DNA of 64,000 nt from Anabaena sp. FACHB-1237 (GTDB taxonomy: Bacteria; Cyanobacteriota; Cyanobacteriia; Cyanobacteriales; Nostocaceae): the NCBI RefSeq assembly GCF_014696225.1, contig NZ_JACJPV010000008.1, forward strand, positions 62,001-126,000, given 5' to 3'. Both the position numbers and the translations under genes were made by a program. Of the stretch, positions 1-64,000 are shown piece after piece (position 1 is the first letter of the stretch; every line of letters begins with the position of its first letter). The notes under the pieces are model-generated. The model saw only the letters and a program-made list of their open reading frames with translations, searched no databases and had not been told where the DNA came from.

Positions 1-896
1 ATATAAGCAACTTCAGGAAGGTATTGACTTGGTGGTGTTTCTGGTAATCTGGCAATGGTGTCAGCAATACGTAACTGTGTTGCTTCCATTTGCAAAGACA
101 TGATTAAACAATTATTGTTGCCATTAGCACCTGCATGGGCGACTCCTCGTAAGCGCCCCCATACTAGAATATCGCCATCTGCCACTACGATACCACCTGG
201 ATTGACATCTCCTAGGATGATTACTGTACCAGGATGACGAATTTCTACACCGGATCTGATGGTCATTTCCAGATATAATGGGTCAGCTAGGGCAGGAGTG
301 GTGACAGGAAGATCGAAGTTCAGGGCTGTTTGCAGTTGAGTTTGTTCTACTGAATAACCTAGAGTACAGGCGGCGATCGCTGTTTGTCTACGACTAGTAG
401 TTACAGATTTTAATTGTAATTGATATGTGCTTAAAGTTTCCTCTAATTCCTGTAATTGTCTGCTATCTAGTAATCTATCTTTGGCAATAAGATATAATGG
501 TGTATCAGTTTGACGCAGGCGATCGCTGGCATTAAGTCTTTGTTTCATTTGTTGCCAAATCTCGTTCCAGTACAATTCTGATGACGGTATTTCCCTTTCT
601 GTTGGTAAAATTAATAATAATTTGCCATCCTCACTTTTTAACTGTACTTGTATATTACTAGGAATCAGGTTTTCTGGTAATTCTAACTGAAATTGAGATT
701 CCACTTCCATATTTTCTAACTCATCATCAAAATTTGCTTTTTCAACTGCTGAGTTACGCTCCAAATTTGCCGGTAAAGAACTTAGTTCTCCATTAGTTTC
801 TCGATTTTCTACTTGATCATCCTTTTTCTGATTGGGTATATTTAAACTTAGCTCTGTTTCTAAGTTTTGTGGTGTATTTTGAGAGTTGGCATTCAT
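1..896 (-). CDS. minC: Septum site-determining protein MinC (3' end cut by window edge)
   Basis: MinC inhibits FtsZ ring assembly away from mid-cell, working with MinD at the membrane. The reverse strand reads open from the ATG at 896 to the window edge, about 298 codons without a stop. The C-terminal beta-helix domain is recognisable from the series RHPGTVIILGDVNPGG, then VVADGDILVWGRLRG and VAHAGANGN, typical of MinC. The N-terminal part is acidic and poorly conserved, as in other cyanobacterial MinC proteins. The stop codon lies outside the window, and minD, often the next gene, would be there too. No ribosome-binding site precedes the ATG, because a TTGGTGA tandem repeat abuts it. Confidence 0.93.
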   Translation of the reverse strand, partial: MNANSQNTPQNLETELSLNIPNQKKDDQVENRETNGELSSLPANLERNSAVEKANFDDELENMEVESQFQLELPENLIPSNIQVQLKSEDGKLLLILPTEREIPSSELYWNEIWQQMKQRLNASDRLRQTDTPLYLIAKDRLLDSRQLQELEETLSTYQLQLKSVTTSRRQTAIAACTLGYSVEQTQLQTALNFDLPVTTPALADPLYLEMTIRSGVEIRHPGTVIILGDVNPGGIVVADGDILVWGRLRGVAHAGANGNNNCLIMSLQMEATQLRIADTIARLPETPPSQYLPEVAY

Positions 897-923
897 TGGT
901 GATTGGTGATTGGTGATTGGTGA
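896..923. repeat. Heptamer tandem repeat TTGGTGA x4 abutting minC start
   Basis: Four perfect copies of TTGGTGA lie directly against the minC start codon. Heptamer tandem repeats of this kind (STRR type) are characteristic of heterocystous cyanobacteria. Because the array occupies the position where a Shine-Dalgarno sequence would sit, it must form the 5' untranslated region of minC. Confidence 0.9.
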
Positions 924-957
924 TTGAATGCAGATAGAATATATATACTATCATCTA

Positions 958-1036
958 CTAACATTCTGATCTAGAGTGTGTCAGACAGCATAAATCAGGT
1001 AAATAAAAAGATACTTGCTAACGCACCCTACTAATG
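958..1036. repeat. Partial copy of dispersed repeat family B
   Basis: The stretch carrying GTCAGACAGCATAAATCAGG, followed by AACGCACCCTA, matches the middle and one arm of the 147-bp family B repeat at 5700-5846. It lies between minC and the kinase gene and has no coding content. It looks like a decayed, end-deleted copy. Confidence 0.6.
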
Positions 1037-1053
1037 TACCGGATGCGTAAATT

Positions 1054-2406
1054 CTAAGAGTATTTTGTAGCCGTTAATCTTTGGTAAATTGTCGCTAAAG
1101 CATCAGCATTACCCACATTACCAGGAAATAATACCACTGGTAAATTAGGAAATTGGGGATGATCTTTGGCAGTAATTACCATAGAACAACCTGCTAAAAT
1201 TTGTCCTAATAATCTAGCAGAAGTTAAAGCTAAACCTGTACTTAAAACATCGTTAGATGTAATACCTCCTTTACTAATTAAAAAGCCTATTTCTGATGGT
1301 AAACCTTGGACGATATCCATTAATAAAGCAGAAACTTTCGCACCAAAATCTAATCTTGTTTTCACATCTGTGAAAGTCAATTCTTGACGACTGGTATAAA
1401 TTACTGGTGTTTTACCATCATCATGTACTTTCTTGATTTTTGCTAAACTTTCTTCTAAAAGTTCATTTTTGCTATTTTCTTCGGCATCAAGTAACCGAGA
1501 AACTGCAACTTCAATACCTACTGTTCCTGGAGTTTTTAATAATGATTCTAACTGTTGAGTAGTCTTTTTCACATGAGAACCAACTATTACCGCTCCTGGT
1601 TTACCGTTTCGCACATATTCCGCCATATTTTCCGATGGAATTGGTTGAGGAGGTAAAGCAGCTAAAGCTGTTAAAATACTAGCAGCAGAACGGAATAAAA
1701 AGCGTTTTCCTTGACTTGCCGCTTGGAGAATATCCGACGCAAAATTCTTAAAATCCTGTTGATTTTCGCCATCAACTACACAACATTGATTATCATGAAG
1801 TTGCAGTAATTTTGTTAAACTATTTTGGCGAATATCGGCCAATAAAAATCTAGTAACTTGATTTTCTGTGATCCGAGATTGAGTTTTTTCTTCCACATAT
1901 TTGGGAAGATAACTGTAATTGTAACTAAAGACAGAATCACGAGCAAATTCTGTTTCATGTACTGGAGTGGGTAGACCATCAATGATTAAATAATGAATAC
2001 TATCCCGGGTAATTCTTCCTCCTTCAAAAAATGCAGGTACAAGAAAATGCGCGTCAAATGGTCCTAGTTCTTGTGCTATCACATCAGTTTCTATGGGATA
2101 ATGTCCCCGTAATGTGGAGTCAGAACGACTAACTACCAAAAAATCAGTAATTTGTTCTACTGCTAAGGCAATTTTCAGGTTATGACAAACTTCTCTAGTG
2201 ACATTAGCTGCTGATTCTGGAGTCAGAGAACGAGTATTAGTTAAAATAAAGAAAATGGGAGCATTATCTTGTAATCCTAAACGTAAAGTTTCCACATCCC
2301 ACTTCATTAATAATAGACAACTATGGACCGTTTGAGAACCAGTAGGATCATCATCTAAAACGACTATTTTGGGTTGGTTTTTGGGTTTATTTATGATTTG
2401 ATTCAT
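1054..2406 (-). CDS. Four-carbon acid sugar kinase family protein (DUF1537, OtnK-like)
   Basis: The 450-residue product matches the two-domain DUF1537 family, ATP-dependent kinases of four-carbon sugar acids such as threonate and erythronate. The N-terminal domain begins with VVLDDDPTGSQTVH (residues about 15-28), the family's substrate-side signature, followed by SRSDSTLRGHYP. The C-terminal nucleotide domain includes SKGGITSND and ends with the FPGNVGNADAL motif. Length fits the family (about 420-480). There is no otnC or dehydrogenase partner nearby, so the substrate cannot be deduced from context. The neighbour minC is a separate unit behind a repeat. The ATG at 2406 is the only start that keeps the DDDPTG region near the N-terminus. 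Confidence 0.85.
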   Translation of the reverse strand: MNQIINKPKNQPKIVVLDDDPTGSQTVHSCLLLMKWDVETLRLGLQDNAPIFFILTNTRSLTPESAANVTREVCHNLKIALAVEQITDFLVVSRSDSTLRGHYPIETDVIAQELGPFDAHFLVPAFFEGGRITRDSIHYLIIDGLPTPVHETEFARDSVFSYNYSYLPKYVEEKTQSRITENQVTRFLLADIRQNSLTKLLQLHDNQCCVVDGENQQDFKNFASDILQAASQGKRFLFRSAASILTALAALPPQPIPSENMAEYVRNGKPGAVIVGSHVKKTTQQLESLLKTPGTVGIEVAVSRLLDAEENSKNELLEESLAKIKKVHDDGKTPVIYTSRQELTFTDVKTRLDFGAKVSALLMDIVQGLPSEIGFLISKGGITSNDVLSTGLALTSARLLGQILAGCSMVITAKDHPQFPNLPVVLFPGNVGNADALATIYQRLTATKYS

Positions 2407-2438
2407 AGATTTATTTATGAGTAAGTTAAGGGTGGAAA

Positions 2439-2525
2439 TTATGGTAAATAGTCTACATCTAAAATTTGCTCAATGGTATAAGGGCAAATTTGAGGAAAAC
2501 ATAGAGAAAAAGAATTGAAACCACT
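2439..2525 (-). pseudogene. C-terminal relic of a DUF29-like gene
   Basis: About 28 codons read GFNSFSLCFPQICPYTIEQI followed by LDVDYLP and a stop. This resembles the C-terminus of DUF29 proteins, common in cyanobacteria, which often end in a proline-rich CPY...QILD tail. No start or upstream portion is present. It is best read as the last fragment of a deleted gene. The assignment rests on motif memory, not alignment. Confidence 0.4.
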
Positions 2526-2865
2526 TTTTTTCTTGGCTTGTCATGCAGCATCTTTATAAATTTCATCCTGGGTGAATTATAGATTAAGGTTTACGAGGAT
2601 GTTTGTAAAGTCTAAATTAATACGAAAATCGGCGATTAGAAATTGCGTCTACACAGGCAAAACCTGCCTACGTAAGTGGACTTTGTTTGTGTAGTAGTGA
2701 ATTATATTCGTCTAATACCTTTAAAACATTCTCTAAGCTATAATTAAATTTTTCTTAGTTCTCCGATACAAAAAAGCCAACTAATGCTAACAAAAGTTCT
2801 CTTTTTCTTCCTGCTTTATCCTAGAAGTGTCGGCACTATCTAGTCCACAGACTAACACGGTTAAT
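2526..2865. other. Intergenic region without a recognised gene
   Basis: AT-rich DNA between the DUF29-like relic and the TnpB relic. It includes a short GC-richer patch around 2650-2690. The part next to the transposase gene (about 2810-2865) may contain the right end of the dead IS605-type element, but I could not define its terminus. Confidence 0.5.
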
Positions 2866-3525
2866 CTAACCGCAGTTCGACAAGCTCACTGACCACTTCT
2901 TTTTTTTTAAATTCGTTGCCGCGTTTAAATCTCTGTCACACTCAAAACCGCATTTACCACATTTAAACACTCTTTGTGATAGTGGTAATTGAGATTTTTT
3001 CTCTCCACAATCAGAGCAAGTTTTACTGCCAGGATAAAATCTATCCACAACTACTAACTTACTGCCATATAGTTATGTTTTATATTCTAACTGCCTTCTG
3101 AATTGATCACATCCCATATCCGCAATAGCTTTTGATAACTTACCATTTGCCAACATTCCAGATACATTCAAATCTTCTATCCCTATTACCGCGTGGTTTT
3201 TGCTGATACAAGTAGTGATTTTGTGTAATGTATCTTTCCTGATATTAGCTTCTGACAGATATCTTAATTCGTATTGAGGGGTGCATTTTGATACTTGATA
3301 ATACCAAGGATGACAAGATTTAACTGCTGCTACTAACCATTTATGTAAATCTATGGCTGTGGGAAATTTAATCTTATCTTGAGGATTAAGTTTGTTATCT
3401 ATAAGAACCTGTTGACATAATGCTAAACCTTGATTCCAAGCCTGTGTGGCTACCCCTGCGTGTTGTTCCAGTAGTAGTCTTTGTTGCTTGTTTACCTTGA
3501 GTTCGGTCTTGAATCCTAGTAGCAT
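2866..3525 (-). pseudogene. tnpB: Decayed IS200/IS605-type TnpB (RNA-guided nuclease) gene
   Basis: The N-terminal 150 codons (3525 down to 3073) read as a TnpB start (LLGFKTELKVNKQQ...). They then jump from QYELRYLSEA directly to a segment normally near the C-terminus (NIRKDTLHK..., IEDLNVSGMLANGKLSKAI). The middle of the protein, including the first RuvC aspartate, is therefore missing. An in-frame TAA follows EYKT. Reading on in the same frame gives LYGSKLVVVDRFYPGSKTCS and the zinc ribbon CSDCG...CGKCGFECDRD. TAA probably replaced AAA. The element carries one internal deletion of roughly 200 codons and one nonsense mutation, so it cannot be an active nuclease. No tnpA is present. Confidence 0.85.
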
Positions 3526-3675
3526 AAGGATATTTTACCACAAAGTTCCAATATTGTTACCATAGAGGTGTGACTTTGTACAGAAAGTATAAGTATGTAA
3601 TTGTTAGTAATTGTTAGCTTTTTCAGCTACTGTTAATTAACCCCATGATGATTGTACATCTAAAACAATTTTTAA

Positions 3676-3830
3676 TCATTGATTTAAAAATTTTCCGTAT
3701 TCACTAGTTTGATTACTTACTTGTAAGGTTTGCAGGTTAGCTAAATTATTAACTAAATCTTGATTTTGAGCAAGTAAGTTTTTATTATCACGCAAAATAC
3801 GTTCACTTTTCAAGGCACGAACTAAATCTT
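3676..3830 (-). pseudogene. Relic of a coiled-coil protein C-terminus
   Basis: Fifty codons read DLVRALKSERILRDNKNLLA, then repeats of AQNQDLVNNLANLQ, ending GKFLNQ and a stop. The heptad-like leucine and asparagine pattern indicates a coiled coil. No start codon or upstream domain exists, and a family A repeat (3854-3959) sits just beyond the broken end. I interpret it as the remaining tail of a gene truncated by rearrangement. The parent family is not recognised. Confidence 0.4.
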
Positions 3831-3853
3831 ATCAAATCAGTTGTAGTGTAGAT

Positions 3854-3959
3854 ACAGCAGATTCCATCTAAATGACGTACACTATGAACACAGAAAGATG
3901 TATGTGTTACAAGGGTTTTATCATTAACATCTGTACCTCATAATAGCGGAAACTGCTGT
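3854..3959 (-). repeat. MITE-like repeat family A, copy 1
   Basis: A 106-bp element with ACAGCAG/CTGCTGT inverted ends and an inner inverted pair around GAGGTAC/GTAC.TC. On the reverse strand it matches the copies at 20831-20936 and 29371-29475 over its whole length. It is non-coding and lies in a 980-bp region without intact genes. Confidence 0.85.
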
Positions 3960-4506
3960 GTTACCTGGTTTTTATCGTTAATGTTACTTTCGCTATTACC
4001 AGATGTGACAAGTTGATAGTTAGTATATATAGTTTAAATATTGTTATAATATTTTTAACTTTGATTTAAAATTATTTTAGATGCTGGGGAATAAGTAAAT
4101 TTTCCCCAGAGCGACCTAGGCATCGCCCTAGAACCATAATAACGGGACTTAAACAAAACATCATGAATTATCAGAATCAGGTTTTTAATTACTTCATCCG
4201 TGAGTTGTAAATAAAAGGTATAATAACCCAAGTTGCTATTTATAACCATATTTCTTTATATGCGCGTAGCATAACGTAAGCGATGCCCTAAAACACTCCT
4301 TCGATGGCAGAGGGTTTTCATTGTCGAAAATTTAGCAGAAGAAAGAGTAAAACTTTTACTTTTATTGCTGGTTTATTTTGTTCTTAAAAGTAAATATTTT
4401 ATTTTCTTATTAGCTATTTTTACTGATTTTTCACATAAAAAACCTCTGATTGCTTGATTGACAATAAGATTCCGTATCATAGGATTATTAAATAGGAAAT
4501 AAAAAC
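3960..4506. other. Intergenic region, no supported gene
   Basis: Very AT-rich sequence. The only open frame of any length (64 codons, reverse strand, 4055-4249) shows no family resemblance and spans a repeat-like patch (GAGCGACCTAGGCATCGCC). Another GC-richer, repeat-like patch lies at about 4262-4310. A plausible promoter for the following gene would lie in 4440-4500. Confidence 0.5.
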
Positions 4507-5691
4507 ATGAACATGAACATTAGCATATTATTAATCTTAATAATTCTATTATTAGGATTGTGCCTTTATAAAATTTATAATTATTATCTATTTAGTAGAA
4601 CAAAATTAAAAGTTAAGAAAATTGTCAATGATATTGACTTAATAGAAATGAACCCTGAAGATGTGAGCAATTATGACAGATTTATTAAAATATGGAAAAA
4701 ATCTGGATATATTGAACCTAAAGAATTTGTAAATAAAGGATATTATCATCGTATATTAAGAATATGTGAAGAAAACTCTAGCAATGTTCAATCTTGGCAA
4801 TTGTTCAAAGAAGTTTTCACAGAATGTTTAGTTTTCTTAGAAGATGCTGAACAATCAGAAACCTTGAAATTATTGATGAATATCCTTAGCAAAGAATTTA
4901 ATAATCCACCAATTAAGGAAAAAATCATCAGAATTGTGATGCTGTTGATTCATAAAAATAAAGCAAAAATGCAATTTATCAGTCATTGGTTTTCCAGAAC
5001 CATAATGATCTTAGATAATATCGCGCCAAACACCTATATGATTGATCTACCAGTAAGAATTTATAATTTGGCTAAATATCATAGGAGAACTAAAGTAAAT
5101 ATTGATCTTATCTCTTTGGAAATTTTGGATAATGGTTTCAAGATCACTAAAAATACAATTATTCATGAATTTTCAGAATTATTTGAAATCTTTTTGCAAG
5201 CAGTAGAAAACCATGAGGCGCAAATTTCAATAAACTTGCTACCCAGAAAGTTGTTAATTTATGATTTTGATGATTTGAGAATGTCAGATATCAAATATTT
5301 ACAGAGTTGCTCTTATCAATACATAAAGATTGAAGATGATCTGAAAAAAGTTGATAGTGAAATCACCAAAACTGAGTTTTTAATCAATATGCTTGAAAGG
5401 TCTGGGTTAGATCAATATCAGAATAAGATAGATAGATATCAAAGACATCTCAATCTACTCAGTGATACAAGTTTAAAAGGAACTTATGTCAAAAATAAAA
5501 GTTCTCAATTTATGCAAGACTGTATGTTAAGTATATATTTGGGAAATATTGAACCTAATTTACTTAATTTGGAAAATAAAACAGCTAGTTTGGACGATAA
5601 GTACGAATCCCTACAAAAAGACTATGATTTTTTCCAAAGTATGATAGAGCAATGTAATCAGATCGAATATCAATCACACGCCATTGTTTAG
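4507..5691 (+). CDS. Unrecognised 394-residue protein with N-terminal membrane anchor
   Basis: I do not recognise this protein. It starts with a hydrophobic helix (residues about 4-29, ILLILIILLLGLCLYKIYN), predicting an inner-membrane anchor. A long, charged, leucine/isoleucine-rich helical domain follows. Around residues 280-320 (KIEDDLKKVDSEITKTEFL) and 355-385 it has coiled-coil character. The C-terminus has no motif I can name. Base composition is more AT-rich than its neighbours, which suits either a fast-evolving gene or an acquired one. A purine-rich AGGAAA lies 8-13 nt before the ATG. It stands alone, flanked by relics and a mobile repeat. Confidence 0.7.
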   Translation: MNMNISILLILIILLLGLCLYKIYNYYLFSRTKLKVKKIVNDIDLIEMNPEDVSNYDRFIKIWKKSGYIEPKEFVNKGYYHRILRICEENSSNVQSWQLFKEVFTECLVFLEDAEQSETLKLLMNILSKEFNNPPIKEKIIRIVMLLIHKNKAKMQFISHWFSRTIMILDNIAPNTYMIDLPVRIYNLAKYHRRTKVNIDLISLEILDNGFKITKNTIIHEFSELFEIFLQAVENHEAQISINLLPRKLLIYDFDDLRMSDIKYLQSCSYQYIKIEDDLKKVDSEITKTEFLINMLERSGLDQYQNKIDRYQRHLNLLSDTSLKGTYVKNKSSQFMQDCMLSIYLGNIEPNLLNLENKTASLDDKYESLQKDYDFFQSMIEQCNQIEYQSHAIV

Positions 5692-5699
5692 ACAATAAC

Positions 5700-5846
5700 A
5701 GGAGTTACGCAACTGGCACATTGGTAGGGTGTGGTTCGACAAGCTCACCAACTACGTCAGACAGCATAAATCATGTAAATAACCAAATTGTTCATATCTG
5801 ACGCACCCTACAACAGGTTTTTTAGTGTGACACTTGCGTAAGTCCT
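5700..5846 (+). repeat. MITE-like repeat family B, copy 1 (full length)
   Basis: A 147-bp element with terminal inverted repeats AGGAGTTACGCAA and TTGCGTAAGTCCT. It contains the conserved core GTAGGGTGTGGTTCGACAAG and an arm TCTGACGCACCCTAC. The reverse complement of 54383-54529 has the same length and matches nearly throughout. Partial copies occur at about 958, 10085, 13590, 16768 and 41325. It does not code for protein. Confidence 0.88.
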
Positions 5847-6059
5847 AAATAAATTTTAGATCCCCTGGGTATTAACCCTCTTCCATTAAACTGGGAATCA
5901 CCCAAATAATTTCCTAATTTTGAAATCCAGATGTGATAAAGGTTTGAACATTTTATTACTAACAAAATATGGCGAATATTGAGAAATATTAATAAATCGC
6001 CAAAACCCTTGTTAAATAAACGTTTCAAATTTTGCGTTACCTAGAGTCATGGAAGAGGG

Positions 6060-7544
6060 TTAAATGAATATTTCTGGGGTGAAACTTCCATGCAGGCCAT
6101 AAGGAATATGATTTTTCAAATGCAATGTGGCCACTGCACCTTTTTCTAAATCTCTAGCATCTAAAATCACTACATCTGAACAATTATTTTCTGCATTATA
6201 TACCACTGTAATTAACCAACCATCATCTTCTGCTGAAGAATTAGCACGAGGAATAAAAACGGGTTCTCCAGTAAAACCTCGTGGTGCTGCACTCCAAATT
6301 TGTCTTTTTCCTGATGCTAAATCTACCTTAAAAATGGCTTGTAAGGGGGCATTTCCTATGTCATAATGTGTCGCAGACGTATAGAGAAAACGATAGGGTT
6401 TACCGACGTTATTAGGGTTAATGGTGGGAAATTCTACAGAACGTTTATCTATTAACTGACTTTCTACTTTGTCTTGGGATAAGTTAATAGTAAATCTGTA
6501 TAGTTGTCCTGGTGAATTATTGTCAAAGTTAGTATAACGATAATCGCTCTTTGGTTCTACAGTTGTTAATGATTCATAACAAATGGAGTCTACTATTAGT
6601 TCATTAGCAACTTCAAAAGCATTGACATGATGAAAAATAAAACCTGCTTTGGTTTCTAATATTTGCATTTTATCATCTTCACTTGTACTATGTCGAGGAA
6701 TAATGATAATTTTGCTAGGTTGATATTTTTGCAGTTTAATACATTGGGATGCACTAGATATTCCTAATAAAAAAGGTATGGGATTAAAGTTGACAGGGTT
6801 TTGAAAAAAGATGCAGTATTTTTCTGTAATTAAAAAGTCATGAATGAAGCAAAAACCAGGAACTTGATAATTTTTCTTACTCTTCATTTCACCACTTTGG
6901 TTAATTTCAAAGATGGTAATTGTGGTTTTTAGTCCTGGTTTAATAGCAAAGTTCACTAATGTGCCATTGGTATCAATGCGGGGATGGGCACTAAATGCTT
7001 CTTTCTGGGATAAACTACCATTAAAATACTCATTTCCTATGGTTTCTAAGGTGTATGGATTGAGTAAATAGGGTTCTGCTGCTTCCCATAATGCTAGGAG
7101 TTTCTTACCCCAATAAATTACGTTTGTGTTAGCAATATGTTTGATTCTCAAGTCGAATATATTTGCTAATAAACCTCCGGGTTTTTGTGTACCAAATACT
7201 CCCCGATACAGAATTTTACCTGCTTTTTTTTCGGCTAAATATCCTTCTGTTTCTACAAATTTGTTGCGATAATGGGCGCGTCCATTGATAAATGTTATTT
7301 TATTAATCATACCATCACCATCAAAAGGATGTGGCAATATTTCGCCGTTTATATCTAATAAACCTGGTCCGTTTCTAAATAATGTCCCGTGCAATTCTGG
7401 AGGTATTTCTCCGGTAATATTATCTATCCAGTAATCATATTCTTGTTTTTGTGATTGATAGCCTTTTTGCCAATCTTCTATGGTGTAAGATATTGGTAAA
7501 GCTTGATTTTTTGTTGTTTTTTCTTGTGGTTGTAAATTTGTCAT
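6060..7544 (-). CDS. Carotenoid oxygenase (carotenoid cleavage dioxygenase family)
   Basis: This 494-residue protein belongs to the RPE65/carotenoid oxygenase family, Fe(II) enzymes that cleave carotenoids or apocarotenoids to aldehydes. Typical features are PPELHGTLFRNGPG (48-61), HPFDGDGM (72-79), SAHPRID (185-191), FIHDF (233-237), HHVNAFE (305-311) and LHGSF near the end. The four iron-ligand histidines are H187, H235, H305 or H306, and H485. Their spacing is very close to that of the Synechocystis apocarotenoid 15,15'-oxygenase, and the length agrees, so I favour an apocarotenoid oxygenase. No signal peptide is seen. It is the last gene of a same-strand group with a methyltransferase and a BT1-type transporter. 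Exact substrate is unknown. Confidence 0.92.
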   Translation of the reverse strand: MTNLQPQEKTTKNQALPISYTIEDWQKGYQSQKQEYDYWIDNITGEIPPELHGTLFRNGPGLLDINGEILPHPFDGDGMINKITFINGRAHYRNKFVETEGYLAEKKAGKILYRGVFGTQKPGGLLANIFDLRIKHIANTNVIYWGKKLLALWEAAEPYLLNPYTLETIGNEYFNGSLSQKEAFSAHPRIDTNGTLVNFAIKPGLKTTITIFEINQSGEMKSKKNYQVPGFCFIHDFLITEKYCIFFQNPVNFNPIPFLLGISSASQCIKLQKYQPSKIIIIPRHSTSEDDKMQILETKAGFIFHHVNAFEVANELIVDSICYESLTTVEPKSDYRYTNFDNNSPGQLYRFTINLSQDKVESQLIDKRSVEFPTINPNNVGKPYRFLYTSATHYDIGNAPLQAIFKVDLASGKRQIWSAAPRGFTGEPVFIPRANSSAEDDGWLITVVYNAENNCSDVVILDARDLEKGAVATLHLKNHIPYGLHGSFTPEIFI

Positions 7545-7622
7545 GGTTGTGTTTTTTGATAAGAGAATTTTGCCGTTAAGTTGTTCAGATGAAACGTTTA
7601 TTTTCTATAAATTGTATCATAA

Positions 7623-8444
7623 TTATATCGCTTTTTCTCCACAGGCCATAAACATGAACATTAATATAAATGGATGGGGAGATTGCAAAAATTTATCTAT
7701 GGCGTTAATGGTATTTTCTGCTTCGGTTTTTGATAGCATTCCTAATTTAGATAGATGTAATAAGTGTTGGGGTTTAAATTGTTGTAAAAATGGTTCTATT
7801 CCTAGTTCTTGGCTGTGATAATTGATGGTTTGTAAATCAATTTTGCTAAAGTTAGCTATTTGTAAAAGTTGGGTAAATTTCCTAGCTAAATAGGGATCTC
7901 CTCCTCGTTTAATTTGAAATTCTATAGCTTTTTGGTTGATCATTTCAAACTCAGGAAATGTGGGGTTTGTTAACATCATCATCTGTCTATCACCACCAAT
8001 TAGGACTAGTTTACCTCCTGGTTTTAAAATACGCCATGTTTCTTTAAAAGCGATTTCTGGTTGAGAAATATGTTCAAATACTAAGCGAGCGATCGCTATA
8101 TCAAAACTATTTTTTGGTAAATTAGTATTGAGTACAGAACCTGGGACAATTTTTAATCTATTTTCACAGTAGTTTTGTAAATACTTTTGCGAATATTCAA
8201 CTAAAACAGGATCAATTTCTAAAGCTGTAATTTGACTATGGGGCAGCAAATTCAACAGTTGTTCTGTATAAAATCCTGGACCACTACCTAATTCTATAAT
8301 GGAAATTTGATCTTGCACACCAAAATATTTTAATGTCTGGGCTTCTTTTTCCCAACTTAAAATAACTTGTGAATGCAATCTCTCAATTTCTTTTTCTACA
8401 GTGATGTTCTGAATACTCACATTATAAGAACCTGAAACTGTCAT
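7623..8444 (-). CDS. Class I SAM-dependent methyltransferase
   Basis: A 273-residue methyltransferase of the Rossmann-fold (Methyltransf_11/25) type. Motif I is IIELGSGPGFYTEQLL (residues about 49-64), followed by the acidic ALEIDPVLVEY, then FDIAIARLVFEH and WRILKPGGKLVLIGG, the usual motifs III-V. It lies 78 bp upstream of the carotenoid oxygenase and 25 bp downstream of the transporter, all on the minus strand, which suggests co-transcription. Substrate is not evident. A product or precursor of the neighbouring oxygenase is a guess from context only. Confidence 0.85.
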   Translation of the reverse strand: MTVSGSYNVSIQNITVEKEIERLHSQVILSWEKEAQTLKYFGVQDQISIIELGSGPGFYTEQLLNLLPHSQITALEIDPVLVEYSQKYLQNYCENRLKIVPGSVLNTNLPKNSFDIAIARLVFEHISQPEIAFKETWRILKPGGKLVLIGGDRQMMMLTNPTFPEFEMINQKAIEFQIKRGGDPYLARKFTQLLQIANFSKIDLQTINYHSQELGIEPFLQQFKPQHLLHLSKLGMLSKTEAENTINAIDKFLQSPHPFILMFMFMACGEKAI

Positions 8445-8469
8445 AAAGTCTCAACTTTGTTATATTGTT

Positions 8470-9834
8470 TTATCCACCTAATACTTGATTATTATTTGGT
8501 TTATTATCTGAAAAATTATTATCATCAAGTCTTGGTTCTGGTAGCCATTTTACAAATAAAACTGGCAATAAATTACTACCATTAGCAATGATAATCAATA
8601 ACCACAAATAATCAAAATTATGTTCTGTAATACCTAACCATTGCATGATTAATGATCCTAAACCATAGGATACTGTACCACCTAAGTTAAGGATTGACAT
8701 TAATAAGGCAAAAAATGTGGCTTCAATGCCAGGAGGGCAAAGTTTAGTGGCTAATACTAGCACTGGCATAAACACAATTTGCCCAATGACAGCAATAATT
8801 AAATTGTCACCTAAACTAAACCAGTGATCATCTATTCCTAGCATTCTATTAGTATGGGTAACTAATATTAATGTTGTCATTCCTAATGATGTGCAAATTA
8901 ATATTCCCCAAGTAAATATGACTTTGAACGGAATTTTTTTAAAGTATTTTTGGAAAGCCCACACTCCTATCAAAGAAGCTACACTTGTCACTAACCTGAC
9001 TCTACCTAAAAATTCGGGATCAAAATGTAATTCGTTGGTTGTAAAGTAAAAAAATGCTGATTCAGAACTGGGGGTAGAGTGCCAAAGAAAGATAAATAGA
9101 GTCGGTATCCAAATAGATTTTTGGGTGATTCCTTGACCAATTAACTGTATTTGTTGTTTAATACTGGTATTGTTTTTTTTCTCTTCTTTGTTAGTAGGAT
9201 TTTCATTAATTAACAACCCTACTGATGAAATAATTAGGGGAAATATTGCGGTAATTAAAAAAACTGTGCGGGTACTAAAATATTCTAATAATAAACCACT
9301 GAAATAGGCAGTACACAAACTTCCAATGGCGTTACTACCCCAGGATAAAGACTGTAAAGATCCTATTTTTGCATCTGATTCTAATCTTGCTCTTTCGACT
9401 ACAATAGAGTCTATTATCACATCACTAATGGCTACGGAAATGGACGATAGTAAAATCATGATGGTGGCCATCCCACCATCATGAACAATAGTAGCTAAAC
9501 TGATCCAAGCTGCTGATCCTAATATTCCCGAAAGAATAATATAGGGTTTGCGATGGTAGCCCAGTATGGGTAAGCTATCGGATATAAACCCATAGAAGGG
9601 TTTAATCATCCAGGGTATGGTAGCGATTCCTATTATGACGGACATTTGCGCGGGACTGAATAATAGTTCGTCTTTCAGGAAAAAACTAACGGCTAAACGA
9701 GATAGTGATAATACACCTTGGATAAAGTAAATGGTAATAATTGCGATTAATTCAGGACTAGGTTCATTCCCTAGCAGGATTTGTCTGGTTAATGCGTGCT
9801 TAACCTTGGATAAACCAGGGTAATAATTTAACAT
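8470..9834 (-). CDS. Folate/biopterin (BT1/FBT) family MFS transporter
   Basis: The 454-residue polytopic membrane protein fits the BT1 family of folate/pteridine transporters, known in cyanobacteria and plastids. Recognisable parts are YFIQGVLSLSRLAVSFFLKD near the N-terminus, the segment IPWMIKPFYGFISDSLPILG (partly inside residues 74-95) and GYHRKPYIILSG, plus about 12 hydrophobic segments. Members normally move folates or related pterins across the inner membrane, though some cyanobacterial homologues have uncertain substrates. It is first in the three-gene minus-strand set with the methyltransferase and carotenoid oxygenase. Conserved charged residues in the transmembrane region look intact. 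Confidence 0.85.
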   Translation of the reverse strand: MLNYYPGLSKVKHALTRQILLGNEPSPELIAIITIYFIQGVLSLSRLAVSFFLKDELLFSPAQMSVIIGIATIPWMIKPFYGFISDSLPILGYHRKPYIILSGILGSAAWISLATIVHDGGMATIMILLSSISVAISDVIIDSIVVERARLESDAKIGSLQSLSWGSNAIGSLCTAYFSGLLLEYFSTRTVFLITAIFPLIISSVGLLINENPTNKEEKKNNTSIKQQIQLIGQGITQKSIWIPTLFIFLWHSTPSSESAFFYFTTNELHFDPEFLGRVRLVTSVASLIGVWAFQKYFKKIPFKVIFTWGILICTSLGMTTLILVTHTNRMLGIDDHWFSLGDNLIIAVIGQIVFMPVLVLATKLCPPGIEATFFALLMSILNLGGTVSYGLGSLIMQWLGITEHNFDYLWLLIIIANGSNLLPVLFVKWLPEPRLDDNNFSDNKPNNNQVLGG

Positions 9835-9992
9835 TCTTGATAATTTGATAAATTGGTGTGACTTTTGGACATTTTCGTTTTATGAACTTTTCTTATTATA
9901 CAGGTTTAGGAAGTTAAGAAATCACGAATACGACTTAATCGGGAAATATCTCCGTGGTAAACTTGTAAATTTAATAATATCGGACTGACACC

Positions 9993-10022
9993 TTGACACT
10001 ACTTGACACTACTTGACACTAT
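9993..10022. repeat. 10-bp tandem repeat TTGACACTAC x3
   Basis: Three back-to-back decamers, the last ending in T instead of C. The period of one helical turn would put any bound protein on one face of the DNA. No known motif was recognised. Confidence 0.85.
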
Positions 10023-10084
10023 TTGTAGGGTAAACTATAAAGCTAACGCACCCTACATATCTTTCAACAATCAAATATTAACGT

Positions 10085-10223
10085 AAATTGCCAGTTAGAT
10101 GAAGCAGGGTGCGTCAGAATCTTAAAATTGGTTTAAAATTGGTAATTTTAACCTAAAAACCTAAATTATTCTGTCTGACACACCCTACAACAGATTTTTT
10201 AGTGTGACACTTACGTAAGTCCT
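10085..10223. repeat. Rearranged copy of repeat family B
   Basis: The right part ends with CACTTACGTAAGTCCT, the family B terminus. The left part is the reverse complement of the element at 16768-16860, with GGTGCGTCAGAATCTTAAAA followed by the GTCTGACACACCCTAC arm. Two subtypes of the family appear to be joined here. Confidence 0.75.
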
Positions 10224-10394
10224 AATCAAATGAAGAATCAAATATAACCTGTGTCAGATAGGGGCGCTGGTGTAACTTGGGTTAGTAGCAAATATTAAGT
10301 AATATTACAAAATTTGGAAAAATATTGAGAAATTGTACACCTGACAAACATAGCTCTAAGGTAGAAGGTATATCAGAAAATTGAGGATCATCTC

Positions 10395-10658
10395 ATGAAT
10401 AGCAATAATATTCAAAACTATCGGTTTGTCTGTACATTAACTTTTGGTGATATTTACGGTCAAATCGTTATTTGGCTAATTACTATTACTATTAGTTTGG
10501 CTTCGGCTTTGGCATTGATGGGTGCAAGAAGACCAGTTTATGCTCTGGCTACAGTAGGTCTTGTGGTGCTCCTATCTTTACCTTTCTTGCTGTTTACTTT
10601 TGTCACTACTTTATTAAATCATATTGAATTAAACGTTATAGAACCAGGTACAAAATAA
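10395..10658 (+). CDS. Small two-helix membrane protein upstream of sdhA
   Basis: An 87-residue protein with two hydrophobic helices, about residues 20-42 (YGQIVIWLITITISLASALA) and 48-75 (VYALATVGLVVLLSLPFLLF). A GARRP turn separates them. It has no signal peptide or catalytic motif. The gene ends 91 bp before sdhA on the same strand. Succinate dehydrogenases need a membrane anchor, and cyanobacterial anchors are poorly defined, so an anchor or assembly role is possible. That is inference from position alone. GGATC lies 10-14 nt before the ATG. Confidence 0.65.
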   Translation: MNSNNIQNYRFVCTLTFGDIYGQIVIWLITITISLASALALMGARRPVYALATVGLVVLLSLPFLLFTFVTTLLNHIELNVIEPGTK

Positions 10659-10669
10659 AGAATAGGTGA

Positions 10670-10697
10670 TTGGTCATTGGTCATTGGTCATTGGTCA
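10670..10697. repeat. Heptamer tandem repeat TTGGTCA x4
   Basis: Four perfect copies of TTGGTCA lie between the small membrane protein gene and sdhA. They are the same class as the TTGGTGA array next to minC, with one base changed. Confidence 0.9.
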
Positions 10698-10749
10698 TTG
10701 GTAAAATAATCTTCCGACTCCTGAGTCCTTGATATACTAACCTAAAAAT

Positions 10750-12477
10750 ATGCTAGAACATGATGTAATTATTGTTGGCGGTGGCTTGGCTGGATGTCGT
10801 GCTGCTTTAGAAATTGCTCGTATCAATCAGAATGTAAGTATTGGGTTGGTAGCAAAAACTCATCCTATCCGCTCCCATTCTGTAGCTGCTCAAGGTGGTA
10901 TGGCTGCATCTTTAAAAAACGTGGATGATACGGATAGTTGGGAGGCTCACGCTTTTGATACTGTTAAGGGTTCCGATTATTTGGCGGATCAGGATGCTGT
11001 CGCTATTTTAACTCAGGAAGCTCCTGATGTGGTGATTGATTTGGAACATTTAGGGGTGTTATTTTCCCGTTTACCTGATGGGAGAATTGCTCAACGGGCT
11101 TTTGGTGGACATTCACACAACCGCACTTGTTACGCTGCTGATAAAACTGGTCATGCTATTTTACATGAGTTGGTTAGTAATCTGCGCCGGTATGGTGTGC
11201 AAATTTACCAGGAATGGTATGTAATGCAACTGATCTTAGAAGATGGTCAGGCGCGGGGTATGGTGATGTTTAACCTTGTAAATTCCAGGGTTGAGGTGTT
11301 ACGAGCTAAGGCGGTGATGTTTGCTACTGGCGGCTATGGTCGTGTATACAATACTACTTCTAATGATTACGCATCAACGGGGGATGGTTTAGCCATGACT
11401 GCTTTAGCTGGTTTACCATTACAAGATATGGAATTTGTTCAATTTCATCCTACTGGTTTATATCCTGTGGGGGTGTTAATTTCAGAGGCGGTGAGAGGGG
11501 AAGGGGCGTATTTAATTAATGCTGATGGCGATCGCTTTATGGCAAATTATGCTCCTAGTCGGATGGAATTAGCTCCTAGAGATATTACTTCACGAGCGAT
11601 CGCCTATGAAATTAGAGCAGGTCGTGGTGCTAATATAGATGGTAGTCATGGCGGACCTTTTGTATATTTAGATTTACGTCATCTGGGTAAAGAAAAAATC
11701 ATGAGTCGTGTTCCCTTCTGTTGGGAAGAAGCCCATCGTTTAGTAGGGGTAGATGCTGTGACTCAACCGATGCCTGTACGTCCGACAATTCATTATTGTA
11801 TGGGTGGTATTCCTGTGAATACTGATGGTAGGGTACGCTATGACGAAGATAGTTTTGTAGAAGGTTTTTTTGCGGCAGGAGAAACTGCTTGTGTATCTGT
11901 CCATGGTGCGAATCGTTTGGGTAGTAATTCACTGTTAGAATGTATAGTTTATGGTAGAAGAACAGGACGAGCGATCGCTGATTATGTCGAAAATCGTCCT
12001 CTACCAAATGTTAATGAACAATATTACATTGATCTAGCTGAGGCAAAAATCAAACAGCTAATACAACAACCAGGTAAATATAGAATTAATCAAGTCCGTC
12101 AAAAATTCCAAGACACAATGACAGAATACTGCGGAGTTTTTCGCAGTGAAGAACTGATGAACCAAGGTTTAGAGAAAATCAGCGAACTAAAACAGCAATA
12201 TGCAGAAATTTACTTAGATGATAAAGGTAATAAATGGAACACTGAATTAGTGGAAGCACTAGAATTAAGAAGTTTAATGGTAGTGGGAGAAACAATTTTG
12301 ACTTCAGCATTACAACGCCAGGAAAGTAGGGGCGCACATTTTCGAGAAGACTTTCCACAACGGGACGATAGTAAATTTTTACAACATACAATGGCTAGAT
12401 ATTCTCCTACAGGAATTAATATTGAATATCGTCCGGTTACAATTACAATGTTTGTACCCCAAGAAAGAAAGTATTGA
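10750..12477 (+). CDS. sdhA: Succinate dehydrogenase/fumarate reductase flavoprotein subunit
   Basis: This 575-residue flavoprotein oxidises succinate to fumarate and passes electrons to the iron-sulfur subunit and quinone. The FAD-binding [12 protein letters not shown] starts at residue 10. [13 protein letters not shown] (about 41-53) contains the histidine that covalently holds FAD in this family. Substrate-site parts [16 protein letters not shown] and [10 protein letters not shown], and the catalytic-region [11 protein letters not shown]-like segment, are present. C-terminal YCMGGI and [13 protein letters not shown] are also typical. sdhB is not adjacent but lies at 44434-45462 on the opposite strand. 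No anchor gene with heme ligands is seen. Confidence 0.95.
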
Positions 12478-12581
12478 TAGCTGTTGTGCAGTCAGCTATC
12501 AGCCGTGAGCTTAAAAAATTGACTGCGTATAATTTAATGTTAAGTTAAAAGTTATCAGCCCTTTTCGCCATCTGTTACCTA

Positions 12582-13328
12582 ATGTCTCGTGTTTATCCTC
12601 GCCGTCATCGGCAACTTGAAAGTTTTGTCCAAAAATTAGGTTTGTCCCTTAACATACCTATTAAGTGGGAATTGTTAGACTTAGCACTCACTCATCCCAC
12701 TGTTTCCGATTCAGCCAATTATGAACAGTTAGAATTTGTTGGTGATGCTGTAGTGCGATTAGTAGCGGCAGTGGTTTTATGGGAACATTACCCTGATTGT
12801 TCTGTGGGTGATTTTGCGGCTATCCGGTCAGTATTGGTGAGCGATCGCATTCTTGCTCAACTTGCCCGGGAATATGGTTTAGAATTATACTTACTAGTTG
12901 CTGGTAGTGCCACTGCTGATCATATTGGCCAAGAATCACGGTTAGCAGACTCTTTTGAAGCTGTATTAGGCGCACTTTATCTGAGTACAAATAATCTTAA
13001 TCTGATTCGTCCTTGGTTAGATCCTCATTTTCGCACATTAGCTAAAGAAATCCGTCTTGATCCGGCGAGACTTAATTACAAAGCAGCCTTACAAGAATGG
13101 ACTCAAGCACAATTTAAAGTATTACCGGAGTATCGCGTGGTGGAAATTAATCAACCAAATCATACTCAAGAGCGCTTTTTCGCGGAAGTGTGGCTACATG
13201 AGAAAATGTTAGGACAGGGTAAAGGACGTTCTATCAAAGCGGCGGAACAAGCAGCAGCAAAAGAGGCATATTCAGCAATTAATAAACAAATTGATAAACA
13301 AGCAAATAGTCAAGAATCAATGATCTAA
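12582..13328 (+). CDS. rnc: Ribonuclease III
   Basis: A 248-residue double-strand RNA endonuclease that processes rRNA precursors and structured transcripts. The catalytic domain carries the signature YEQLEFVGDAV (about residues 47-57). The second acidic cluster, LADSFEAVLGALYLS, contains the metal-binding D and E. A C-terminal double-stranded RNA-binding domain begins near residue 165 (NYKAALQEWTQAQ) and ends GKGRSIKAAEQAAAKEAY. Size is normal. It follows sdhA by 104 bp, with its own leader. Confidence 0.93.
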   Translation: MSRVYPRRHRQLESFVQKLGLSLNIPIKWELLDLALTHPTVSDSANYEQLEFVGDAVVRLVAAVVLWEHYPDCSVGDFAAIRSVLVSDRILAQLAREYGLELYLLVAGSATADHIGQESRLADSFEAVLGALYLSTNNLNLIRPWLDPHFRTLAKEIRLDPARLNYKAALQEWTQAQFKVLPEYRVVEINQPNHTQERFFAEVWLHEKMLGQGKGRSIKAAEQAAAKEAYSAINKQIDKQANSQESMI

Positions 13329-13376
13329 AATCAGTAACAAATTAGAAACAATTGTTTGACAAAATGGGTAAAATTA

Positions 13377-13516
13377 ACTTATCCTGATAATTTTGAAGCA
13401 AATATTCATCTTTGTTGATTAAATAATGATAAACAAAGAAGATTAGGAATCGTGGGTAGTAAAGAAACTTTAATTTTTGATGAAATGTTACCTAATCCTT
13501 TAACATATTCCTATGG
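13377..13516 (+). pseudogene. Relic of a Gfo/Idh/MocA-type oxidoreductase
   Basis: The frame reads TYPDNFEANIHLC, a TGA stop, then LNNDKQRRLGIVGSKETLIF and DEMLPNPLTY. This matches the middle of cyanobacterial NAD(P)-dependent Gfo/Idh/MocA oxidoreductases, where the stop probably replaced TGG (Trp). Only about 46 codons remain, without start or Rossmann domain, so this is a gene fragment. It is followed directly by a family B repeat fragment, which may have caused the break. Confidence 0.6.
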
Positions 13517-13670
13517 CGTTGCTGAACTCAGGCATGAAATTGAGAAATTCAAAATTGCAAACCTTATTTGAAACTTTGCGTCAACAGTTTGGTTATTTAC
13601 ATGATTTATACTGTCTGACGTGGTTGGTGAGCTTGTTGAACCACACCCTACCAATGTACTAATTGGGTAA
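13517..13670. repeat. Dispersed repeat shared with 41236-41405 (family B related)
   Basis: The segment GAACTCAGGCATGAAATTGA ... GGTTATTTACATGATTTATA ... CACACCCTACCAATGTAC corresponds to 41236-41405 with small insertions. Its right part is the family B arm. Both copies are non-coding. Confidence 0.7.
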
Positions 13671-13722
13671 GTTCTGATAAAAGTGGACAACCAGTAAAAA
13701 TCAAGTAGTTTCAGGTAGTTTC

Positions 13723-13755
13723 AGATCCCCGACTTCTTTAAGAAGTCGGGGATCT
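13723..13755. terminator. Perfect 33-bp palindrome, probable terminator
   Basis: AGATCCCCGACTTCTT, one T, then its exact complement, 16 bp per arm. It lies 5 bp beyond the stop of the minus-strand lipoprotein gene and could end its transcript. The same palindrome family recurs at 25519, 37499, 45622, 59997 and 60705, so it is also a mobile repeat. Confidence 0.75.
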
Positions 13756-13759
13756 AAAA

Positions 13760-14686
13760 TTACTTAACGTTCACCCAAAAATCCGCAGTTTTCACATTAC
13801 CATTACGTTGAAATTGTAACCACATTTTATAAGTTCCTGCTTGGGGAAATTTAGCATGAAAATCTATTTCTCCTGGAGCAGAATCTTTCATCCCATGAGA
13901 ATGAATATAATCAGCATTAGTTAAAGGAGATGAACTTTTAATAGTCACTAAATGCGCCTTTTCTCCTAAATAGGGTTGTAAATCTTTAATAGGTTGATTT
14001 TTATTATCTACTAACTTAAATTTTAACATGATATCTTTACGAGCTTTTAAACTAGCATTATCAACATTTAGAGTTACTTTAGTATCAGATAAAGTTTTAG
14101 TTTGCTCGAATTTTTCTAAACTTTTAGGTAAAGGAATTGTACCTTTAATGCTAGTTTTCATTACCGAAACACGCTCATTTGATTCCGCAGGTTTATAATC
14201 ACTAAATAATGTATATTCTCCCCCAGCAGGAAAAGTATATTTTACCTGAAAACTGCCATTGCCATTATTTTTATAATCTGGATGTACATGATCAAAAAAT
14301 CGTAAATCATCACTAACAATAATTAAGTGCATGATTTTTTCTTGAAATTTATCAAATTTATTAATCGCTTTACCTTGAGTATCTGTAATATCAATTATTA
14401 AATTTACTGGTTTATTAGGAGTAACATCTTGAGGAATATTCAATTTTGCTTGAGTATTTATAGACTTTTCTTCTTTTCCTTCTTGATGATTTTGATGTTG
14501 GGAATGTTCATTATTTTCAGATGTTAGTGATGTAGAACTTGTAGGGCTTGAATTTGGAGTTAAATGTTGATTATGATTTGCTGTATGAGGTGATGTTGTG
14601 ATTGCAGTTAGAGGAGTTTTTTGAGAACAACCTTGAATTAAAGTTAAAAGTGTAATTACAGAGATTCCTAAAAGTGAATTTTTCAT
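13760..14686 (-). CDS. His-rich lipoprotein with two YtkA-like domains
   Basis: A 308-residue predicted lipoprotein. The signal peptide ends in the lipobox LIQGC with C20 as the lipid site. Residues 33-70 are rich in histidine (SPHTANHNQH, EHSQHQNHQ), resembling a metal-binding linker. Two similar beta-rich domains follow. Domain 1 (about 81-185) holds MHLIIVSDDLRFFDHVHP. Domain 2 (about 200-308) holds AHLVTIKSSSPLTNADYIHS and HG. Such YtkA-like domains occur in periplasmic proteins near metal-handling systems. It lies 75 bp downstream of a sensor kinase on the same strand, so they may be co-transcribed. Metal binding is inferred, not shown. Confidence 0.75.
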   Translation of the reverse strand: MKNSLLGISVITLLTLIQGCSQKTPLTAITTSPHTANHNQHLTPNSSPTSSTSLTSENNEHSQHQNHQEGKEEKSINTQAKLNIPQDVTPNKPVNLIIDITDTQGKAINKFDKFQEKIMHLIIVSDDLRFFDHVHPDYKNNGNGSFQVKYTFPAGGEYTLFSDYKPAESNERVSVMKTSIKGTIPLPKSLEKFEQTKTLSDTKVTLNVDNASLKARKDIMLKFKLVDNKNQPIKDLQPYLGEKAHLVTIKSSSPLTNADYIHSHGMKDSAPGEIDFHAKFPQAGTYKMWLQFQRNGNVKTADFWVNVK

Positions 14687-14726
14687 AGTGATAAAGATTA
14701 AGGTACTAAAATACTGATTCCTTGTA

Positions 14727-14750
14727 GGGGTTTAGCAGTGCTAAACCTGG
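14727..14750. repeat. Short palindrome GGGGTTTAGCA/TGCTAAACC
   Basis: An imperfect inverted repeat in the gap between the kinase and lipoprotein genes. A perfect version is at 23371-23395 and decayed ones are near 41149 and 44176. This is another small dispersed palindrome family. Confidence 0.75.
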
Positions 14751-14761
14751 ATGCTGTTAAA

Positions 14762-16678
14762 TTATCGGATTTTTTGCTTCATCATATCTTTTTTTTGCAC
14801 ATTTGTCAATAAAGCTATATCAATTAAAGGTAATTTAATAGTAACTGTTGTACCTTGATTTAAACCTAAACTATGTAAATAAATTTTACCTCCCATTAAT
14901 TCAATTAAATTACGAGAAATAGCTAAACCTAAACCTGTACCTTCAAATTTTCTCGTAGTTGTACCATCAACCATGACAAAAGGTTTAAATAATTTACCCT
15001 GTTGATTAGCTTCAATTCCTATTCCTGTATCTTTAATGATTACTGATATATAAGGTTTATAATCCATTAAAGTGGTTTCTGTGGTAATGGTAATATTGCC
15101 TTCATCTGTAAATTTTGTAGAATTACTAATAATATTAATTAATACTTGTTTGAGTTTCATCACATCGGCTTTTATTGGTAATGGTTTATCACCGATTTCG
15201 CAGATTAATTGTAATCCTTTTTTCTGAACATTGACGGATTGTAAATTAATCACATCTAACAGTAAAATTCGCAAATCTAAAGGTGTAATTACCACAGAAA
15301 GTTTACCAGCTTCAATTTTAGAAATATCTAATAAATCATTGATAATTCCTAATAAATGAACTGCGGTTTCATCTGCTCTTCTTAAAAATTCTAATTCCTC
15401 TTCTCGACTATCGCACAAACCTTCATGTACCAAGCGTACTGAATTAATAATAATATTCAAAGGATTTCTTAATTCATGAGATGTGGTAGCTAAAAATTCA
15501 CTTTTTAATTGATTAGCTGATTTTGCTTCTTTCCAAGCAATTTCTAATTCTTCAGCCCAACTTTTTAACCTTTCTACCATTTGATCTAATGCTTGTGCTA
15601 ATTGATTAAATTCTCTAATTTTAAAGTTACGGGGTATAGGTTGTGCTGCATGATGACTATGCAAATTTACCGCATAATCTCGCAACTCTTCCACTGGGTT
15701 AGCTAAATAAGGAACTAAATAAAATGATGCTAATAAACTTGCTGCTATTAACCCTACAGTTAGTACAATAAGAATTAGTTTAAATTCCTCAATTCCCCAT
15801 AGAGCATTCTGAATAGTTGTTGCTGCTAAAATAATCCATTTTCCTGGTTTTTGCGAGTTAAGAGGATGATAAATTGCTGTATAACCTACAACTAATTCTT
15901 GATGATCTTGAAAATATAAAATTGCTGAGTTATTTTGCCCAGAAATAGCATTTTTCAATAGACTTTTGATTTGCTCTCCATCAGCATTATTATAGATAGA
16001 AGTACCAATTTTTTGGGTTAATGGATGAGCTAATATTTTACCATCTTCGCTAATAACTATTAGTGAACCAGTAAGTGAACCTGGATATTTTTCACTTTGT
16101 TGATATAAGGTAGTTTTCAGAAGTAAACGATAAGCTAAATTTCCCCGACGGTTAATTACCGGAATAGAAAATAGTAATTGTAGTTTATTTTCATTATTTT
16201 TTTGACCTGTTTTTCCTTCATTGATGGATAATATGACTTGAGTATTAATATCAGTATCAGCAGGATTAATGTTTTCATTGTTAGGTAATAAATTGGTGGA
16301 GGCAATTTGTTGATCACCACAACTACTAGCAATAATATTGCCTTTTTTGAAATTAATTAATTGCAAACAATCTATTTTATCGGGTTGTTTCTTTTGCAAA
16401 TCAATGAGTAATTCTTGAAGTTCTTGTTCAGAACCAGACTGCATAATTTTTAGTTTACTATTAGCAATTAAATTTGTTTTCAAATTAGTAATATCATCAC
16501 GAAGTTTTTCACTTTTAATAACGGCACTTTCTGTTAAATTTTGTCTAGCTATATTTAAAAGGCTAGAACGAGCTTTATTGAGAGCGACAATTTCCCCTAT
16601 CAATAAAACCGGGAAAAATACTAACAGTATTCTGGTGACTAAAATTTGCCGAAATGAAGATTGACTAAAACTGGCCAT
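14762..16678 (-). CDS. Membrane sensor histidine kinase (periplasmic domain, HAMP, HisKA, HATPase)
   Basis: A 638-residue two-component sensor. Transmembrane helix 1 covers about residues 12-33 and helix 2 about 300-323. They enclose a periplasmic Cache-like domain of about 265 residues (ISEDGKILAHPLTQKIGTS is typical). A HAMP region follows (NPVEELRDYA, 327-336). The phospho-acceptor is H401 in ATTSHELRNPLN. The ATP-binding domain has the N box (LINIISNSTKF), G1 (DTGIGI) and G2 (GTGLGLAISRN). There is no receiver domain and no response regulator next to it, so the partner is elsewhere. It precedes the His-rich lipoprotein gene by 75 bp. The ligand is unknown. Confidence 0.9.
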   Translation of the reverse strand: MASFSQSSFRQILVTRILLVFFPVLLIGEIVALNKARSSLLNIARQNLTESAVIKSEKLRDDITNLKTNLIANSKLKIMQSGSEQELQELLIDLQKKQPDKIDCLQLINFKKGNIIASSCGDQQIASTNLLPNNENINPADTDINTQVILSINEGKTGQKNNENKLQLLFSIPVINRRGNLAYRLLLKTTLYQQSEKYPGSLTGSLIVISEDGKILAHPLTQKIGTSIYNNADGEQIKSLLKNAISGQNNSAILYFQDHQELVVGYTAIYHPLNSQKPGKWIILAATTIQNALWGIEEFKLILIVLTVGLIAASLLASFYLVPYLANPVEELRDYAVNLHSHHAAQPIPRNFKIREFNQLAQALDQMVERLKSWAEELEIAWKEAKSANQLKSEFLATTSHELRNPLNIIINSVRLVHEGLCDSREEELEFLRRADETAVHLLGIINDLLDISKIEAGKLSVVITPLDLRILLLDVINLQSVNVQKKGLQLICEIGDKPLPIKADVMKLKQVLINIISNSTKFTDEGNITITTETTLMDYKPYISVIIKDTGIGIEANQQGKLFKPFVMVDGTTTRKFEGTGLGLAISRNLIELMGGKIYLHSLGLNQGTTVTIKLPLIDIALLTNVQKKDMMKQKIR

Positions 16679-16767
16679 CTATGATCTCGCTTTGTGTCTG
16701 CAAACTATAATATTTACAATTAATAACCCAAGTTGCTAGTTATTAATTTTGGGAGATTTTGTAGTCT

Positions 16768-16860
16768 GTAGGGTGCGTCAGACAGAATAATTTAGGTTAA
16801 AATTACCAATTTTAAGATTCTGACGCACCCTACTTCATCTAACTGGCAACTTACGTTACT
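16768..16860. repeat. Family B-like inverted repeat element
   Basis: A perfect 15-bp inverted repeat, GTAGGGTGCGTCAGA at 16768-16782 and its complement at 16819-16833. The tail CATCTAACTGGCAACTTACG links it to family B. Its reverse complement is found at 10085-10190. It lies between divergent genes, so it is not a terminator by position. Confidence 0.82.
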
Positions 16861-16999
16861 AATTCAATTTATGAATTAAAACAAATTAAAGGCATAAAAA
16901 TGCTGATAACTTAATAAAATAGTAATGAAAGTTAGTTGTATGAATTTTGCCATTTATCCAGAACAATATCCAAAATATGAACAATATCCTGGGAGAAAA

Positions 17000-17725
17000 A
17001 TGTTGAAAAAACGTCCTCATACTACAGTGATTTTAGCCATGAGTGCAGATGGCAAAATAGCAGATTTTGAGCGATCGCCTGCTCGTTTTGGCTCAAAGAA
17101 TGATAAAATACACCTGGAACAACAAATTGCTGCTTCTGATGCTGTAATCTTAGGTGCTGGTACTCTTCGTGCTTACGGTACTACATTAACTATCACTCAG
17201 GCAACTCTCTTGCAACAGCGAATTTCAGACAATAAGCAACCCCAACCAGTTCATATAGTGATTTCTCATTCTGCTAACCTTGATCCGGACATTAAATTTT
17301 TTCAACAACCGGTAAAACGTTGGTTACTGACTACTTCTATTGGTGCTTATTTTTGGCAAGAACGTCAAGAATTTGACCAAGTTTTAATATTTGAAACAGT
17401 CAAGGGAGAAATTGATCTGGTTAATGCTTTAGAATATTTAGCAAGTTTAGAAATTTCCCGTTTAGCTATTTTAGGAGGTGGTAATTTAGTTGCATCTTTT
17501 TTAGAATCTGATTTAATAGATGAATTATGGTTAACTATTTGTCCCTTAATTTTAGGAGGTAGTATCGCTCCTTCTCCTGTAAATGGTACAGGATTTTTAG
17601 CTGATTTTGCTCCTAAGTTACAATTACTAGAAGTATCTACAATTGAGCAAGAAATTTTTATTCGTTATTGCTTAAAAAGAGATCCTGAAGTTACTTTGAT
17701 TTCCACAAATATAAACAATGATTAA
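17000..17725 (+). CDS. RibD C-terminal domain protein (pyrimidine reductase-like)
   Basis: The product (241 residues from this start) has the dihydrofolate-reductase-like fold of the RibD reductase domain. The domain reduces the ribose side chain in riboflavin synthesis. TTVILAMSADGKIAD, the RFGSKNDK segment, DAVILGAGTLRAYG and LAILGGGNLVASFL are the family signatures. It lacks the deaminase half of bifunctional RibD. I chose the ATG at 17000 because GGGAG lies 5 nt upstream and homologues begin near the KKRPHTTV segment. An in-frame ATG at 16925 would add 25 residues. The end overlaps the next gene by 8 bp, so the two are translationally coupled. Confidence 0.8.
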   Translation: MLKKRPHTTVILAMSADGKIADFERSPARFGSKNDKIHLEQQIAASDAVILGAGTLRAYGTTLTITQATLLQQRISDNKQPQPVHIVISHSANLDPDIKFFQQPVKRWLLTTSIGAYFWQERQEFDQVLIFETVKGEIDLVNALEYLASLEISRLAILGGGNLVASFLESDLIDELWLTICPLILGGSIAPSPVNGTGFLADFAPKLQLLEVSTIEQEIFIRYCLKRDPEVTLISTNINND

Positions 17726-18893
17726 ACCACATAAATCTCATTATTCCATTGTTTGGATTCAGACTATTGCTGATATTCCCCAAAGTGCTTGGGATGCTTT
17801 AGCTACACCTTTAAAAACTCCTTTTTTAGAGTGGAATTGGTTACATAATTTAGAAGTTTCCCATAGTGCTACAGCTAATGCTGGTTGGTTGCCAAATCAT
17901 TTAATTTTATGGCGAGAAAATACCTTAATTGCAGCTGCACCTTTATATTTAAAAGGTCATAGTCAAGGGGAATTTGTATTTGATCATCAATGGGCAGAAT
18001 TAGCTTTTCGTTTGGGAATTGAATATTATCCTAAGTTATTAGGAATGACTCCTTTTACGCCAGCAGAAGGTTATCGTTTTCTGATTGCACCAGGGGAAAA
18101 TGAGGAAGAAATTACCGCAATTATGTTACATGAAATTGATAGTTTTTGCATGAAACATAATATTTCTAGTTGTCATTTTCTCTATACTGATCCCCAATGG
18201 CGGCCAATGTTAGAAAAACAAGGTTTTTCCACTTGGCTACATCATAGTTATATTTGGAAAAATGATAATTTCACCAATTTTGATGATTATTTACAGGTGT
18301 TTAATGCTAATCAAAGGCGTAATATTAAAAGAGAAAGAAAAGCAGTAGAAAAAGCAGGTTTAATTTTAAAACCAGTCACAGGAGAGGAAATTTCTAAATC
18401 TATGTTTTCGTTGATGTATGATTTTTATGCAGATACCTGTGATAAATTCGGTTGGTGGGGAAGTAAATATTTGACTAAAAGATTTTTTGAATTATTGCAT
18501 CATAATTATCGTCATCGTGTGGTATTTTTTGCGGCTTATAGTGAAGCAGAAAGACAAAAACCTATGGGAATGTCTTTTTGTTTATTTAAGGAGGATCAAC
18601 TTTATGGACGTTATTGGGGTAGTTTTCAAGAAATAGACTGTTTACATTTTGATGCTTGTTATTATGCACCAATTGAATGGGCGATCGCACATAATATTCA
18701 AACTTTTGATCCTGGTGCTGGTGGCCGTCACAAAAAACGTCGAGGTTTTCCCGCAACTCCTAATCATAGCCTCCATCGCTTTTATAATAATCGTTTAGGG
18801 CAAATTTTGCGATCGCACATTTTACAAGTTAATCAAATGGAACAACAAGAAATAGATGGTATAAATGCTGAATTACCATTTACCAATAAGTAG
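17718..18893 (+). CDS. DUF482 peptidogalycan/GNAT-type acyltransferase
   Basis: A 391-residue protein of the DUF482 (PF04339) group, related in fold to FemAB/GNAT aminoacyl or acyl transferases. Typical segments are TPFLEWNWLHNLE near the N-terminus, FTPAEGYRFL, the basic QRRNIKRERKAVEKAG (about 195-210), SFCLFKEDQLYGRYWG, and FDPGAGGRHKKRRGFPATPN near the C-terminus. The biochemical reaction of the family is not established. It overlaps the RibD-like gene by 8 bp and is probably in one transcript with it. There is no signal peptide. Confidence 0.8.
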   Translation: MIKPHKSHYSIVWIQTIADIPQSAWDALATPLKTPFLEWNWLHNLEVSHSATANAGWLPNHLILWRENTLIAAAPLYLKGHSQGEFVFDHQWAELAFRLGIEYYPKLLGMTPFTPAEGYRFLIAPGENEEEITAIMLHEIDSFCMKHNISSCHFLYTDPQWRPMLEKQGFSTWLHHSYIWKNDNFTNFDDYLQVFNANQRRNIKRERKAVEKAGLILKPVTGEEISKSMFSLMYDFYADTCDKFGWWGSKYLTKRFFELLHHNYRHRVVFFAAYSEAERQKPMGMSFCLFKEDQLYGRYWGSFQEIDCLHFDACYYAPIEWAIAHNIQTFDPGAGGRHKKRRGFPATPNHSLHRFYNNRLGQILRSHILQVNQMEQQEIDGINAELPFTNK

Positions 18894-19025
18894 TTGCGCT
18901 TCAGTACGAATTAGGGCTAAAGCCCAACTACAAATATTTTTTACTTTCCCATCAATGTGTGATCTGATCCTGCAATCTAAAAAAGTATTAAAATATTCTT
19001 TTGTTAATCCTTGTTAATCATAACT

Positions 19026-19409
19026 ATGAACTTATTACTTGACGATTTGACTGCTATTGATCATAAACTTTCTCAGCGTCATATTGACCTTGATCCCAGT
19101 GGTTATTTTATCATTTACATTGACCGTAATGAACGCTTAATTTATGCCAAGCATTTTACTAATATCATTGATGAACGGGGTTTATCTGTAGATCCAGAAA
19201 CGGGTAAGGTTATTCCTGCACGGGGTAAAGTAGAAAGAACTCATACAACGGTATATAGTGGACGCACAGCTAAGGAATTATGCGTGAAGATTTTTGAAGA
19301 AACTCAACCCTGTCCCATTAGCTTTTTCAATCATGCTGCTTATTTAGGTCGTGAATTTGTTCGCGCTGAATTAGCTTTGGTATCAGGGCAAGAGTATATT
19401 CAAGATTGA
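19026..19409 (+). CDS. Conserved cyanobacterial DUF4346-type protein
   Basis: A 127-residue soluble protein containing DPSGYFIIYIDRNERLIYAK and GRTAKELCVKIFEE. These resemble the DUF4346 domain found in cyanobacteria, sometimes fused to a dihydropteroate synthase-like domain. Function unknown. The ATG at 19026 is favoured over a TTG at 19011. The family name is given from motif recall, so treat it as tentative. Confidence 0.65.
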   Translation: MNLLLDDLTAIDHKLSQRHIDLDPSGYFIIYIDRNERLIYAKHFTNIIDERGLSVDPETGKVIPARGKVERTHTTVYSGRTAKELCVKIFEETQPCPISFFNHAAYLGREFVRAELALVSGQEYIQD

Positions 19410-19496
19410 GTCATAATGGCAATACAATAGAATAAAATTATAGGTGATTCTTTGGTTATAATAGTTTTGTAATAGTGATTAATCTATTTATCTATT

Positions 19497-19587
19497 AGAC
19501 ATCTGGTAAGAATTAAATTTGCCTCACTTTAAACCCTTGTAGAGACGTTCCATGGAATGCCTCTACAATCTTTTTCACCAGATGTCT
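19497..19587. repeat. 91-bp inverted-repeat element with AGACATCTGGT ends
   Basis: Perfect 11-bp inverted ends, AGACATCTGGT (19497-19507) and ACCAGATGTCT (19577-19587). They enclose an inner palindrome TTGTAGAGACGTTCCATGGA ... CTCTACAA (about 19537-19567). It lies between convergent genes and could fold into a long hairpin. No second copy was noticed in the window. Confidence 0.8.
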
Positions 19588-19610
19588 ATTGATCACCTAT
19601 CACTTTTATT

Positions 19611-20630
19611 CTACCGCATATTTTGTTTTTTCTCAGCTTTAGGATCTCTATTAGCTACAGCTGCTAATTCCGCATCCATTAAAGTTTTACCCGTTGCTGC
19701 TAAATAAACATCATCTAAACTAGGCCGAGATTGGGCAATTCCAAAAATAGGTAAATCTGCATTTTTTAATGCTTGCTGAATAGTAATTAAGGCATCATTT
19801 TGTGGTGTGACAACTAAATTTAAAGAGTTACCTTGGGCATGATTAATAATAATTTCCTGGACAAAAGATAACTGTTGTAAAATACTTTTGGCTGTATCCG
19901 CTTCTGCCATTGGTGAAAATTCCCTAATGCGTAAAGTTATGCGATCGCCTCCCACCTGATTTTTTAATTGAGAAGGTGTACCACTAGCAATCACCACACC
20001 TTTATCTATAATTGCTACTCGATCTGCTAAAGCATCAATTTCTTCTAAATAATGACTGGTTATTACCACTGTAGTTCCTGCATCCCTTAATTTTCTTAGA
20101 AATTCCCACACCACAAAGCGGCTTTCAATATCTAAACCTACCGTTGGTTCATCTAAAACTAATACATCCGGTGCATGAAGTAAACCAGCAGCTAAATCTA
20201 AACGTTTACGTAAACCGCCGGAATAAGTACCAGTTTTCTTGTTGGCATATTCTTGTAAACCTAATAAGTCTAAAACTGCATTAACGCGATCTTTAATTAT
20301 GCGTCGAGGAAGATGATAAAGATCCGCTTGTAATTCTAATAATTCTTTACCAGTTAGCATTTTATCTAAAGCCACTTCCTGCGCGACATAGCCCAATTTT
20401 TGCCTAGCTAACTTAGGATTATCCACAACTGAAATACCCGAAACCTCTATCTTACCAGCATCAGGAGTAGTTAAGGTACATAAAGAACGAAGCGTAGTAG
20501 TTTTACCAGCACCATTAGGACCAAGTAAGCCAAAAATTTCCCCTGGTTGTACTTGAAAAGAAACATCCTTAACGGCTTCTACTTTCTTGTAGCATTTTTT
20601 GAGATTTTCAATGAAAACGGCGGCTACCAT
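19611..20630 (-). CDS. ABC transporter ATP-binding protein (DrrA-like)
   Basis: A 339-residue ATPase of the ABC-2 drug/polysaccharide exporter type. Walker A is GPNGAGKTT (about 37-45). The signature is YSGGLRKRLDLA and Walker B is VLVLDEPTVGLD, followed by the switch TSHYLEE. The C-terminal extension (about 220-320) contains PSLDDVYLAATGKT, typical of DrrA-like subunits. No permease gene is adjacent: the neighbour upstream is a sugar epimerase and downstream a DUF4346 gene. The transported compound cannot be deduced. Confidence 0.9.
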   Translation of the reverse strand: MVAAVFIENLKKCYKKVEAVKDVSFQVQPGEIFGLLGPNGAGKTTTLRSLCTLTTPDAGKIEVSGISVVDNPKLARQKLGYVAQEVALDKMLTGKELLELQADLYHLPRRIIKDRVNAVLDLLGLQEYANKKTGTYSGGLRKRLDLAAGLLHAPDVLVLDEPTVGLDIESRFVVWEFLRKLRDAGTTVVITSHYLEEIDALADRVAIIDKGVVIASGTPSQLKNQVGGDRITLRIREFSPMAEADTAKSILQQLSFVQEIIINHAQGNSLNLVVTPQNDALITIQQALKNADLPIFGIAQSRPSLDDVYLAATGKTLMDAELAAVANRDPKAEKKQNMR

Positions 20631-20830
20631 AACTGCTATAACCCTAAATATACAATTCTTAATAATCTATCTTTATAATATTGTAGGAGTTGCAGGTGAA
20701 CTAATTGTGAAAATTTATAAATTTTTATAAATTTTCATAAATTTCTGTAAATTTTATAGATCAGTTCCAAGATCAGATTGGGGGATATCGGTTAAAAAGC
20801 GATCGCTTTTTATAGCTTTTTACCAATTTT
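20631..20830. other. AT-rich leader with short ATAAATTT tandem motifs
   Basis: The stretch 20700-20760 repeats variants of TTTATAAATTTT about four times with 10-12 bp spacing, then a HIP1 octamer follows near 20801. It probably holds the promoter of the ABC ATPase gene. No gene was seen. Confidence 0.5.
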
Positions 20831-20936
20831 ACAGCAGTTTGCGTTATTATGAGGTACAGATGTTAATGATAAAACCCTTGTAACACAGGCATCTTGCTGT
20901 GTTCATAGTGTACCTCATGTAGATGGAATGTGCTGT
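20831..20936 (+). repeat. MITE-like repeat family A, copy 2
   Basis: A 106-bp copy with TTTACAGCAG/TGCTGTAAA ends and inner ATGAGGTAC/GTACCTCAT arms. Conserved body text is GTTAATGATAAAACCCTTGT then AACACAGG. It lies between the ABC ATPase start and the epimerase end. Confidence 0.88.
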
Positions 20937-20950
20937 AAATTAATACAAGA

Positions 20951-21898
20951 TTAATATAAAGATTGTATCCATTCCCATTCCTGGTTTAAACCTGAACGCA
21001 AAGATACCTGGGGTTGATAACCTAAAATACGTTGTGCTTTAGAAATATCAGCCGCAGTATGACGTGCATCCCCCAGCATTTTTTCTATATAATGTCGTTT
21101 AATTGGTCTACCAACAACTTCTGCCATCGTCTCCAAAACTTCTGTTAAAACCACATGACTACCACCACCAATATTAAAATTTTCTCCCACAGCATCAGGT
21201 ACAATAGCCGCAGCTAAATTAGCAGCCACAATATCAGCGACAAAAGTAAATTCTCTAGTTTGTTTACCATCACCATAAACGGGAATTGCCTGATCATTTA
21301 ATACAGCTTTCAAAAACTTATGAAATGCCATATCAGGCCGTTGTCTAGGTCCATAAACTGTAAAATATCTCAAAGAAACATACGGTACACCAAAATTTTT
21401 ATAGTATATGCGACATAGATTTTCTGCGGCCAATTTCGTAATACCATAAGGTGATACTGGCAAAGGTGTAATTTCTTCATTAGTAGGTAAACTTTCCGCA
21501 TCACCATAAATACTAGAAGATGATGCAAATACTAATCTTTTCAGACTTTTAGCATCCTTAACAGCCTCTAATAAAACCTGAGTAGCGTTAATATTCCGTT
21601 CTGTATAAGCTGCAAAACTTTTACCCCAACTTGACCTAACTCCTGCTTGCGCTGCTTGATGATAAATAACTTCCACATCTTCTAAAAGTGGTTGCCATTC
21701 TAATGATTGAATATCACCTTCTATTAATGTAAAATTTGCTAAGTTTTGAAAATTACTAATATTTTTCCACTTGAAAAAAGGATCATAATAATCATTAAAT
21801 TGATCAATACCAATTACCTCATTTCCTTGTTTTAATAAAGCCTCTACTAAATGAGAACCTATAAAACCAGCAGCCCCAGTGACAATGATTTTATTCAT
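20951..21898 (-). CDS. NAD-dependent sugar epimerase (UDP-glucuronate 4-epimerase-like)
   Basis: A 315-residue extended short-chain dehydrogenase. The NAD-binding motif TGAAGFIGSHLVEALL is at residues 7-22. The catalytic serine region is FASSSSIYGDA and the catalytic pair lies in YGITK. Substrate-side segments SLRYFTVYGPRQRPDMAF and GDGKQTREFTFVADIV are typical of nucleotide-sugar 4-epimerases, the former especially of UDP-glucuronate types. It would supply precursors for cell-surface polysaccharide. No glycosyltransferase genes adjoin it. The ATG at 21898 gives the standard N-terminus. Confidence 0.88.
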   Translation of the reverse strand: MNKIIVTGAAGFIGSHLVEALLKQGNEVIGIDQFNDYYDPFFKWKNISNFQNLANFTLIEGDIQSLEWQPLLEDVEVIYHQAAQAGVRSSWGKSFAAYTERNINATQVLLEAVKDAKSLKRLVFASSSSIYGDAESLPTNEEITPLPVSPYGITKLAAENLCRIYYKNFGVPYVSLRYFTVYGPRQRPDMAFHKFLKAVLNDQAIPVYGDGKQTREFTFVADIVAANLAAAIVPDAVGENFNIGGGSHVVLTEVLETMAEVVGRPIKRHYIEKMLGDARHTAADISKAQRILGYQPQVSLRSGLNQEWEWIQSLY

Positions 21899-22074
21899 GT
21901 TGTTGATATTTTATAATTTTGTTTGATACTTTTCCCTAGCCTAATCATAACAAATCATAGCTTATTCTCGCTCAAGATAGATTTTTTTATCCATAGCTTT
22001 TGAAGAAATCAATGATCTATCGTATGATCAAAAACACGACAAAAATTTACAGTTTCATAATTACGAGGATATCA

Positions 22075-23355
22075 GTGAAAGTTTTAGTTATCGGTAATGG
22101 GGGACGTGAACACGCTCTTGCGTGGAAATTACTACAATCAGATAAAATTAAGCAGGTTGTTTGTATCCCCGGTAATGGTGGTACTGCAACTATGAAAAAT
22201 TGTCAAAATATACCTTTAGCACTAAATGATTTTGCGGGTATTAGTAAATTTGCTATAGAAAATGCTATATCTTTAGTAGTCGTTGGCCCTGAAGTACCTT
22301 TAGCAGAAGGTATTACAGATTACTTAAAAAGTTCTGGATTAAGAGTATTTGGTCCGAATAAGGCAGGAGCGCGAATAGAAGCTAGTAAGGCTTGGGCAAA
22401 AGAATTAATGGTTAAAGCAGGAGTTCCCACTGCTAAAGCCGCAGTTTTTACAGAAGTTACTCCTGCAAAAGAGTACGTTAAATCTCAGGGCGTACCCATA
22501 GTTATCAAAGCTGATGGTTTAGCTGCTGGTAAAGGAGTTACTGTAGCAGAAACCTTAACTCAAGCGGAAAATGCCATTGATGCTATTTTTGATGGCCAGT
22601 TTGGTAGTGCGGGAAGTTCAGTGGTAATTGAGGAATGTTTACTAGGAGAAGAAGTATCAGTTTTAGCTATAACTGATGGGATCTCCATTCGTCCTTTATT
22701 ACCTGCTCAAGATCATAAACGTATTGGAGAAGGTGACACAGGTGAAAATACAGGAGGTATGGGTGCTTACACTCCTGCGCCTATTGCTACACCAGAATTA
22801 ATGGAACGGGTACAAATTGAGGTATTAGAAAAAACTATCACAGCTTTACAAGATCAGGGTATTGACTATCAGGGTATTTTATATGCTGGGTTAATGATTA
22901 CACCTGATGGCGATTTTCGGGTTTTAGAGTTTAATTGTCGCTTTGGTGATCCAGAAACTCAGGTAATTTTACCAATGTTAGAAACGCCTTTAGAAGATTT
23001 AATGTTCGCTTGTATTGAAAAACGTTTAGGAGATATGCCTCCTATTGTTTGGAAACAGGGTTTTTCCGCCACTGTGGTAGCTGCTGCGGGGGGTTATCCT
23101 GGTAATTATGAAAAAAATGACCTAATTACAGGTTTAGCCGATGCAGAAGGCACAGGAGCCAGGGTATTTCATGCTGGTACAAGGTTAAATGAACAAGATC
23201 ATGTGGTGACTAATGGAGGTAGAGTATTAAATATTACAGGAACAGGTAGGGATTTTTCGCAGGCGATCGCTCAAGCATATTCAGGTATTGCACAAATTAA
23301 ATTCAATGGAATGTATTATCGTCGAGATATAGGTCATAGACTGAAAAAACAGTAG
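22075..23355 (+). CDS. purD: Phosphoribosylamine-glycine ligase
   Basis: PurD joins glycine to phosphoribosylamine using ATP, the second step of purine synthesis. The 426-residue product starts MKVLVIGNGGREHALAWKL, the canonical N-terminus. I therefore chose the GTG at 22075, preceded by CGAGGAT, rather than an upstream ATG at 22000 that would add 25 non-conserved residues. Other signatures are VVGPEVPLAEG, KADGLAAGKGV, PAQDHKRIGEGDTGENTGGM and EFNCRFGDPETQ of the ATP-grasp fold. purH lies 16 kb further on. Confidence 0.95.
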   Translation: MKVLVIGNGGREHALAWKLLQSDKIKQVVCIPGNGGTATMKNCQNIPLALNDFAGISKFAIENAISLVVVGPEVPLAEGITDYLKSSGLRVFGPNKAGARIEASKAWAKELMVKAGVPTAKAAVFTEVTPAKEYVKSQGVPIVIKADGLAAGKGVTVAETLTQAENAIDAIFDGQFGSAGSSVVIEECLLGEEVSVLAITDGISIRPLLPAQDHKRIGEGDTGENTGGMGAYTPAPIATPELMERVQIEVLEKTITALQDQGIDYQGILYAGLMITPDGDFRVLEFNCRFGDPETQVILPMLETPLEDLMFACIEKRLGDMPPIVWKQGFSATVVAAAGGYPGNYEKNDLITGLADAEGTGARVFHAGTRLNEQDHVVTNGGRVLNITGTGRDFSQAIAQAYSGIAQIKFNGMYYRRDIGHRLKKQ

Positions 23356-23370
23356 GAGTCAGGAGTCAGC

Positions 23371-23395
23371 AGGGGTTTAGCAGTGCTAAACCCCT
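23371..23395. repeat. Perfect palindrome AGGGGTTTAGCAGTGCTAAACCCCT
   Basis: A palindrome with 11-bp arms lies 15 bp after the purD stop and can form a strong hairpin. It lacks a T tract. The same palindrome occurs near 14727 and, degenerate, near 41149 and 44176. Confidence 0.75.
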
Positions 23396-23496
23396 AGTAC
23401 CGCAGGGCGGAAGTCATGCATTCAAAAGTCATGTATTCAAAACGAAGACAGTATAGGCTTTTGGACGATTTAGAATGGTTGGTTTATTTACGCCAA
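23394..23496 (+). repeat. Family D repeat, copy 1 (left of trpB)
   Basis: Starts CTAGTACCGCAGGGCGGAAG and ends at ATTTACGCCAA. It matches 24861-24950 except for an insertion of about 14 bp after TGCATTCAAAA. Its right terminal inverted repeat is not preserved. The frame reading RQYRLLDDLEWLVYLRQ is open in both copies. Confidence 0.85.
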
Positions 23497-23561
23497 TCTC
23501 TCCTAGAGGGACTCAGTAGTCAGTATTTGTAAAAGTTAATAGCTGATTACTGATAGCTTAC

Positions 23562-24797
23562 TTAAAAATTCAACACCTTAGCTGCTGTTTGTACATCTTT
23601 ATCACCACGTCCAGAACAGTTAATAATTATTTTTGGACTACCTGTAAGCTGTGGACAAAGAGTTTCTAAATAAGCGATCGCATGGGAAGTTTCCAAGGCT
23701 GGTATAATACCCTCTAACTTAGATAATCTTTGAAAAGCATCTAACGCTTCTTTATCCGTCACGCTATAATACTCAGCCCTACCAATATCCTTCATATAAC
23801 TATGTTCCGGTCCAACCCCAGGATAATCTAAACCAGCACTAATGGAATGAGGTTCAATTACCTGTCCATCCCCATCTTGCAACAAATAACTCATAGAACC
23901 ATGTAATACTCCTATGCGTCCCTTGGTTAAAGTTGCAGCGTGTTTATTAGTATTGACACCTTCACCAGCCGCCTCAATACCAATTAATCGTACCGATCCT
24001 TCTCTGACAAAATCATGAAACAAGCCCATAGCATTAGAACCACCACCCACACAAGCCATGAGGATATCTGGTAAACCTCCCCATTTTTCCATAGCTTGGG
24101 CGCGGGTTTCCTCGCCAATAACTGCATGAAAATCTCTAACCATCATTGGATAAGGATGAGGTCCAGCTACAGAACCCAGGATATAATGGGTACTTTCCAC
24201 ATTTGTTACCCAGTCACGAATCGCTTCTGAAGTAGCATCTTTTAATGTACCTGTACCAGCTTCTACAGGACGTACTTCCGCATCCATTAAACGCATTCTA
24301 AACACATTCAGGGCTTGACGTTCCATATCATGGACACCCATATAAATTACGCATTTTAACCCAAAACGGGCGCAAACTGTAGCTGTCGCTACTCCGTGCT
24401 GTCCCGCACCTGTTTCAGCAATAATACGCTGCTTACCCATACGTTTAGCTAACAATACCTGCCCTAAAGCATTATTGATTTTATGTGCGCCAGTATGGTT
24501 TAAATCCTCGCGTTTTAAATATATTTGTGGTCCAGTACCATCAGTCCGAGAATAATAACTAGTCAGACGTTCCGCAAAATATAAAGGTGTCGCACGTCCT
24601 ACATAATCTCGCAATAATTCTTGTAATTGCGCTTGAAATTCCGGATCTCGACGATATTGCTGATAAGCTGTTTCTAATTCAGCCAAAGCAGGCATTAATG
24701 TTTCAGGAACATATTTACCACCAAAACGGCCAAAACGTCCTAAATTATCAGGAACAGAAGTAGTGGTAAGGCTAGGAGAAAAGGGAGTAGTAGTCAC
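23562..24797 (-). CDS. trpB: Tryptophan synthase beta subunit
   Basis: TrpB condenses indole with serine, using pyridoxal phosphate, to make tryptophan. The 411-residue protein has the cofactor-binding lysine in [15 protein letters not shown], then [11 protein letters not shown] and the phosphate loop [12 protein letters not shown]. The C-terminal parts [15 protein letters not shown] and [10 protein letters not shown] are also diagnostic. It stands alone without trpA, common in cyanobacteria. Two copies of one repeat (family D) flank it. Confidence 0.96.
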
Positions 24798-24860
24798 AGA
24801 TTAACTTTTAGATAATATCACCAACCTAATTTTACCTAAATTTGGCACAATCGGGAAATC

Positions 24861-24960
24861 ACTAGTACCGCAGAGCGGAAGTCATGCATTCAAAACCAAG
24901 ACAGTATAGACTTTTGGACGATTTAGAATGGTTGGTTTATTTACGCCAAGCTGTACTAGT
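24861..24960 (+). repeat. Family D repeat, copy 2 (right of trpB)
   Basis: A 100-bp copy with 8-bp inverted ends ACTAGTAC/GTACTAGT. The same orientation as copy 1 at 23394 makes a direct-repeat pair around trpB. Confidence 0.85.
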
Positions 24961-25102
24961 CATTGCCATAATATTTTTGGTTTTGAAGATTTAGCCAATG
25001 TTGGAGATAAGGATGATAATAATGTAATTATATCTAGCTCAATTAACTGTGATTTAAGAGATTGAGATCCCCGAATTCTTCAATAAATCTATGATCCTGT
25101 GA
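24961..25102. other. Intergenic region, gene relic possible
   Basis: Beyond the family D repeat, one frame reads HNIFGFEDLANVGDKDDNN then VIISSSINCDL without a start. It could be a gene tail, but no family is recognised. A half-copy of the GATCCCCGA palindrome follows near 25065. Confidence 0.35.
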
Positions 25103-25131
25103 TTGATTGAGTACACAAATTAAGCTATAAT
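25103..25131 (+). promoter_or_regulatory. Probable arsR promoter
   Basis: A -35-like TTGATT (25103-25108) is separated by 17 bp from a perfect -10 TATAAT (25126-25131). Transcription would start near 25138. ATTTGTTGTGTA just downstream pairs imperfectly with TACACAAAT around 25112, so an ArsR operator may overlap this promoter. The promoter is directly visible; the operator is inference. Confidence 0.6.
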
Positions 25132-25185
25132 CTTAAAGTTTTGATATTTGTTGTGTATCATCCCTTTAAAACTGCCTTATCAATC

Positions 25186-25506
25186 ATGATAAATACTATT
25201 GCTAGTAATAAATTAATCATAGAAGGATTTCATGCTTTATCTGATCCTATTAGAATCAAAGTCATAGAATTATTGCATCAACGAGAACTTTGTGTATGTG
25301 ACTTATGTGATGCTTTAGAAATAACTCAATCTAAATTATCATTTCATCTCAAAAATTTGAAATCAGCAAATTTAGTAAATGCTAGACAACAAGGAAAGTG
25401 GATTTATTATAGTTTGAATTTATCACAGGTACAAATATTAGAACAATATTTAGGTGATCTTCACCGTAATTCTATTATTTATCCTCCTCGTTCTTGTTGT
25501 GATTAA
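25186..25506 (+). CDS. arsR: Arsenic-responsive repressor ArsR
   Basis: A 106-residue winged-helix repressor of the ArsR/SmtB family. The DNA-binding helix begins with ELCVCDLCDALE. C36, C38 and C41 form the CVCDLC trivalent-arsenic site of classical ArsR. The recognition segment is ITQSKLSFHLKNLKSANLVN, and a Cys pair sits at the C-terminus (PRSCCD). I chose the ATG at 25186 because the putative promoter places the transcript start at about 25138. A TTG at 25141 would add 15 residues. It heads the arsenic island pstS-gapdh-arsJ. Confidence 0.9.
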   Translation: MINTIASNKLIIEGFHALSDPIRIKVIELLHQRELCVCDLCDALEITQSKLSFHLKNLKSANLVNARQQGKWIYYSLNLSQVQILEQYLGDLHRNSIIYPPRSCCD

Positions 25507-25518
25507 TTGTTTCATCCA

Positions 25519-25551
25519 AGATCCCCGACTTCTTAAAGAAGTCGGGGATCT
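25519..25551. terminator. 33-bp palindrome after arsR, possible terminator
   Basis: AGATCCCCGACTTCTT, then AAAGAAGTCGGGGATCT, a nearly perfect palindrome 12 bp after the arsR stop. It could separate the arsR transcript from pstS. It belongs to the same dispersed family as 13723-13755. Confidence 0.6.
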
Positions 25552-25558
25552 GAATATC

Positions 25559-25621
25559 TTAACTGAAAATTAATCTTGCGTTAATTTTGAGTTAATCTTT
25601 GTTTAATTTTTAGTTAAACAT
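25559..25621 (+). promoter_or_regulatory. Pho box with six 11-bp-phased repeats upstream of pstS
   Basis: Six octamers of the type TTAAYYTT begin at 25559, 25570, 25581, 25592, 25603 and 25614, exactly 11 bp apart. The sequences are TTAACTGA, TTAATCTT, TTAATTTT, TTAATCTT, TTAATTTT and TTAAACAT. Octamer direct repeats with 3-bp spacers are the established binding pattern of the cyanobacterial PhoB homologue (SphR). A -10-like TATTAA lies at about 25635-25640, suitably close. I infer activation of pstS-gapdh-arsJ under phosphate starvation. Confidence 0.8.
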
Positions 25622-25769
25622 CTCATAGCGGACTTATTAACTGATATTAATTAGCAATTTTCTTGATCAATTCCTGTCTATTATGCTATTGTAAATCTTG
25701 ACATATCAATTTTTCTTGAAATGATGAATACATCAAATTACACAAACATTAAATATACAGGTCAAACCA

Positions 25770-26828
25770 ATGAAAGCAACAGTAAACAAACTAGTCCTCA
25801 CAGTGACAATGTTAACATTGGCCACTAGTTGTAGTAATACACAAGAACCAATAAAAAAAATTCAGCCATCACAACCAGTAACAGAAATTACTAAATCTCC
25901 AAAATCAGTCGTAATTAAAATTGACGGTTCTAGTACGGTATATCCAATTACCAATGCTATAGCCAAAGAATTTGAAGGAGACTCTAAAAATAACGCTCAA
26001 ATTCAACTTAGCATTTCTGGTACTAGTGGAGGGTTTGAAAAATTCTGTGCTGGAGAAACAGATATTACTAATGCTTCTAGGCCAATTAACCAGTCAGAAA
26101 TGACAATTTGTAAAAAAAATGGCGTGGGATATATGGAATTACCCATAGCTTTTGATGCCTTAACTATTGCTGTTAACACCCAAAATAACTGGGCAAAGGA
26201 CATTACAGTAGAAGAATTAAAAACACTGTGGCAACCTGAATCTGAAAGAAAAATTACTAAATGGAATCAAGTACGCAGTTCTTGGCCAAACCGCCCCATT
26301 AAATTATACGGTGCGGGGGATAAGTCAGGGACATTTGACTACTTTACTGAAGCAATTGTTGGTAAAGCTAAAGCCAGTCGTAAAGATTATACAACCAGCG
26401 AAGATGATGAAGTCTTAGTTGCAGGTATCAATAAAGACCCAGATTCCTTGGGTTATTTTGGTTATGCTTATTACGAAGAAAATAAAGACAAGTTAAAAGT
26501 TTTAGCAGTGAATAACGGTAAAGGGGCTATTTTACCATCACGAGAAACCGTAGAAAAAGCCCAATATCAACCACTTTCTCGACCTTTATTTATCTATGTC
26601 AATGTTCGTTCTAGTAAAAATAAAAGTGTAGTTTACAAATTTGCAGATTTCTACATTAAAGCAGCCGCAAAAACGGCTATTTCTGTGGGTTATGTTCCTT
26701 TACCAGAGGAAATTTCTAAACTTAATTATGTCCATCTATACAATGGCAAAATAGGAACAGTATTTGCTGGTAAGTCACAATTTGACTTAACCATTGACGA
26801 ATTATTGCGTAAACAAAAACAATTTTAG
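25770..26828 (+). CDS. pstS: PstS-family phosphate-binding lipoprotein of the arsenic island
   Basis: A 352-residue periplasmic oxyanion-binding lipoprotein. The signal peptide ends in the lipobox LATSC. Ligand-binding segments are DGSSTVYPITNAIAKEF (residues about 52-68), SGTSGGFEKFCAGETDI and GDKSGTFDYF, all typical of PstS. No pstC, pstA or pstB is nearby. The gene lies 13 bp before gapdh, clearly one operon, and follows a six-repeat Pho box. It may feed the Pst importer or bind arsenate. Which anion it prefers cannot be seen from sequence. Confidence 0.88.
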   Translation: MKATVNKLVLTVTMLTLATSCSNTQEPIKKIQPSQPVTEITKSPKSVVIKIDGSSTVYPITNAIAKEFEGDSKNNAQIQLSISGTSGGFEKFCAGETDITNASRPINQSEMTICKKNGVGYMELPIAFDALTIAVNTQNNWAKDITVEELKTLWQPESERKITKWNQVRSSWPNRPIKLYGAGDKSGTFDYFTEAIVGKAKASRKDYTTSEDDEVLVAGINKDPDSLGYFGYAYYEENKDKLKVLAVNNGKGAILPSRETVEKAQYQPLSRPLFIYVNVRSSKNKSVVYKFADFYIKAAAKTAISVGYVPLPEEISKLNYVHLYNGKIGTVFAGKSQFDLTIDELLRKQKQF

Positions 26829-26841
26829 GGATGAGTAAATC

Positions 26842-27852
26842 ATGACAATTAGAGTAGGAATTAATGGTTTTGGACGCATGGGAAGATTAGCCGTTCGTGC
26901 GGCTTGGGATTGGTCAGAAATAGAATTTGTACATATCAATGAAGTTAAAGGTGGTACGGAAGCAGCAGCGCATTTACTAAAATTTGATTCCGTACATGGA
27001 CGGTGGGAAAAAGAAGTTACATCTACAGAAAATCAAATTTTTATTGATAGTAAATCTCTGACTTTTAGTGAATATTCCCAACCAGGAGCAGTCCCTTGGC
27101 AAAATTTTGATGTTGATATTGTCTTGGAATGTTCAGGAAAATTTAGAACTACTTCCACCCTTGATCCTTATTTTCAAAAAGGTGTGAAAAAAGTAATTGT
27201 TGCTGCACCAGTAAAAGAAGGTGCTTTAAATGTTGTGATGGGAGTAAATGATCATCTTTACGAACCTAATAAACATCATTTATTAACAGCAGCTTCCTGT
27301 ACTACTAACTGTTTAGCCCCAGTAGTCAAAGTAATTCATGAAGGGTTAGGAATTAAACATGGAATTATTACTACAATTCATGATAATACTAATACTCAAA
27401 CCATTGTAGATGCACCCCATAAAGATTTACGTCGTGCGCGAGCTACAAGTATGTCATTAATTCCCACTAGCACAGGTTCAGCTACAGCTATTGGTTTAAT
27501 TTATCCAGAATTAAATGGTAAATTAAATGGTTTAGCAGTGCGTGTACCATTGTTAAATGCTTCCTTAACTGATTGTGTTTTTGAAGTTGCACGTTCCACC
27601 ACAATAGCAGAAGTTAATGGTTTATTAAAAGCGGCTTCTACCCAAGAACCATTAAAAGGAATTTTAGCTTATGAAGAACGTCCTTTAGTTTCCATTGACT
27701 ATAAAGATGACCCCCATTCTGCAATTATTGATGCCCTTTCTACGATGGTTGTAGATGAAACTCAAGTGAAAATTTTGGCTTGGTATGATAATGAATGGGG
27801 TTATGCTAATCGCATGGCAGAATTAGCGCGAAAAGTAGCTTTAAGTCTCTAA
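26842..27852 (+). CDS. gap: ArsJ-associated glyceraldehyde-3-phosphate dehydrogenase
   Basis: A 336-residue GAPDH with NAD-binding [17 protein letters not shown] at the N-terminus and the catalytic cysteine C153 in [12 protein letters not shown]. The [12 protein letters not shown] end is typical. It stands between pstS (13 bp before) and arsJ (152 bp after). In the known ArsJ pathway this enzyme uses arsenate in place of phosphate to make unstable 1-arseno-3-phosphoglycerate. Housekeeping GAPDH genes of cyanobacteria lie elsewhere, so this copy is probably dedicated to arsenate. The inference depends on the neighbour. Confidence 0.92.
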
Positions 27853-27906
27853 AATACTGGCTAAAATAATCCTCCTTTTTGACTTTTCATAATCATTATA
27901 GGGGGA

Positions 27907-27970
27907 TAAGCTCTTGTGCTTTTAATTTGGATAATGAATGCAAGCAAGATGCTTGCGCTACTGTAATTTC
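27907..27970 (+). repeat. Partial copy of repeat family C between gap and arsJ
   Basis: TAAGCTCTTGTGCTTTTAAT and GCAAGCAAGATGCTTGCGCT match the left half of the 104-bp family C repeat. The right half is absent. It lies inside the presumed pstS-gap-arsJ transcript. Confidence 0.8.
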
Positions 27971-28004
27971 ATGTAGTTAAATTGTAGTTGTTTAGAGATA
28001 AATT

Positions 28005-29261
28005 ATGGTATCTACTTCTAGTGCAAATTTAAAAAATTACGCCTTAGTTACCCTAGCTTATTGGGGTTTTACTATTACTGATGGGGCATTAAGAATGCTG
28101 GTTTTATTGTATTTTAATAAAATTGGTTATACACCTTTACAAATCGCTTACTTGTTTCTTTTTTATGAAATTTTTGGTATTGTTACTAATTTTTTAGGCG
28201 GTTGGATAGGTTCACAATTTGGACTAAAATTAACTCTTTATAGTGGTCTGGGTTTACAGATTTTTTCTTTGGTAATTTTATCATTATTAAACCCTAATTG
28301 GCCACAGTTTATAGCAGTTTTTTATGTGATGGTAGCACAGGCATTATCTGGTATTGCTAAAGATTTAACTAAGATGAGTTCTAAAAGTGCCATCCGTTTA
28401 GTTGTTCCCCAAGATGCCCAGTCATCTTTGTTTAAATGGGTAGCAGTTTTAACAGGTTCTAAAAATGCCTTAAAAGGAGTTGGTTTTTTTGTTGGTAGTG
28501 CTATTTTATCTGTATTTGGATTTGTAAATGCTTTGTTAATAATGGCTGGCGGACTACTTTTAATTATGTTCACAGGATTATTATTACCTAAAGGAATGGG
28601 CAAAATTAAGCAGAAAGTTAAATTCAGTCAATTGTTTTCTAAAAGTCAGGAAATTAATATTTTATCGGCTGCAAGATTCTTTCTTTTTGGTTCACGAGAT
28701 GTATGGTTTGTTGTAGCTTTACCTGTGTTTTTACGTCAAACTTTAGGCTGGTCATTTTATCAAGTGGGAGGCTTTTTAGCTTGTTGGGTAATTGGCTATG
28801 GAATTGTGCAATTTTTAGCCCCTAATTTAATGCGGAAGTTTGGCTCTAATGATCCGCCAAAATCTAAAACTATTCAATTTTGGACATTTACTTTAACTAT
28901 TGTTCCTTGTGCGATCGCTCTTGCTTTACAACTTGGTTTACCTGCTAATATAGTTATCATCAGCGGACTACTTTTATTCGGTATTGTCTTCGCTTTTAAT
29001 TCTGCTGTTCATTCCTATTTAGTATTAGCATTTACTGACGATGATAAGGTAGCTTTAAATGTTGGTTTTTATTACATGGCTAACTCTGGAGGTCGTCTAG
29101 CAGGTACAGTATTATCTGGGTTAGTTTATCAGTTATTTGGTTTAGTCGCTTGTCTGTGGACATCCATGTTTTTTGTGTTAGCAGCAGCTTTAATTTCTTT
29201 AAAATTACCTAACCCTCAACCCACTAAAAATATTATTTGGAAAGCTGGAGACGGAGACTAA
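28005..29261 (+). CDS. arsJ: Organoarsenical efflux MFS permease ArsJ
   Basis: A 418-residue major facilitator protein with about 12 transmembrane helices. The N-terminus NYALVTLAYWGFTITDGALR and the loop AQALSGIAKDLTKMSSKSA are characteristic of ArsJ. ArsJ exports 1-arseno-3-phosphoglycerate, which then breaks down outside to arsenate, so the GAPDH-ArsJ pair gives arsenate resistance without reduction. A family C repeat fragment sits in the 152-bp gap before it. A strong hairpin follows the stop. Confidence 0.92.
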   Translation: MVSTSSANLKNYALVTLAYWGFTITDGALRMLVLLYFNKIGYTPLQIAYLFLFYEIFGIVTNFLGGWIGSQFGLKLTLYSGLGLQIFSLVILSLLNPNWPQFIAVFYVMVAQALSGIAKDLTKMSSKSAIRLVVPQDAQSSLFKWVAVLTGSKNALKGVGFFVGSAILSVFGFVNALLIMAGGLLLIMFTGLLLPKGMGKIKQKVKFSQLFSKSQEINILSAARFFLFGSRDVWFVVALPVFLRQTLGWSFYQVGGFLACWVIGYGIVQFLAPNLMRKFGSNDPPKSKTIQFWTFTLTIVPCAIALALQLGLPANIVIISGLLLFGIVFAFNSAVHSYLVLAFTDDDKVALNVGFYYMANSGGRLAGTVLSGLVYQLFGLVACLWTSMFFVLAAALISLKLPNPQPTKNIIWKAGDGD

Positions 29262-29280
29262 TTGTATAGTGCATTATAGC

Positions 29281-29312
29281 AAAACAATCTACTTATTTGT
29301 AGATTGTTTCAC
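29281..29312 (+). terminator. Hairpin terminator after arsJ
   Basis: An 11-bp perfect stem, AAACAATCTAC/GTAGATTGTTT, with loop TTATTT, lies 20 bp after the arsJ stop. It ends in a T-rich arm (GTTT then CACTATTTTA). It is well placed to end the arsenic operon. Confidence 0.75.
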
Positions 29313-29370
29313 TATTTTACACTTATTTTACACTTATATATTAGTAATTGAATTATATCTGTTTTTAATT

Positions 29371-29475
29371 ACAGCAGTTTTCGTTATTATGAGTTAAATA
29401 TGTTAATAATAAAACCCTTGTAACACAGGCATCTTGCCTGTTCATAGTGTATCTCATATAAATGAAATGTGCTGT
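29371..29475 (+). repeat. MITE-like repeat family A, copy 3
   Basis: A 105-bp copy, same orientation as 20831-20936. The inner GAGGTAC arm has decayed to GAGTTAA. It occupies the gap between arsJ and hpsA. Confidence 0.85.
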
Positions 29476-29607
29476 AAAATAGTTCTAATCAAGAAATACA
29501 CATAATTAGCTAATGCGATACTAATACAAAGGGACAATTTAATTAATTTTCCCCCTTTTTAGAAACAAGGGCGATTCAGGGTGCCCCAAAAAGTTTATAG
29601 TTATAAC

Positions 29608-29711
29608 TAAACTGATGTGTAGCACTCACTGTACAATCAAAAAGGCTGAAATTACAGTGGCGCAAGCATCTTGCTTGTACTCATTATCCAAATTAAAAGC
29701 ACAACAGCTTA
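29608..29711 (-). repeat. Repeat family C, inverted copy
   Basis: In reverse orientation it matches 49963-50066, with GTGTAGCACTCACTGTAC at its left and GCAAGCATCTTGCTTG plus CAACAGCTTA at its right. It lies about 95 bp upstream of hpsA. Confidence 0.8.
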
Positions 29712-29805
29712 ATAACCTAGGTTAAGTATATAAAACTTACGCACTGTAGAAATACACCATCATAAAACTCAATTTAACTTATCTAATATTGAAAGTGAAT
29801 CAGCT

Positions 29806-32800
29806 ATGTTTCCAAAGTGTTACCTATTAGCAGAAATAAAAGCCAATTCGACTAAAATTATTCGCAAATTTCTAAAAGTAGCTAAAAAACAACTAATTTG
29901 GTTACTAACAACCATATTTCTTACCAATAAGAAACAGCAACTAGCAACAGCAGGTTTTGTATTACCTACAGTAGTAATGGTATCTGTAGTAGTAGTTTTA
30001 CTAACTGCTTCTATTATACTACGTTCTTTTAATCGGGCTCAAAATGCTAGTAATATTCGTATTAATCAAGCTCTTCTGAGTTATGCCATGCCAGCAATAG
30101 ATAGAGGGAGAGCGAAAATTAATCAACTGTTTAACGATAGAAGTTTACCAAGAGTAATACCTAGGGATCAATCTTTATATAATGTTATTAATAATAATAT
30201 AGGAAAATATACCTTTGGTGATGAAACACCATTGCAAATAACCTTTGATATTAATAAAAACAATACAATTGATCAACCAACAACTAGCACCAAAATATAT
30301 GACAATGAAACCTTAAACACAGCTTGGAGATTTCCCATTGATACCAATAATAACGGTAAATTTGACAGTTACAATATTTATGGTATTTACTTCAGAACAC
30401 CATCCGTAAATAGTGGCGGTAAATATACTCGCAGTCGCAACCCATTAGAAGCAAGAACGTTACCCATGTCGTCAGGAAACTTGTCAGCTAAGTGTAGCAG
30501 AAATACTAGCACCACATTAGTGGGTAATACAGGATGGGTTCAACAAAACAACAAGTTCCACAAATCTTTTTTTATTTATACAGCGATCGCACCTATTACC
30601 AGCACTCCTACAGATACAACTAATTATGAAAAATATCAAGGCAATAAAGCATTTACAGCAGTAGAATATCAACAGGATAGAACGCAAATACCTCCAAATA
30701 ATCATGCTTTAGTTTATGAAGATGATATATCACTCACTCCTCAAGCAAATTTCCAATTAAATGGAGCAATATTTACCAATGGCAACTTTTTAACTTCTGA
30801 CATCCAGGGAGGTGCAGTTAGATTTTACCAGGTTAGTAGCCCATCTTCCTGTTTTTATGAAGCTCATAATGCCAAAATTACTGTAGGAGGTAATATAGCC
30901 TTAGGAGGGTTCACCTCCACAAACAGTCAAGGAAATGCTACGGTCGACTTATTTAAGGGTCAAGATGCAAATGTTGGTAGTGTGTTTTGGAATAATTCAA
31001 TTAGTAATTTGAATACACCAGCAAATATAGCCTACAACAACTTAGCTTATATTAGACGCATCAATCAACTAGTCAACGCCCAGATATCTAATAGTGAAAG
31101 TACAGATCCATCCGAGGTAACTACAGGCCTAGCAGCAAAACAACAGGCATTAGGTATCACCCTAAACGAAAAAGAAAGAACTAAATATCGTCGTCAACAA
31201 TTACAAATTTACTTTAAAAAACGGACTCGTCGTGTACCTTATACAGAAGTTGCTGCCGATGCTACAGAAACATATCCTAGCACATTACTGCAAGGATCCG
31301 GTGATACTCTGCGCCCCATTGATAATTGGGTTTATCCAACAGACCCCACAGACGGTAAAACCGGTACTGGTTATACTAACCTATCACTCAATATTACCGG
31401 AACATCCCTAGAACCAAAAGCTACAGAACCTACATCCCTAAAAAATAGTGGTGGGGTAGAAGCACTTTTAGGAGACAGAGTATTACTAGGTAATAACCTA
31501 CCCCAATTGTGGTGGGATACAACTAAAGCAGCATTTGTAAGTTCTGGTATCAATGATACTCAAAACATTAGCGGAATTAAATGGGATGCTGGAAATACAG
31601 ACAAAACTCGCACGCGACGTTCCTTAGTCCAAACATTAGCAGATATAGGATCTACAGATAGAGATGGAGAATGGGAACTAGCAGCAGCTAAAGTACCCAG
31701 TGAACCCACTGACGGAGTAGGAGGGTTACGAGTTGTTACGGGGGCGGGAGTTTATTTGAGAAAAAATGATACTCTTAGTAGTATTAGCACAAACCCACCA
31801 AACCCAATATTGCCTGATACTCAAGGAATGTCTGATGATACAAATACAAAACCTTATCTAAAAATGAGGGCTACAGCAGTTTATCACTACAAGTCTACTG
31901 GCTACGATGCCCAAACGCCTAAACCCATAGCTTGTGTGAGTAGTTATTATGACCCTACTGATAGTAATAGCTACAAAAATATGGAAAGTTTACCAGATGC
32001 TTTTAATCTTGAAAAACCCAAAAATAGTAAACCTAACAGTACATCTAACAATGGTATAGTTTATCCTGCACCTACTAAAACAGTTAATGATTATTCAACA
32101 GCTTTGGAATATCTATCTAAGTTAAAGTATCAGTTTAGTTATACAGTTAGTGATTATTCAACAGCTTTGACATATCTATCTAAGTTAAAGTATCAGTTTA
32201 GTTATACAGTTAGTGATAATAAAATTTTAATAGAACGTTTAATAGATGATGGATTACTAGCTAGAGCATTAAACAAACCAGCACCAGATAGAACTATATC
32301 AGAACAGTCTGCTATTGATGCTCAGATTTGCGCTCTACAAATTATAGAGGGTAGTCTTCTGCCCGTCAGTAATAATCCCGTGATTCCCCATGGTGCAATT
32401 TTTGAAACCTTCTTTTCTGACCAGAGAGAAAAACTTTTTTCTAACGATCTAAAAACACTCTTTCCTGGCCAGCAAGATCAAAAAATTCGCGCTACAGTTT
32501 TAGACTTGGATCTACTACGGGGAAAAACCATTGGTGATTCAGAATATTTATTACCCAACAGCGGTATTATTTACGCGACTCGTGATGATGCTTTACCAGA
32601 TATCAGTGCGGGTAATACCGACGCTGGAAAACTTGAAAGTCCTGTAGATTATGTAGATGACACCACACGCCGTCCCAGTGCCATTTTACTCATTAATGGG
32701 GAAAAACTGTGGCGAACAAATACCTACAAAGAAGAAGAAAAGGGGTTAACTTTAGCTACCAACTTACCAGCATATATTAAAGGGGACTTTAATTTACACA

Positions 32801-33459
32801 CTCAGGAAGAATTTACAGAAACACTCCAAGATGGCTGGAGTAACTTTTATGGTCGTACCCCTCTTAATAATAACTTTGCTTGTCGTTCTGGTGACCCCAG
32901 ATTTCCTGATTGTACCACCGGTGATGAATGGCGACCTGCAAGTATTTTAGCAGATGCCGTTACTTTGCTTTCTGGAAACTTCGACTACTTCACAAAGGAA
33001 TTGGGTTATACAATAGGTAACCAACAACTTGCTAATAAAGATACTACTTTTAATCTGATTATTGCTGCTGGTGACAATCCTGCTAAACCTACGCAAGATA
33101 ATGGTGGTCTAAATAACTTAGTTCGCGTTATAGAAAAGTGGGATAGTAGGAAAATCAAACTAAATGGGGCTTTCATGCAGGTAAAAAAGAGTGCCTATGC
33201 TACAGGGACAAATTCACCTCAAACACTTGATAATACCCTGACAAGACAGTGGAGTTATGATGTCGGACTTTTATCTCAAATACCTGATTTATTTGCGAGT
33301 AAATTGATGCTTACACCTCCGGACTTACCTAATGAGTATTTACGCGAAGTTAGTCGAGATGATGCCTGGATACAAAAGTTATTATGCGCTAAAGATACCA
33401 CTTCTGCTAGTAATTATGCCATAGATCAAGATCAGCGTCCTTCTATATGTCAATCATAA
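29806..33459 (+). CDS. hpsA: Hormogonium polysaccharide protein HpsA
   Basis: A 1217-residue surface protein encoded first in an hps-type locus. HpsA is required in Nostoc punctiforme for hormogonium polysaccharide release and gliding. A single hydrophobic helix (residues 51-72, following ATAG) resembles a pilin N-terminus but lacks the Glu at +5. The rest is a long extracellular beta-rich, Ser/Thr/Asn-rich region with few cysteines. RGRAKINQLF after the helix is typical of HpsA. Codons 762-782 and 783-803 are a recent tandem duplication (21 residues each). Three pseudopilin genes follow within 2.4 kb. Confidence 0.88.
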   Translation: MFPKCYLLAEIKANSTKIIRKFLKVAKKQLIWLLTTIFLTNKKQQLATAGFVLPTVVMVSVVVVLLTASIILRSFNRAQNASNIRINQALLSYAMPAIDRGRAKINQLFNDRSLPRVIPRDQSLYNVINNNIGKYTFGDETPLQITFDINKNNTIDQPTTSTKIYDNETLNTAWRFPIDTNNNGKFDSYNIYGIYFRTPSVNSGGKYTRSRNPLEARTLPMSSGNLSAKCSRNTSTTLVGNTGWVQQNNKFHKSFFIYTAIAPITSTPTDTTNYEKYQGNKAFTAVEYQQDRTQIPPNNHALVYEDDISLTPQANFQLNGAIFTNGNFLTSDIQGGAVRFYQVSSPSSCFYEAHNAKITVGGNIALGGFTSTNSQGNATVDLFKGQDANVGSVFWNNSISNLNTPANIAYNNLAYIRRINQLVNAQISNSESTDPSEVTTGLAAKQQALGITLNEKERTKYRRQQLQIYFKKRTRRVPYTEVAADATETYPSTLLQGSGDTLRPIDNWVYPTDPTDGKTGTGYTNLSLNITGTSLEPKATEPTSLKNSGGVEALLGDRVLLGNNLPQLWWDTTKAAFVSSGINDTQNISGIKWDAGNTDKTRTRRSLVQTLADIGSTDRDGEWELAAAKVPSEPTDGVGGLRVVTGAGVYLRKNDTLSSISTNPPNPILPDTQGMSDDTNTKPYLKMRATAVYHYKSTGYDAQTPKPIACVSSYYDPTDSNSYKNMESLPDAFNLEKPKNSKPNSTSNNGIVYPAPTKTVNDYSTALEYLSKLKYQFSYTVSDYSTALTYLSKLKYQFSYTVSDNKILIERLIDDGLLARALNKPAPDRTISEQSAIDAQICALQIIEGSLLPVSNNPVIPHGAIFETFFSDQREKLFSNDLKTLFPGQQDQKIRATVLDLDLLRGKTIGDSEYLLPNSGIIYATRDDALPDISAGNTDAGKLESPVDYVDDTTRRPSAILLINGEKLWRTNTYKEEEKGLTLATNLPAYIKGDFNLHTQEEFTETLQDGWSNFYGRTPLNNNFACRSGDPRFPDCTTGDEWRPASILADAVTLLSGNFDYFTKELGYTIGNQQLANKDTTFNLIIAAGDNPAKPTQDNGGLNNLVRVIEKWDSRKIKLNGAFMQVKKSAYATGTNSPQTLDNTLTRQWSYDVGLLSQIPDLFASKLMLTPPDLPNEYLREVSRDDAWIQKLLCAKDTTSASNYAIDQDQRPSICQS
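32089..32214 (+). repeat. In-frame 63-bp tandem duplication inside hpsA
   Basis: Two adjacent 63-bp units, 32089-32151 and 32152-32214, differ only at one codon cluster (GGAA versus GACA). Each encodes 21 residues starting DYSTAL and ending YTVS. The near-identity indicates a very recent event. Confidence 0.95.
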
Positions 33460-33554
33460 ACATCGAGTTATCAGCTAATAATGTCTCAATAGCGGAAATA
33501 GCAAAAAACTCTTTTTAGAACTTGTTAAATAACTTTTTCAACAGGTGATAATTT

Positions 33555-34262
33555 ATGAAAACAATTCTCAAAATTAAACAGTATTTTTCTATTAATAATG
33601 CTGGTTTTACAATTATTGAATCAGTGGTTAGCATGATAACCTTAGCAATTTTGTTAAGTGCAATATCACCAGTTTTCGTGCTGTCCGCTGCTATGAGAGT
33701 ACAAGCTAAAAGAATGGAAAAAGCTACTCAAGTGGCAGATACATTTATTGATGGGGTAAGGGATAATTCTATTACACCACCTGGTAAATTAATTGAATTA
33801 CAACCAGCTAATAAAAATACTCCCACAAATCTTGATGATAACTTAATTACTATTACAGAAATGCCTGTACCTAACCAAAATTCTGTTAGTAATATCAATA
33901 AAGATTTTTATTTATCTAAACAAGATGCTACTATTTGTTTGGTAGGAAATAACTGCACTAGAGATCCTGAAAATTCTATAGATGAATTTTATATTCAAGC
34001 TGCTCAAATTAAGGTCACAAATAGCAGATCAACAGCAGGTTATCGTTTAGCCATCAGAATTTATCGAGCAGATATTGATCTGAGTAAAACTGTTTTAACT
34101 AGTATGGATACTGACAATAATAATAATACTTATAGTCTTCTGGGGAATAAACAAATGCCAATAATAGAAAGAATAGTGGATATTACTGATATCAATACGA
34201 CATTTCAAGATTTATGTTCTCGTCTTGGTATAGCTTTACAGCAACAAGATTGTCCACAGTAA
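33555..34262 (+). CDS. hpsB: Pseudopilin HpsB
   Basis: A 235-residue type II-secretion/type IV-pilus-like pseudopilin. The class III leader is cut at G17-F18 in NNAGFTIIESVVSM, with Glu at +5 (E22), followed by a hydrophobic helix to about residue 40. The globular part is rich in Asn and Asp. It lies 95 bp after hpsA and 22 bp before the next pseudopilin gene, consistent with the hpsABC order of Nostoc punctiforme. Confidence 0.85.
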   Translation: MKTILKIKQYFSINNAGFTIIESVVSMITLAILLSAISPVFVLSAAMRVQAKRMEKATQVADTFIDGVRDNSITPPGKLIELQPANKNTPTNLDDNLITITEMPVPNQNSVSNINKDFYLSKQDATICLVGNNCTRDPENSIDEFYIQAAQIKVTNSRSTAGYRLAIRIYRADIDLSKTVLTSMDTDNNNNTYSLLGNKQMPIIERIVDITDINTTFQDLCSRLGIALQQQDCPQ

Positions 34263-34284
34263 TCATTAATTAAACAGGTACAAA

Positions 34285-35277
34285 GTGATGATGAAAATAA
34301 CTGATTTTATTGGTTTTATTTCTAAAAATAAATATAGAAACAACCAAAAATATGATCAATATCATCAATATCAAGGTTTTACTTTAGTAGAATTATTAGT
34401 AGGTTCAGTAATTGCTGTTTTAACTATTACACTATTGCTAACTTTTGTTACCAGTATTATGAATACAGAAAAACAAGAACAAGCAAAAGCCAATACAGAA
34501 GATGATATTCAAACAGCAATCAATTATATTGCTCGTGATTTGCAACAAGCTATTTATATTTATGATGCTGATGGAATTGAGGCAATTAAATCAAAATTAC
34601 CTTATCCTAATAACAGCAATAAAACGCCTATTTTAGTTTTTTGGAAACGTGATTTTGTGAGTAGTGTAATGTCTACAGCATCAGGTCAAGATGACTCTTT
34701 TGTGTATTCATTAGTTGCTTACTATATAGATGATTCTAGTAGTGATATTTGGTCTAAAACTGCTAGAATTAGTAGGTGGGAAATTAAAGATGGTGTAGAA
34801 TCTTCTGATGGAGTAGCTTGTACTGGATATACAAAAAAGTACGTTAATAATAATTGCCCTGATCCTGGTTTTGCTCCTTTTAGTGATTATTTTAAAGTAA
34901 CAGATAGTTTGGATATGGGAATGAAAAAATGGAAAAAAGCATCAGCAAATTATACTAATGATAATGATGATATCGTTTTAATTGATTTTGTTGATCAAAG
35001 TACCAGTTCTCCTCCAGCAGCTGTTTGTCCTCCAGATGTAGTAGATCCTGATGATAATACTAAAAATATTCTAGAATGGTCTTTAGTAAAACCTACAAGT
35101 ATGACAGGTTTTTATGCCTGTGTAGATAGTATTAATAATGCTCAAGCTCAGGTGTTTATTCGCGGTAATGCTTTAGCTAGAGTTACAAATAATTCTCAAA
35201 CTTATACTGATAGTAATAAATCCTATTTTCCTGCTATTAATGTTAGGGTAAAAGGTACAGGTTTTTTAAATAACTAA
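34285..35277 (+). CDS. hpsC: Pseudopilin HpsC
   Basis: A 330-residue pseudopilin. The prepilin cleavage site is G31-F32 in YQGFTLVELLVGSV, with E36 at +5. The leader is unusually long and basic (30 residues). After the helix (33-55) comes a large extracellular domain. Size fits the larger minor pseudopilins (GspJ-like). It overlaps nothing and is 21 bp before the fourth gene. Confidence 0.85.
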   Translation: MMMKITDFIGFISKNKYRNNQKYDQYHQYQGFTLVELLVGSVIAVLTITLLLTFVTSIMNTEKQEQAKANTEDDIQTAINYIARDLQQAIYIYDADGIEAIKSKLPYPNNSNKTPILVFWKRDFVSSVMSTASGQDDSFVYSLVAYYIDDSSSDIWSKTARISRWEIKDGVESSDGVACTGYTKKYVNNNCPDPGFAPFSDYFKVTDSLDMGMKKWKKASANYTNDNDDIVLIDFVDQSTSSPPAAVCPPDVVDPDDNTKNILEWSLVKPTSMTGFYACVDSINNAQAQVFIRGNALARVTNNSQTYTDSNKSYFPAINVRVKGTGFLNN

Positions 35278-35298
35278 AGATGGTACTTAGGAAAAAAT

Positions 35299-35847
35299 AT
35301 GATGATTGTTGACAAGAGAAATAGGCCTAAAAATAATATTTTTGATAGTGGTTTTACATTCTTAGAAATGATCGCAGTTTTATTAGTAATTGGTATTTTA
35401 TCTGCCATTGCCACGCCCAGTTGGTTAGGTTTCATTAATAATCGTCGTTTAAGCATAGCTGAAAACCAAGTATATCAAGCCATGCGTCAAGCCCAAAGTC
35501 AAGCTAAAAAAGAGCAAGTCTCATGGCAGGCTAGTTTTAAGGAAGAAAATAACAGATTACGGTGGTCTGTACATCCAACAAATGTTGATTCATCCCAGGC
35601 TAATTGGTATGATTTAGATGAAAATATCCAATTAGATGCAGAAACTACCTTACCATTAAGTGATGGGGTCAGAAGGGTAGAATTTGATTATTTAGGTAGC
35701 GTTAAACCACCTTTGGAAAGAATTACTTTATCTAGTAAGTCGGGAGGAGCAAGTAAGCGTTGTGTATTTGTTTCCACTATTTTAGGAGCTTTAAGAACAG
35801 CAAAAGAAAATAATAAACCTGACGAGAAAGGAAATTATTGTTATTAA
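35299..35847 (+). CDS. GspH-like pseudopilin, probable HpsD
   Basis: A 182-residue pseudopilin with cleavage at G18-F19 in DSGFTFLEMIAVLL, E23 at +5, and a hydrophobic helix to about 41. The motif NRRLSIAENQVYQAMRQAQS is typical of GspH/FimT proteins. It is fourth and last of the hps run, 21 bp after hpsC. By order it corresponds to hpsD of Nostoc punctiforme, but I leave the symbol open. Confidence 0.82.
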   Translation: MMIVDKRNRPKNNIFDSGFTFLEMIAVLLVIGILSAIATPSWLGFINNRRLSIAENQVYQAMRQAQSQAKKEQVSWQASFKEENNRLRWSVHPTNVDSSQANWYDLDENIQLDAETTLPLSDGVRRVEFDYLGSVKPPLERITLSSKSGGASKRCVFVSTILGALRTAKENNKPDEKGNYCY

Positions 35848-35875
35848 AGGGTGTTTGAAAAGTTTTGGATCGTGA

Positions 35876-35946
35876 TTTTAGGCACTTTTAATTTGGATAG
35901 TAAATACAAGCAGGATGCTTGCGCTACGGTGAGTGCTACACATCAC
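35876..35946 (+). repeat. Repeat family C, partial copy
   Basis: It contains GCACTTTTAATTTGGATAGT, ACAAGCAGGATGCTTGCGCT and the GTGAGTGCTACAC right arm, with an internal deletion relative to the 104-bp version. Confidence 0.7.
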
Positions 35947-35986
35947 CAAGTCCAAAATAATAAGCAGGCAAGATGCCTGCTCTACA

Positions 35987-36370
35987 TTAAGCAGCAGGAA
36001 GTTTAACCTCACGTGCCATATCTAAAAAACTATTCATATTTGCCCCTGGACGACGACGTTCTCCACTGCTAGGCCAAATTAGATATTTTGTAGCAAAATT
36101 AGTTTCTTTTGGTACATTTAACTTAGGTGTTACTGGTGTTGATGCTTTAGCTGGTGCTGGTGCTGGTGCTGGTGCTTTAGCTACTACTGCCGGTGCTGTT
36201 TCTGTTACTACTGGTGTTGTTACTACTGGTGTTGTTACTACTGGTGTTGTTACTACTGGTGTTGCTCCTGCTTCCTCTTTTAGTTCTAAGTAATAACCAC
36301 CATCTTTTTTACCAAATAATCCGGTGATAAAACTGATGATACTACCAATCAGATTCTTGATCAAACCCAT
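35987..36370 (-). CDS. Small amphipathic-start protein with PVVTT repeats
   Basis: A 127-residue protein of unknown function. The N-terminus MGLIKNLIGSIISFITGLFG is an amphipathic or membrane-associated helix, followed by KKDGGYYLELKEE. Then come four PVVTT repeats (residues about 38-56, a 15-bp tandem repeat in the DNA) and a Pro-Ala linker. A conserved-looking basic tail, ATKYLIWPSSGERRRPGANM, ends in a helix. Pentapeptide number may vary between strains. It is convergent with the hps genes. I recognise no catalytic motif. Confidence 0.75.
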   Translation of the reverse strand: MGLIKNLIGSIISFITGLFGKKDGGYYLELKEEAGATPVVTTPVVTTPVVTTPVVTETAPAVVAKAPAPAPAPAKASTPVTPKLNVPKETNFATKYLIWPSSGERRRPGANMNSFLDMAREVKLPAA

Positions 36371-36889
36371 AAAAAATGCTCCTTATGAATACTTTTGAAT
36401 TTGTAAGCGCGATCGCAGTTATGAAATAATTAATACGCAATCTTAAGCCAATATTAATTTTAATTGCTAATTGCGATTTTTTTATGATCAGTTTTTAAAC
36501 TGTTGACTTGCTAGTCAATAACCTCTAACTAATACTTACAAGTATTTTCAGGGTTTTTATTCTCAGTCTGTGAACTGCGTAAATACTAGCAAGTGATTAT
36601 CAAACCTTATGATAATTATAACAATTTATCGCATTTCTTGATAATTCTTAATAATTTTATCATAAAGATCCCGGAATTGTTCAAGAAGTTGGAGAACTGA
36701 TAGTGTTGCAGTTATGTGTAAAATGATGTTTTAAAAGACTAGTCGAATACAATTCGTGACTAAACAAGTGAATTCCACCTGCGTGGACTAATGAAAAACC
36801 AAGGATTTTTATTTACCTGTTTAGACGCGATTTATACCGTCCTATTTTAGTTAATTTAGACTTTATAAACATCCTCTAATAAAAGAATT
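36371..36889. other. 519-bp intergenic region, no gene
   Basis: AT-rich. It holds a HIP1-like site near 36410, a short perfect hairpin TTGACTTGCTAGTCAA (36503-36518) and a decayed GATCCCGGA palindrome copy (about 36665-36697). Promoters for the divergent genes at both ends should lie here. Confidence 0.6.
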
Positions 36890-37483
36890 ATGACAACAGC
36901 AGATATAAGAAAATATCCCCTGATATTAGTACATGGAATTAATGATACAGGTGCAGTGTTTGATAAAATGGCAGATCATCTCAGAAAAAAGGGACATTTA
37001 ATATATATATTAGACCTCATTCCTAATAATGGTTCTGAGAGTTTAATTAATCTAGCAAAACAGTTATATAGTTATATAAATAGGACATTTAATAGTCATC
37101 AAATAATCAATTTAATAGGTTTTAGTATGGGGGGAATTGTCAGCAGATATTATATTCAAAGATTAGGAGGAATAGAGAGAGTCGAAAAATTTATCACAAT
37201 TTCTTCACCACATCAAGGAACAATAATTGCCTATGGTTCATGGTTAAAAGGTTGCATGGAAATGCGCCCTAATAGTGCTTTTTTACAAGATTTGAATAGT
37301 GATATAAAAATGTTAAATAAATTAAAATTTACATCAATTTGGACACCTTATGATTTAATGATTATACCAGCCACAAGTTCACAAATTGGTATAGGTCAAG
37401 AAATTACTATACCGATACTTTTACATCCTTGGATGTTGACAGATCAGAGAATTATAGATATAGTAGCAGAACAAATAATTTAG
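36890..37483 (+). CDS. PGAP1/lipase-like alpha/beta hydrolase
   Basis: A 197-residue serine hydrolase. YPLILVHGINDTGAVF (about 8-23) forms the oxyanion-hole strand. The nucleophile elbow is NLIGFSMGGIVSRYY, with Ser in GFSMG. SSPHQGT follows as in lipase class 2 and PGAP1-like esterases. A candidate catalytic His is in the late LLHPWML segment and the Asp in YDLMI. No signal peptide is visible. Substrate is probably a lipid ester but is not known. It converges on the VOC gene, with a palindrome between them. Confidence 0.82.
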   Translation: MTTADIRKYPLILVHGINDTGAVFDKMADHLRKKGHLIYILDLIPNNGSESLINLAKQLYSYINRTFNSHQIINLIGFSMGGIVSRYYIQRLGGIERVEKFITISSPHQGTIIAYGSWLKGCMEMRPNSAFLQDLNSDIKMLNKLKFTSIWTPYDLMIIPATSSQIGIGQEITIPILLHPWMLTDQRIIDIVAEQII

Positions 37484-37498
37484 TGGTAATTAAGCAAA

Positions 37499-37531
37499 AT
37501 CTCCGACTTATCTAAGAAGTTGGAGATATTT
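37499..37531. terminator. Palindrome between convergent genes
   Basis: AATCTCCGACTTATCTAAGA then AGTTGGAGATATT gives an imperfect hairpin followed by TTTTTG. It can serve as a terminator for the hydrolase gene. It is a diverged member of the ATCCCCGACTTCTT palindrome family. Confidence 0.65.
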
Positions 37532-37551
37532 TTGTTCACACTGCTTATAAC

Positions 37552-37983
37552 CTAAATTCTATCTCCAATTGTAGTATATTCACAATTACCAAAAATAGCT
37601 TCTGGATGACGATAATATTTTAACTCAATTAAATTGAAAAAAGGATCTTCTAAAAAGAAAGTCCGATGTTCTAAAGGCAAATTAGTAAAGCGGTATTTAG
37701 GTCTTTCTCTAAAATTGAGATGTTGATTTTCCGCCCTTTTTAGTAATTCTTCCCAGTCTTTTTCATCATGAAATATTAAACCAAAATGGCGCGGATAAAT
37801 GGCTTTTTGAGGTGTTAAAATATCCGTAGTTATATGGGCAACTAATTGATGTCCATAGAGATTGAGAATTAAAGCATGGGATGTTTCTCTTCCTGGTATA
37901 CAACCTAAACCATCAATGTAAAAAGTTTTGGTTTGGGGAATGTTATTAACGGGGAAAGCGAGATGAAATATAGGTTGATTCAT
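37552..37983 (-). CDS. VOC (glyoxalase/dioxygenase) family protein
   Basis: A 143-residue protein with the vicinal oxygen chelate fold. It starts IFHLAFPVNNIPQTKTFYID and contains a HFGLIFHDE central strand. The end, FFLEDPFFNLIELKYYRHPE, carries the second metal-side His/Glu pattern. Metal ligands appear to be H7, H77 and E129 by position, though this is an estimate. The reaction is not identifiable, as VOC proteins vary widely. Confidence 0.8.
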   Translation of the reverse strand: MNQPIFHLAFPVNNIPQTKTFYIDGLGCIPGRETSHALILNLYGHQLVAHITTDILTPQKAIYPRHFGLIFHDEKDWEELLKRAENQHLNFRERPKYRFTNLPLEHRTFFLEDPFFNLIELKYYRHPEAIFGNCEYTTIGDRI

Positions 37984-38228
37984 GATGGTAGTTGGGATAA
38001 TATAAATTAGGGATAATGAACCACAAGATCCCCCACTGCTTCAATAAACCCAAGTTGCTATTTATAAATATCAACCTTTTTTATCCCCTAAATCCCCATT
38101 AAAAAGAACTTTGACTGATTTTCCCCCTTTTGAACCTGGGGGAGCAAGGAGGGATCTAGTTGAGGAATAAAGCTAATTATTTGTAACTAGCAAATTAAGT
38201 AAGAAGTTAAGGATCTAACTATTCTAAA

Positions 38229-38575
38229 TATGTCGTCCCTAAATAGTAGCACTTTACATGATTTACGAGATATGCTAGATGGTGAATTAGTTTTAGCTGA
38301 CATTAATTATTGAATCCTATTTAATTGAATTACCACTAATACTAGCATCCATTAAATCGGCAATTGAAAATAAAAATATTGTTAATGGTCAACTATTAGC
38401 TAATATTAAGGCATCCACACATAACTTAAAATTTAGTGGTGCTTCCTTGGCTGATACCACAGTTGCTGATATCTGTAAGCAAATAGAATAAAAAGTTAGC
38501 TAGAAGAATTAATAGCATAACTCAAAGGAGAACATATAGAACTGGAAGCTGATTTAAAGAGATTACCATAAGTAC
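38229..38575 (+). pseudogene. Frameshifted relic of an unknown helical protein
   Basis: Pieces in different frames read MSSLNSSTLHDLRDMLDGEL..., then LILASIKSAIENKNIVNGQL and KASTHNLKFSGASLADTTVA, then LKGEHIELEADLKRLP followed by a stop. Together they look like one gene with several frameshifts and stops. The parent family is unknown to me. It ends 11 bp before the phosphoribosyltransferase gene. Confidence 0.45.
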
Positions 38576-38585
38576 AGTCAAAACT

Positions 38586-39242
38586 ATGAGCAATAAATTC
38601 CGCGATCGCACCCAAGCAGGACAAATATTAGCCCAGGAAGTACAACAATACATCCACAAAGCTAATATTAACCATCAAAATATATTAGTATTAGCTTTAC
38701 CGCGTGGTGGAGTACCCGTAGCTTTTCCCGTAGCTAAAACCTTGGATGTTCCCCTAGATATCTGTATAGTTAGAAAACTGGGAGTACCTGGACATAAAGA
38801 ACTAGCTATGGGTGCTATTGCGGCTCATGGAGTGATCATATTAAATCATGATGTTATTGAAACTTTAGCCATTAGTCAAGAAACAATTGACTTAGTAGCT
38901 GCTGAAGAATTACAAGAATTATCACGTCGAGATCATGCTTATCGAGGAGATAAACCACCTATAAATGTTCATCAAAAAACAGTAATACTAATAGATGATG
39001 GTATAGCCACTGGTTCAACAATTCGCGCTGCTATAACTATTCTCAAACAACAACAACCTGATAAAATTATTATAGCCACACCCATAGCACCCCCAGATGT
39101 TTGTCAACAATTACAACTAGAAGTGGACGATGTGATTTGTTTACAAACTCCAGAACCAATGTCAGCGATCGGTTTATGGTATGATGACTTTACCCAAACT
39201 ACAGACGATCAAGTTAGAGAATTATTAACTGGTAGTTGGTAA
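38586..39242 (+). CDS. Phosphoribosyltransferase family protein
   Basis: A 218-residue type I phosphoribosyltransferase. VLALPRGGVPVAFPVAKTLD (about residues 37-56) and VRKLGVPGHKELAMGAI are typical of the stand-alone family found in many bacteria. The PRPP-binding loop is VILIDDGIATGSTIRAA (about 138-154), with the two acidic residues. The base substrate is unknown. purH follows at 110 bp, so an operon with purine synthesis is possible but not required. Confidence 0.88.
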   Translation: MSNKFRDRTQAGQILAQEVQQYIHKANINHQNILVLALPRGGVPVAFPVAKTLDVPLDICIVRKLGVPGHKELAMGAIAAHGVIILNHDVIETLAISQETIDLVAAEELQELSRRDHAYRGDKPPINVHQKTVILIDDGIATGSTIRAAITILKQQQPDKIIIATPIAPPDVCQQLQLEVDDVICLQTPEPMSAIGLWYDDFTQTTDDQVRELLTGSW

Positions 39243-39352
39243 CTAACTATGGATAATTATCATTCAGGCAAAATTATTGTTATATAATAATCCTGGAAAT
39301 CCTTAAATCCTGGAAATCCTGATTCAGACAACATCAAGGACATTGGAAAATT

Positions 39353-40888
39353 ATGGCGCATCTAGCCTTATTGAGTGTATCTAACAAAACTGGTATTATT
39401 GAATTAGCCCGTACCCTCGTCACAGAATTTAACTTTGATATTATCAGCAGTGGAGGAACAGCTAAAACCCTTAAAGATGCAGGTATTCCCGTTACCAAAG
39501 TTTCAGAATATACTGGATCTCCTGAAATATTAGGTGGACGAGTCAAAACCTTACATCCACGCATCCATGGTGGTATCCTAGCGCGTAGAGATGAACCCCA
39601 AGATATTACAGACTTAGAAAATAATCACATTCGTCCCATAGACTTAGTAGTAGTTAATCTTTATCCCTTCACAGAAACTATTGCTAAACCTGATGTTACT
39701 TTACCAGAAGCAGTAGAACAAATTGACATTGGCGGACCTGCTATGTTACGCGCATCCTCAAAAAACTACGCCCATGTTACAGTATTATGTAATCCTGACC
39801 AATATCCAGAATATTTACAACAATTACGGGAAAATGGTACACCTTCCCTACAATTCCGCCAAAAATGCGCACTCAAAGGATTTTTACACACCGCAAGTTA
39901 TGATAATGCTATTGCTACTTATTTAGCAAACACAGAAGATGCCACTTTACCACCAACATACAGCATATCTGGCACACAAATCCAATCCTTGCGTTATGGC
40001 GAAAACCCCCATCAACCCGCAGCATGGTATCAGATAGGAAATAAACCTACAGGATGGGCATCCGCTACCAAACTACAAGGCAAAGAACTTAGTTATAATA
40101 ACTTGGTAGATTTAGAAGCAGCACGTCAAATTATCGCAGAATTTACTGAAAGTCCCGCAGCAACAATTATTAAACATACTAACCCCTGTGGTACTGCGGA
40201 AGCTGATACTATTTTTGAAGCCTATACTAAAGCCTTTAACGCTGATTCTACATCTGCCTTTGGTGGTATTGTGGCTTTAAATCGTCCTATTGATGCTGCA
40301 ACAGCTAAGGAATTAACTAAAACTTTTTTAGAATGTGTGGTTGCACCTGGTTGTGATCAAGCGGCACAGGGCATATTAACTAAGAAAGGAAATGTCAGAG
40401 TGTTGATTTTACCAGATTTGTTAACTGGATTTCCAGAAACCCTGCGAGCGATCGCTGGAGGTTTATTAGTTCAAACGTCTGATGATATTATCGCAGATCC
40501 CAGTAAATGGCAAGTTGTCAGCGAACGTCAACCCACCCCCAATGAATTAGCAGAATTACTATTTGCTTGGAAAGTATGTAAGCACGTCAAATCAAATGCT
40601 ATTGTTGTCAGTAAAGACCGGACAACTTTAGGCGTAGGCGCAGGACAAATGAATCGCGTCGGTTCAACAAAAATAGCAATAGAACAAGCTGGAGACAAAG
40701 CTCAAGGAGCTTATTTAGCTAGTGATGGATTTTTCCCTTTTGACGATACAGTCAGAACTGCTGCGGCTGCCGGAATTACCGCTATAGTCCAACCAGGAGG
40801 AAGCTTACGCGATCAAGATTCTATTAAAGCCGCTAATGAATTAGGCTTATTAATGCTAGTCACTGGTATCCGTCACTTCTTACATTAG
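39353..40888 (+). CDS. purH: Bifunctional AICAR formyltransferase/IMP cyclohydrolase
   Basis: PurH performs the last two steps of IMP synthesis. The N-terminal cyclohydrolase domain (about 1-140) holds ALLSVSNKTGIIELARTLV, GGRVKTLHPRIHGGIL and DLVVVNLYPF. The formyltransferase domain has LRYGENPHQPAAWYQI, the catalytic segment IKHTNPCGTAE and the end SDGFFPFDDTVRTAAAAG. The length of 511 is standard. A clear intrinsic terminator follows. Confidence 0.96.
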   Translation: MAHLALLSVSNKTGIIELARTLVTEFNFDIISSGGTAKTLKDAGIPVTKVSEYTGSPEILGGRVKTLHPRIHGGILARRDEPQDITDLENNHIRPIDLVVVNLYPFTETIAKPDVTLPEAVEQIDIGGPAMLRASSKNYAHVTVLCNPDQYPEYLQQLRENGTPSLQFRQKCALKGFLHTASYDNAIATYLANTEDATLPPTYSISGTQIQSLRYGENPHQPAAWYQIGNKPTGWASATKLQGKELSYNNLVDLEAARQIIAEFTESPAATIIKHTNPCGTAEADTIFEAYTKAFNADSTSAFGGIVALNRPIDAATAKELTKTFLECVVAPGCDQAAQGILTKKGNVRVLILPDLLTGFPETLRAIAGGLLVQTSDDIIADPSKWQVVSERQPTPNELAELLFAWKVCKHVKSNAIVVSKDRTTLGVGAGQMNRVGSTKIAIEQAGDKAQGAYLASDGFFPFDDTVRTAAAAGITAIVQPGGSLRDQDSIKAANELGLLMLVTGIRHFLH

Positions 40889-40901
40889 AGTTGATAACTT
40901 G

Positions 40902-40940
40902 AACTTATTAAACCTATACTTTTTAATAAGTTTTTTTTAA
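40902..40940 (+). terminator. Intrinsic terminator after purH
   Basis: Stem AACTTATTAAA/TTTAATAAGTT (11 bp) with a short loop CCTATACTT, then a run of eight Ts. It starts 14 bp after the purH stop. Confidence 0.85.
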
Positions 40941-41500
40941 AAGAAAAAACCTAAATTTTGAGTTGTGTGTGCCGGTTTTCGTGGTATTGTAGTTAGATAC
41001 TAATATAATGGAATATGACTATCAAAATTTTGATGATTATACCCAATTATAAAAATAGTATTCTCAGAATGTATCATTGCCCTAGAAAAAAGTCAACAGT
41101 AAGGCGCGGCAAATTTGCAAAATTTTGCAAATAATTCCTGACTCCCTGTAGGAGTTTAGCACTCCTAAACCCCACTAATTTGTGACTTCTAAATCCTAAC
41201 TAGCAACTTAGCTTACATAGGGCTTACATAGGAGGCATTGGTGAACTCAGGTATGAAATTGAAAAATTCAAAATTTGAAACTTTGCGTCTAACGCAAGTG
41301 CTTCTCTGATGGGCGAAATGCGTCAGATATCAACAATTTGGTTATTTACATCACTTATACTGTCTGATGCACCCTACCAATGTGCCAGTTGCGCAAGTCC
41401 TGAAAGATCAAGAATTTAATCAGAAGCACTCATTAAAAAGTTGTTTTTATTTTAAGATAAAGATTGGATTAGCCTACAGTGTAAAAAAGGTTGAGAATTA
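40941..41500. other. Repeat-rich region between purH and psbX
   Basis: No gene. Around 41149-41172 there is a degenerate GGGGTTTAGCA palindrome. 41236-41405 matches 13517-13670, including a family B end (GTTGCGCAAGTCCT). The psbX promoter should lie in about 41410-41490. No canonical box was singled out. Confidence 0.55.
41236..41405. repeat. Family B-related repeat, second copy of the long form
   Basis: It begins GTGAACTCAGGTATGAAATT and ends CAGTTGCGCAAGTCCT. It carries TTGGTTATTTACATCACTTA and CACCCTACCAATGTGCCAGT. It has a 40-bp segment (GTCTAACGCAAGTGCTTCTC ...) not present at 13517. Confidence 0.75.
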
Positions 41501-41620
41501 TGACACCATCTTTAGCAAATTTTCTTTGGAGTCTTGTTTGGGGTACTGCAATTGTAGTTATTCCAGCCACAGTTGGTTTAATTTTCATTAGCCAAAAAGA
41601 TAAAATCAAACGTTTTTAGT
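41501..41620 (+). CDS. psbX: Photosystem II protein PsbX
   Basis: A 39-residue single-helix thylakoid protein. It begins MTPSLANFLWSLVWG and ends FISQKDKIKRF, the usual PsbX start and basic stromal tail, with one hydrophobic helix between (about residues 8-31). AAGGTTGAG lies before the ATG. PsbX is a peripheral subunit near cytochrome b559 and influences quinone exchange. It lies 284 bp before ycf66, a common cyanobacterial order. Confidence 0.93.
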
Positions 41621-41736
41621 TAGCTATCGGCTATCAGCTATCAGCTTAAAATAAGACAAACTGACGGCTGACGGCTGTTAAATACTAAAATAGTAATATT
41701 AACTATTAAGTCGCTAACATAAGTCAATATCCAACA

Positions 41737-41834
41737 GTAGGTTGGGTTGAGGTACGAAACCCAACAAATGTATTAGGTTAACTTACCAACTTAAATAAAT
41801 GCGTTGGGCTGCGATACCGCTTAACCCAACCTAC
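41737..41834. repeat. 98-bp inverted-repeat element upstream of ycf66
   Basis: Perfect 12-bp ends, GTAGGTTGGGTT and AACCCAACCTAC, with inner CGAAACCCAAC and GCGTTGGGCTGCG parts. GGTTGGGTT palindromic repeats are known in many cyanobacterial genomes. No coding content. Confidence 0.85.
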
Positions 41835-41904
41835 GACAAATGGACAAAATTATTGATTGATAACTACCATAGATTTATTGACTTTATTTACTGGGAAAAC
41901 AGCA

Positions 41905-42807
41905 ATGATCAACTTTGGGCTGAACTCAGCCAGTATTTTAGCTCAGGTAAATGTAGGAACGAACTCAGCCAGTATTCTGGGAATTTTTCTAGCTGTCGCT
42001 GGTGCTGCTTTGTATTTCCTGCGTACTGTGCGCCCTGAACTCTCACGAGATCAAGATATCTTTTTCGCCGCAGTTGGTTTATTATGTGGTTTTATCCTTA
42101 TCTTCCAAGGATGGCGTTTAGACCCTATTTTACAATTTGGACAGTTATTATTAGTTGGTTCTACTGTATTTTTTGCTGCGGAAAGTATTCGCTTACGCAG
42201 TATTGCTACGCAACAAGCTAAACGTAATACTCCTATTGTTGATGATGAACGCGAAGTTAGCCGAAAGTATTCCTATTCAGAACGTCGTAATTATCAAGCA
42301 GAAATGGATGCGGATTTAGAAACGCTACCTTATGAGGATGAAGAACCACCTCCACGTGCTAGAATTCGCGGTAGTCGAGATGAACGCTCTACCCGTGATG
42401 ATTATGATGAGGAACAGCCACCACGCCGATCAGAACGTCGTAATCGAGAAAAACCCGATAATACTGAAAGAAAACGCCGTCCTACCCGTTCTAGTGGTCG
42501 CTCCATTGATGTTTATGATGATGAGAATTGGGATTCTCGTCCTAAAGAAACAAGAAATATTAATGATGACTGGGATAGTAACCCAGGGGAGGTAAGACGG
42601 CCATCACGTCGTAATAATTCTCGGCCACAACGTCCAGAAAGTCGTGAAGATGATGTTACTCCTCCTAAAACCAGAAAACGTCGTCCTGCTAGTGATGTTC
42701 CTGTTTCTCGCAAGGATGATGATGAGGTAATTTCTACTGATTATGTACCATTTAATCCCATTAAAAAACCTAGTGGTGATAAGGATGATGATTTTGATAA
42801 TGTTTAA
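41905..42807 (+). CDS. ycf66: Ycf66 family protein
   Basis: A 300-residue protein from this ATG. The N-terminal third, MINFGLNSASILAQVN then ILGIFLAVAGAALYFLRTVR and LCGFILIFQGWRLDPILQFG, is the conserved Ycf66 membrane domain with about three helices. The C-terminal 200 residues are charged, low-complexity and Arg/Asp-rich (RRSERRNREK, DDDWDSN-like), probably disordered and cytoplasmic. Ycf66 occurs in cyanobacteria and some plastids; its function is not settled. An in-frame ATG at 41857 would add 16 non-conserved residues. Confidence 0.88.
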   Translation: MINFGLNSASILAQVNVGTNSASILGIFLAVAGAALYFLRTVRPELSRDQDIFFAAVGLLCGFILIFQGWRLDPILQFGQLLLVGSTVFFAAESIRLRSIATQQAKRNTPIVDDEREVSRKYSYSERRNYQAEMDADLETLPYEDEEPPPRARIRGSRDERSTRDDYDEEQPPRRSERRNREKPDNTERKRRPTRSSGRSIDVYDDENWDSRPKETRNINDDWDSNPGEVRRPSRRNNSRPQRPESREDDVTPPKTRKRRPASDVPVSRKDDDEVISTDYVPFNPIKKPSGDKDDDFDNV

Positions 42808-42986
42808 ATAGCTTTCAGTAGCTATAAGCATTCAGCTTTTAGGATTTATAAATCGTGATAAAGTAGCCTTTTTTATTTATAAATTGTGCTAAATCATAAC
42901 TACGTTTAATAAATTTAGAGGTGGTGCTAAAGCACAACTACGTTTAATAGGAGTTTATGAATTACGGGTAATGGAAATTATTCAAT

Positions 42987-43541
42987 GTGAAAATATCAAA
43001 CTATATTTTCAAGCTACACAGGTCAATAACTTGGAGCTTAATCTTTGCTTTAATTAGTCTATTAGTTGCTTGCACCTCTAATAATGATGTCCCTCTAGGT
43101 ACTGCTTCTTTAAATAGTCGCTATACCGAAGAACAACCAGCTTTGAGTGGTAACGGTCGTTTTTTGGCTTTTATCTCTAGTCGTAATCGTAATCATCAAT
43201 TGTTGGTTTATGATCTGGAAAGTCAAAGTTTTATTGCTACTCCAGGTTTAAATCGTCAAGTAACTATTACTGAAAGTCCTAGTTTAAGTTTTAATGGTCG
43301 TTATATTTGTTATGTGACTAATGACCGAGGTAGACCTGTTATAGCATTATATGATCGGGCTAATCAACAGTCCCAAGTTCTTACTCCTAATTATAATGGT
43401 TTAGTCAAAAATCCTAGTATTAGTCCTGATGGTCGTTATGTGGTTTTTGAAGGTGCTAGTCGTGGACAATGGGATATTGAAGTTTTAGATCGTGGTCCTA
43501 CTGTGGAGTTGGATGTTCCTAATGGTACACTAGTTAATTGA
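42987..43541 (+). CDS. TolB-like beta-propeller lipoprotein 1
   Basis: A 184-residue predicted lipoprotein starting at GTG. The signal helix ITWSLIFALISLLVACTSN ends in the lipobox LLVAC. TolB/WD40-like PD40 repeats follow: QPALSGNGRFLAFISSRNRN, then ESPSLSFNGRYICYVTNDRG and NPSISPDGRYVVFEGASRG, each with a W/D-type turn (WDIEVLD). With only about three repeats the propeller is incomplete, so it may pair with another protein. The next gene encodes a related protein, suggesting a duplicated pair. Confidence 0.78.
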   Translation: MKISNYIFKLHRSITWSLIFALISLLVACTSNNDVPLGTASLNSRYTEEQPALSGNGRFLAFISSRNRNHQLLVYDLESQSFIATPGLNRQVTITESPSLSFNGRYICYVTNDRGRPVIALYDRANQQSQVLTPNYNGLVKNPSISPDGRYVVFEGASRGQWDIEVLDRGPTVELDVPNGTLVN

Positions 43542-43645
43542 TAATTGAGAATTTTTGGTTGTAAGCGCTAAGTGTGGAGTCAGAATTTTGAATTTTGATT
43601 TTTGACTTCACAAAATGCGCTCCTTACTCCTCGATCGCCTTTTAT

Positions 43646-44167
43646 ATGTATAAATCATTAATTATTGTCTTATTATGTTCTGCTTGTTTAACTGGGTGTT
43701 TTGGTTATCCTCGGTTACTTAGTTATCCTTTTGATCCTGGTGGTAGAAGTTTAAATAGTTTATCTGTTGATGCAAATCCTCATATTTCTGGTAGATATAT
43801 TGTATTTACTAGCGATCGCCGAGGTAGTCAAGATGTTTATATGTTTGATACTATATCTACTAATTTGGTAGACTTACCTGGCTTAAATTCTTTTGATACT
43901 ATTGCATCTCATCCTAGTGCTTCCGCAAATGGTGATTTTATTGTTTTTAGCGCTAGTCGTCAAGGTCAAGCAGATATTTTTTTATATGATAAGAGTACGC
44001 GACAGTTAAGAAATTTGACTGCTAATTTAGAAGCAGAAGTCAGAAATCCTAATATTAGTGCTGATGGTAATAGAATAGCTTTTGAATATAGTAATAATGG
44101 TCAATGGGATATTTTAGTTTATGATCGGTTTGGTGCAAAGTTAAATATTCCCCAAGATCCCAGTTAA
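43646..44167 (+). CDS. TolB-like beta-propeller lipoprotein 2
   Basis: A 173-residue predicted lipoprotein. The signal helix ends in the lipobox LTGC. Three PD40-like repeats are visible: ANPHISGRYIVFTSDRRGSQ, then ASHPSASANGDFIVFSASRQ and RNPNISADGNRIAFEYSNNG, ending GQWDILVYDR. It resembles the gene 104 bp upstream in repeat order, and both probably derive from one duplication. I chose the ATG at 43646 because it sits right before the signal peptide. Confidence 0.78.
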   Translation: MYKSLIIVLLCSACLTGCFGYPRLLSYPFDPGGRSLNSLSVDANPHISGRYIVFTSDRRGSQDVYMFDTISTNLVDLPGLNSFDTIASHPSASANGDFIVFSASRQGQADIFLYDKSTRQLRNLTANLEAEVRNPNISADGNRIAFEYSNNGQWDILVYDRFGAKLNIPQDPS

Positions 44168-44433
44168 AGGAGTCAGGAGGGGTTTAGCAATGCTGATATG
44201 TTATTTGTTTGGCGGATAAACCCGCCTGGAACTGAGGTTCCAGGCTAATAACTAAAGTAAGTTTCTGTAGTCGTCTTGCTGATAAATTTTGCTATTAGAC
44301 ACACAGAATATGGCTTACTTCTGCGCTATCATTCCTAGTCGGGCTATGGGTTTTACGTTAAATTTACACAAAACTCTTGCTTTATCCCACAGTGAGCGAG
44401 AATTTTCACTCCGCACTTCCAACTCCCGACTCT

Positions 44434-45462
44434 CTACTCGTGACTCCCTGTAACTTTTTGTACAGAGTCAATCAGCGATCGCACTTCCTTAGCACCTAGA
44501 GACGCTTCAAAAGTGAAAGGAAATTTGCCTGTTAATAGCATTCTTAAACCCAAAGGTGCAATACTAAGTAATCCTTTTAAATCACGAAAATAATTACCAA
44601 CTACCTGCACTCCAAACTTTCGTTCATCAATCCAACCATCTTGTTTCACTAATTCTACCAGTACCTTCCGATGACGAATCGCCCGACTAGCAGTTTTTTC
44701 TCGATGTGCTAAAATTTCTTGTTTAATTTTCGTAATTTGTTCTAAAGGTGCTACTTCCATCGGACAAACATGATCACAATATAAGCAACGAGTACAACCC
44801 CACACTCCTTGAGTATCCAAATTATATTTTTCTAATCGTTCTTCTGTTTGATCATCACGAGAATCTGCTATCATTCGATATGCTTTAGCTAGAGCATGAG
44901 GTCCAACAAAATTACTATTTACTTCTCGCGCATTACATTCTGAATAACACGCTCCACACATAATACAATTACCCGTCTGATCCAAAAGCGATCGCTCTTC
45001 GGGAGTTTGTAAAAATTCTCTTTCTGGTATTTTTCGTGCTACTGTACTGACATAAGGTGTCACAGCCTCCAAATTATTCCAAAAATCATCCATATCCACA
45101 ACTAAATCCTTAATTACAGGCATATTACCCAAAGGACTTACCGTAATTTCTGGAATTTGATCTGACTCATTTACATCAGATGAAGATAATGATGAACAGG
45201 AAGAAATTTTTGCTAGTCTAGCTAATTCACTCCCCACATTTTCCTTGCAAGCTAAAGCCGAACGTCCATTAATGCGTACTGCACAACTACCACAAATGGT
45301 ATTGCGGCAATTTTTTCTAAAAGCCAAAGTTCCATCCTGTTCCCACTTAATCTGATGCAAACAATCTAAGATTGTATTACCTGGTTCTACCTGTAGTCGG
45401 TAACTTTTGATTATTGGTTGAGAATTTGCTTCTTGTCGGGTAATCTTAAAAATAACTTCCAT
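44434..45462 (-). CDS. sdhB: Succinate dehydrogenase/fumarate reductase iron-sulfur subunit
   Basis: A 342-residue protein carrying three iron-sulfur clusters. The N-terminal plant-type ferredoxin domain has CRNTICGSCAVRING (residues about 52-66) plus a later C for the [2Fe-2S] cluster. The C-terminal domain has CIMCGACYSECNA and CTRCLYCDHVCPMEVAP for the [4Fe-4S] and [3Fe-4S]-type sites. The tail of about 100 residues beyond the last cluster is longer than in E. coli. It works with SdhA, encoded 32 kb away. It is divergent from calA, with a 1.1-kb intergenic region between. Confidence 0.94.
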   Translation of the reverse strand: MEVIFKITRQEANSQPIIKSYRLQVEPGNTILDCLHQIKWEQDGTLAFRKNCRNTICGSCAVRINGRSALACKENVGSELARLAKISSCSSLSSSDVNESDQIPEITVSPLGNMPVIKDLVVDMDDFWNNLEAVTPYVSTVARKIPEREFLQTPEERSLLDQTGNCIMCGACYSECNAREVNSNFVGPHALAKAYRMIADSRDDQTEERLEKYNLDTQGVWGCTRCLYCDHVCPMEVAPLEQITKIKQEILAHREKTASRAIRHRKVLVELVKQDGWIDERKFGVQVVGNYFRDLKGLLSIAPLGLRMLLTGKFPFTFEASLGAKEVRSLIDSVQKVTGSHE

Positions 45463-45998
45463 TATTAATAACCACAGTGGTGAAAATCTAAACAGTCAAA
45501 AAATTCCACAAATTTTTCTTGTGCGCCTATAAGCAGTAAAGCATATTTTCAGCAATACTTTTACAATTATCCCAGATATTTAATACTTCTTTAGAAAAGG
45601 GCTAGAGATCCCAGGCTTGATATCCCCGACTTCTTTAAGAAGTCGAGGATCTTTTTAGATATATCATGGTAAATAGATTCTTCCTCCAGATAGAAGTATA
45701 GAACCTGCCCTAGTCTTTTCTGATAGACTTGTGATTTGCAGTTTTGATCAGACTACCACAAAAACCCCAAACTTTAACCTAGATAGTCCCCCATAGCCAC
45801 TCTCAATTCTATTAACTTTTATAAAACCCTTGACAACATCGTTGTTACAGCATAAAGTACCCTCTTTAAATCTTCCCTAGTTTCCAGATCCTCAACTTCT
45901 AGGATGAAAATAAAATTTCCCCCAAATAAAAATTAAAATTAAAAAAATTTTTGGAAAATATTTTGTTATTATGATTTTATGCTATTATTTAATAGAAA
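45463..45998. other. Upstream part of the sdhB-calA intergenic region
   Basis: AT-rich non-coding DNA. It contains a palindrome of the ATCCCCGACTTCTTTAAGAA family (45622-45650) that is too far from any stop to be a terminator. The sdhB promoter lies in its first part. No gene was recognised. Confidence 0.6.
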
Positions 45999-46448
45999 AT
46001 TACGAATTGACAAAACCAGTATTTATAACCGTATAAGCACGGACTCTAATGCTTAGTTGATTCGTAATGTAGAGACTAAAAAATCAATGTCTCTACAGAC
46101 AGGATAAAAGGGTGTAAGTCCACAATACCTGATAAAATACCATGCTGTCTGGAACTAAAGATGAAAAGTAGGTAATCACCTATAAATCAAGAAGAACAAA
46201 GACAAGCAGTAAAGGTAGAAACCTTGTAATTTAACGAATCTACGACTTTTTTGTAGTAGAACTAACCGGACTTTTAAAGTTAGCTTTAAGTTACACGGCC
46301 ACTGTAACACCCAAAAAAAATAATTTAATTTCTGATGGCTGATGATGATTAAAGCCGCAGTAAAGTTATGGTAATTAATGTTATGGCAACCATAACCAGA
46401 AGCTCTATTGTCTAAACAATAGGCTAAATTTTGGCTGAAATATCAGAA
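45999..46448 (+). ncRNA. Candidate structured RNA or leader upstream of calA
   Basis: A dense run of inverted repeats fits a folded RNA. Perfect stems are ATTACGAAT (45999/46060), GTAGAGAC (46069/46089), CAGACAG (46096/46145), TAGGT (46169/46178), AAGGT (46212/46221), TTAAAG (46274/46284), GTTACA (46290/46303), GTTATGG (46380/46390) and CTATTG (46405/46417). A distant TTCTGAT/ATCAGAA pair (46330/46442) also fits. No reading frame of note crosses it. It may be the long 5' leader of calA or a separate small RNA. No known Rfam class was recognised. It is called from structure alone. Confidence 0.5.
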
Positions 46449-46587
46449 GTAATTCATCAGTAATTTAGCATCACATCCCAGTGGAAGTTAGTTTTATGCG
46501 CTAGTTAAAAGCCACTTAAAAACCTAAACACTGGCATGGGAAGACGTTTTTAATTGATTTCGAGAGATTAAGGAAAATTGAAACATT

Positions 46588-47007
46588 ATGAGCGAAACTG
46601 CAACTGCCCCCTTAACAGGAAAAGCACTATTGGCTAAAGTTAAAGAACTGTCCAATTTACCCCGCCGGGAAAGAGCCAAACAGTGTGGATATTACACCGT
46701 TACTAAAAATAGTCAAGTACGGGTTAATCTCACAGACTTTTATGATGCTTTATTATCAGCTAGAGGTATTCCCCTCAGCCCAGAAACACCAAAAGATGGG
46801 CGTGGCCGCGAACCGACATACAGAGTAAGTGTGCATCAAAATGGACAAATTGTGATTGGTGCAACCTACACTAAAGCTATGGGCTTAAAGTCAGGTGATG
46901 AATTTGAAATTAGACTAGGTTACAAGCATATTCATTTAATTCAACTGGGTGAAAGTGAAAAATCATTAGTTCCCCCTGATGAAGATGAAGAAGCAGATGA
47001 TGAATAA
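46588..47007 (+). CDS. calA: Cyanobacterial AbrB-like regulator (CalA type)
   Basis: A 139-residue cyAbrB DNA-binding protein. The N-terminal part GKALLAKVKELSNLPRRERA and CGYYTVTKNSQVRVNLTDFY is followed by the AbrB swapped-hairpin domain, RVSVHQNGQIVIGATYTKAM then GDEFEIRLGYKHIHLIQL. The acidic tail is short. In Anabaena sp. PCC 7120 the orthologue (CalA, next to the sdhB gene) represses genes for heterocyst and nitrogen or carbon control. The same arrangement here supports the name. It has an unusually long, hairpin-rich upstream region. A CPBP protease gene follows. Confidence 0.9.
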   Translation: MSETATAPLTGKALLAKVKELSNLPRRERAKQCGYYTVTKNSQVRVNLTDFYDALLSARGIPLSPETPKDGRGREPTYRVSVHQNGQIVIGATYTKAMGLKSGDEFEIRLGYKHIHLIQLGESEKSLVPPDEDEEADDE

Positions 47008-47218
47008 ATTTTGATGTCAGCTATCAGCAGTCAGTAGTCAGCTATCAGCAGTCAGCTATTAGTAATTTCAAGACAATAGTTAATTTCTGCTAATTAACAG
47101 TTGTAAGTGATTTCTATGTAAAATATTAGCTGAATGCTGACATTTTTCATCAAACACTCTCAATCCAGTAGTTAGTATTGAGTAATCACCAAGAAATACA
47201 TCTTACTGGAAAAGTGTC

Positions 47219-48079
47219 ATGTTTTTGCTATTAAGTTCACAATTGTTTTTACAGCCATTAGCAAATGGTCTAAGGTCGTTTCTACAGGATACACCAGTAG
47301 TTTCGATCATGGCTTTTTTTGCTATTTGGGTAATGTGTTGGTTGCCACTAGTAGCAATTCTATTCATGGCTTTTAAGTGGGAATTTAATAAATTTTTACA
47401 ATTAAAACCAGAACAAAAAATTCCCCTTTTGGTATCCCTTTATATATTAGTACCTGTGATTTTATGGGGATATCAACAGTTAAATTTAGGGTCATTTACG
47501 GAATATGGACTAGTAGCTAAATTATCTCTATTGAGTTCTTTACTATTAGGTTTGAGTTTAGGTATCATAGGAATAGTTGTAGTATTTTTCCTGCAATATA
47601 TTTGTGGTTGGTGCTACTTAGAAACTGCTAATTTAAAATTAATTCCCGCAATTTCGCTACCAATTTTTTTTGTAGCCTTATTTGTGGGAGGTATAGAAGA
47701 ATTAGTATTTCGCGGGTTTTTGTGGACTAAGTTACAGGAAATGTGTCCCATTTGGTTAGCAGCAATTATATCTAGCTTGGTTTTTGCTGTATTACACTTA
47801 GTTTGGGAACAAACAGAAACCATACCGCAATTACCGGGGTTATGGTTAATGGGAATGGTGTTAGTATTCGCTAGAATCGTAGATAATAATTATTTAGGGA
47901 TAGCCTGGGGACTTCATGCAGGTTGGGTATGGGCGATCGCTATTGTAGATACATCAAGTATAATTAGTTACACAGATAAAATCACTGACTGGGTAACAGG
48001 TAAATACAAAAAACCCCTAGCTGGTTTAGCAGGAGTAAGCTGTTTATTAACAACAGCAGGAGTATTATATTTGCTTTAG
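47219..48079 (+). CDS. CPBP family intramembrane metalloprotease
   Basis: A 286-residue membrane protein with about eight hydrophobic segments. The CPBP (Abi/Rce1-like) motifs are present: EELVFRGFLW (EExxxR, near residue 160), then FAVLHLVWEQ with the His, and WGLHAGWVWA with another His. These would bind zinc inside the membrane. Substrates are not known. It follows calA by 211 bp, where CAGCTATCAGCAGTCAG-type repeats (47013-47063) lie. Confidence 0.85.
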   Translation: MFLLLSSQLFLQPLANGLRSFLQDTPVVSIMAFFAIWVMCWLPLVAILFMAFKWEFNKFLQLKPEQKIPLLVSLYILVPVILWGYQQLNLGSFTEYGLVAKLSLLSSLLLGLSLGIIGIVVVFFLQYICGWCYLETANLKLIPAISLPIFFVALFVGGIEELVFRGFLWTKLQEMCPIWLAAIISSLVFAVLHLVWEQTETIPQLPGLWLMGMVLVFARIVDNNYLGIAWGLHAGWVWAIAIVDTSSIISYTDKITDWVTGKYKKPLAGLAGVSCLLTTAGVLYLL

Positions 48080-48506
48080 CTGTATGGCAAAATTCGGCTA
48101 ATTTCTCCACGAAAAGCTACACTTATAGCAATTTTCAGGTAAATGAACCACATTTTGATTCTGGTTTCGCGCAAAGACGCAAAGGAAGACTAAAATTAAT
48201 TTAAAGTGTGGTCTAAATACATCAAAACTGCTGTAAAGAAAGGAGGCAGTATTATAAATATCTGCTGTATAAAACCTAGACAAAACTAGACTTTACTTTT
48301 TGCTTCAACGGGGCGCATGGGAGCAGCTATCTATCTATCTATAGACTTACACGCTGTAGCCCGACGCGTCTTTCTTTTACGAAGATTCTTAAAAATGTAA
48401 TTTTGGGGACTCAGGAGTCAGGAGAAGGAATTGATAATTGATAATCTTACCAATTACCAATTACCAATCACCAATCACCAATCACCAATCACCTGTTCCC
48501 TAAATA
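48080..48506. other. Intergenic region with repeats, downstream of acsF
   Basis: No gene. It contains a patch with TTTCGCGCAAAGACGCAAAG and GTCTAAATACATCAAAACTG (about 48170-48230), an AGCTATCTATCTATCTAT run near 48324, and a heptamer array. Confidence 0.6.
48447..48494. repeat. Heptamer tandem array TTACCAA x3 then TCACCAA x3
   Basis: Six heptamers with one internal base switch halfway, ending TCACC, 12 bp from the acsF stop. The complement is TTGGTGA, the unit next to minC. Confidence 0.9.
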
Positions 48507-49583
48507 TTAACGTGCTTGACCATGAGCGATCGCTGTATCAATGGGTTTCATTAAATACAGGTTTAACAACTGCCAACCGTGAGAAATGTAAATAGGCAGT
48601 TTTTGGAAGAATTGTAAGAACTTAGGAGTATGAGAATTAGAAATTGCCGACAACTTCTCATTATTTCTGACGCAAATATCTAAACGTTCATAAAACTCTG
48701 GGTTATCCACATCCAAAATTACAGGGAAAACTCTACCAGCAGTTTCATTAGTCTTTTTAATTACGTGAATATCATACTCCCGCGCATCCAAACCTAAAGC
48801 AGCATAAAAACCCTTACGTTGGATGTCATTGAGATACATAGTAGCAAACACTGACAACAGGAAAAAGCGACTCCAAAGTTTAGCCCTCCAGTCATTCAGC
48901 ATTTGTGGTTGCGCTCTCATAACCGCATCAAAAAAGTCACCATGACGGTTTTCATCTTGACACCAGTTTTCAAAGAAACGGAAAATGGGATAAATGCGAT
49001 CTTCAGGATGAGACTCTAAATGACGATAAATCGTGATGTAACGCCAATAACCAATCTTTTCCGAGAGATAAGTAGCGTAAAAGATGAATTTAGGCTTAAA
49101 GAAAGTATAACTGCGGCTCTTGGTCAAAAATCCTAAATCTAAGGAAAGATTAAAATCTGACATAGCCTTATTCAAAAATCCTGCATGACGAGCTTCATCT
49201 CGTGACATCAGGTTAAAGCATTCCGCCAAAAGAGGGCTTTTATCCTTTAAGCGACGGCCAAGTTCTTTATATAATAAAAAGCCGGAAAACTCCGCAGTAC
49301 AAGAGCGCTCCAAAAATTCAATGAATAACTGACGAGTTTCTCCATCAATATGATCCCAAGACTGTTCAAATTCAGTATCTCTAACAAAGTGATGGCGGTT
49401 ATAATCAACGCGAAACTCTTCTAAAATGGCTCTTAACTCATCCTCATTTACAGAGATGTCCATTTTAGCCATCTCATCAAAATCTGTGGTGTAAAACCTG
49501 GGTGTTAAAAGGGTTTCTTTAGCTGGGGTTTTAATACCGGGACGAATTTCGTCAACGCCAGGTTTAGTTGGGGAATTTACCAT
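48507..49583 (-). CDS. acsF: Mg-protoporphyrin IX monomethyl ester (oxidative) cyclase
   Basis: A 358-residue diiron enzyme that forms the fifth ring of chlorophyll aerobically, giving divinyl protochlorophyllide. The two diiron motifs are [11 protein letters not shown] (about 125-135) and [14 protein letters not shown] (about 221-234), with a preceding Glu in [13 protein letters not shown]. The N-terminus includes [18 protein letters not shown], diagnostic for AcsF. It requires O2 and a ferredoxin plus Ycf54, which is not nearby. It is the photosynthesis anchor of this region. Confidence 0.96.
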
Positions 49584-49962
49584 GTTTCGATTGTTCTCTT
49601 ATCTTGTTTATCTTGAGTACACCAACAGAGCTATATTTTAGCTTCTCACAAGGTGTTGACTACATTATAAATTTGTATGAAGTTTAGTGTATCAAGATTT
49701 CGGTGATAATTGCAGATTGTAAATATATTGTAAATATTAAGATTTACAATGAAAATTGGCAATTACAACCATATACATATTTATGTTTTTTTGTCAATAC
49801 TCAAATCCTGAACTTTCATAAATATAGTTATTTTATTGTAGCGCAAGCATCTTGCTTGCATTTATTATCCAAATTAAAAGCAAAACAGCCTAGTTATTTA
49901 TAGTTACTTATAGTTAATTGTGCATCACACCGTATCAATACTGCAAATACATAGATAGTTGA
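49584..49962. other. Intergenic region with a partial family C repeat
   Basis: AT-rich. A reverse-strand partial family C copy lies at about 49836-49892 (TAGCGCAAGCATCTTGCTTG and AAATTAAAAGC). The acsF promoter region is 49590-49680. A spurious open frame of 66 codons is not supported. Confidence 0.6.
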
Positions 49963-50066
49963 TAAGCTGTTGTGCCTTTAACTTGAATAATTAATACAAG
50001 CAAGATGCTTGTGCTACTGTAACTTCAGGATTTTTAATTATACAGTGAGTGCTGCACATTAGCTTA
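49963..50066 (+). repeat. Repeat family C, full copy left of the darTG module
   Basis: A 104-bp element from TAAGCTGTTGTGCC to GCTGCACATTAGCTTA, with inverted ends. It is identical in length to 52526-52629 and differs at only three bases. An inner palindrome GCAAGCAAGATGCTTG lies at its centre-left. Confidence 0.92.
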
Positions 50067-50084
50067 GTTGATATCTAATGCACC

Positions 50085-51275
50085 CTAGCGCTCAGGAGAC
50101 AGTTGGGCAAGTATGTCATCTTTTTTACCAGATATCCATTTTGCAAATCTTACAGCTAAAGGTGGAACAATCAATAAAGGACTACTAAAACCAGAAAATA
50201 TATGTAATCCTGAAAATTCAGGAATAGCGCCAACTAAGGGTAATTTATCAGCAGTAAAAGCCACTAAACAATGATGCCATGTTCCTGGTACATTAGCTAA
50301 ACTGGGTAATATTTGCGTGATACTTTCTCGTAACCATTTCTCACTACTTGTTGAATTAGTTGAATTAACTGTTATTTCCGGTGTTGTGAAAATTCGGCTA
50401 ATTTGACCTATACACAAACTACCATCAAGAAATTGTACCACACCTGAATCTAAAATTGGTGGCACTATTTCATAATTTGGTTGATTCCATAATTCCTCAG
50501 TGTGAGTAGATGCCATTTCCAACTGCAATCTTTGTAAATTTGCAGGTAATACCAAACTATTTAACTTAATATATACAGGTGGTGTTTTAATCATTTCCGC
50601 ATGGGAGAAATATATTTTATAACCATCATAAGAATTAGAATAAATACCCATATTTTGTAATAAATTACGACTAATTCCACCTGCACAAACAACCACGTTA
50701 TCACTAGAGAAAGTTGTGTAATTCGTTTTGACTCCCGTACATTTTTTTGTAGCAGTAGTTGTCAACTCTAAAAATTGTTGAAATTGTATTTCTCCACCTA
50801 AATTCAGCATTGCTTGAATGTATGCTTGGGCAGTTTTTTGGGGGTGAATATGACCATGTTTAACAGTTAATGCACCAGAGAGAAAATCACCATGCAATAA
50901 AGGTTCTAATTTACAGGCTTCCTGTACAGTCAATAACCCAGGAGGAATAGCACATTGTTGATAGGATTGATGAATAATTTCTGGATTAATATCATGAGGA
51001 ATAGTTAATATTAAATCTAATTCTCGAAACTGAGTATCTGCCATTAATTCTTGAGAAAGAAGACGATGACGGGTAATACCTTCCTTATATAATTTTTGAG
51101 TAATGGGTGTATTTGCTGCCCAATAAGGAAGTCCACCATAACTGTAAACAGTGGCATTGTCTGTGATTTGATTTTGTTCTAATAACAGTACAGAACATCC
51201 TATTTTTGTCAATTCATAGGCTAAAGCAGTTCCTGTAATTCCTGCACCAATAACTATCCAATCGTAATTTTTCAT
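50085..51275 (-). CDS. FAD-dependent oxidoreductase (DAO family)
   Basis: A 396-residue DAO-type flavoprotein. The FAD-binding start is WIVIGAGITGTALAYEL (residues about 5-21) followed by VLLLEQN. VVCAGGISRN and the end GLHIFSGFSSPLLIVPPLAV are typical. The substrate, probably an amine, amino acid or hydroxy acid, is not evident. It follows the DarT-macrodomain gene by 45 bp on the same strand and lies inside a segment flanked by two near-identical repeats. A link to the toxin gene beyond position is not shown. Confidence 0.85.
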   Translation of the reverse strand: MKNYDWIVIGAGITGTALAYELTKIGCSVLLLEQNQITDNATVYSYGGLPYWAANTPITQKLYKEGITRHRLLSQELMADTQFRELDLILTIPHDINPEIIHQSYQQCAIPPGLLTVQEACKLEPLLHGDFLSGALTVKHGHIHPQKTAQAYIQAMLNLGGEIQFQQFLELTTTATKKCTGVKTNYTTFSSDNVVVCAGGISRNLLQNMGIYSNSYDGYKIYFSHAEMIKTPPVYIKLNSLVLPANLQRLQLEMASTHTEELWNQPNYEIVPPILDSGVVQFLDGSLCIGQISRIFTTPEITVNSTNSTSSEKWLRESITQILPSLANVPGTWHHCLVAFTADKLPLVGAIPEFSGLHIFSGFSSPLLIVPPLAVRFAKWISGKKDDILAQLSPER

Positions 51276-51320
51276 AGTTTAGTAAAAATCCAATGATTAA
51301 ATAAATATTATACCTTACAT

Positions 51321-52526
51321 TCAATTTAATGAAAGTAAAAATTCTCTTGTGAGAAATTCATCAGCAATTTTTCCATCAGTGGGTAAATATATACAAACTC
51401 GAATATCTAAATCTTTTAAAAACTTGCACATTAATGGACCAACATCTTGCCATTGCAAATTACCCAGTCCACAACCCAAAGCAGGCATAGCTAAAGATTT
51501 TATCCCTTGTTGTTTATAATTATCCTGAATCCATTTTAATCCAGTTTCAATTCCCTGAATATCGGCATGATTTTTCCAATGTTGTTTGGTAGGAAACAAC
51601 AGAAACCATGTCTCTCCATTCTCATAAGGTAATGATGTTGTATCTTCTGCTAATTGATTAAAAATTGAAGATTCCCGTTTATGTAATTGAGGTTTACCCA
51701 TTTGCAAGATTTTCTTTTTACATAAATCTTCATAATGAACATACATATCAGGAAATCTATATTTAGCAGTGGAAGCTAATCCTTTACCCATTACCCCGAC
51801 ACAGTTTACACTAATAGTAAGTGTTTGCATTCGAGAGAAAAACATATCCCCTTCTACTAAAGAAACTGTGTTGGTTAATGCTATTCTCCTTACAGGTAAA
51901 AAGAAGATATCTGGTTCTATACTTATTGGGGGCTTAACTAAATTTTTGGATTCAGATTTTTCTATCAATTCCTCTAACTTTTTGGCAATATTTTCTGTGG
52001 GTACATAAATAGCTTGAATTAAATCAGGTGTAACTTTATTAGGTACTAAACATTCAGCCATAATTTTTCTTTTTGTGCCATCTTCTTCTTTCCACCATTC
52101 AATATCTATGCCTTTGATTATTTCAGTGATAATCTCTCTTTCTTTATATCTACTTGCTGGTAAAATGTGAGATGTACTACTAGCTGCATTTCCAGTAGTT
52201 ATAAAAGCACCTTGACTATTTAAGATGCTGGGTTTTATAGATAAAACAACTATGCCATTATCTTTATTTTCATTCATAACCCTATATAACATTGGGTTTC
52301 TTGGTTGAAAATAGAAATTAGCATATTCCCATAAACTTTTCCCATCCGGTGTTAATCTATCACTGCGATTCTTAACTATTTGTTTATCATAGATAGGTAC
52401 AGGTTTAATATTTTCTCTATCAATAACTCCATGGCATAATATTCCTCTCTTGAGGATAGAGGGTACATTATGTATATGTGTAATATAATACAAGCTGTCA
52501 ATTGTTTTTTTGCGTTTCGTAGTCAT
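51321..52526 (-). CDS. DarT-like DNA ADP-ribosyltransferase fused to DarG-like macrodomain
   Basis: A 401-residue natural fusion of toxin and antidote folds. Residues about 10-185 are DarT-like (DUF4433): YYITHIHNVPSILKRGIL (13-30), R54/R57 in KNRSDRL, FYFQPRNPML (71-80) and E158 in MAECLVP, the probable catalytic Glu. DarT toxins use NAD+ to ADP-ribosylate thymidine in single-stranded DNA. Residues about 220-395 are a DarG-type macrodomain: EGDMFFSRMQTLTISVNCVG (225-244), MGKGLA with K248, and PALGCGLGNLQW (348-359), which would remove the ADP-ribose. The usual DarG C-terminal domain is absent. Toxin and hydrolase residues both look intact. The start codon abuts a 104-bp repeat, with no Shine-Dalgarno. 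The cell may use it as phage defence; this is inferred. Confidence 0.88.
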   Translation of the reverse strand: MTTKRKKTIDSLYYITHIHNVPSILKRGILCHGVIDRENIKPVPIYDKQIVKNRSDRLTPDGKSLWEYANFYFQPRNPMLYRVMNENKDNGIVVLSIKPSILNSQGAFITTGNAASSTSHILPASRYKEREIITEIIKGIDIEWWKEEDGTKRKIMAECLVPNKVTPDLIQAIYVPTENIAKKLEELIEKSESKNLVKPPISIEPDIFFLPVRRIALTNTVSLVEGDMFFSRMQTLTISVNCVGVMGKGLASTAKYRFPDMYVHYEDLCKKKILQMGKPQLHKRESSIFNQLAEDTTSLPYENGETWFLLFPTKQHWKNHADIQGIETGLKWIQDNYKQQGIKSLAMPALGCGLGNLQWQDVGPLMCKFLKDLDIRVCIYLPTDGKIADEFLTREFLLSLN

Positions 52527-52629
52527 AAGCTGTTGTGCTTTTAACTTGAATAATTAATACAAGCAAGATGCTTGCGCTACTGTAACTTCAGGTTTTTTAA
52601 TTATACAGTGAGTGCTGCACATTAGCTTA
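52526..52629 (+). repeat. Repeat family C, full copy at the darTG start codon
   Basis: A 104-bp copy whose first T is the complement of the A of the ATG at 52526. It fills the gap between the AtzE-like gene (3 bp away) and the DarT-macrodomain gene. Its transcript would supply the 5' untranslated region of the toxin gene. Confidence 0.92.
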
Positions 52630-52632
52630 TAG

Positions 52633-54015
52633 TTAGATTTTGATGTTATGATTATGGTATCTTTTCTCTAATACTCGTGCAACCTGTAGAATTAAACTCT
52701 CATGATAAGGTGCTGCTATCAATTGTACTCCTAACGGTAAGGAATTTTCCTGAAAAATAGGAACTGACAACACAGGTAAACCAATAAAAGATAAAGGTTG
52801 AGTAAATAACCCTAAATGTGGACGAATCAAGATTTCCTCCCCTGCTAAAATCATTGTTTCTTGGCCAATTAATGGCGCAGTAATTGGTGTAGTTGGGGCA
52901 ATAATCATATCTACCTGAGTAAATAATTCCCTGATTTTATCTCTATACCATCTTCTAAAACGTTGGGCTTGTAAATACCATTGGTTAGGAATTAAAGCAC
53001 CTGCTAAAAATCTATCTCTTGTAGCTACATCAAAATCCTGTGGCCGAGTTTTTAACTTTTCTAAATGTAAATTTGCTCCTTCACAAGCTGTAATTACAAA
53101 AGCCGCAGCGCGGGCAATTTTCGCCTCTGGTATTGTTATATATTCTTTAACATTTAAGGTATTAGCTACCGTCTCAACAGCTTGTAAAGCCTCTATCTCT
53201 GCTTTTTGAGTAAAATAATCATCCGCTATGGCAATTCTAATTTTATTGATATCAAATGAGCTATCATTTATTTGTGGTAAACATAAATCAGGTGGAAGTT
53301 TTGTACAAACTGGATCTTTTTCATCTCCACCTTGTAAAAGATCAAATATTATGGCAATATCTCGCACTGAATTAGCAAAATGTCCAATATGATCTAAACT
53401 ACTAGAAAATAATTTTACTCCACTACGAGGCAATCTCCCATAGGTAGGTTTAAAACCAAAAGTACCACATAAAGCAGCAGGAACACGAATAGAACCATTA
53501 GTATCTGAACCTAAACTAAAAGGAACTAAACCTCCTGCAACAGCAGCAGCAGAACCTCCAGAAGAACCTCCTGCAATTCTTTGTAAGTCATGGGGGTTAT
53601 GGGTAGTACCATAATGGGCATTTTCTGTCACAAAACCGTAGGCATATTCATCCATATTTAACGCCCCAATTAATATTGCACCAGCTTTTTTTAATCTGGT
53701 AATTGCGGTTGCATCTACCACTGCTGGCGAATTTTCAGCGTTAATTTTTGACCCTGCTAATGTTGTTAAACCTGCAATATCAAATAGGTTTTTTACTGCA
53801 AAAGGTACACCTGCTAAAACACCGGGATTTTTACCTTTAGCTATTTGTTCATCAATATTTTCTGCATCTTTTAAGGCTGTTGCTGCGGTAATGTGAGTAA
53901 AACAATTTAACTCAGGATCTTTAGTTTTGATTTTAGTTAATGCAGTTTGGGTAATATCCACTGCTTTCACTTTACCTGATAATATCTTTTCGGCAATACC
54001 TAAAGCGTCATTCAT
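52633..54015 (-). CDS. AtzE-family amidohydrolase (amidase signature)
   Basis: A 460-residue amidase-signature hydrolase. The catalytic Lys is in PFAVKNLFDIAG (about 71-82). The Ser-rich core is IAGGSSGGSAAAVAGGL, then SLGSDTNGSIRVPAALCGTF. It matches AtzE proteins, which remove the terminal amide of carboxybiuret in triazine breakdown with AtzG as partner. The small AtzG-like gene lies 7 bp upstream in the same operon. Without AtzD or AtzF nearby, the actual substrate is uncertain, probably a urea- or carbamoyl-type compound. Confidence 0.86.
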   Translation of the reverse strand: MNDALGIAEKILSGKVKAVDITQTALTKIKTKDPELNCFTHITAATALKDAENIDEQIAKGKNPGVLAGVPFAVKNLFDIAGLTTLAGSKINAENSPAVVDATAITRLKKAGAILIGALNMDEYAYGFVTENAHYGTTHNPHDLQRIAGGSSGGSAAAVAGGLVPFSLGSDTNGSIRVPAALCGTFGFKPTYGRLPRSGVKLFSSSLDHIGHFANSVRDIAIIFDLLQGGDEKDPVCTKLPPDLCLPQINDSSFDINKIRIAIADDYFTQKAEIEALQAVETVANTLNVKEYITIPEAKIARAAAFVITACEGANLHLEKLKTRPQDFDVATRDRFLAGALIPNQWYLQAQRFRRWYRDKIRELFTQVDMIIAPTTPITAPLIGQETMILAGEEILIRPHLGLFTQPLSFIGLPVLSVPIFQENSLPLGVQLIAAPYHESLILQVARVLEKRYHNHNIKI

Positions 54016-54022
54016 GGTTTAT

Positions 54023-54247
54023 TTATGGTTCAAAAATTGGCGCAATGTTAATTTCTTCTGGTACAGTAAAATTGTTGACTACTTCTGCTATAGATTTGAT
54101 TCTTTCAAAATTGGCAACTACTCCATTTTGATATTCATCATTAATCGGTAAATTTAATAATGTGGAAATGATTTTTATATATTCTATTGTATCTTTTTGA
54201 TGAGAAAATTGACTATTACAATCCTGATTATCCATAATTTTTACCAT
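54023..54247 (-). CDS. AtzG-like small subunit (DUF4089)
   Basis: A 74-residue helical protein that starts the two-gene unit with the AtzE-like amidase. The segment YIKIISTLLNLPINDEYQNG then VVANFERIKSIAEVVNNF is the DUF4089/AtzG pattern, which wraps around the amidase for stability. The stop is 7 bp before the amidase start. An internal start (residue 5) is equally plausible. Confidence 0.78.
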   Translation of the reverse strand: MVKIMDNQDCNSQFSHQKDTIEYIKIISTLLNLPINDEYQNGVVANFERIKSIAEVVNNFTVPEEINIAPIFEP

Positions 54248-54382
54248 CTTTGTATTTTACTTTTAAACATAGATTTTTAATGGTTTACATCTTTCCTACA
54301 TTTTACCTCCATTTTTTCCGAAATAGCAATCAGCAAAGGTGATGATACTGATAGGGATAATCTTAGTATTTATCTTTGTAGT

Positions 54383-54529
54383 AGGACTTACGGAAGTCTC
54401 ACGCTAAAAAATCTGTTGTCGGGTGCGTCAGATATGAACAATTTGGTTATTTACATGATTTATACTGTCTGAAGAGGTTGGTGTGCTTGTCGAACCACAC
54501 CCTACCAATGTACCAGTTGCGTAAGTCCT
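54383..54529 (-). repeat. MITE-like repeat family B, copy 2 (full length)
   Basis: A 147-bp copy in reverse orientation to 5700-5846, with ends AGGACTTACG and CGTAAGTCCT. It shares the core arms GGTGCGTCAG and CGAACCACACCCTACC. It lies in the 468-bp gap between the AtzG-like gene and the TM2 gene, which otherwise holds only promoter sequence. Confidence 0.88.
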
Positions 54530-54715
54530 GTCTAGGAGGAAATCTTGTTCATCTTACTTACCCATTCCCAAATTAATACGCTACACTTGTTATTATACCG
54601 GATACTTGTTCTATAACCCTTTTTAAAATAAGGTTAGGATCATTCAGTATATTTCACAGTCTACTTACTGTGAATTAGAATTATTGTTAACTGGGATGAT
54701 AGGATTATAAACAAA

Positions 54716-55210
54716 ATGAACTTACAAAATCATCAAAATAAAGACCGTCTAATAGCTTCTTATATCTTATGTGCGGCTGGTTTTTTAGGTGTTAATGGGT
54801 TACATCGTTTGTATAATGGTAAAATTGGTACAGGTTTATTATGGTTTTGCACCTTTGGTTTCTTTTACGTTGGTCAGTTTATAGATTTGTTACTAATTCC
54901 TGGTATGGTGGATGAGTATGAAACGAATTTGCGTTTGAAAGCGGGTTTATCTCCTATTGGTGTACCTGCAAATCAAGCTATAGTTAATGCCCAAGTATAT
55001 AAACCAGAAACTAAACAATTAACAGTGAAACTAATTGAAGCAGCAGAGGCTAATGGTGGAAGTTTAACTGTTACACAAGCAGTAAAATTTACTAGTGGGA
55101 GTTTTAAAGAAGTAGAAAAAGCTTTATTGGAAATGGTACATTCAGGATATATCAGGGTAGGTAATAATCCCAATACAGGCGCAGTTACTTATTATTTTGA
55201 TGAGTTGTAA
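54716..55210 (+). CDS. TM2 domain-containing protein
   Basis: A 164-residue protein. Residues about 10-60 are a TM2 domain (ASYILCAAGFLGVNGLHRLY, then GLLWFCTFGFFYVGQFIDLL), two helices with a short turn. The C-terminal half (about 95-160) is predicted soluble, containing AEANGGSLTVTQAVKFTSGS, a winged-helix-like fold that may bind something. The TM2 family has no agreed function. The gene stands alone. Confidence 0.82.
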   Translation: MNLQNHQNKDRLIASYILCAAGFLGVNGLHRLYNGKIGTGLLWFCTFGFFYVGQFIDLLLIPGMVDEYETNLRLKAGLSPIGVPANQAIVNAQVYKPETKQLTVKLIEAAEANGGSLTVTQAVKFTSGSFKEVEKALLEMVHSGYIRVGNNPNTGAVTYYFDEL

Positions 55211-55213
55211 AGT

Positions 55214-55254
<41 letters not shown>

Positions 55255-55292
55255 AATTTTCACTCCGCACTCCGCACTCCGCACTCTATCAA

Positions 55293-55742
55293 TTAATTTC
55301 TACCTAACCATTTTTGACCATTTAAACGATATACTAAGCGAGTTACCAACAACTCTAAAGTGGTTTTTCGCTCATCTATCAAAAATGATTCCAAGGTACT
55401 AGGTTGTTTACCTTCATTACAAGAAAAACCTTTTTTACCTTGAATATTTTCCTCTGGAAAATAAAGGTTAAACTGACGTTGGCCATTTTGCCAAGAGCCA
55501 ATTATTTGCCAACATTCTTCCCCAGAGGTAAACCCGATGATGGGATACTTCTGTTTAGCAAATTTTAGCTGCACATCTGCCACACCTTCTTTGCTAATTG
55601 CTTCTTGCAGTGCTGGTAAGTAATGCTGTTGTATAAACTCTTGAAAAGGTTTATCTTCCAGTGCGGGGGGTTTTTCCTTTTTGGGAGCTTTTGCGGCTGT
55701 TTTTTCGTCTTCTGTGACGTTTGGTGTGGTTTGTTCTGTCAT
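55293..55742 (-). CDS. DUF2996 protein
   Basis: A 149-residue soluble cyanobacterial protein. After a Lys/Glu/Pro-rich start comes the DUF2996 domain, ALEDKPFQEFIQQHYLPALQ, then GFTSGEECWQIIGSWQNGQR and the end RLNGQKWLGRN. Plant relatives of the family are chloroplast-located, but the role is not known. It points toward the TM2 gene. Confidence 0.8.
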   Translation of the reverse strand: MTEQTTPNVTEDEKTAAKAPKKEKPPALEDKPFQEFIQQHYLPALQEAISKEGVADVQLKFAKQKYPIIGFTSGEECWQIIGSWQNGQRQFNLYFPEENIQGKKGFSCNEGKQPSTLESFLIDERKTTLELLVTRLVYRLNGQKWLGRN

Positions 55743-55957
55743 TGCTCTGTTTTATCCTTGTGGAGTAGTTAGTTATTCTTATTTTGACACAGGATGACTG
55801 ATCAGAACCAGGACTTAGGCAACTGGCACAAGCGATGCCCTAGTTGATCGATCTCATCTTATAGCGATCGCTTACTTGATATAACCCTACAAGTAGTGTC
55901 ATGATCTAAACTCCAGTAGAGATTTTGAGGCTCGATAAGCTAGTAGTAAAAAATCTT

Positions 55958-56326
55958 CTATAATTTAGGACAGTGTTCTTCTAAACAGGATTTTAAAGCT
56001 TCTGGATCAAATAAAATTGGTAAAAAGTGAATACTATTAACCTCCTTAAAATAAAACAGAATCGGTACTTTATGCCAAAAAACGCGCCAATTTTGCCATT
56101 CTTGGTAGGGAAAACGCCGAATTAATTTTTCTCCTCTATACAGATCAAAGTCTGTGGCTGTAAATTGAAAGCGTAATGTTACAGCTTGCAGCATCAGAAA
56201 TAATCCTAGTAACGTTACCACAGATCCGACCCAAGGTTGAATGAATAGGATAAGAATGCCAATGAAGACTAAGGCTATGGGAAGATTGTAACTTGGTTTA
56301 AGTTCTACTGTGGATTTGGGGTTCAT
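55958..56326 (-). CDS. DUF3119 protein
   Basis: A 122-residue protein with two adjacent N-terminal membrane helices (about 15-50, LPIALVFIGILILFIQPWVG) and a C-terminal DUF3119 domain, RFPYQEWQNWRVFWHKVPIL then FKEVNSIHFLPILFDPEAL. Function unknown, restricted to cyanobacteria and plastids. It lies 215 bp upstream of the DUF2996 gene on the same strand. Confidence 0.82.
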   Translation of the reverse strand: MNPKSTVELKPSYNLPIALVFIGILILFIQPWVGSVVTLLGLFLMLQAVTLRFQFTATDFDLYRGEKLIRRFPYQEWQNWRVFWHKVPILFYFKEVNSIHFLPILFDPEALKSCLEEHCPKL

Positions 56327-56729
56327 GACTGAATCAAAAAATCTACCTGAATATAGTCATATTATATAATCACCTTTACCCCAACCCCATAAACCACGAA
56401 AAACTTTATTGCGTTTTGCTTTGTTATGACAAATAGTAATTCCCATACTGTTAATAAAAAAGAGTCCACTTATAAAAACTTATTTTCATCCTGAAACTCT
56501 TGTAAATCAACACTTGTAGTTTATTGTCTTACGTCGAATTTAGATGATGATAATTCCTTGTAGAGTCCTGGTTTATTTCTTATTTTCAAAATTAAGTCTT
56601 TTTCCCCTTCTTTGATTAATAAAAGTAATGTTTAGGTTAATTTTATAGAACTAAAGTTTATCTTTAGTTAAACATAAATACCTACTCAATTGTCTTCAAC
56701 CTTTTTCACACTTTTTCAGCAAGCCCTAA
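56327..56729. other. 403-bp intergenic region, no gene
   Basis: AT-rich. It should contain the DUF3119 promoter and the mutL 3' end. I saw no hairpin strong enough to call a terminator and no conserved small gene. Confidence 0.6.
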
Positions 56730-58415
56730 TTAAATACCATGACTTTTTCCTATTACCCAATTACGTCGGAAAAATCTAGATAAAGCTGTTTCTTCTAATG
56801 ATAAATAAATTGGTCTTCCATGGGGACAAGTACGAGGATTTCGGGTTTTTTGCCAATCATCTAAAAGTTGCTGCATTTCTGGCAAGCTCATTTTTGTACC
56901 ATTACGAATTGCGGTACGACAAGCTACTGCTACTTGTGCTGTTTGTAAGTCTCCTCCCCAACTTAATTCTAAAATTGCTTCGGCTATATCTTCCCTTTCT
57001 TTTAACACTAATGGTATGGTTCTTACTGCCCAAATTTGTTCTCCAAATGGTTCTATTTCTAATCCTATTCTTTGCAGTTGTGTAACTTGATTATTGGATA
57101 ATTGATATAAAATTATGGCGGGTTCTATGGGTACTATTTGCCAATGATCACAGATTTTTTCATATAATACTCTTTCATGGGCTATGTGTTGTTCTACTAA
57201 CCATATTCCTCCTGAATGTTCGGCTATAATATAGGTGTTATTAGCTTGAGCGATCGCTGTTAAATATAGTTTATTATCTTGTTCATTTTCTTGATTTTTT
57301 GAATGATCAACATTATTAATAGATTTAATGTTATATTGTCCTTTGGATTCTGCTACTTTAATTAAATTACTCACTCTACTTGTGTGAACTGATTCTTTAA
57401 TATTACCTGCGGAAATTTGTAAGGCTTTACTGATAGCTTCTGTAACTTGTGTTTGCCAGAAATTCATGTCATGGAGATAAATTTCTGTTTTGGCTGGGTG
57501 ACGATTCCAGTTAATTTGATCTGGTGATATGTTAAGGTGTAAAAAACACACAGGATAGCGATCGCGTGGTAATGTCTTATGAAATCCTGAAATAATTGTT
57601 TGTTCTAATTCTGCTGATTTAATTATTCTCCCATTAATTGCTATTTTAATCCAATCTGACCGATGACGATGACATCTATCTGGAAGACCAATCACTAAAT
57701 TTAATGATGAATTTTCTCTATTTACTATGGGTAAATTTAACTCACATAAATCATGATATTTCACTTGACTGAGAATTTGAGGAATTAATTTACCTCCAGT
57801 TTTTGCCGGATAAATAGTAAACCATTCTTTATCATTTTGCCATACTTGATAAGTAAGATGAGGATGACATAAGGCAATATTTTGAATAATATTTTGGACT
57901 GATTTTATGTGTAGAGGTAAACTTTGATGATGGGGAGAACTATCAACAAATAGATTAGATACTGTTACTACCGTACCAGGAGCGATCGCTGCAATTTCCA
58001 TTGCTTTCATTTCTCCTTGATGATTATAATTAATTCTCCATCCTTCCGTTTCATTTTTTGCTCGGCTAATAATTTCTAAATCTCCTAATGTTGCTAAACT
58101 ATGTAATGCTTCTCCCCTAAATCCTAAACTATTAATCCGCCATAAATCATCACGAGAATGAATTTTACTGGTACTATGTGCTGCTGCTGCTTGATATAAA
58201 TTATCCAGATTTATCCCATCTCCATTATCTGCAACTCGTACTTTCCAATGTTGTGGCCAAATAGAAATTACTATGCGTGTTGCATTAGCATCTAGCGCGT
58301 TTTCTACTAATTCTCTAACTACCGCTGTTAAAGAATCTATTACTTCTCCTGCGCTAATTAAATATACTACTTCTGTAGGTAATGGTTGAATTTTGGATGT
58401 CATTGTAGATGCCAT
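56730..58415 (-). CDS. mutL: DNA mismatch repair protein MutL
   Basis: A 561-residue MutL from the ATG at 58415. The GHKL ATPase motifs are VRELVENALDA, VADNGDGI and TSKIHSRDDLWRINSLGFRG. The C-terminal nuclease-type motifs are present, though diverged: EQHIAHERVLYE in place of DQHAxxExxxxE, ACRTAIR and CPHGRP. An ATG at 58490 exists, but the conserved start SKIQPLPTEVVYLISAGEV supports 58415. MutL links mismatch recognition by MutS to strand incision. Confidence 0.93.
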   Translation of the reverse strand: MASTMTSKIQPLPTEVVYLISAGEVIDSLTAVVRELVENALDANATRIVISIWPQHWKVRVADNGDGINLDNLYQAAAAHSTSKIHSRDDLWRINSLGFRGEALHSLATLGDLEIISRAKNETEGWRINYNHQGEMKAMEIAAIAPGTVVTVSNLFVDSSPHHQSLPLHIKSVQNIIQNIALCHPHLTYQVWQNDKEWFTIYPAKTGGKLIPQILSQVKYHDLCELNLPIVNRENSSLNLVIGLPDRCHRHRSDWIKIAINGRIIKSAELEQTIISGFHKTLPRDRYPVCFLHLNISPDQINWNRHPAKTEIYLHDMNFWQTQVTEAISKALQISAGNIKESVHTSRVSNLIKVAESKGQYNIKSINNVDHSKNQENEQDNKLYLTAIAQANNTYIIAEHSGGIWLVEQHIAHERVLYEKICDHWQIVPIEPAIILYQLSNNQVTQLQRIGLEIEPFGEQIWAVRTIPLVLKEREDIAEAILELSWGGDLQTAQVAVACRTAIRNGTKMSLPEMQQLLDDWQKTRNPRTCPHGRPIYLSLEETALSRFFRRNWVIGKSHGI

Positions 58416-58637
58416 AATAGATACTATAAAAGTCAACTTTTGCCAGTTATAAAATGTAGTTAAAGATATAAGTTTAAGAGAAATTACCAAAAATTAACAT
58501 CAAACAATTATAACATAAAATTATCTACAAAACTACTAAATAACTACTAAATTAAAATTTAGATTGATGATTAAGAAAACAGAATTTTACGTAAAAATTT
58601 GTTAAATTACAAGTGAGGTTATAAGCGGGAAAGGCTT

Positions 58638-58985
58638 ATGAATAGTAATTTTTTTGCTGATGCTATTGAATTAAAAATGCGTCTCCAATGGGGGCAACCT
58701 GCTTTTACAATAATTGATGTACGCGATCGATCTAATTACAATTTAGCTCATATTGCAGGTGCAATTCCTCTTCCCTTAGATAATTTAGCATCTCGCGCTC
58801 ATTCTACCTTACAACGAGAACGAGATATTTATATCTATGGTGATGATGATGCACAGTCAGCTTACGCAGCACAGATATTAAGAATATCTGGTTTTACTAG
58901 TGTATGTGAAATTGCAGGAGGTATTACCGCTTGGGAAAATATTGGTGGTAGTTTAGAAGGTACTACTTGTATAGCTACTAGCTAA
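58638..58985 (+). CDS. Rhodanese-like protein lacking the catalytic cysteine
   Basis: A 115-residue single rhodanese domain. IIDVRDRSNYNLAHIAGAIP is the CH2A motif and GGITAWENIGG the end motif. At the active loop, where YCxxGxR is usual, it reads IYGDDDAQSA, so the catalytic Cys is replaced by Gly. The domain probably binds or signals rather than transfers sulfur. Confidence 0.85.
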   Translation: MNSNFFADAIELKMRLQWGQPAFTIIDVRDRSNYNLAHIAGAIPLPLDNLASRAHSTLQRERDIYIYGDDDAQSAYAAQILRISGFTSVCEIAGGITAWENIGGSLEGTTCIATS

Positions 58986-59198
58986 TTATGCTGATTTAAT
59001 GTTAGATATTATTGCTATCCCTGACTTTTTTAAGTTGGGGATTTTGTGGTTAAGATTTTATTACCTCTAAAGTAATTATTGAATTTTTATAGATGATTTT
59101 ATATTCTATCACATTTCTCTAAAAATTTGCAGAAAATGTTACATATCGAGATAGAAAATTACGGTAAACTAATCATAATAGTTTTTATGATCTAAAAA

Positions 59199-59984
59199 AT
59201 GACAGCAAATAGTCCCACAATTTTAGCCTTAGACTTTGACGGAGTGATTTGCGATGGACTAATTGAATATTTTGAGGTAGCATGGCGTACCTATTGTCAA
59301 ATTTGGTCTACAAGTAATCATACACCACCAGATGACTTAGCGTTAAGGTTTTATCGCTTACGTCCAGTAATTGAAACAGGTTGGGAAATGCCTATTTTAA
59401 TTAAGGCATTAATTGACGGATTTGATGATGATCAAATTCTGCAAAATTGGACAAATATTACTCCTAAAATTTTAGCATCAGATAATTTAGATGCTAAAGA
59501 AGTTGCCAAAAAACTTGATAGTTTACGAGATGAATGGATTAAAACTGATGTGAATGAATGGTTAAGTTTACATAGGTTTTATCATGGAGTAATTGAAAGA
59601 CTAAAAATGACTCTTGCTAGTAATATTGAATTATATATTGTCACCACTAAAGAAGGACGATTTGTTAAAGAATTATTACTACAAGAAGGGATAAACTTAC
59701 CAGAAACAGCAATTTTTGGTAAGGAAGTAAAACGTCCAAAATATCAAACTTTGCGCGAATTAATTGCTAAATCTTCCCAGAAACCTGTAAAACTATGGTT
59801 TGTGGAAGATAGATTAAAAACCTTGCAATTAATTCAACAACAATCTGACTTAGAAGATGTGCAACTTTTTCTAGCAGATTGGGGTTATAATACCCATGCA
59901 GAAAGAGAATCAGGGAAAAAAGATCATCGCATTCACGTAATTTCTCTTTCTCAATTTTCCCATGATTTCTCAACCTGGGTTTAA
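59199..59984 (+). CDS. HAD family hydrolase
   Basis: A 261-residue haloacid dehalogenase-type phosphatase. Motif 1 is LALDFDGVICDG (about 9-20) with the nucleophile Asp. Motif 2 is IVTTKEG and motif 4 is WFVEDRLKTL. A helical cap of about 100 residues follows motif 1. Related cyanobacterial proteins are annotated only as HAD hydrolases, so the substrate is open. A perfect palindrome follows 12 bp after the stop. Confidence 0.85.
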   Translation: MTANSPTILALDFDGVICDGLIEYFEVAWRTYCQIWSTSNHTPPDDLALRFYRLRPVIETGWEMPILIKALIDGFDDDQILQNWTNITPKILASDNLDAKEVAKKLDSLRDEWIKTDVNEWLSLHRFYHGVIERLKMTLASNIELYIVTTKEGRFVKELLLQEGINLPETAIFGKEVKRPKYQTLRELIAKSSQKPVKLWFVEDRLKTLQLIQQQSDLEDVQLFLADWGYNTHAERESGKKDHRIHVISLSQFSHDFSTWV

Positions 59985-59996
59985 CTTATATTATTC

Positions 59997-60029
59997 AGAT
60001 CCCGGACTTCTTTAAGAAGTCCGGGATCT
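59997..60029. terminator. 33-bp perfect palindrome between convergent genes
   Basis: AGATCCCGGACTTCTT, one T, and its complement, located between the convergent HAD and TPR genes. Both ends can act as a terminator. Its family includes 13723 and 25519. One base pair (CCG-CGG) differs compensatorily from those copies. Confidence 0.8.
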
Positions 60030-60043
60030 TGTGCAATCAGCAA

Positions 60044-60649
60044 TTACCAATTACCATTTATATCATCCATAACCTTTTGGTAATGAGTTATTCTTTTTTG
60101 TTCTTTAAATATTTCTGCTGCTTTTTTTAAATCTGTTATTCCTTGCTGTTTATTCCCTAATTTATGATAAGCAATTCCTCGATGATGATAGGCTTCTGCA
60201 AATTCAGAATTAAGATTTAATGCTGCATTAAAATCATTAATTGCTAACTCAATATTGCCTAATTTATAATGTAACAATCCCCGATGATTATAAATACCTG
60301 CATAACCAGAATTAATGGCGATCGCTTGATTATAGTCTTTCATTGCTGCTGAATAATCTCCCATTGCAGCATAGACAATTCCCCTTTGATAATAGACTTC
60401 TGCAAATTTTGGATTGATAGCAAGTGCTTGATTATAATATTTGATTGCTTTAGGCAAATCTCCAAACATATAACTATTTAAACCTTGATGAAAATAGATA
60501 ATACTATCTTGCTTTTTTATTTGTGCTAATAGTATTCTTGTTTTTCCGTGAGGAAGATTTACCAAATCTTCAGCATCAACTTGAGGAACATATAATGTTA
60601 TACCTAATATCAAAGATGAAAGCATCAAAGATAAATTGCCCATAGTCAT
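60044..60649 (-). CDS. Secreted TPR-repeat protein
   Basis: A 201-residue protein with an N-terminal signal helix (SLMLSSLILGITLYVPQVDA). At least four tetratricopeptide repeats follow (AIKYYNQALAINPKFAEVYY, AMKDYNQAIAINSGYAGIYN, AINDFNAALNLNSEFAEAYH, with a final GITDLKKAAEIF). TPRs mediate protein contacts, probably in the periplasm. The partner is unknown. Confidence 0.82.
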   Translation of the reverse strand: MTMGNLSLMLSSLILGITLYVPQVDAEDLVNLPHGKTRILLAQIKKQDSIIYFHQGLNSYMFGDLPKAIKYYNQALAINPKFAEVYYQRGIVYAAMGDYSAAMKDYNQAIAINSGYAGIYNHRGLLHYKLGNIELAINDFNAALNLNSEFAEAYHHRGIAYHKLGNKQQGITDLKKAAEIFKEQKRITHYQKVMDDINGNW

Positions 60650-60704
60650 TTCTCCTGTGATAGTGTTATACTAAGTTATCAATAATATCTTACTCTAACA
60701 ACAG

Positions 60705-60735
60705 GATACCCGACTTCTTAAACAAGTCGGTTATC
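60705..60735. repeat. Degenerate palindrome between divergent genes
   Basis: GATACCCGACTTCTTAAACA then AGTCGGTTATC, a mutated copy of the ATCCCCGACTTCTT family. Here it lies between divergent promoters, so it is not a terminator. Confidence 0.7.
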
Positions 60736-60761
60736 TGACACCTACTATTACACCAAAATAT

Positions 60762-61937
60762 ATGTTAGACTTAACAAAATTAACACAACAAATGCAAGGT
60801 TTTAGTGAACATTTAACCTTAGAAGTTGCCGCCAATAAAGAACGTTTAGAACTAGCACAACAATATTTACAAATTGCTAGTGAATCACAAAAAGAGTTAG
60901 TAGAAAAACAAGAAAGATGGAGTAATAATATCCTCTTTGCTAATGCTACACCACTAGAACCATTAGCAAGTTGTATAGATATTCCTATTCCTCCAAAAGT
61001 ACATACAATAGTAGCTACCGACGGTTCACAAATTGCTCCCAATCATCATGAAATTGCCTATTGTTACCTCTTAAATATTGGTAGAGTGGTATTACATTAT
61101 GGGCAAAATTTACACCCAATTCTTGATAGTTTACCAGAGGTATTTTATCGTCCTGAAGATTTATATATCTCTCGACAATGGGGAATTAGAACCGAAGAAT
61201 GGATGGGGTATAGACGCACTGCATCAGAAAGTAGCGTCTTAGCAGAATTAGCTATTAATGCTAAAACCTCTGCACCAATATTAGCAATGGTAGATGGTTC
61301 TTTAATACATTGGATATTAGATCAATTACCAATGGATGCGCGTGATTGTATATTGCCCCCCATACTAGAGGCTTGGCAAAAACTACATCAAGCTGAAATT
61401 CCTCTCATGGGATATTTAAGTGCATCCCGTAATGTTGAAGCTATGAACTTCTTACGTTTATTAGCCTGTCCTCACTCCGTACCTGACTGTATTAATCATT
61501 GCCCTAATCAATTAGATCATTTACCATGTAAGAAATTTGACTCTTTAAGAGATACAACTCTGTGGGCTACCCAACTTAAACCAGGACAACGTGGACCTAT
61601 ATGGCGGAGTAATGCCCGTATTTTAGAACTGTATGAAGAACAGACTATATACTTTTGTTATGTTAATGTAGGTGCAGAAATTGCTAGAATTGAGTTTCCT
61701 GCATGGGTAGCAGAAAATTCAGTCATGTTTGATCAAGCACTAGGATTAATGTTAGCACAGGTACAAAAGGGTTATGGATATCCTGTAGCAATTGCTGAAG
61801 CGCATAATCAAGCAGTGGTTAGAGGAGGAGATAAAACACGATTTTTTGCCATGTTGGAAAGACAAATGATTAAAGCTGGGATTAAAAATGTTGGTATTTC
61901 CTCCAAAGAAATCCGTAAACGTGGTAGCATTGCTTAA
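60762..61937 (+). CDS. NurA-domain nuclease
   Basis: A 391-residue protein with the NurA fold. HTIVATDGSQIAPNHHEIA (about 85-103) carries the metal-binding Asp. LAMVDGSLIHWIL (about 179-191) carries the second Asp, and PVAIAEAHNQAV lies near the end. In archaea NurA works with the HerA helicase in DNA end resection. Cyanobacterial copies are widespread, but no herA is adjacent here. Confidence 0.85.
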   Translation: MLDLTKLTQQMQGFSEHLTLEVAANKERLELAQQYLQIASESQKELVEKQERWSNNILFANATPLEPLASCIDIPIPPKVHTIVATDGSQIAPNHHEIAYCYLLNIGRVVLHYGQNLHPILDSLPEVFYRPEDLYISRQWGIRTEEWMGYRRTASESSVLAELAINAKTSAPILAMVDGSLIHWILDQLPMDARDCILPPILEAWQKLHQAEIPLMGYLSASRNVEAMNFLRLLACPHSVPDCINHCPNQLDHLPCKKFDSLRDTTLWATQLKPGQRGPIWRSNARILELYEEQTIYFCYVNVGAEIARIEFPAWVAENSVMFDQALGLMLAQVQKGYGYPVAIAEAHNQAVVRGGDKTRFFAMLERQMIKAGIKNVGISSKEIRKRGSIA

Positions 61938-62022
61938 TATTTTCGTGAGTATTGATAATGATTTTTGACACATTATTTTTTTTACAACATAAAATTACAA
62001 CAAAAACCACCTCAGTGTGTTC

Positions 62023-63561
62023 TTAATTATCACATTGTTTTAAATCGGTTAATAATACCAGAATTTGATCTATTGCTGTTCTGATAGCCTGATTAGGTTG
62101 TTGATATTGATTAACCATAATACTAAAAACCAAAGGTTGATAATTAGGAGTATTGATATATCCTGATAAATTAGAAATTCCCGTCATAGTTCCTGTTTTT
62201 GCTTGGATAATTCCCACAGCATTAGTATTTAAAAAACGATTTTTTAATGTACCACTAACACCAGAAATAGGTAAAGATGCGCGAAAAATTTCTTTTTGTG
62301 GGGATTTTTCCATTGCTTGTAAAAGTTGTACTATGGCTGTGGGAGTAACTAAGTTTTTTCTGGATAAACCTGAACCATCAACGATCATATAACCTTGCGG
62401 TTCTATACCTAAATCTGTGAGAGTTTCTTTGATGACTTTTAAACCTAAATTAGCAGTAGTTTCATTTGTACCTAATGGTTGCTTACTAGCTAAAGTTCTT
62501 AATAAAACCTCAGCATATAAATTATTGCTATTAATATTTGTCTCTAATAATAATTCTGATAAAGGAGGAGATGCTACCACAGCTATTTCTTTACTATTAT
62601 TATTATTTTTCTGATCATTATTAATTAAAGTTTCCTTAACACTTATACCTTGATTAGCTAAAACTTGACGAAATTCCCTTAAAAAATTTGTGGCAGGATC
62701 AAATACAGCTATAGTATTAACTTCTGGTGGTGCATCTATTGGTAATTTTCCATTAATCCTTAAAATTTGCCCTTTTAAATCCCGTTCTATATTGATAAAA
62801 CCTGGTGTTCCTGATGCTGTTGTGATAGTATTATTCTCAATTTTCCAGTGATATCTTTCAGGAGAATTATCCCATCTTAATTGTAATTTATCACCAACTT
62901 TTTGGGGTAATAAAGTTAATGAAATGGCATTTTCATTGAGAATTAAACTATTAACTTGTGTACCATAGTAAGATTGAATATCTTCCCATTCCCAACTAGA
63001 ATTAATCAGATCACCTTGAAAAGAACTATCATCAGCAATTAATTTGTTAATTTCCTTAATACCACTTTGAAATAACTGTTGAGATAAAAGTTGTAATTGC
63101 GGATTTTTCAAACTAGGATCTCCACTGCCTACCACACGCAAAACTCCATTACCATCATCATAAATAGCAGTGCGAAAACGAAAATCTGATCCTAATTTTG
63201 TTAAAGCTACCGCAGTGGTAAATAATTTAATATTAGAAGCAGGAGTAAAATATTTTTCGGCATTTTGACTGTAAATAGTTTCCCCTGATGATAAATTTTT
63301 AATTAAAATACCCCAATGCGATCGCTTTAAATCTTCCCGATTAACAACATTATTAATAGCTGATGTTAATTGATTAGTACAAATTGATTTATTGTCATTA
63401 TTTTTAACATTAACTTGCGAAGTACGAGTTTCTGCTTTAACTATTTGTTTACCATCACCAATAGATAAACTAATTAACAGGAATAGGCAACTAAAAGAGA
63501 CTTTTTTGAACATTGTAAACATGAGATTTATTAAAATAATTTTCTTGAGTAAATTTATCAT
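62023..63561 (-). CDS. dacB: D-Ala-D-Ala carboxypeptidase/endopeptidase (PBP4, S13 family)
   Basis: A 512-residue periplasmic peptidoglycan hydrolase. The three active-site motifs are SNIKLFT (SxxK, near residue 100), SGLSRKN (SxN) and KTGTMTG (KTG, near the end), in the order of the S13 family, with the large insertion between SxxK and SxN. A signal peptide begins around MFKKVSFSCLFLLISLS. ATGs at 63561, 63522 and 63513 are all possible. The last gives the cleanest signal peptide. It trims or opens peptide crosslinks. Confidence 0.88.
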   Translation of the reverse strand: MINLLKKIILINLMFTMFKKVSFSCLFLLISLSIGDGKQIVKAETRTSQVNVKNNDNKSICTNQLTSAINNVVNREDLKRSHWGILIKNLSSGETIYSQNAEKYFTPASNIKLFTTAVALTKLGSDFRFRTAIYDDGNGVLRVVGSGDPSLKNPQLQLLSQQLFQSGIKEINKLIADDSSFQGDLINSSWEWEDIQSYYGTQVNSLILNENAISLTLLPQKVGDKLQLRWDNSPERYHWKIENNTITTASGTPGFINIERDLKGQILRINGKLPIDAPPEVNTIAVFDPATNFLREFRQVLANQGISVKETLINNDQKNNNNSKEIAVVASPPLSELLLETNINSNNLYAEVLLRTLASKQPLGTNETTANLGLKVIKETLTDLGIEPQGYMIVDGSGLSRKNLVTPTAIVQLLQAMEKSPQKEIFRASLPISGVSGTLKNRFLNTNAVGIIQAKTGTMTGISNLSGYINTPNYQPLVFSIMVNQYQQPNQAIRTAIDQILVLLTDLKQCDN

Positions 63562-63711
63562 ATTATATAATCATATCCTTAACTTATTTAATAAATTGAG
63601 AATTAAACCAGAATTATAATTTACCCCTAATTGTAAATAAAATTGTCAAACTATTTACAATTATATAACAACATAGTAAAACCAATAATATCCAGATATA
63701 ATAACAGTGAC

Positions 63712-64000
63712 ATGGAAGCACCCCAAACTCAACTACCAAAAACCCTTAACCAGTTTAAAACAGAAGTATGGACAGTGGCCATATCGCCCAGAGAAGAACA
63801 CATAGCCGTTGGTTTAGATGATGGTACAGTGGAAATATGGGACTTGCTAACGGGGGAAAAGTCCGTTAGTTGTATCGGACACACAGAACCCATTAACTCC
63901 GTAGCCTTTAGTCCCAATGGTAATATTTTAGCTACTGGTAGTTATGACAATACAGTGCGGTTATGGGATATAAGTACAGGTGAAAATATTGCTGTACTGG
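63712..64000 (+). CDS. WD40-repeat protein (5' end only)
   Basis: The reading frame starts at ATG 63712 and runs off the window, 96 codons. Two WD40 units are visible: TVWTVAISP-like start then DDGTVEIWDLLTGE, and INSVAFSPNGNILATGSYDN followed by VRLWDISTGE. It is probably a long beta-propeller protein. The exact partner or catalytic domain lies outside. Confidence 0.88.
   Translation, partial: MEAPQTQLPKTLNQFKTEVWTVAISPREEHIAVGLDDGTVEIWDLLTGEKSVSCIGHTEPINSVAFSPNGNILATGSYDNTVRLWDISTGENIAVL

Follow-up and report, generated by a model that had tools for sequence, protein, structure and literature searches.

A Pho-box-like six-unit TTAA array above an ArsR-type promoter at the pstS-gapdh-arsJ operon of Anabaena sp. 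FACHB-1237: a candidate for dual phosphate and arsenic control

Background

In Synechocystis, the Pho boxes of SphR (at sphX/pst1, pst2 and phoA; Suzuki 2004; Su 2007, PMC1906773) consist of direct 8-bp YTTAAYYW units joined by 3-bp linkers and stand before a pstS-type gene. The distance of published Pho boxes to the start codon ranges from 23 to 310 bp, and the Su 2007 set is mostly computational, with experimental support for the Synechocystis entries only (PMC1906773). As for arsenic genes, PMC4585019 cites Lopez-Maury 2003 for the ArsR footprint consensus ATCAA-N6-TTGAT at Synechocystis arsBHC, an operator that lies inside the promoter, and the same consensus is given in PMC9137774. Both kinds of control come together in Agrobacterium and Halomonas HAL1, where arsenic genes are under Pho and arsenic sensors and where, in these PhoB/ArsR-integrated genes, PhoB binds a Pho box at aioBA (PMC7533571, PMC4563254). 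Finally, Nodularia spumigena CCY9414 has the gene order arsR-sphX-gapdh-arsJ (PMC3610870, PMC9846622), and this orthologous operon shows a weak rise under phosphorus limitation, with log2 fold changes in the first two contrasts of 1.57 and 2.41 for gapdh, 0.75 and 1.21 for sphX, and 0.29 and 1.20 for arsJ, compared with about 7 log2 for a PhoX-like phosphatase gene (PMC9846622). The authors looked at the phosphorus genes of Nodularia and found them to have no Pho box or conserved P-box (PMC9846622).

Here we describe an array of six TTAA octamers ahead of the pstS-gapdh-arsJ operon of Anabaena sp. FACHB-1237, in a window of 64,000 nucleotides (the whole stretch of DNA that was analysed). The array has the unit type and linkers of the Synechocystis Pho boxes and likewise precedes a pstS-type gene, but it holds six units, where three are usually scored, and it fronts an arsenic operon. 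The likeness to Nodularia is one of gene order. Given that the meeting of Pho and arsenic control is known in Agrobacterium and Halomonas, what is new is that, in one cyanobacterial lineage, a pstS-gapdh-arsJ operon has a predicted SphR-type array over its ArsR promoter, whereas the proteobacterial cases concern arsenite oxidation and pst1/pho1 genes.

Results and Discussion

Genes and repeats around the array

Family models bear out the gene calls of the original prediction, namely a PstS-family protein, an ArsJ-associated GAPDH and ArsJ (Table 1), and the neighbouring genes for the latter two are those of the ArsJ/GAPDH arsenate resistance pathway. The ELCVCDLC motif of the arsR product is presumably the As(III) site, as in E. 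coli ArsR. The array starts 52 bp past the arsR stop codon and 149 bp ahead of the pstS start; the second distance had been given correctly, while the description of the array as far from arsR was mistaken and holds only for the arsR promoter. The palindromic repeat that abuts the array has at least 78 further copies in the genome among the matches listed, as well as many in relatives, and is common across Nostocales; it may mark off the pstS operon from arsR.

Table 1. Features between arsR and arsJ (positions within the window)
Feature	Position	Strand	Basis or remark
arsR, ArsR/SmtB-family metalloregulator with ELCVCDLC	25186..25506	+	Pfam HTH_5 5e-17, NCBIfam HTH_metalloreg; alternative start at upstream TTG 25141
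Dispersed palindromic repeat GATCCCCGACTTCTT-n-AAGAAGTCGGGGATC	25517..25557	.	abuts array; inverted repeat at 25519-25551, perfect over 16 bp
Six Pho-box-like octamers, YTTAAYYW type, exact 11-bp phase	25558..25620	+	top match in window with two independent motif models; octamers in order CTTAACTG, ATTAATCT, GTTAATTT, GTTAATCT, TTTAATTT, GTTAAACA
Candidate -10 TATTAA for an SphR-dependent start; weak, tentative	25635..25640	+	sequence
Distal ArsR operator O1 (AGCAATTTTCTTGAT), decayed	25653..25667	+	aligns with perfect ATCAA-N6-TTGAT of relatives
Ancestral operon promoter, TTGACA (25698-25703), 17-bp spacer, ATGATG (25721-25726)	25698..25726	+	conserved TTGACA-17-ATGATA/G in relatives
Proximal ArsR operator O2 (ATCAATTTTTCTTGAA), ATCAA-N6-TTGAA, fills promoter spacer	25705..25720	+	one mismatch to consensus
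pstS/sphX-type phosphate-binding protein	25770..26828	+	TIGR02136, 289 bits, above cut-off
ArsJ-associated glyceraldehyde-3-phosphate dehydrogenase	26842..27852	+	NF033735, 572 bits, above cut-off
arsJ, organoarsenical efflux MFS permease	28005..29261	+	NF033734, 589 bits, above cut-off

The array is not a simple tandem repeat

All six TTAA cores of the original prediction were found in place, at 25559, 25570, 25581, 25592, 25603 and 25614, with a step of exactly 11 bp. This is the sole run of six TTAA in phase in the genome (4.65 Mb searched), and only 2e-5 such runs per genome would be expected by chance under a second-order Markov model of the window, which rules out a chance origin. When five units with one mismatch were accepted, only four sites remained genome-wide; two of them are tandem repeats with largely identical units, and the other two are the array itself and the canonical pstSCAB promoter.

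It is conceivable, if unlikely in our judgement, that slippage or the adjacent palindromic repeat gave rise to the array as an AT-rich direct repeat of no function, and that ArsR alone controls the operon, as in relatives. Such an origin would fit with an array present in one genome only and directly adjoining a dispersed repeat, in a genome whose other TTAA arrays are simple tandem repeats off promoters, and with the similarity of units 2-5 outside TTAA, which show a 22-bp sub-period. However, none of the six units has a change in TTAA and the spacers vary, with mismatches in 0/24 core positions against 18/42 in the seven spacer columns (p = 9e-5, a value that is inflated because the array was picked for its TTAA), and therefore the array is not a simple tandem repeat; the other long TTAA runs of the genome (C4:84949 and C78:21008) have, in contrast, mostly identical units. 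Other copies of the palindromic repeat also come without the array, their matches stopping at the palindrome, and the array faces pstS; only on the coding strand do its orientation and flanking YYW agree with the Pho consensus.

Match to cyanobacterial Pho boxes

A Pho-box array is expected to have three or more direct 8-bp units of YTTAAYYW type, joined by 3-bp linkers, and to lie upstream of a phosphate-acquisition gene to which it points; the array has six such units and stands ahead of pstS in this orientation. For scoring, motif 1 was built from the published cyanobacterial set of Su 2007 (PMC1906773), without its CCMP1375 entry and without those for sphX-gap3 in PCC 7120 and ATCC 29413. 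Five units of the array score 32.2 on the + strand versus 20.0 on the - strand, the highest value in the window and above the 28.1 of the genome's own pstSCAB array; the maxima of twelve simulated 64-kb sequences were 6.5-16.4. Triples of units within the array score 18.5-19.8, the best of them being mid-range among the published triples (8.7-24.4). Three-unit scoring was rejected as a genome-wide detector for its lack of specificity, the best triple (24.2, contig C45) being some 700 bp ahead of a DUF2231-cox2-type cluster. Motif 1 gave no strong Pho-box site upstream of the genome's own phoX.

The motif-model search proposed along with the original prediction also came out in its favour with motif 2, a model from 31 canonical Nostocaceae pst promoters, by which the array is the top site of the window (19.0 vs 6.1 for the next unrelated site), close to the weakest left-out pst promoters (17.7-21.1). 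The array part alone scores 19.4, under every pst promoter (24-54), and the part that follows it -0.4, compared with -6 to 17.5 across the pst promoters; the hexamer at the expected Pho-dependent -10 is weak, and the TATTAA at 25635 sits farther past the last unit than the pst-type -10 distance. Since a pure tandem repeat between convergent genes reaches 21.8, motif 2 alone is not decisive for a Pho array.

The SphR, SphS and PhoU genes are grouped on contig C16 of the genome. The response regulator of this locus (L194) is best matched by the PhoB model, with 250 bits, under the proteobacterial-type cut-off of 296; a histidine kinase gene adjoins it and PhoU scores above its cut-off. Direct repeats of about 11 bp are common as sites of OmpR/PhoB-family regulators, and since the genome has many regulators of this type, the array could be bound by a different one that answers to another signal, e.g. 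light or redox. We regard this as improbable, given that the octamers match published Pho boxes and that like arrays precede the canonical pst operon of both this genome and its relatives. Less probable still is a UP-like action, in which phased bending or easy melting of the AT-rich element would raise basal transcription without a specific activator: although the region is very AT-rich and near helical phase, the exact 11-bp step drifts from 10.5 bp over five steps, the A-tracts are broken by TTAA steps, and the sequence matches a known motif. A site for SphR is thus the reading that we prefer.

Comparison with the pst promoters of Nostocaceae

The original prediction had taken three or so repeats as usual for cyanobacterial Pho boxes, a figure that is too low for Nostocaceae. 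Their canonical pst promoters (L242-L271; 31 loci modelled) hold about five conserved TTAA units in the same 11-bp register and orientation as the array, ending about 68 bp before the ATG, and the genome's own pstSCAB promoter has a five-unit array with four units of exact TTAA. A perfect six-unit run occurs in 6/193 Nostocaceae genomes; in the other five it stands 66 bp ahead of a canonical pstS-pstC (one genome), ahead of a polyketide-synthase-like gene (one) or in simple-repeat-like sequence (three). Six copies are not exceptional, then, because Nostocaceae pst promoters hold about five and one relative six: the array is long but within the known kind. The six-unit array at the polyketide-synthase-like gene (L241, G209:C94, 274-332) has CTTAACCT units and lies about 50 bp before that gene. 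In regards to placement, the FACHB-1237 array differs from the pst arrays, reaching from about -211 to -150 relative to the start codon rather than from about -117 to -66, and it is followed by a weak block and ArsR operators where the pst arrays are followed by a conserved block.

ArsR-type operators in the operon promoter

In the relatives, two ATCAA-N6-TTGAT/A sites are conserved upstream of pstS at a distance of about 53 bp from each other, and TTGACA-17-ATGATA encloses the proximal site. Most relatives have both copies, whereas in FACHB-1237 the distal copy has decayed and the Pho-box-like array appears to have been added upstream; the proximal copy lies inside the promoter, like the same operator at Synechocystis arsBHC (PMC4585019). 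Among 60 cyanobacterial arsJ operons, 36 have an ArsR-type operator within 400 bp upstream, against about 1.4 expected from the density of 0.023 per 400 bp in the remainder of these loci. With an operator that overlaps the promoter and an arsR with a cysteine motif nearby, the arrangement is that of an ArsR-repressed promoter, and its conservation indicates that the ArsR-type operator is the ancestral control of the pstS-gapdh-arsJ operon. The original prediction overlooked this operator. Its placing of a Pho box ahead of pstS-gapdh-arsJ is supported by the motif match, the orientation, the similar array at the genome's own pstSCAB and the presence of SphR, SphS and PhoU. It is incomplete in that the promoter also holds the ArsR-type operator, and the poor -10, the absence of the array from 22 relatives with this operon and the weak phosphorus response of the orthologous Nodularia operon speak against it.

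Similar operators are found within published Pho-box predictions. The Pho box given for alr1094 of Anabaena PCC 7120, CTTTACTAataCATCAACTtttATTGATGA, contains an exact ATCAA-N6-TTGAT, and the exact ArsR operators ATCAACTTTTATTGAT and ATCAACTTTTTTTGAT lie inside the alr1094 and Ava_3716 (ATCC 29413) entries (PMC1906773, Table 1). Because both hold the exact consensus, the predictions at these two sphX operons are probably miscalled ArsR operators. A literature search on alr1094-1097 returned nothing beyond the Su 2007 prediction.

Distribution among relatives

The array is absent from 22/22 relatives with pstS-gap-arsJ, none of which has more than two TTAA in phase, and a Pho box ancestral to the arsJ operon is thereby ruled out. 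The alignment to the nearest relatives begins at the distal ArsR site, and all sequence upstream of it, including the array, is not common to them; two Nodularia-related loci have the ArsR sites and lack the array. The array is known from one genome, in a comparison that covered a single genome of its genus, and as it occurs in no relative there is no conservation to prove selection. Judging by their upstream sequences, the relatives appear to control the arsenate-detoxification operon with the arsenic sensor only.

Shorter arrays were seen at other arsJ operons. Five Pseudanabaena gap-arsJ operons have a three-unit CTTAATCA-TTTAAA-CTTAACCT array at the gap start, 41 to 12 bp before the gene, with motif scores of 21.5-23.4; this is downstream of a TTGACA promoter, and an activator is not expected there. 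In Dulcicalothrix PCC 7102 and Calothrix PCC 7103, four TTAA in 11-bp phase lie 54 to 10 bp before gap, adjoining its start codon below three ArsR-type operators, with pstS divergent; here an arsJ operon may have acquired a TTAA array independently.

Proposed mechanism

We propose, with a probability of roughly 0.6, that the array is an SphR (PhoB-type) site which this lineage acquired ahead of a pstS-gapdh-arsJ promoter that was inherited and is repressed by ArsR, and that the operon would thereby be under dual control. From the sequence we infer the binding of SphR, the direction and size of the phosphate response and the way in which both controls combine. Under phosphate starvation, phosphorylated SphR would occupy the tandem octamers and increase transcription toward pstS. 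Without arsenic, ArsR on O2 would still repress the TTGACA promoter and might also be a partial block to transcripts from upstream starts, until released by arsenite. The products of the operon would then be the phosphate-binding protein, a GAPDH forming 1-arseno-3-phosphoglycerate and ArsJ exporting this compound, with an output expected to be strongest at low phosphate with arsenate leaking in through Pst. If the SphR-dependent start is near 25645-25660, transcripts would have to cross the two ArsR sites, where bound ArsR could be a roadblock; alternatively, the array could act at a distance on the TTGACA promoter, and the weak -10 does not decide between the two.

A bolder version, about which we are rather doubtful, is that the promoter computes "low phosphate and arsenic present", phosphorylated SphR starting transcription upstream of and through the ArsR operators so that full arsJ expression would need both signals. 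On this view the wiring arose recently in a single lineage, and TTAA arrays may have been acquired separately at other arsJ operons (Calothrix-type, Pseudanabaena).

Conclusions

Arsenate enters through phosphate transporters, so that phosphate-starved bloom cyanobacteria are the most exposed. Phosphate hunger may also turn on arsenic defence in this filamentous cyanobacterium, and a joint SphR and ArsR promoter, if true, would illustrate how arsenic defence can become tied to the very nutrient state that causes the exposure.
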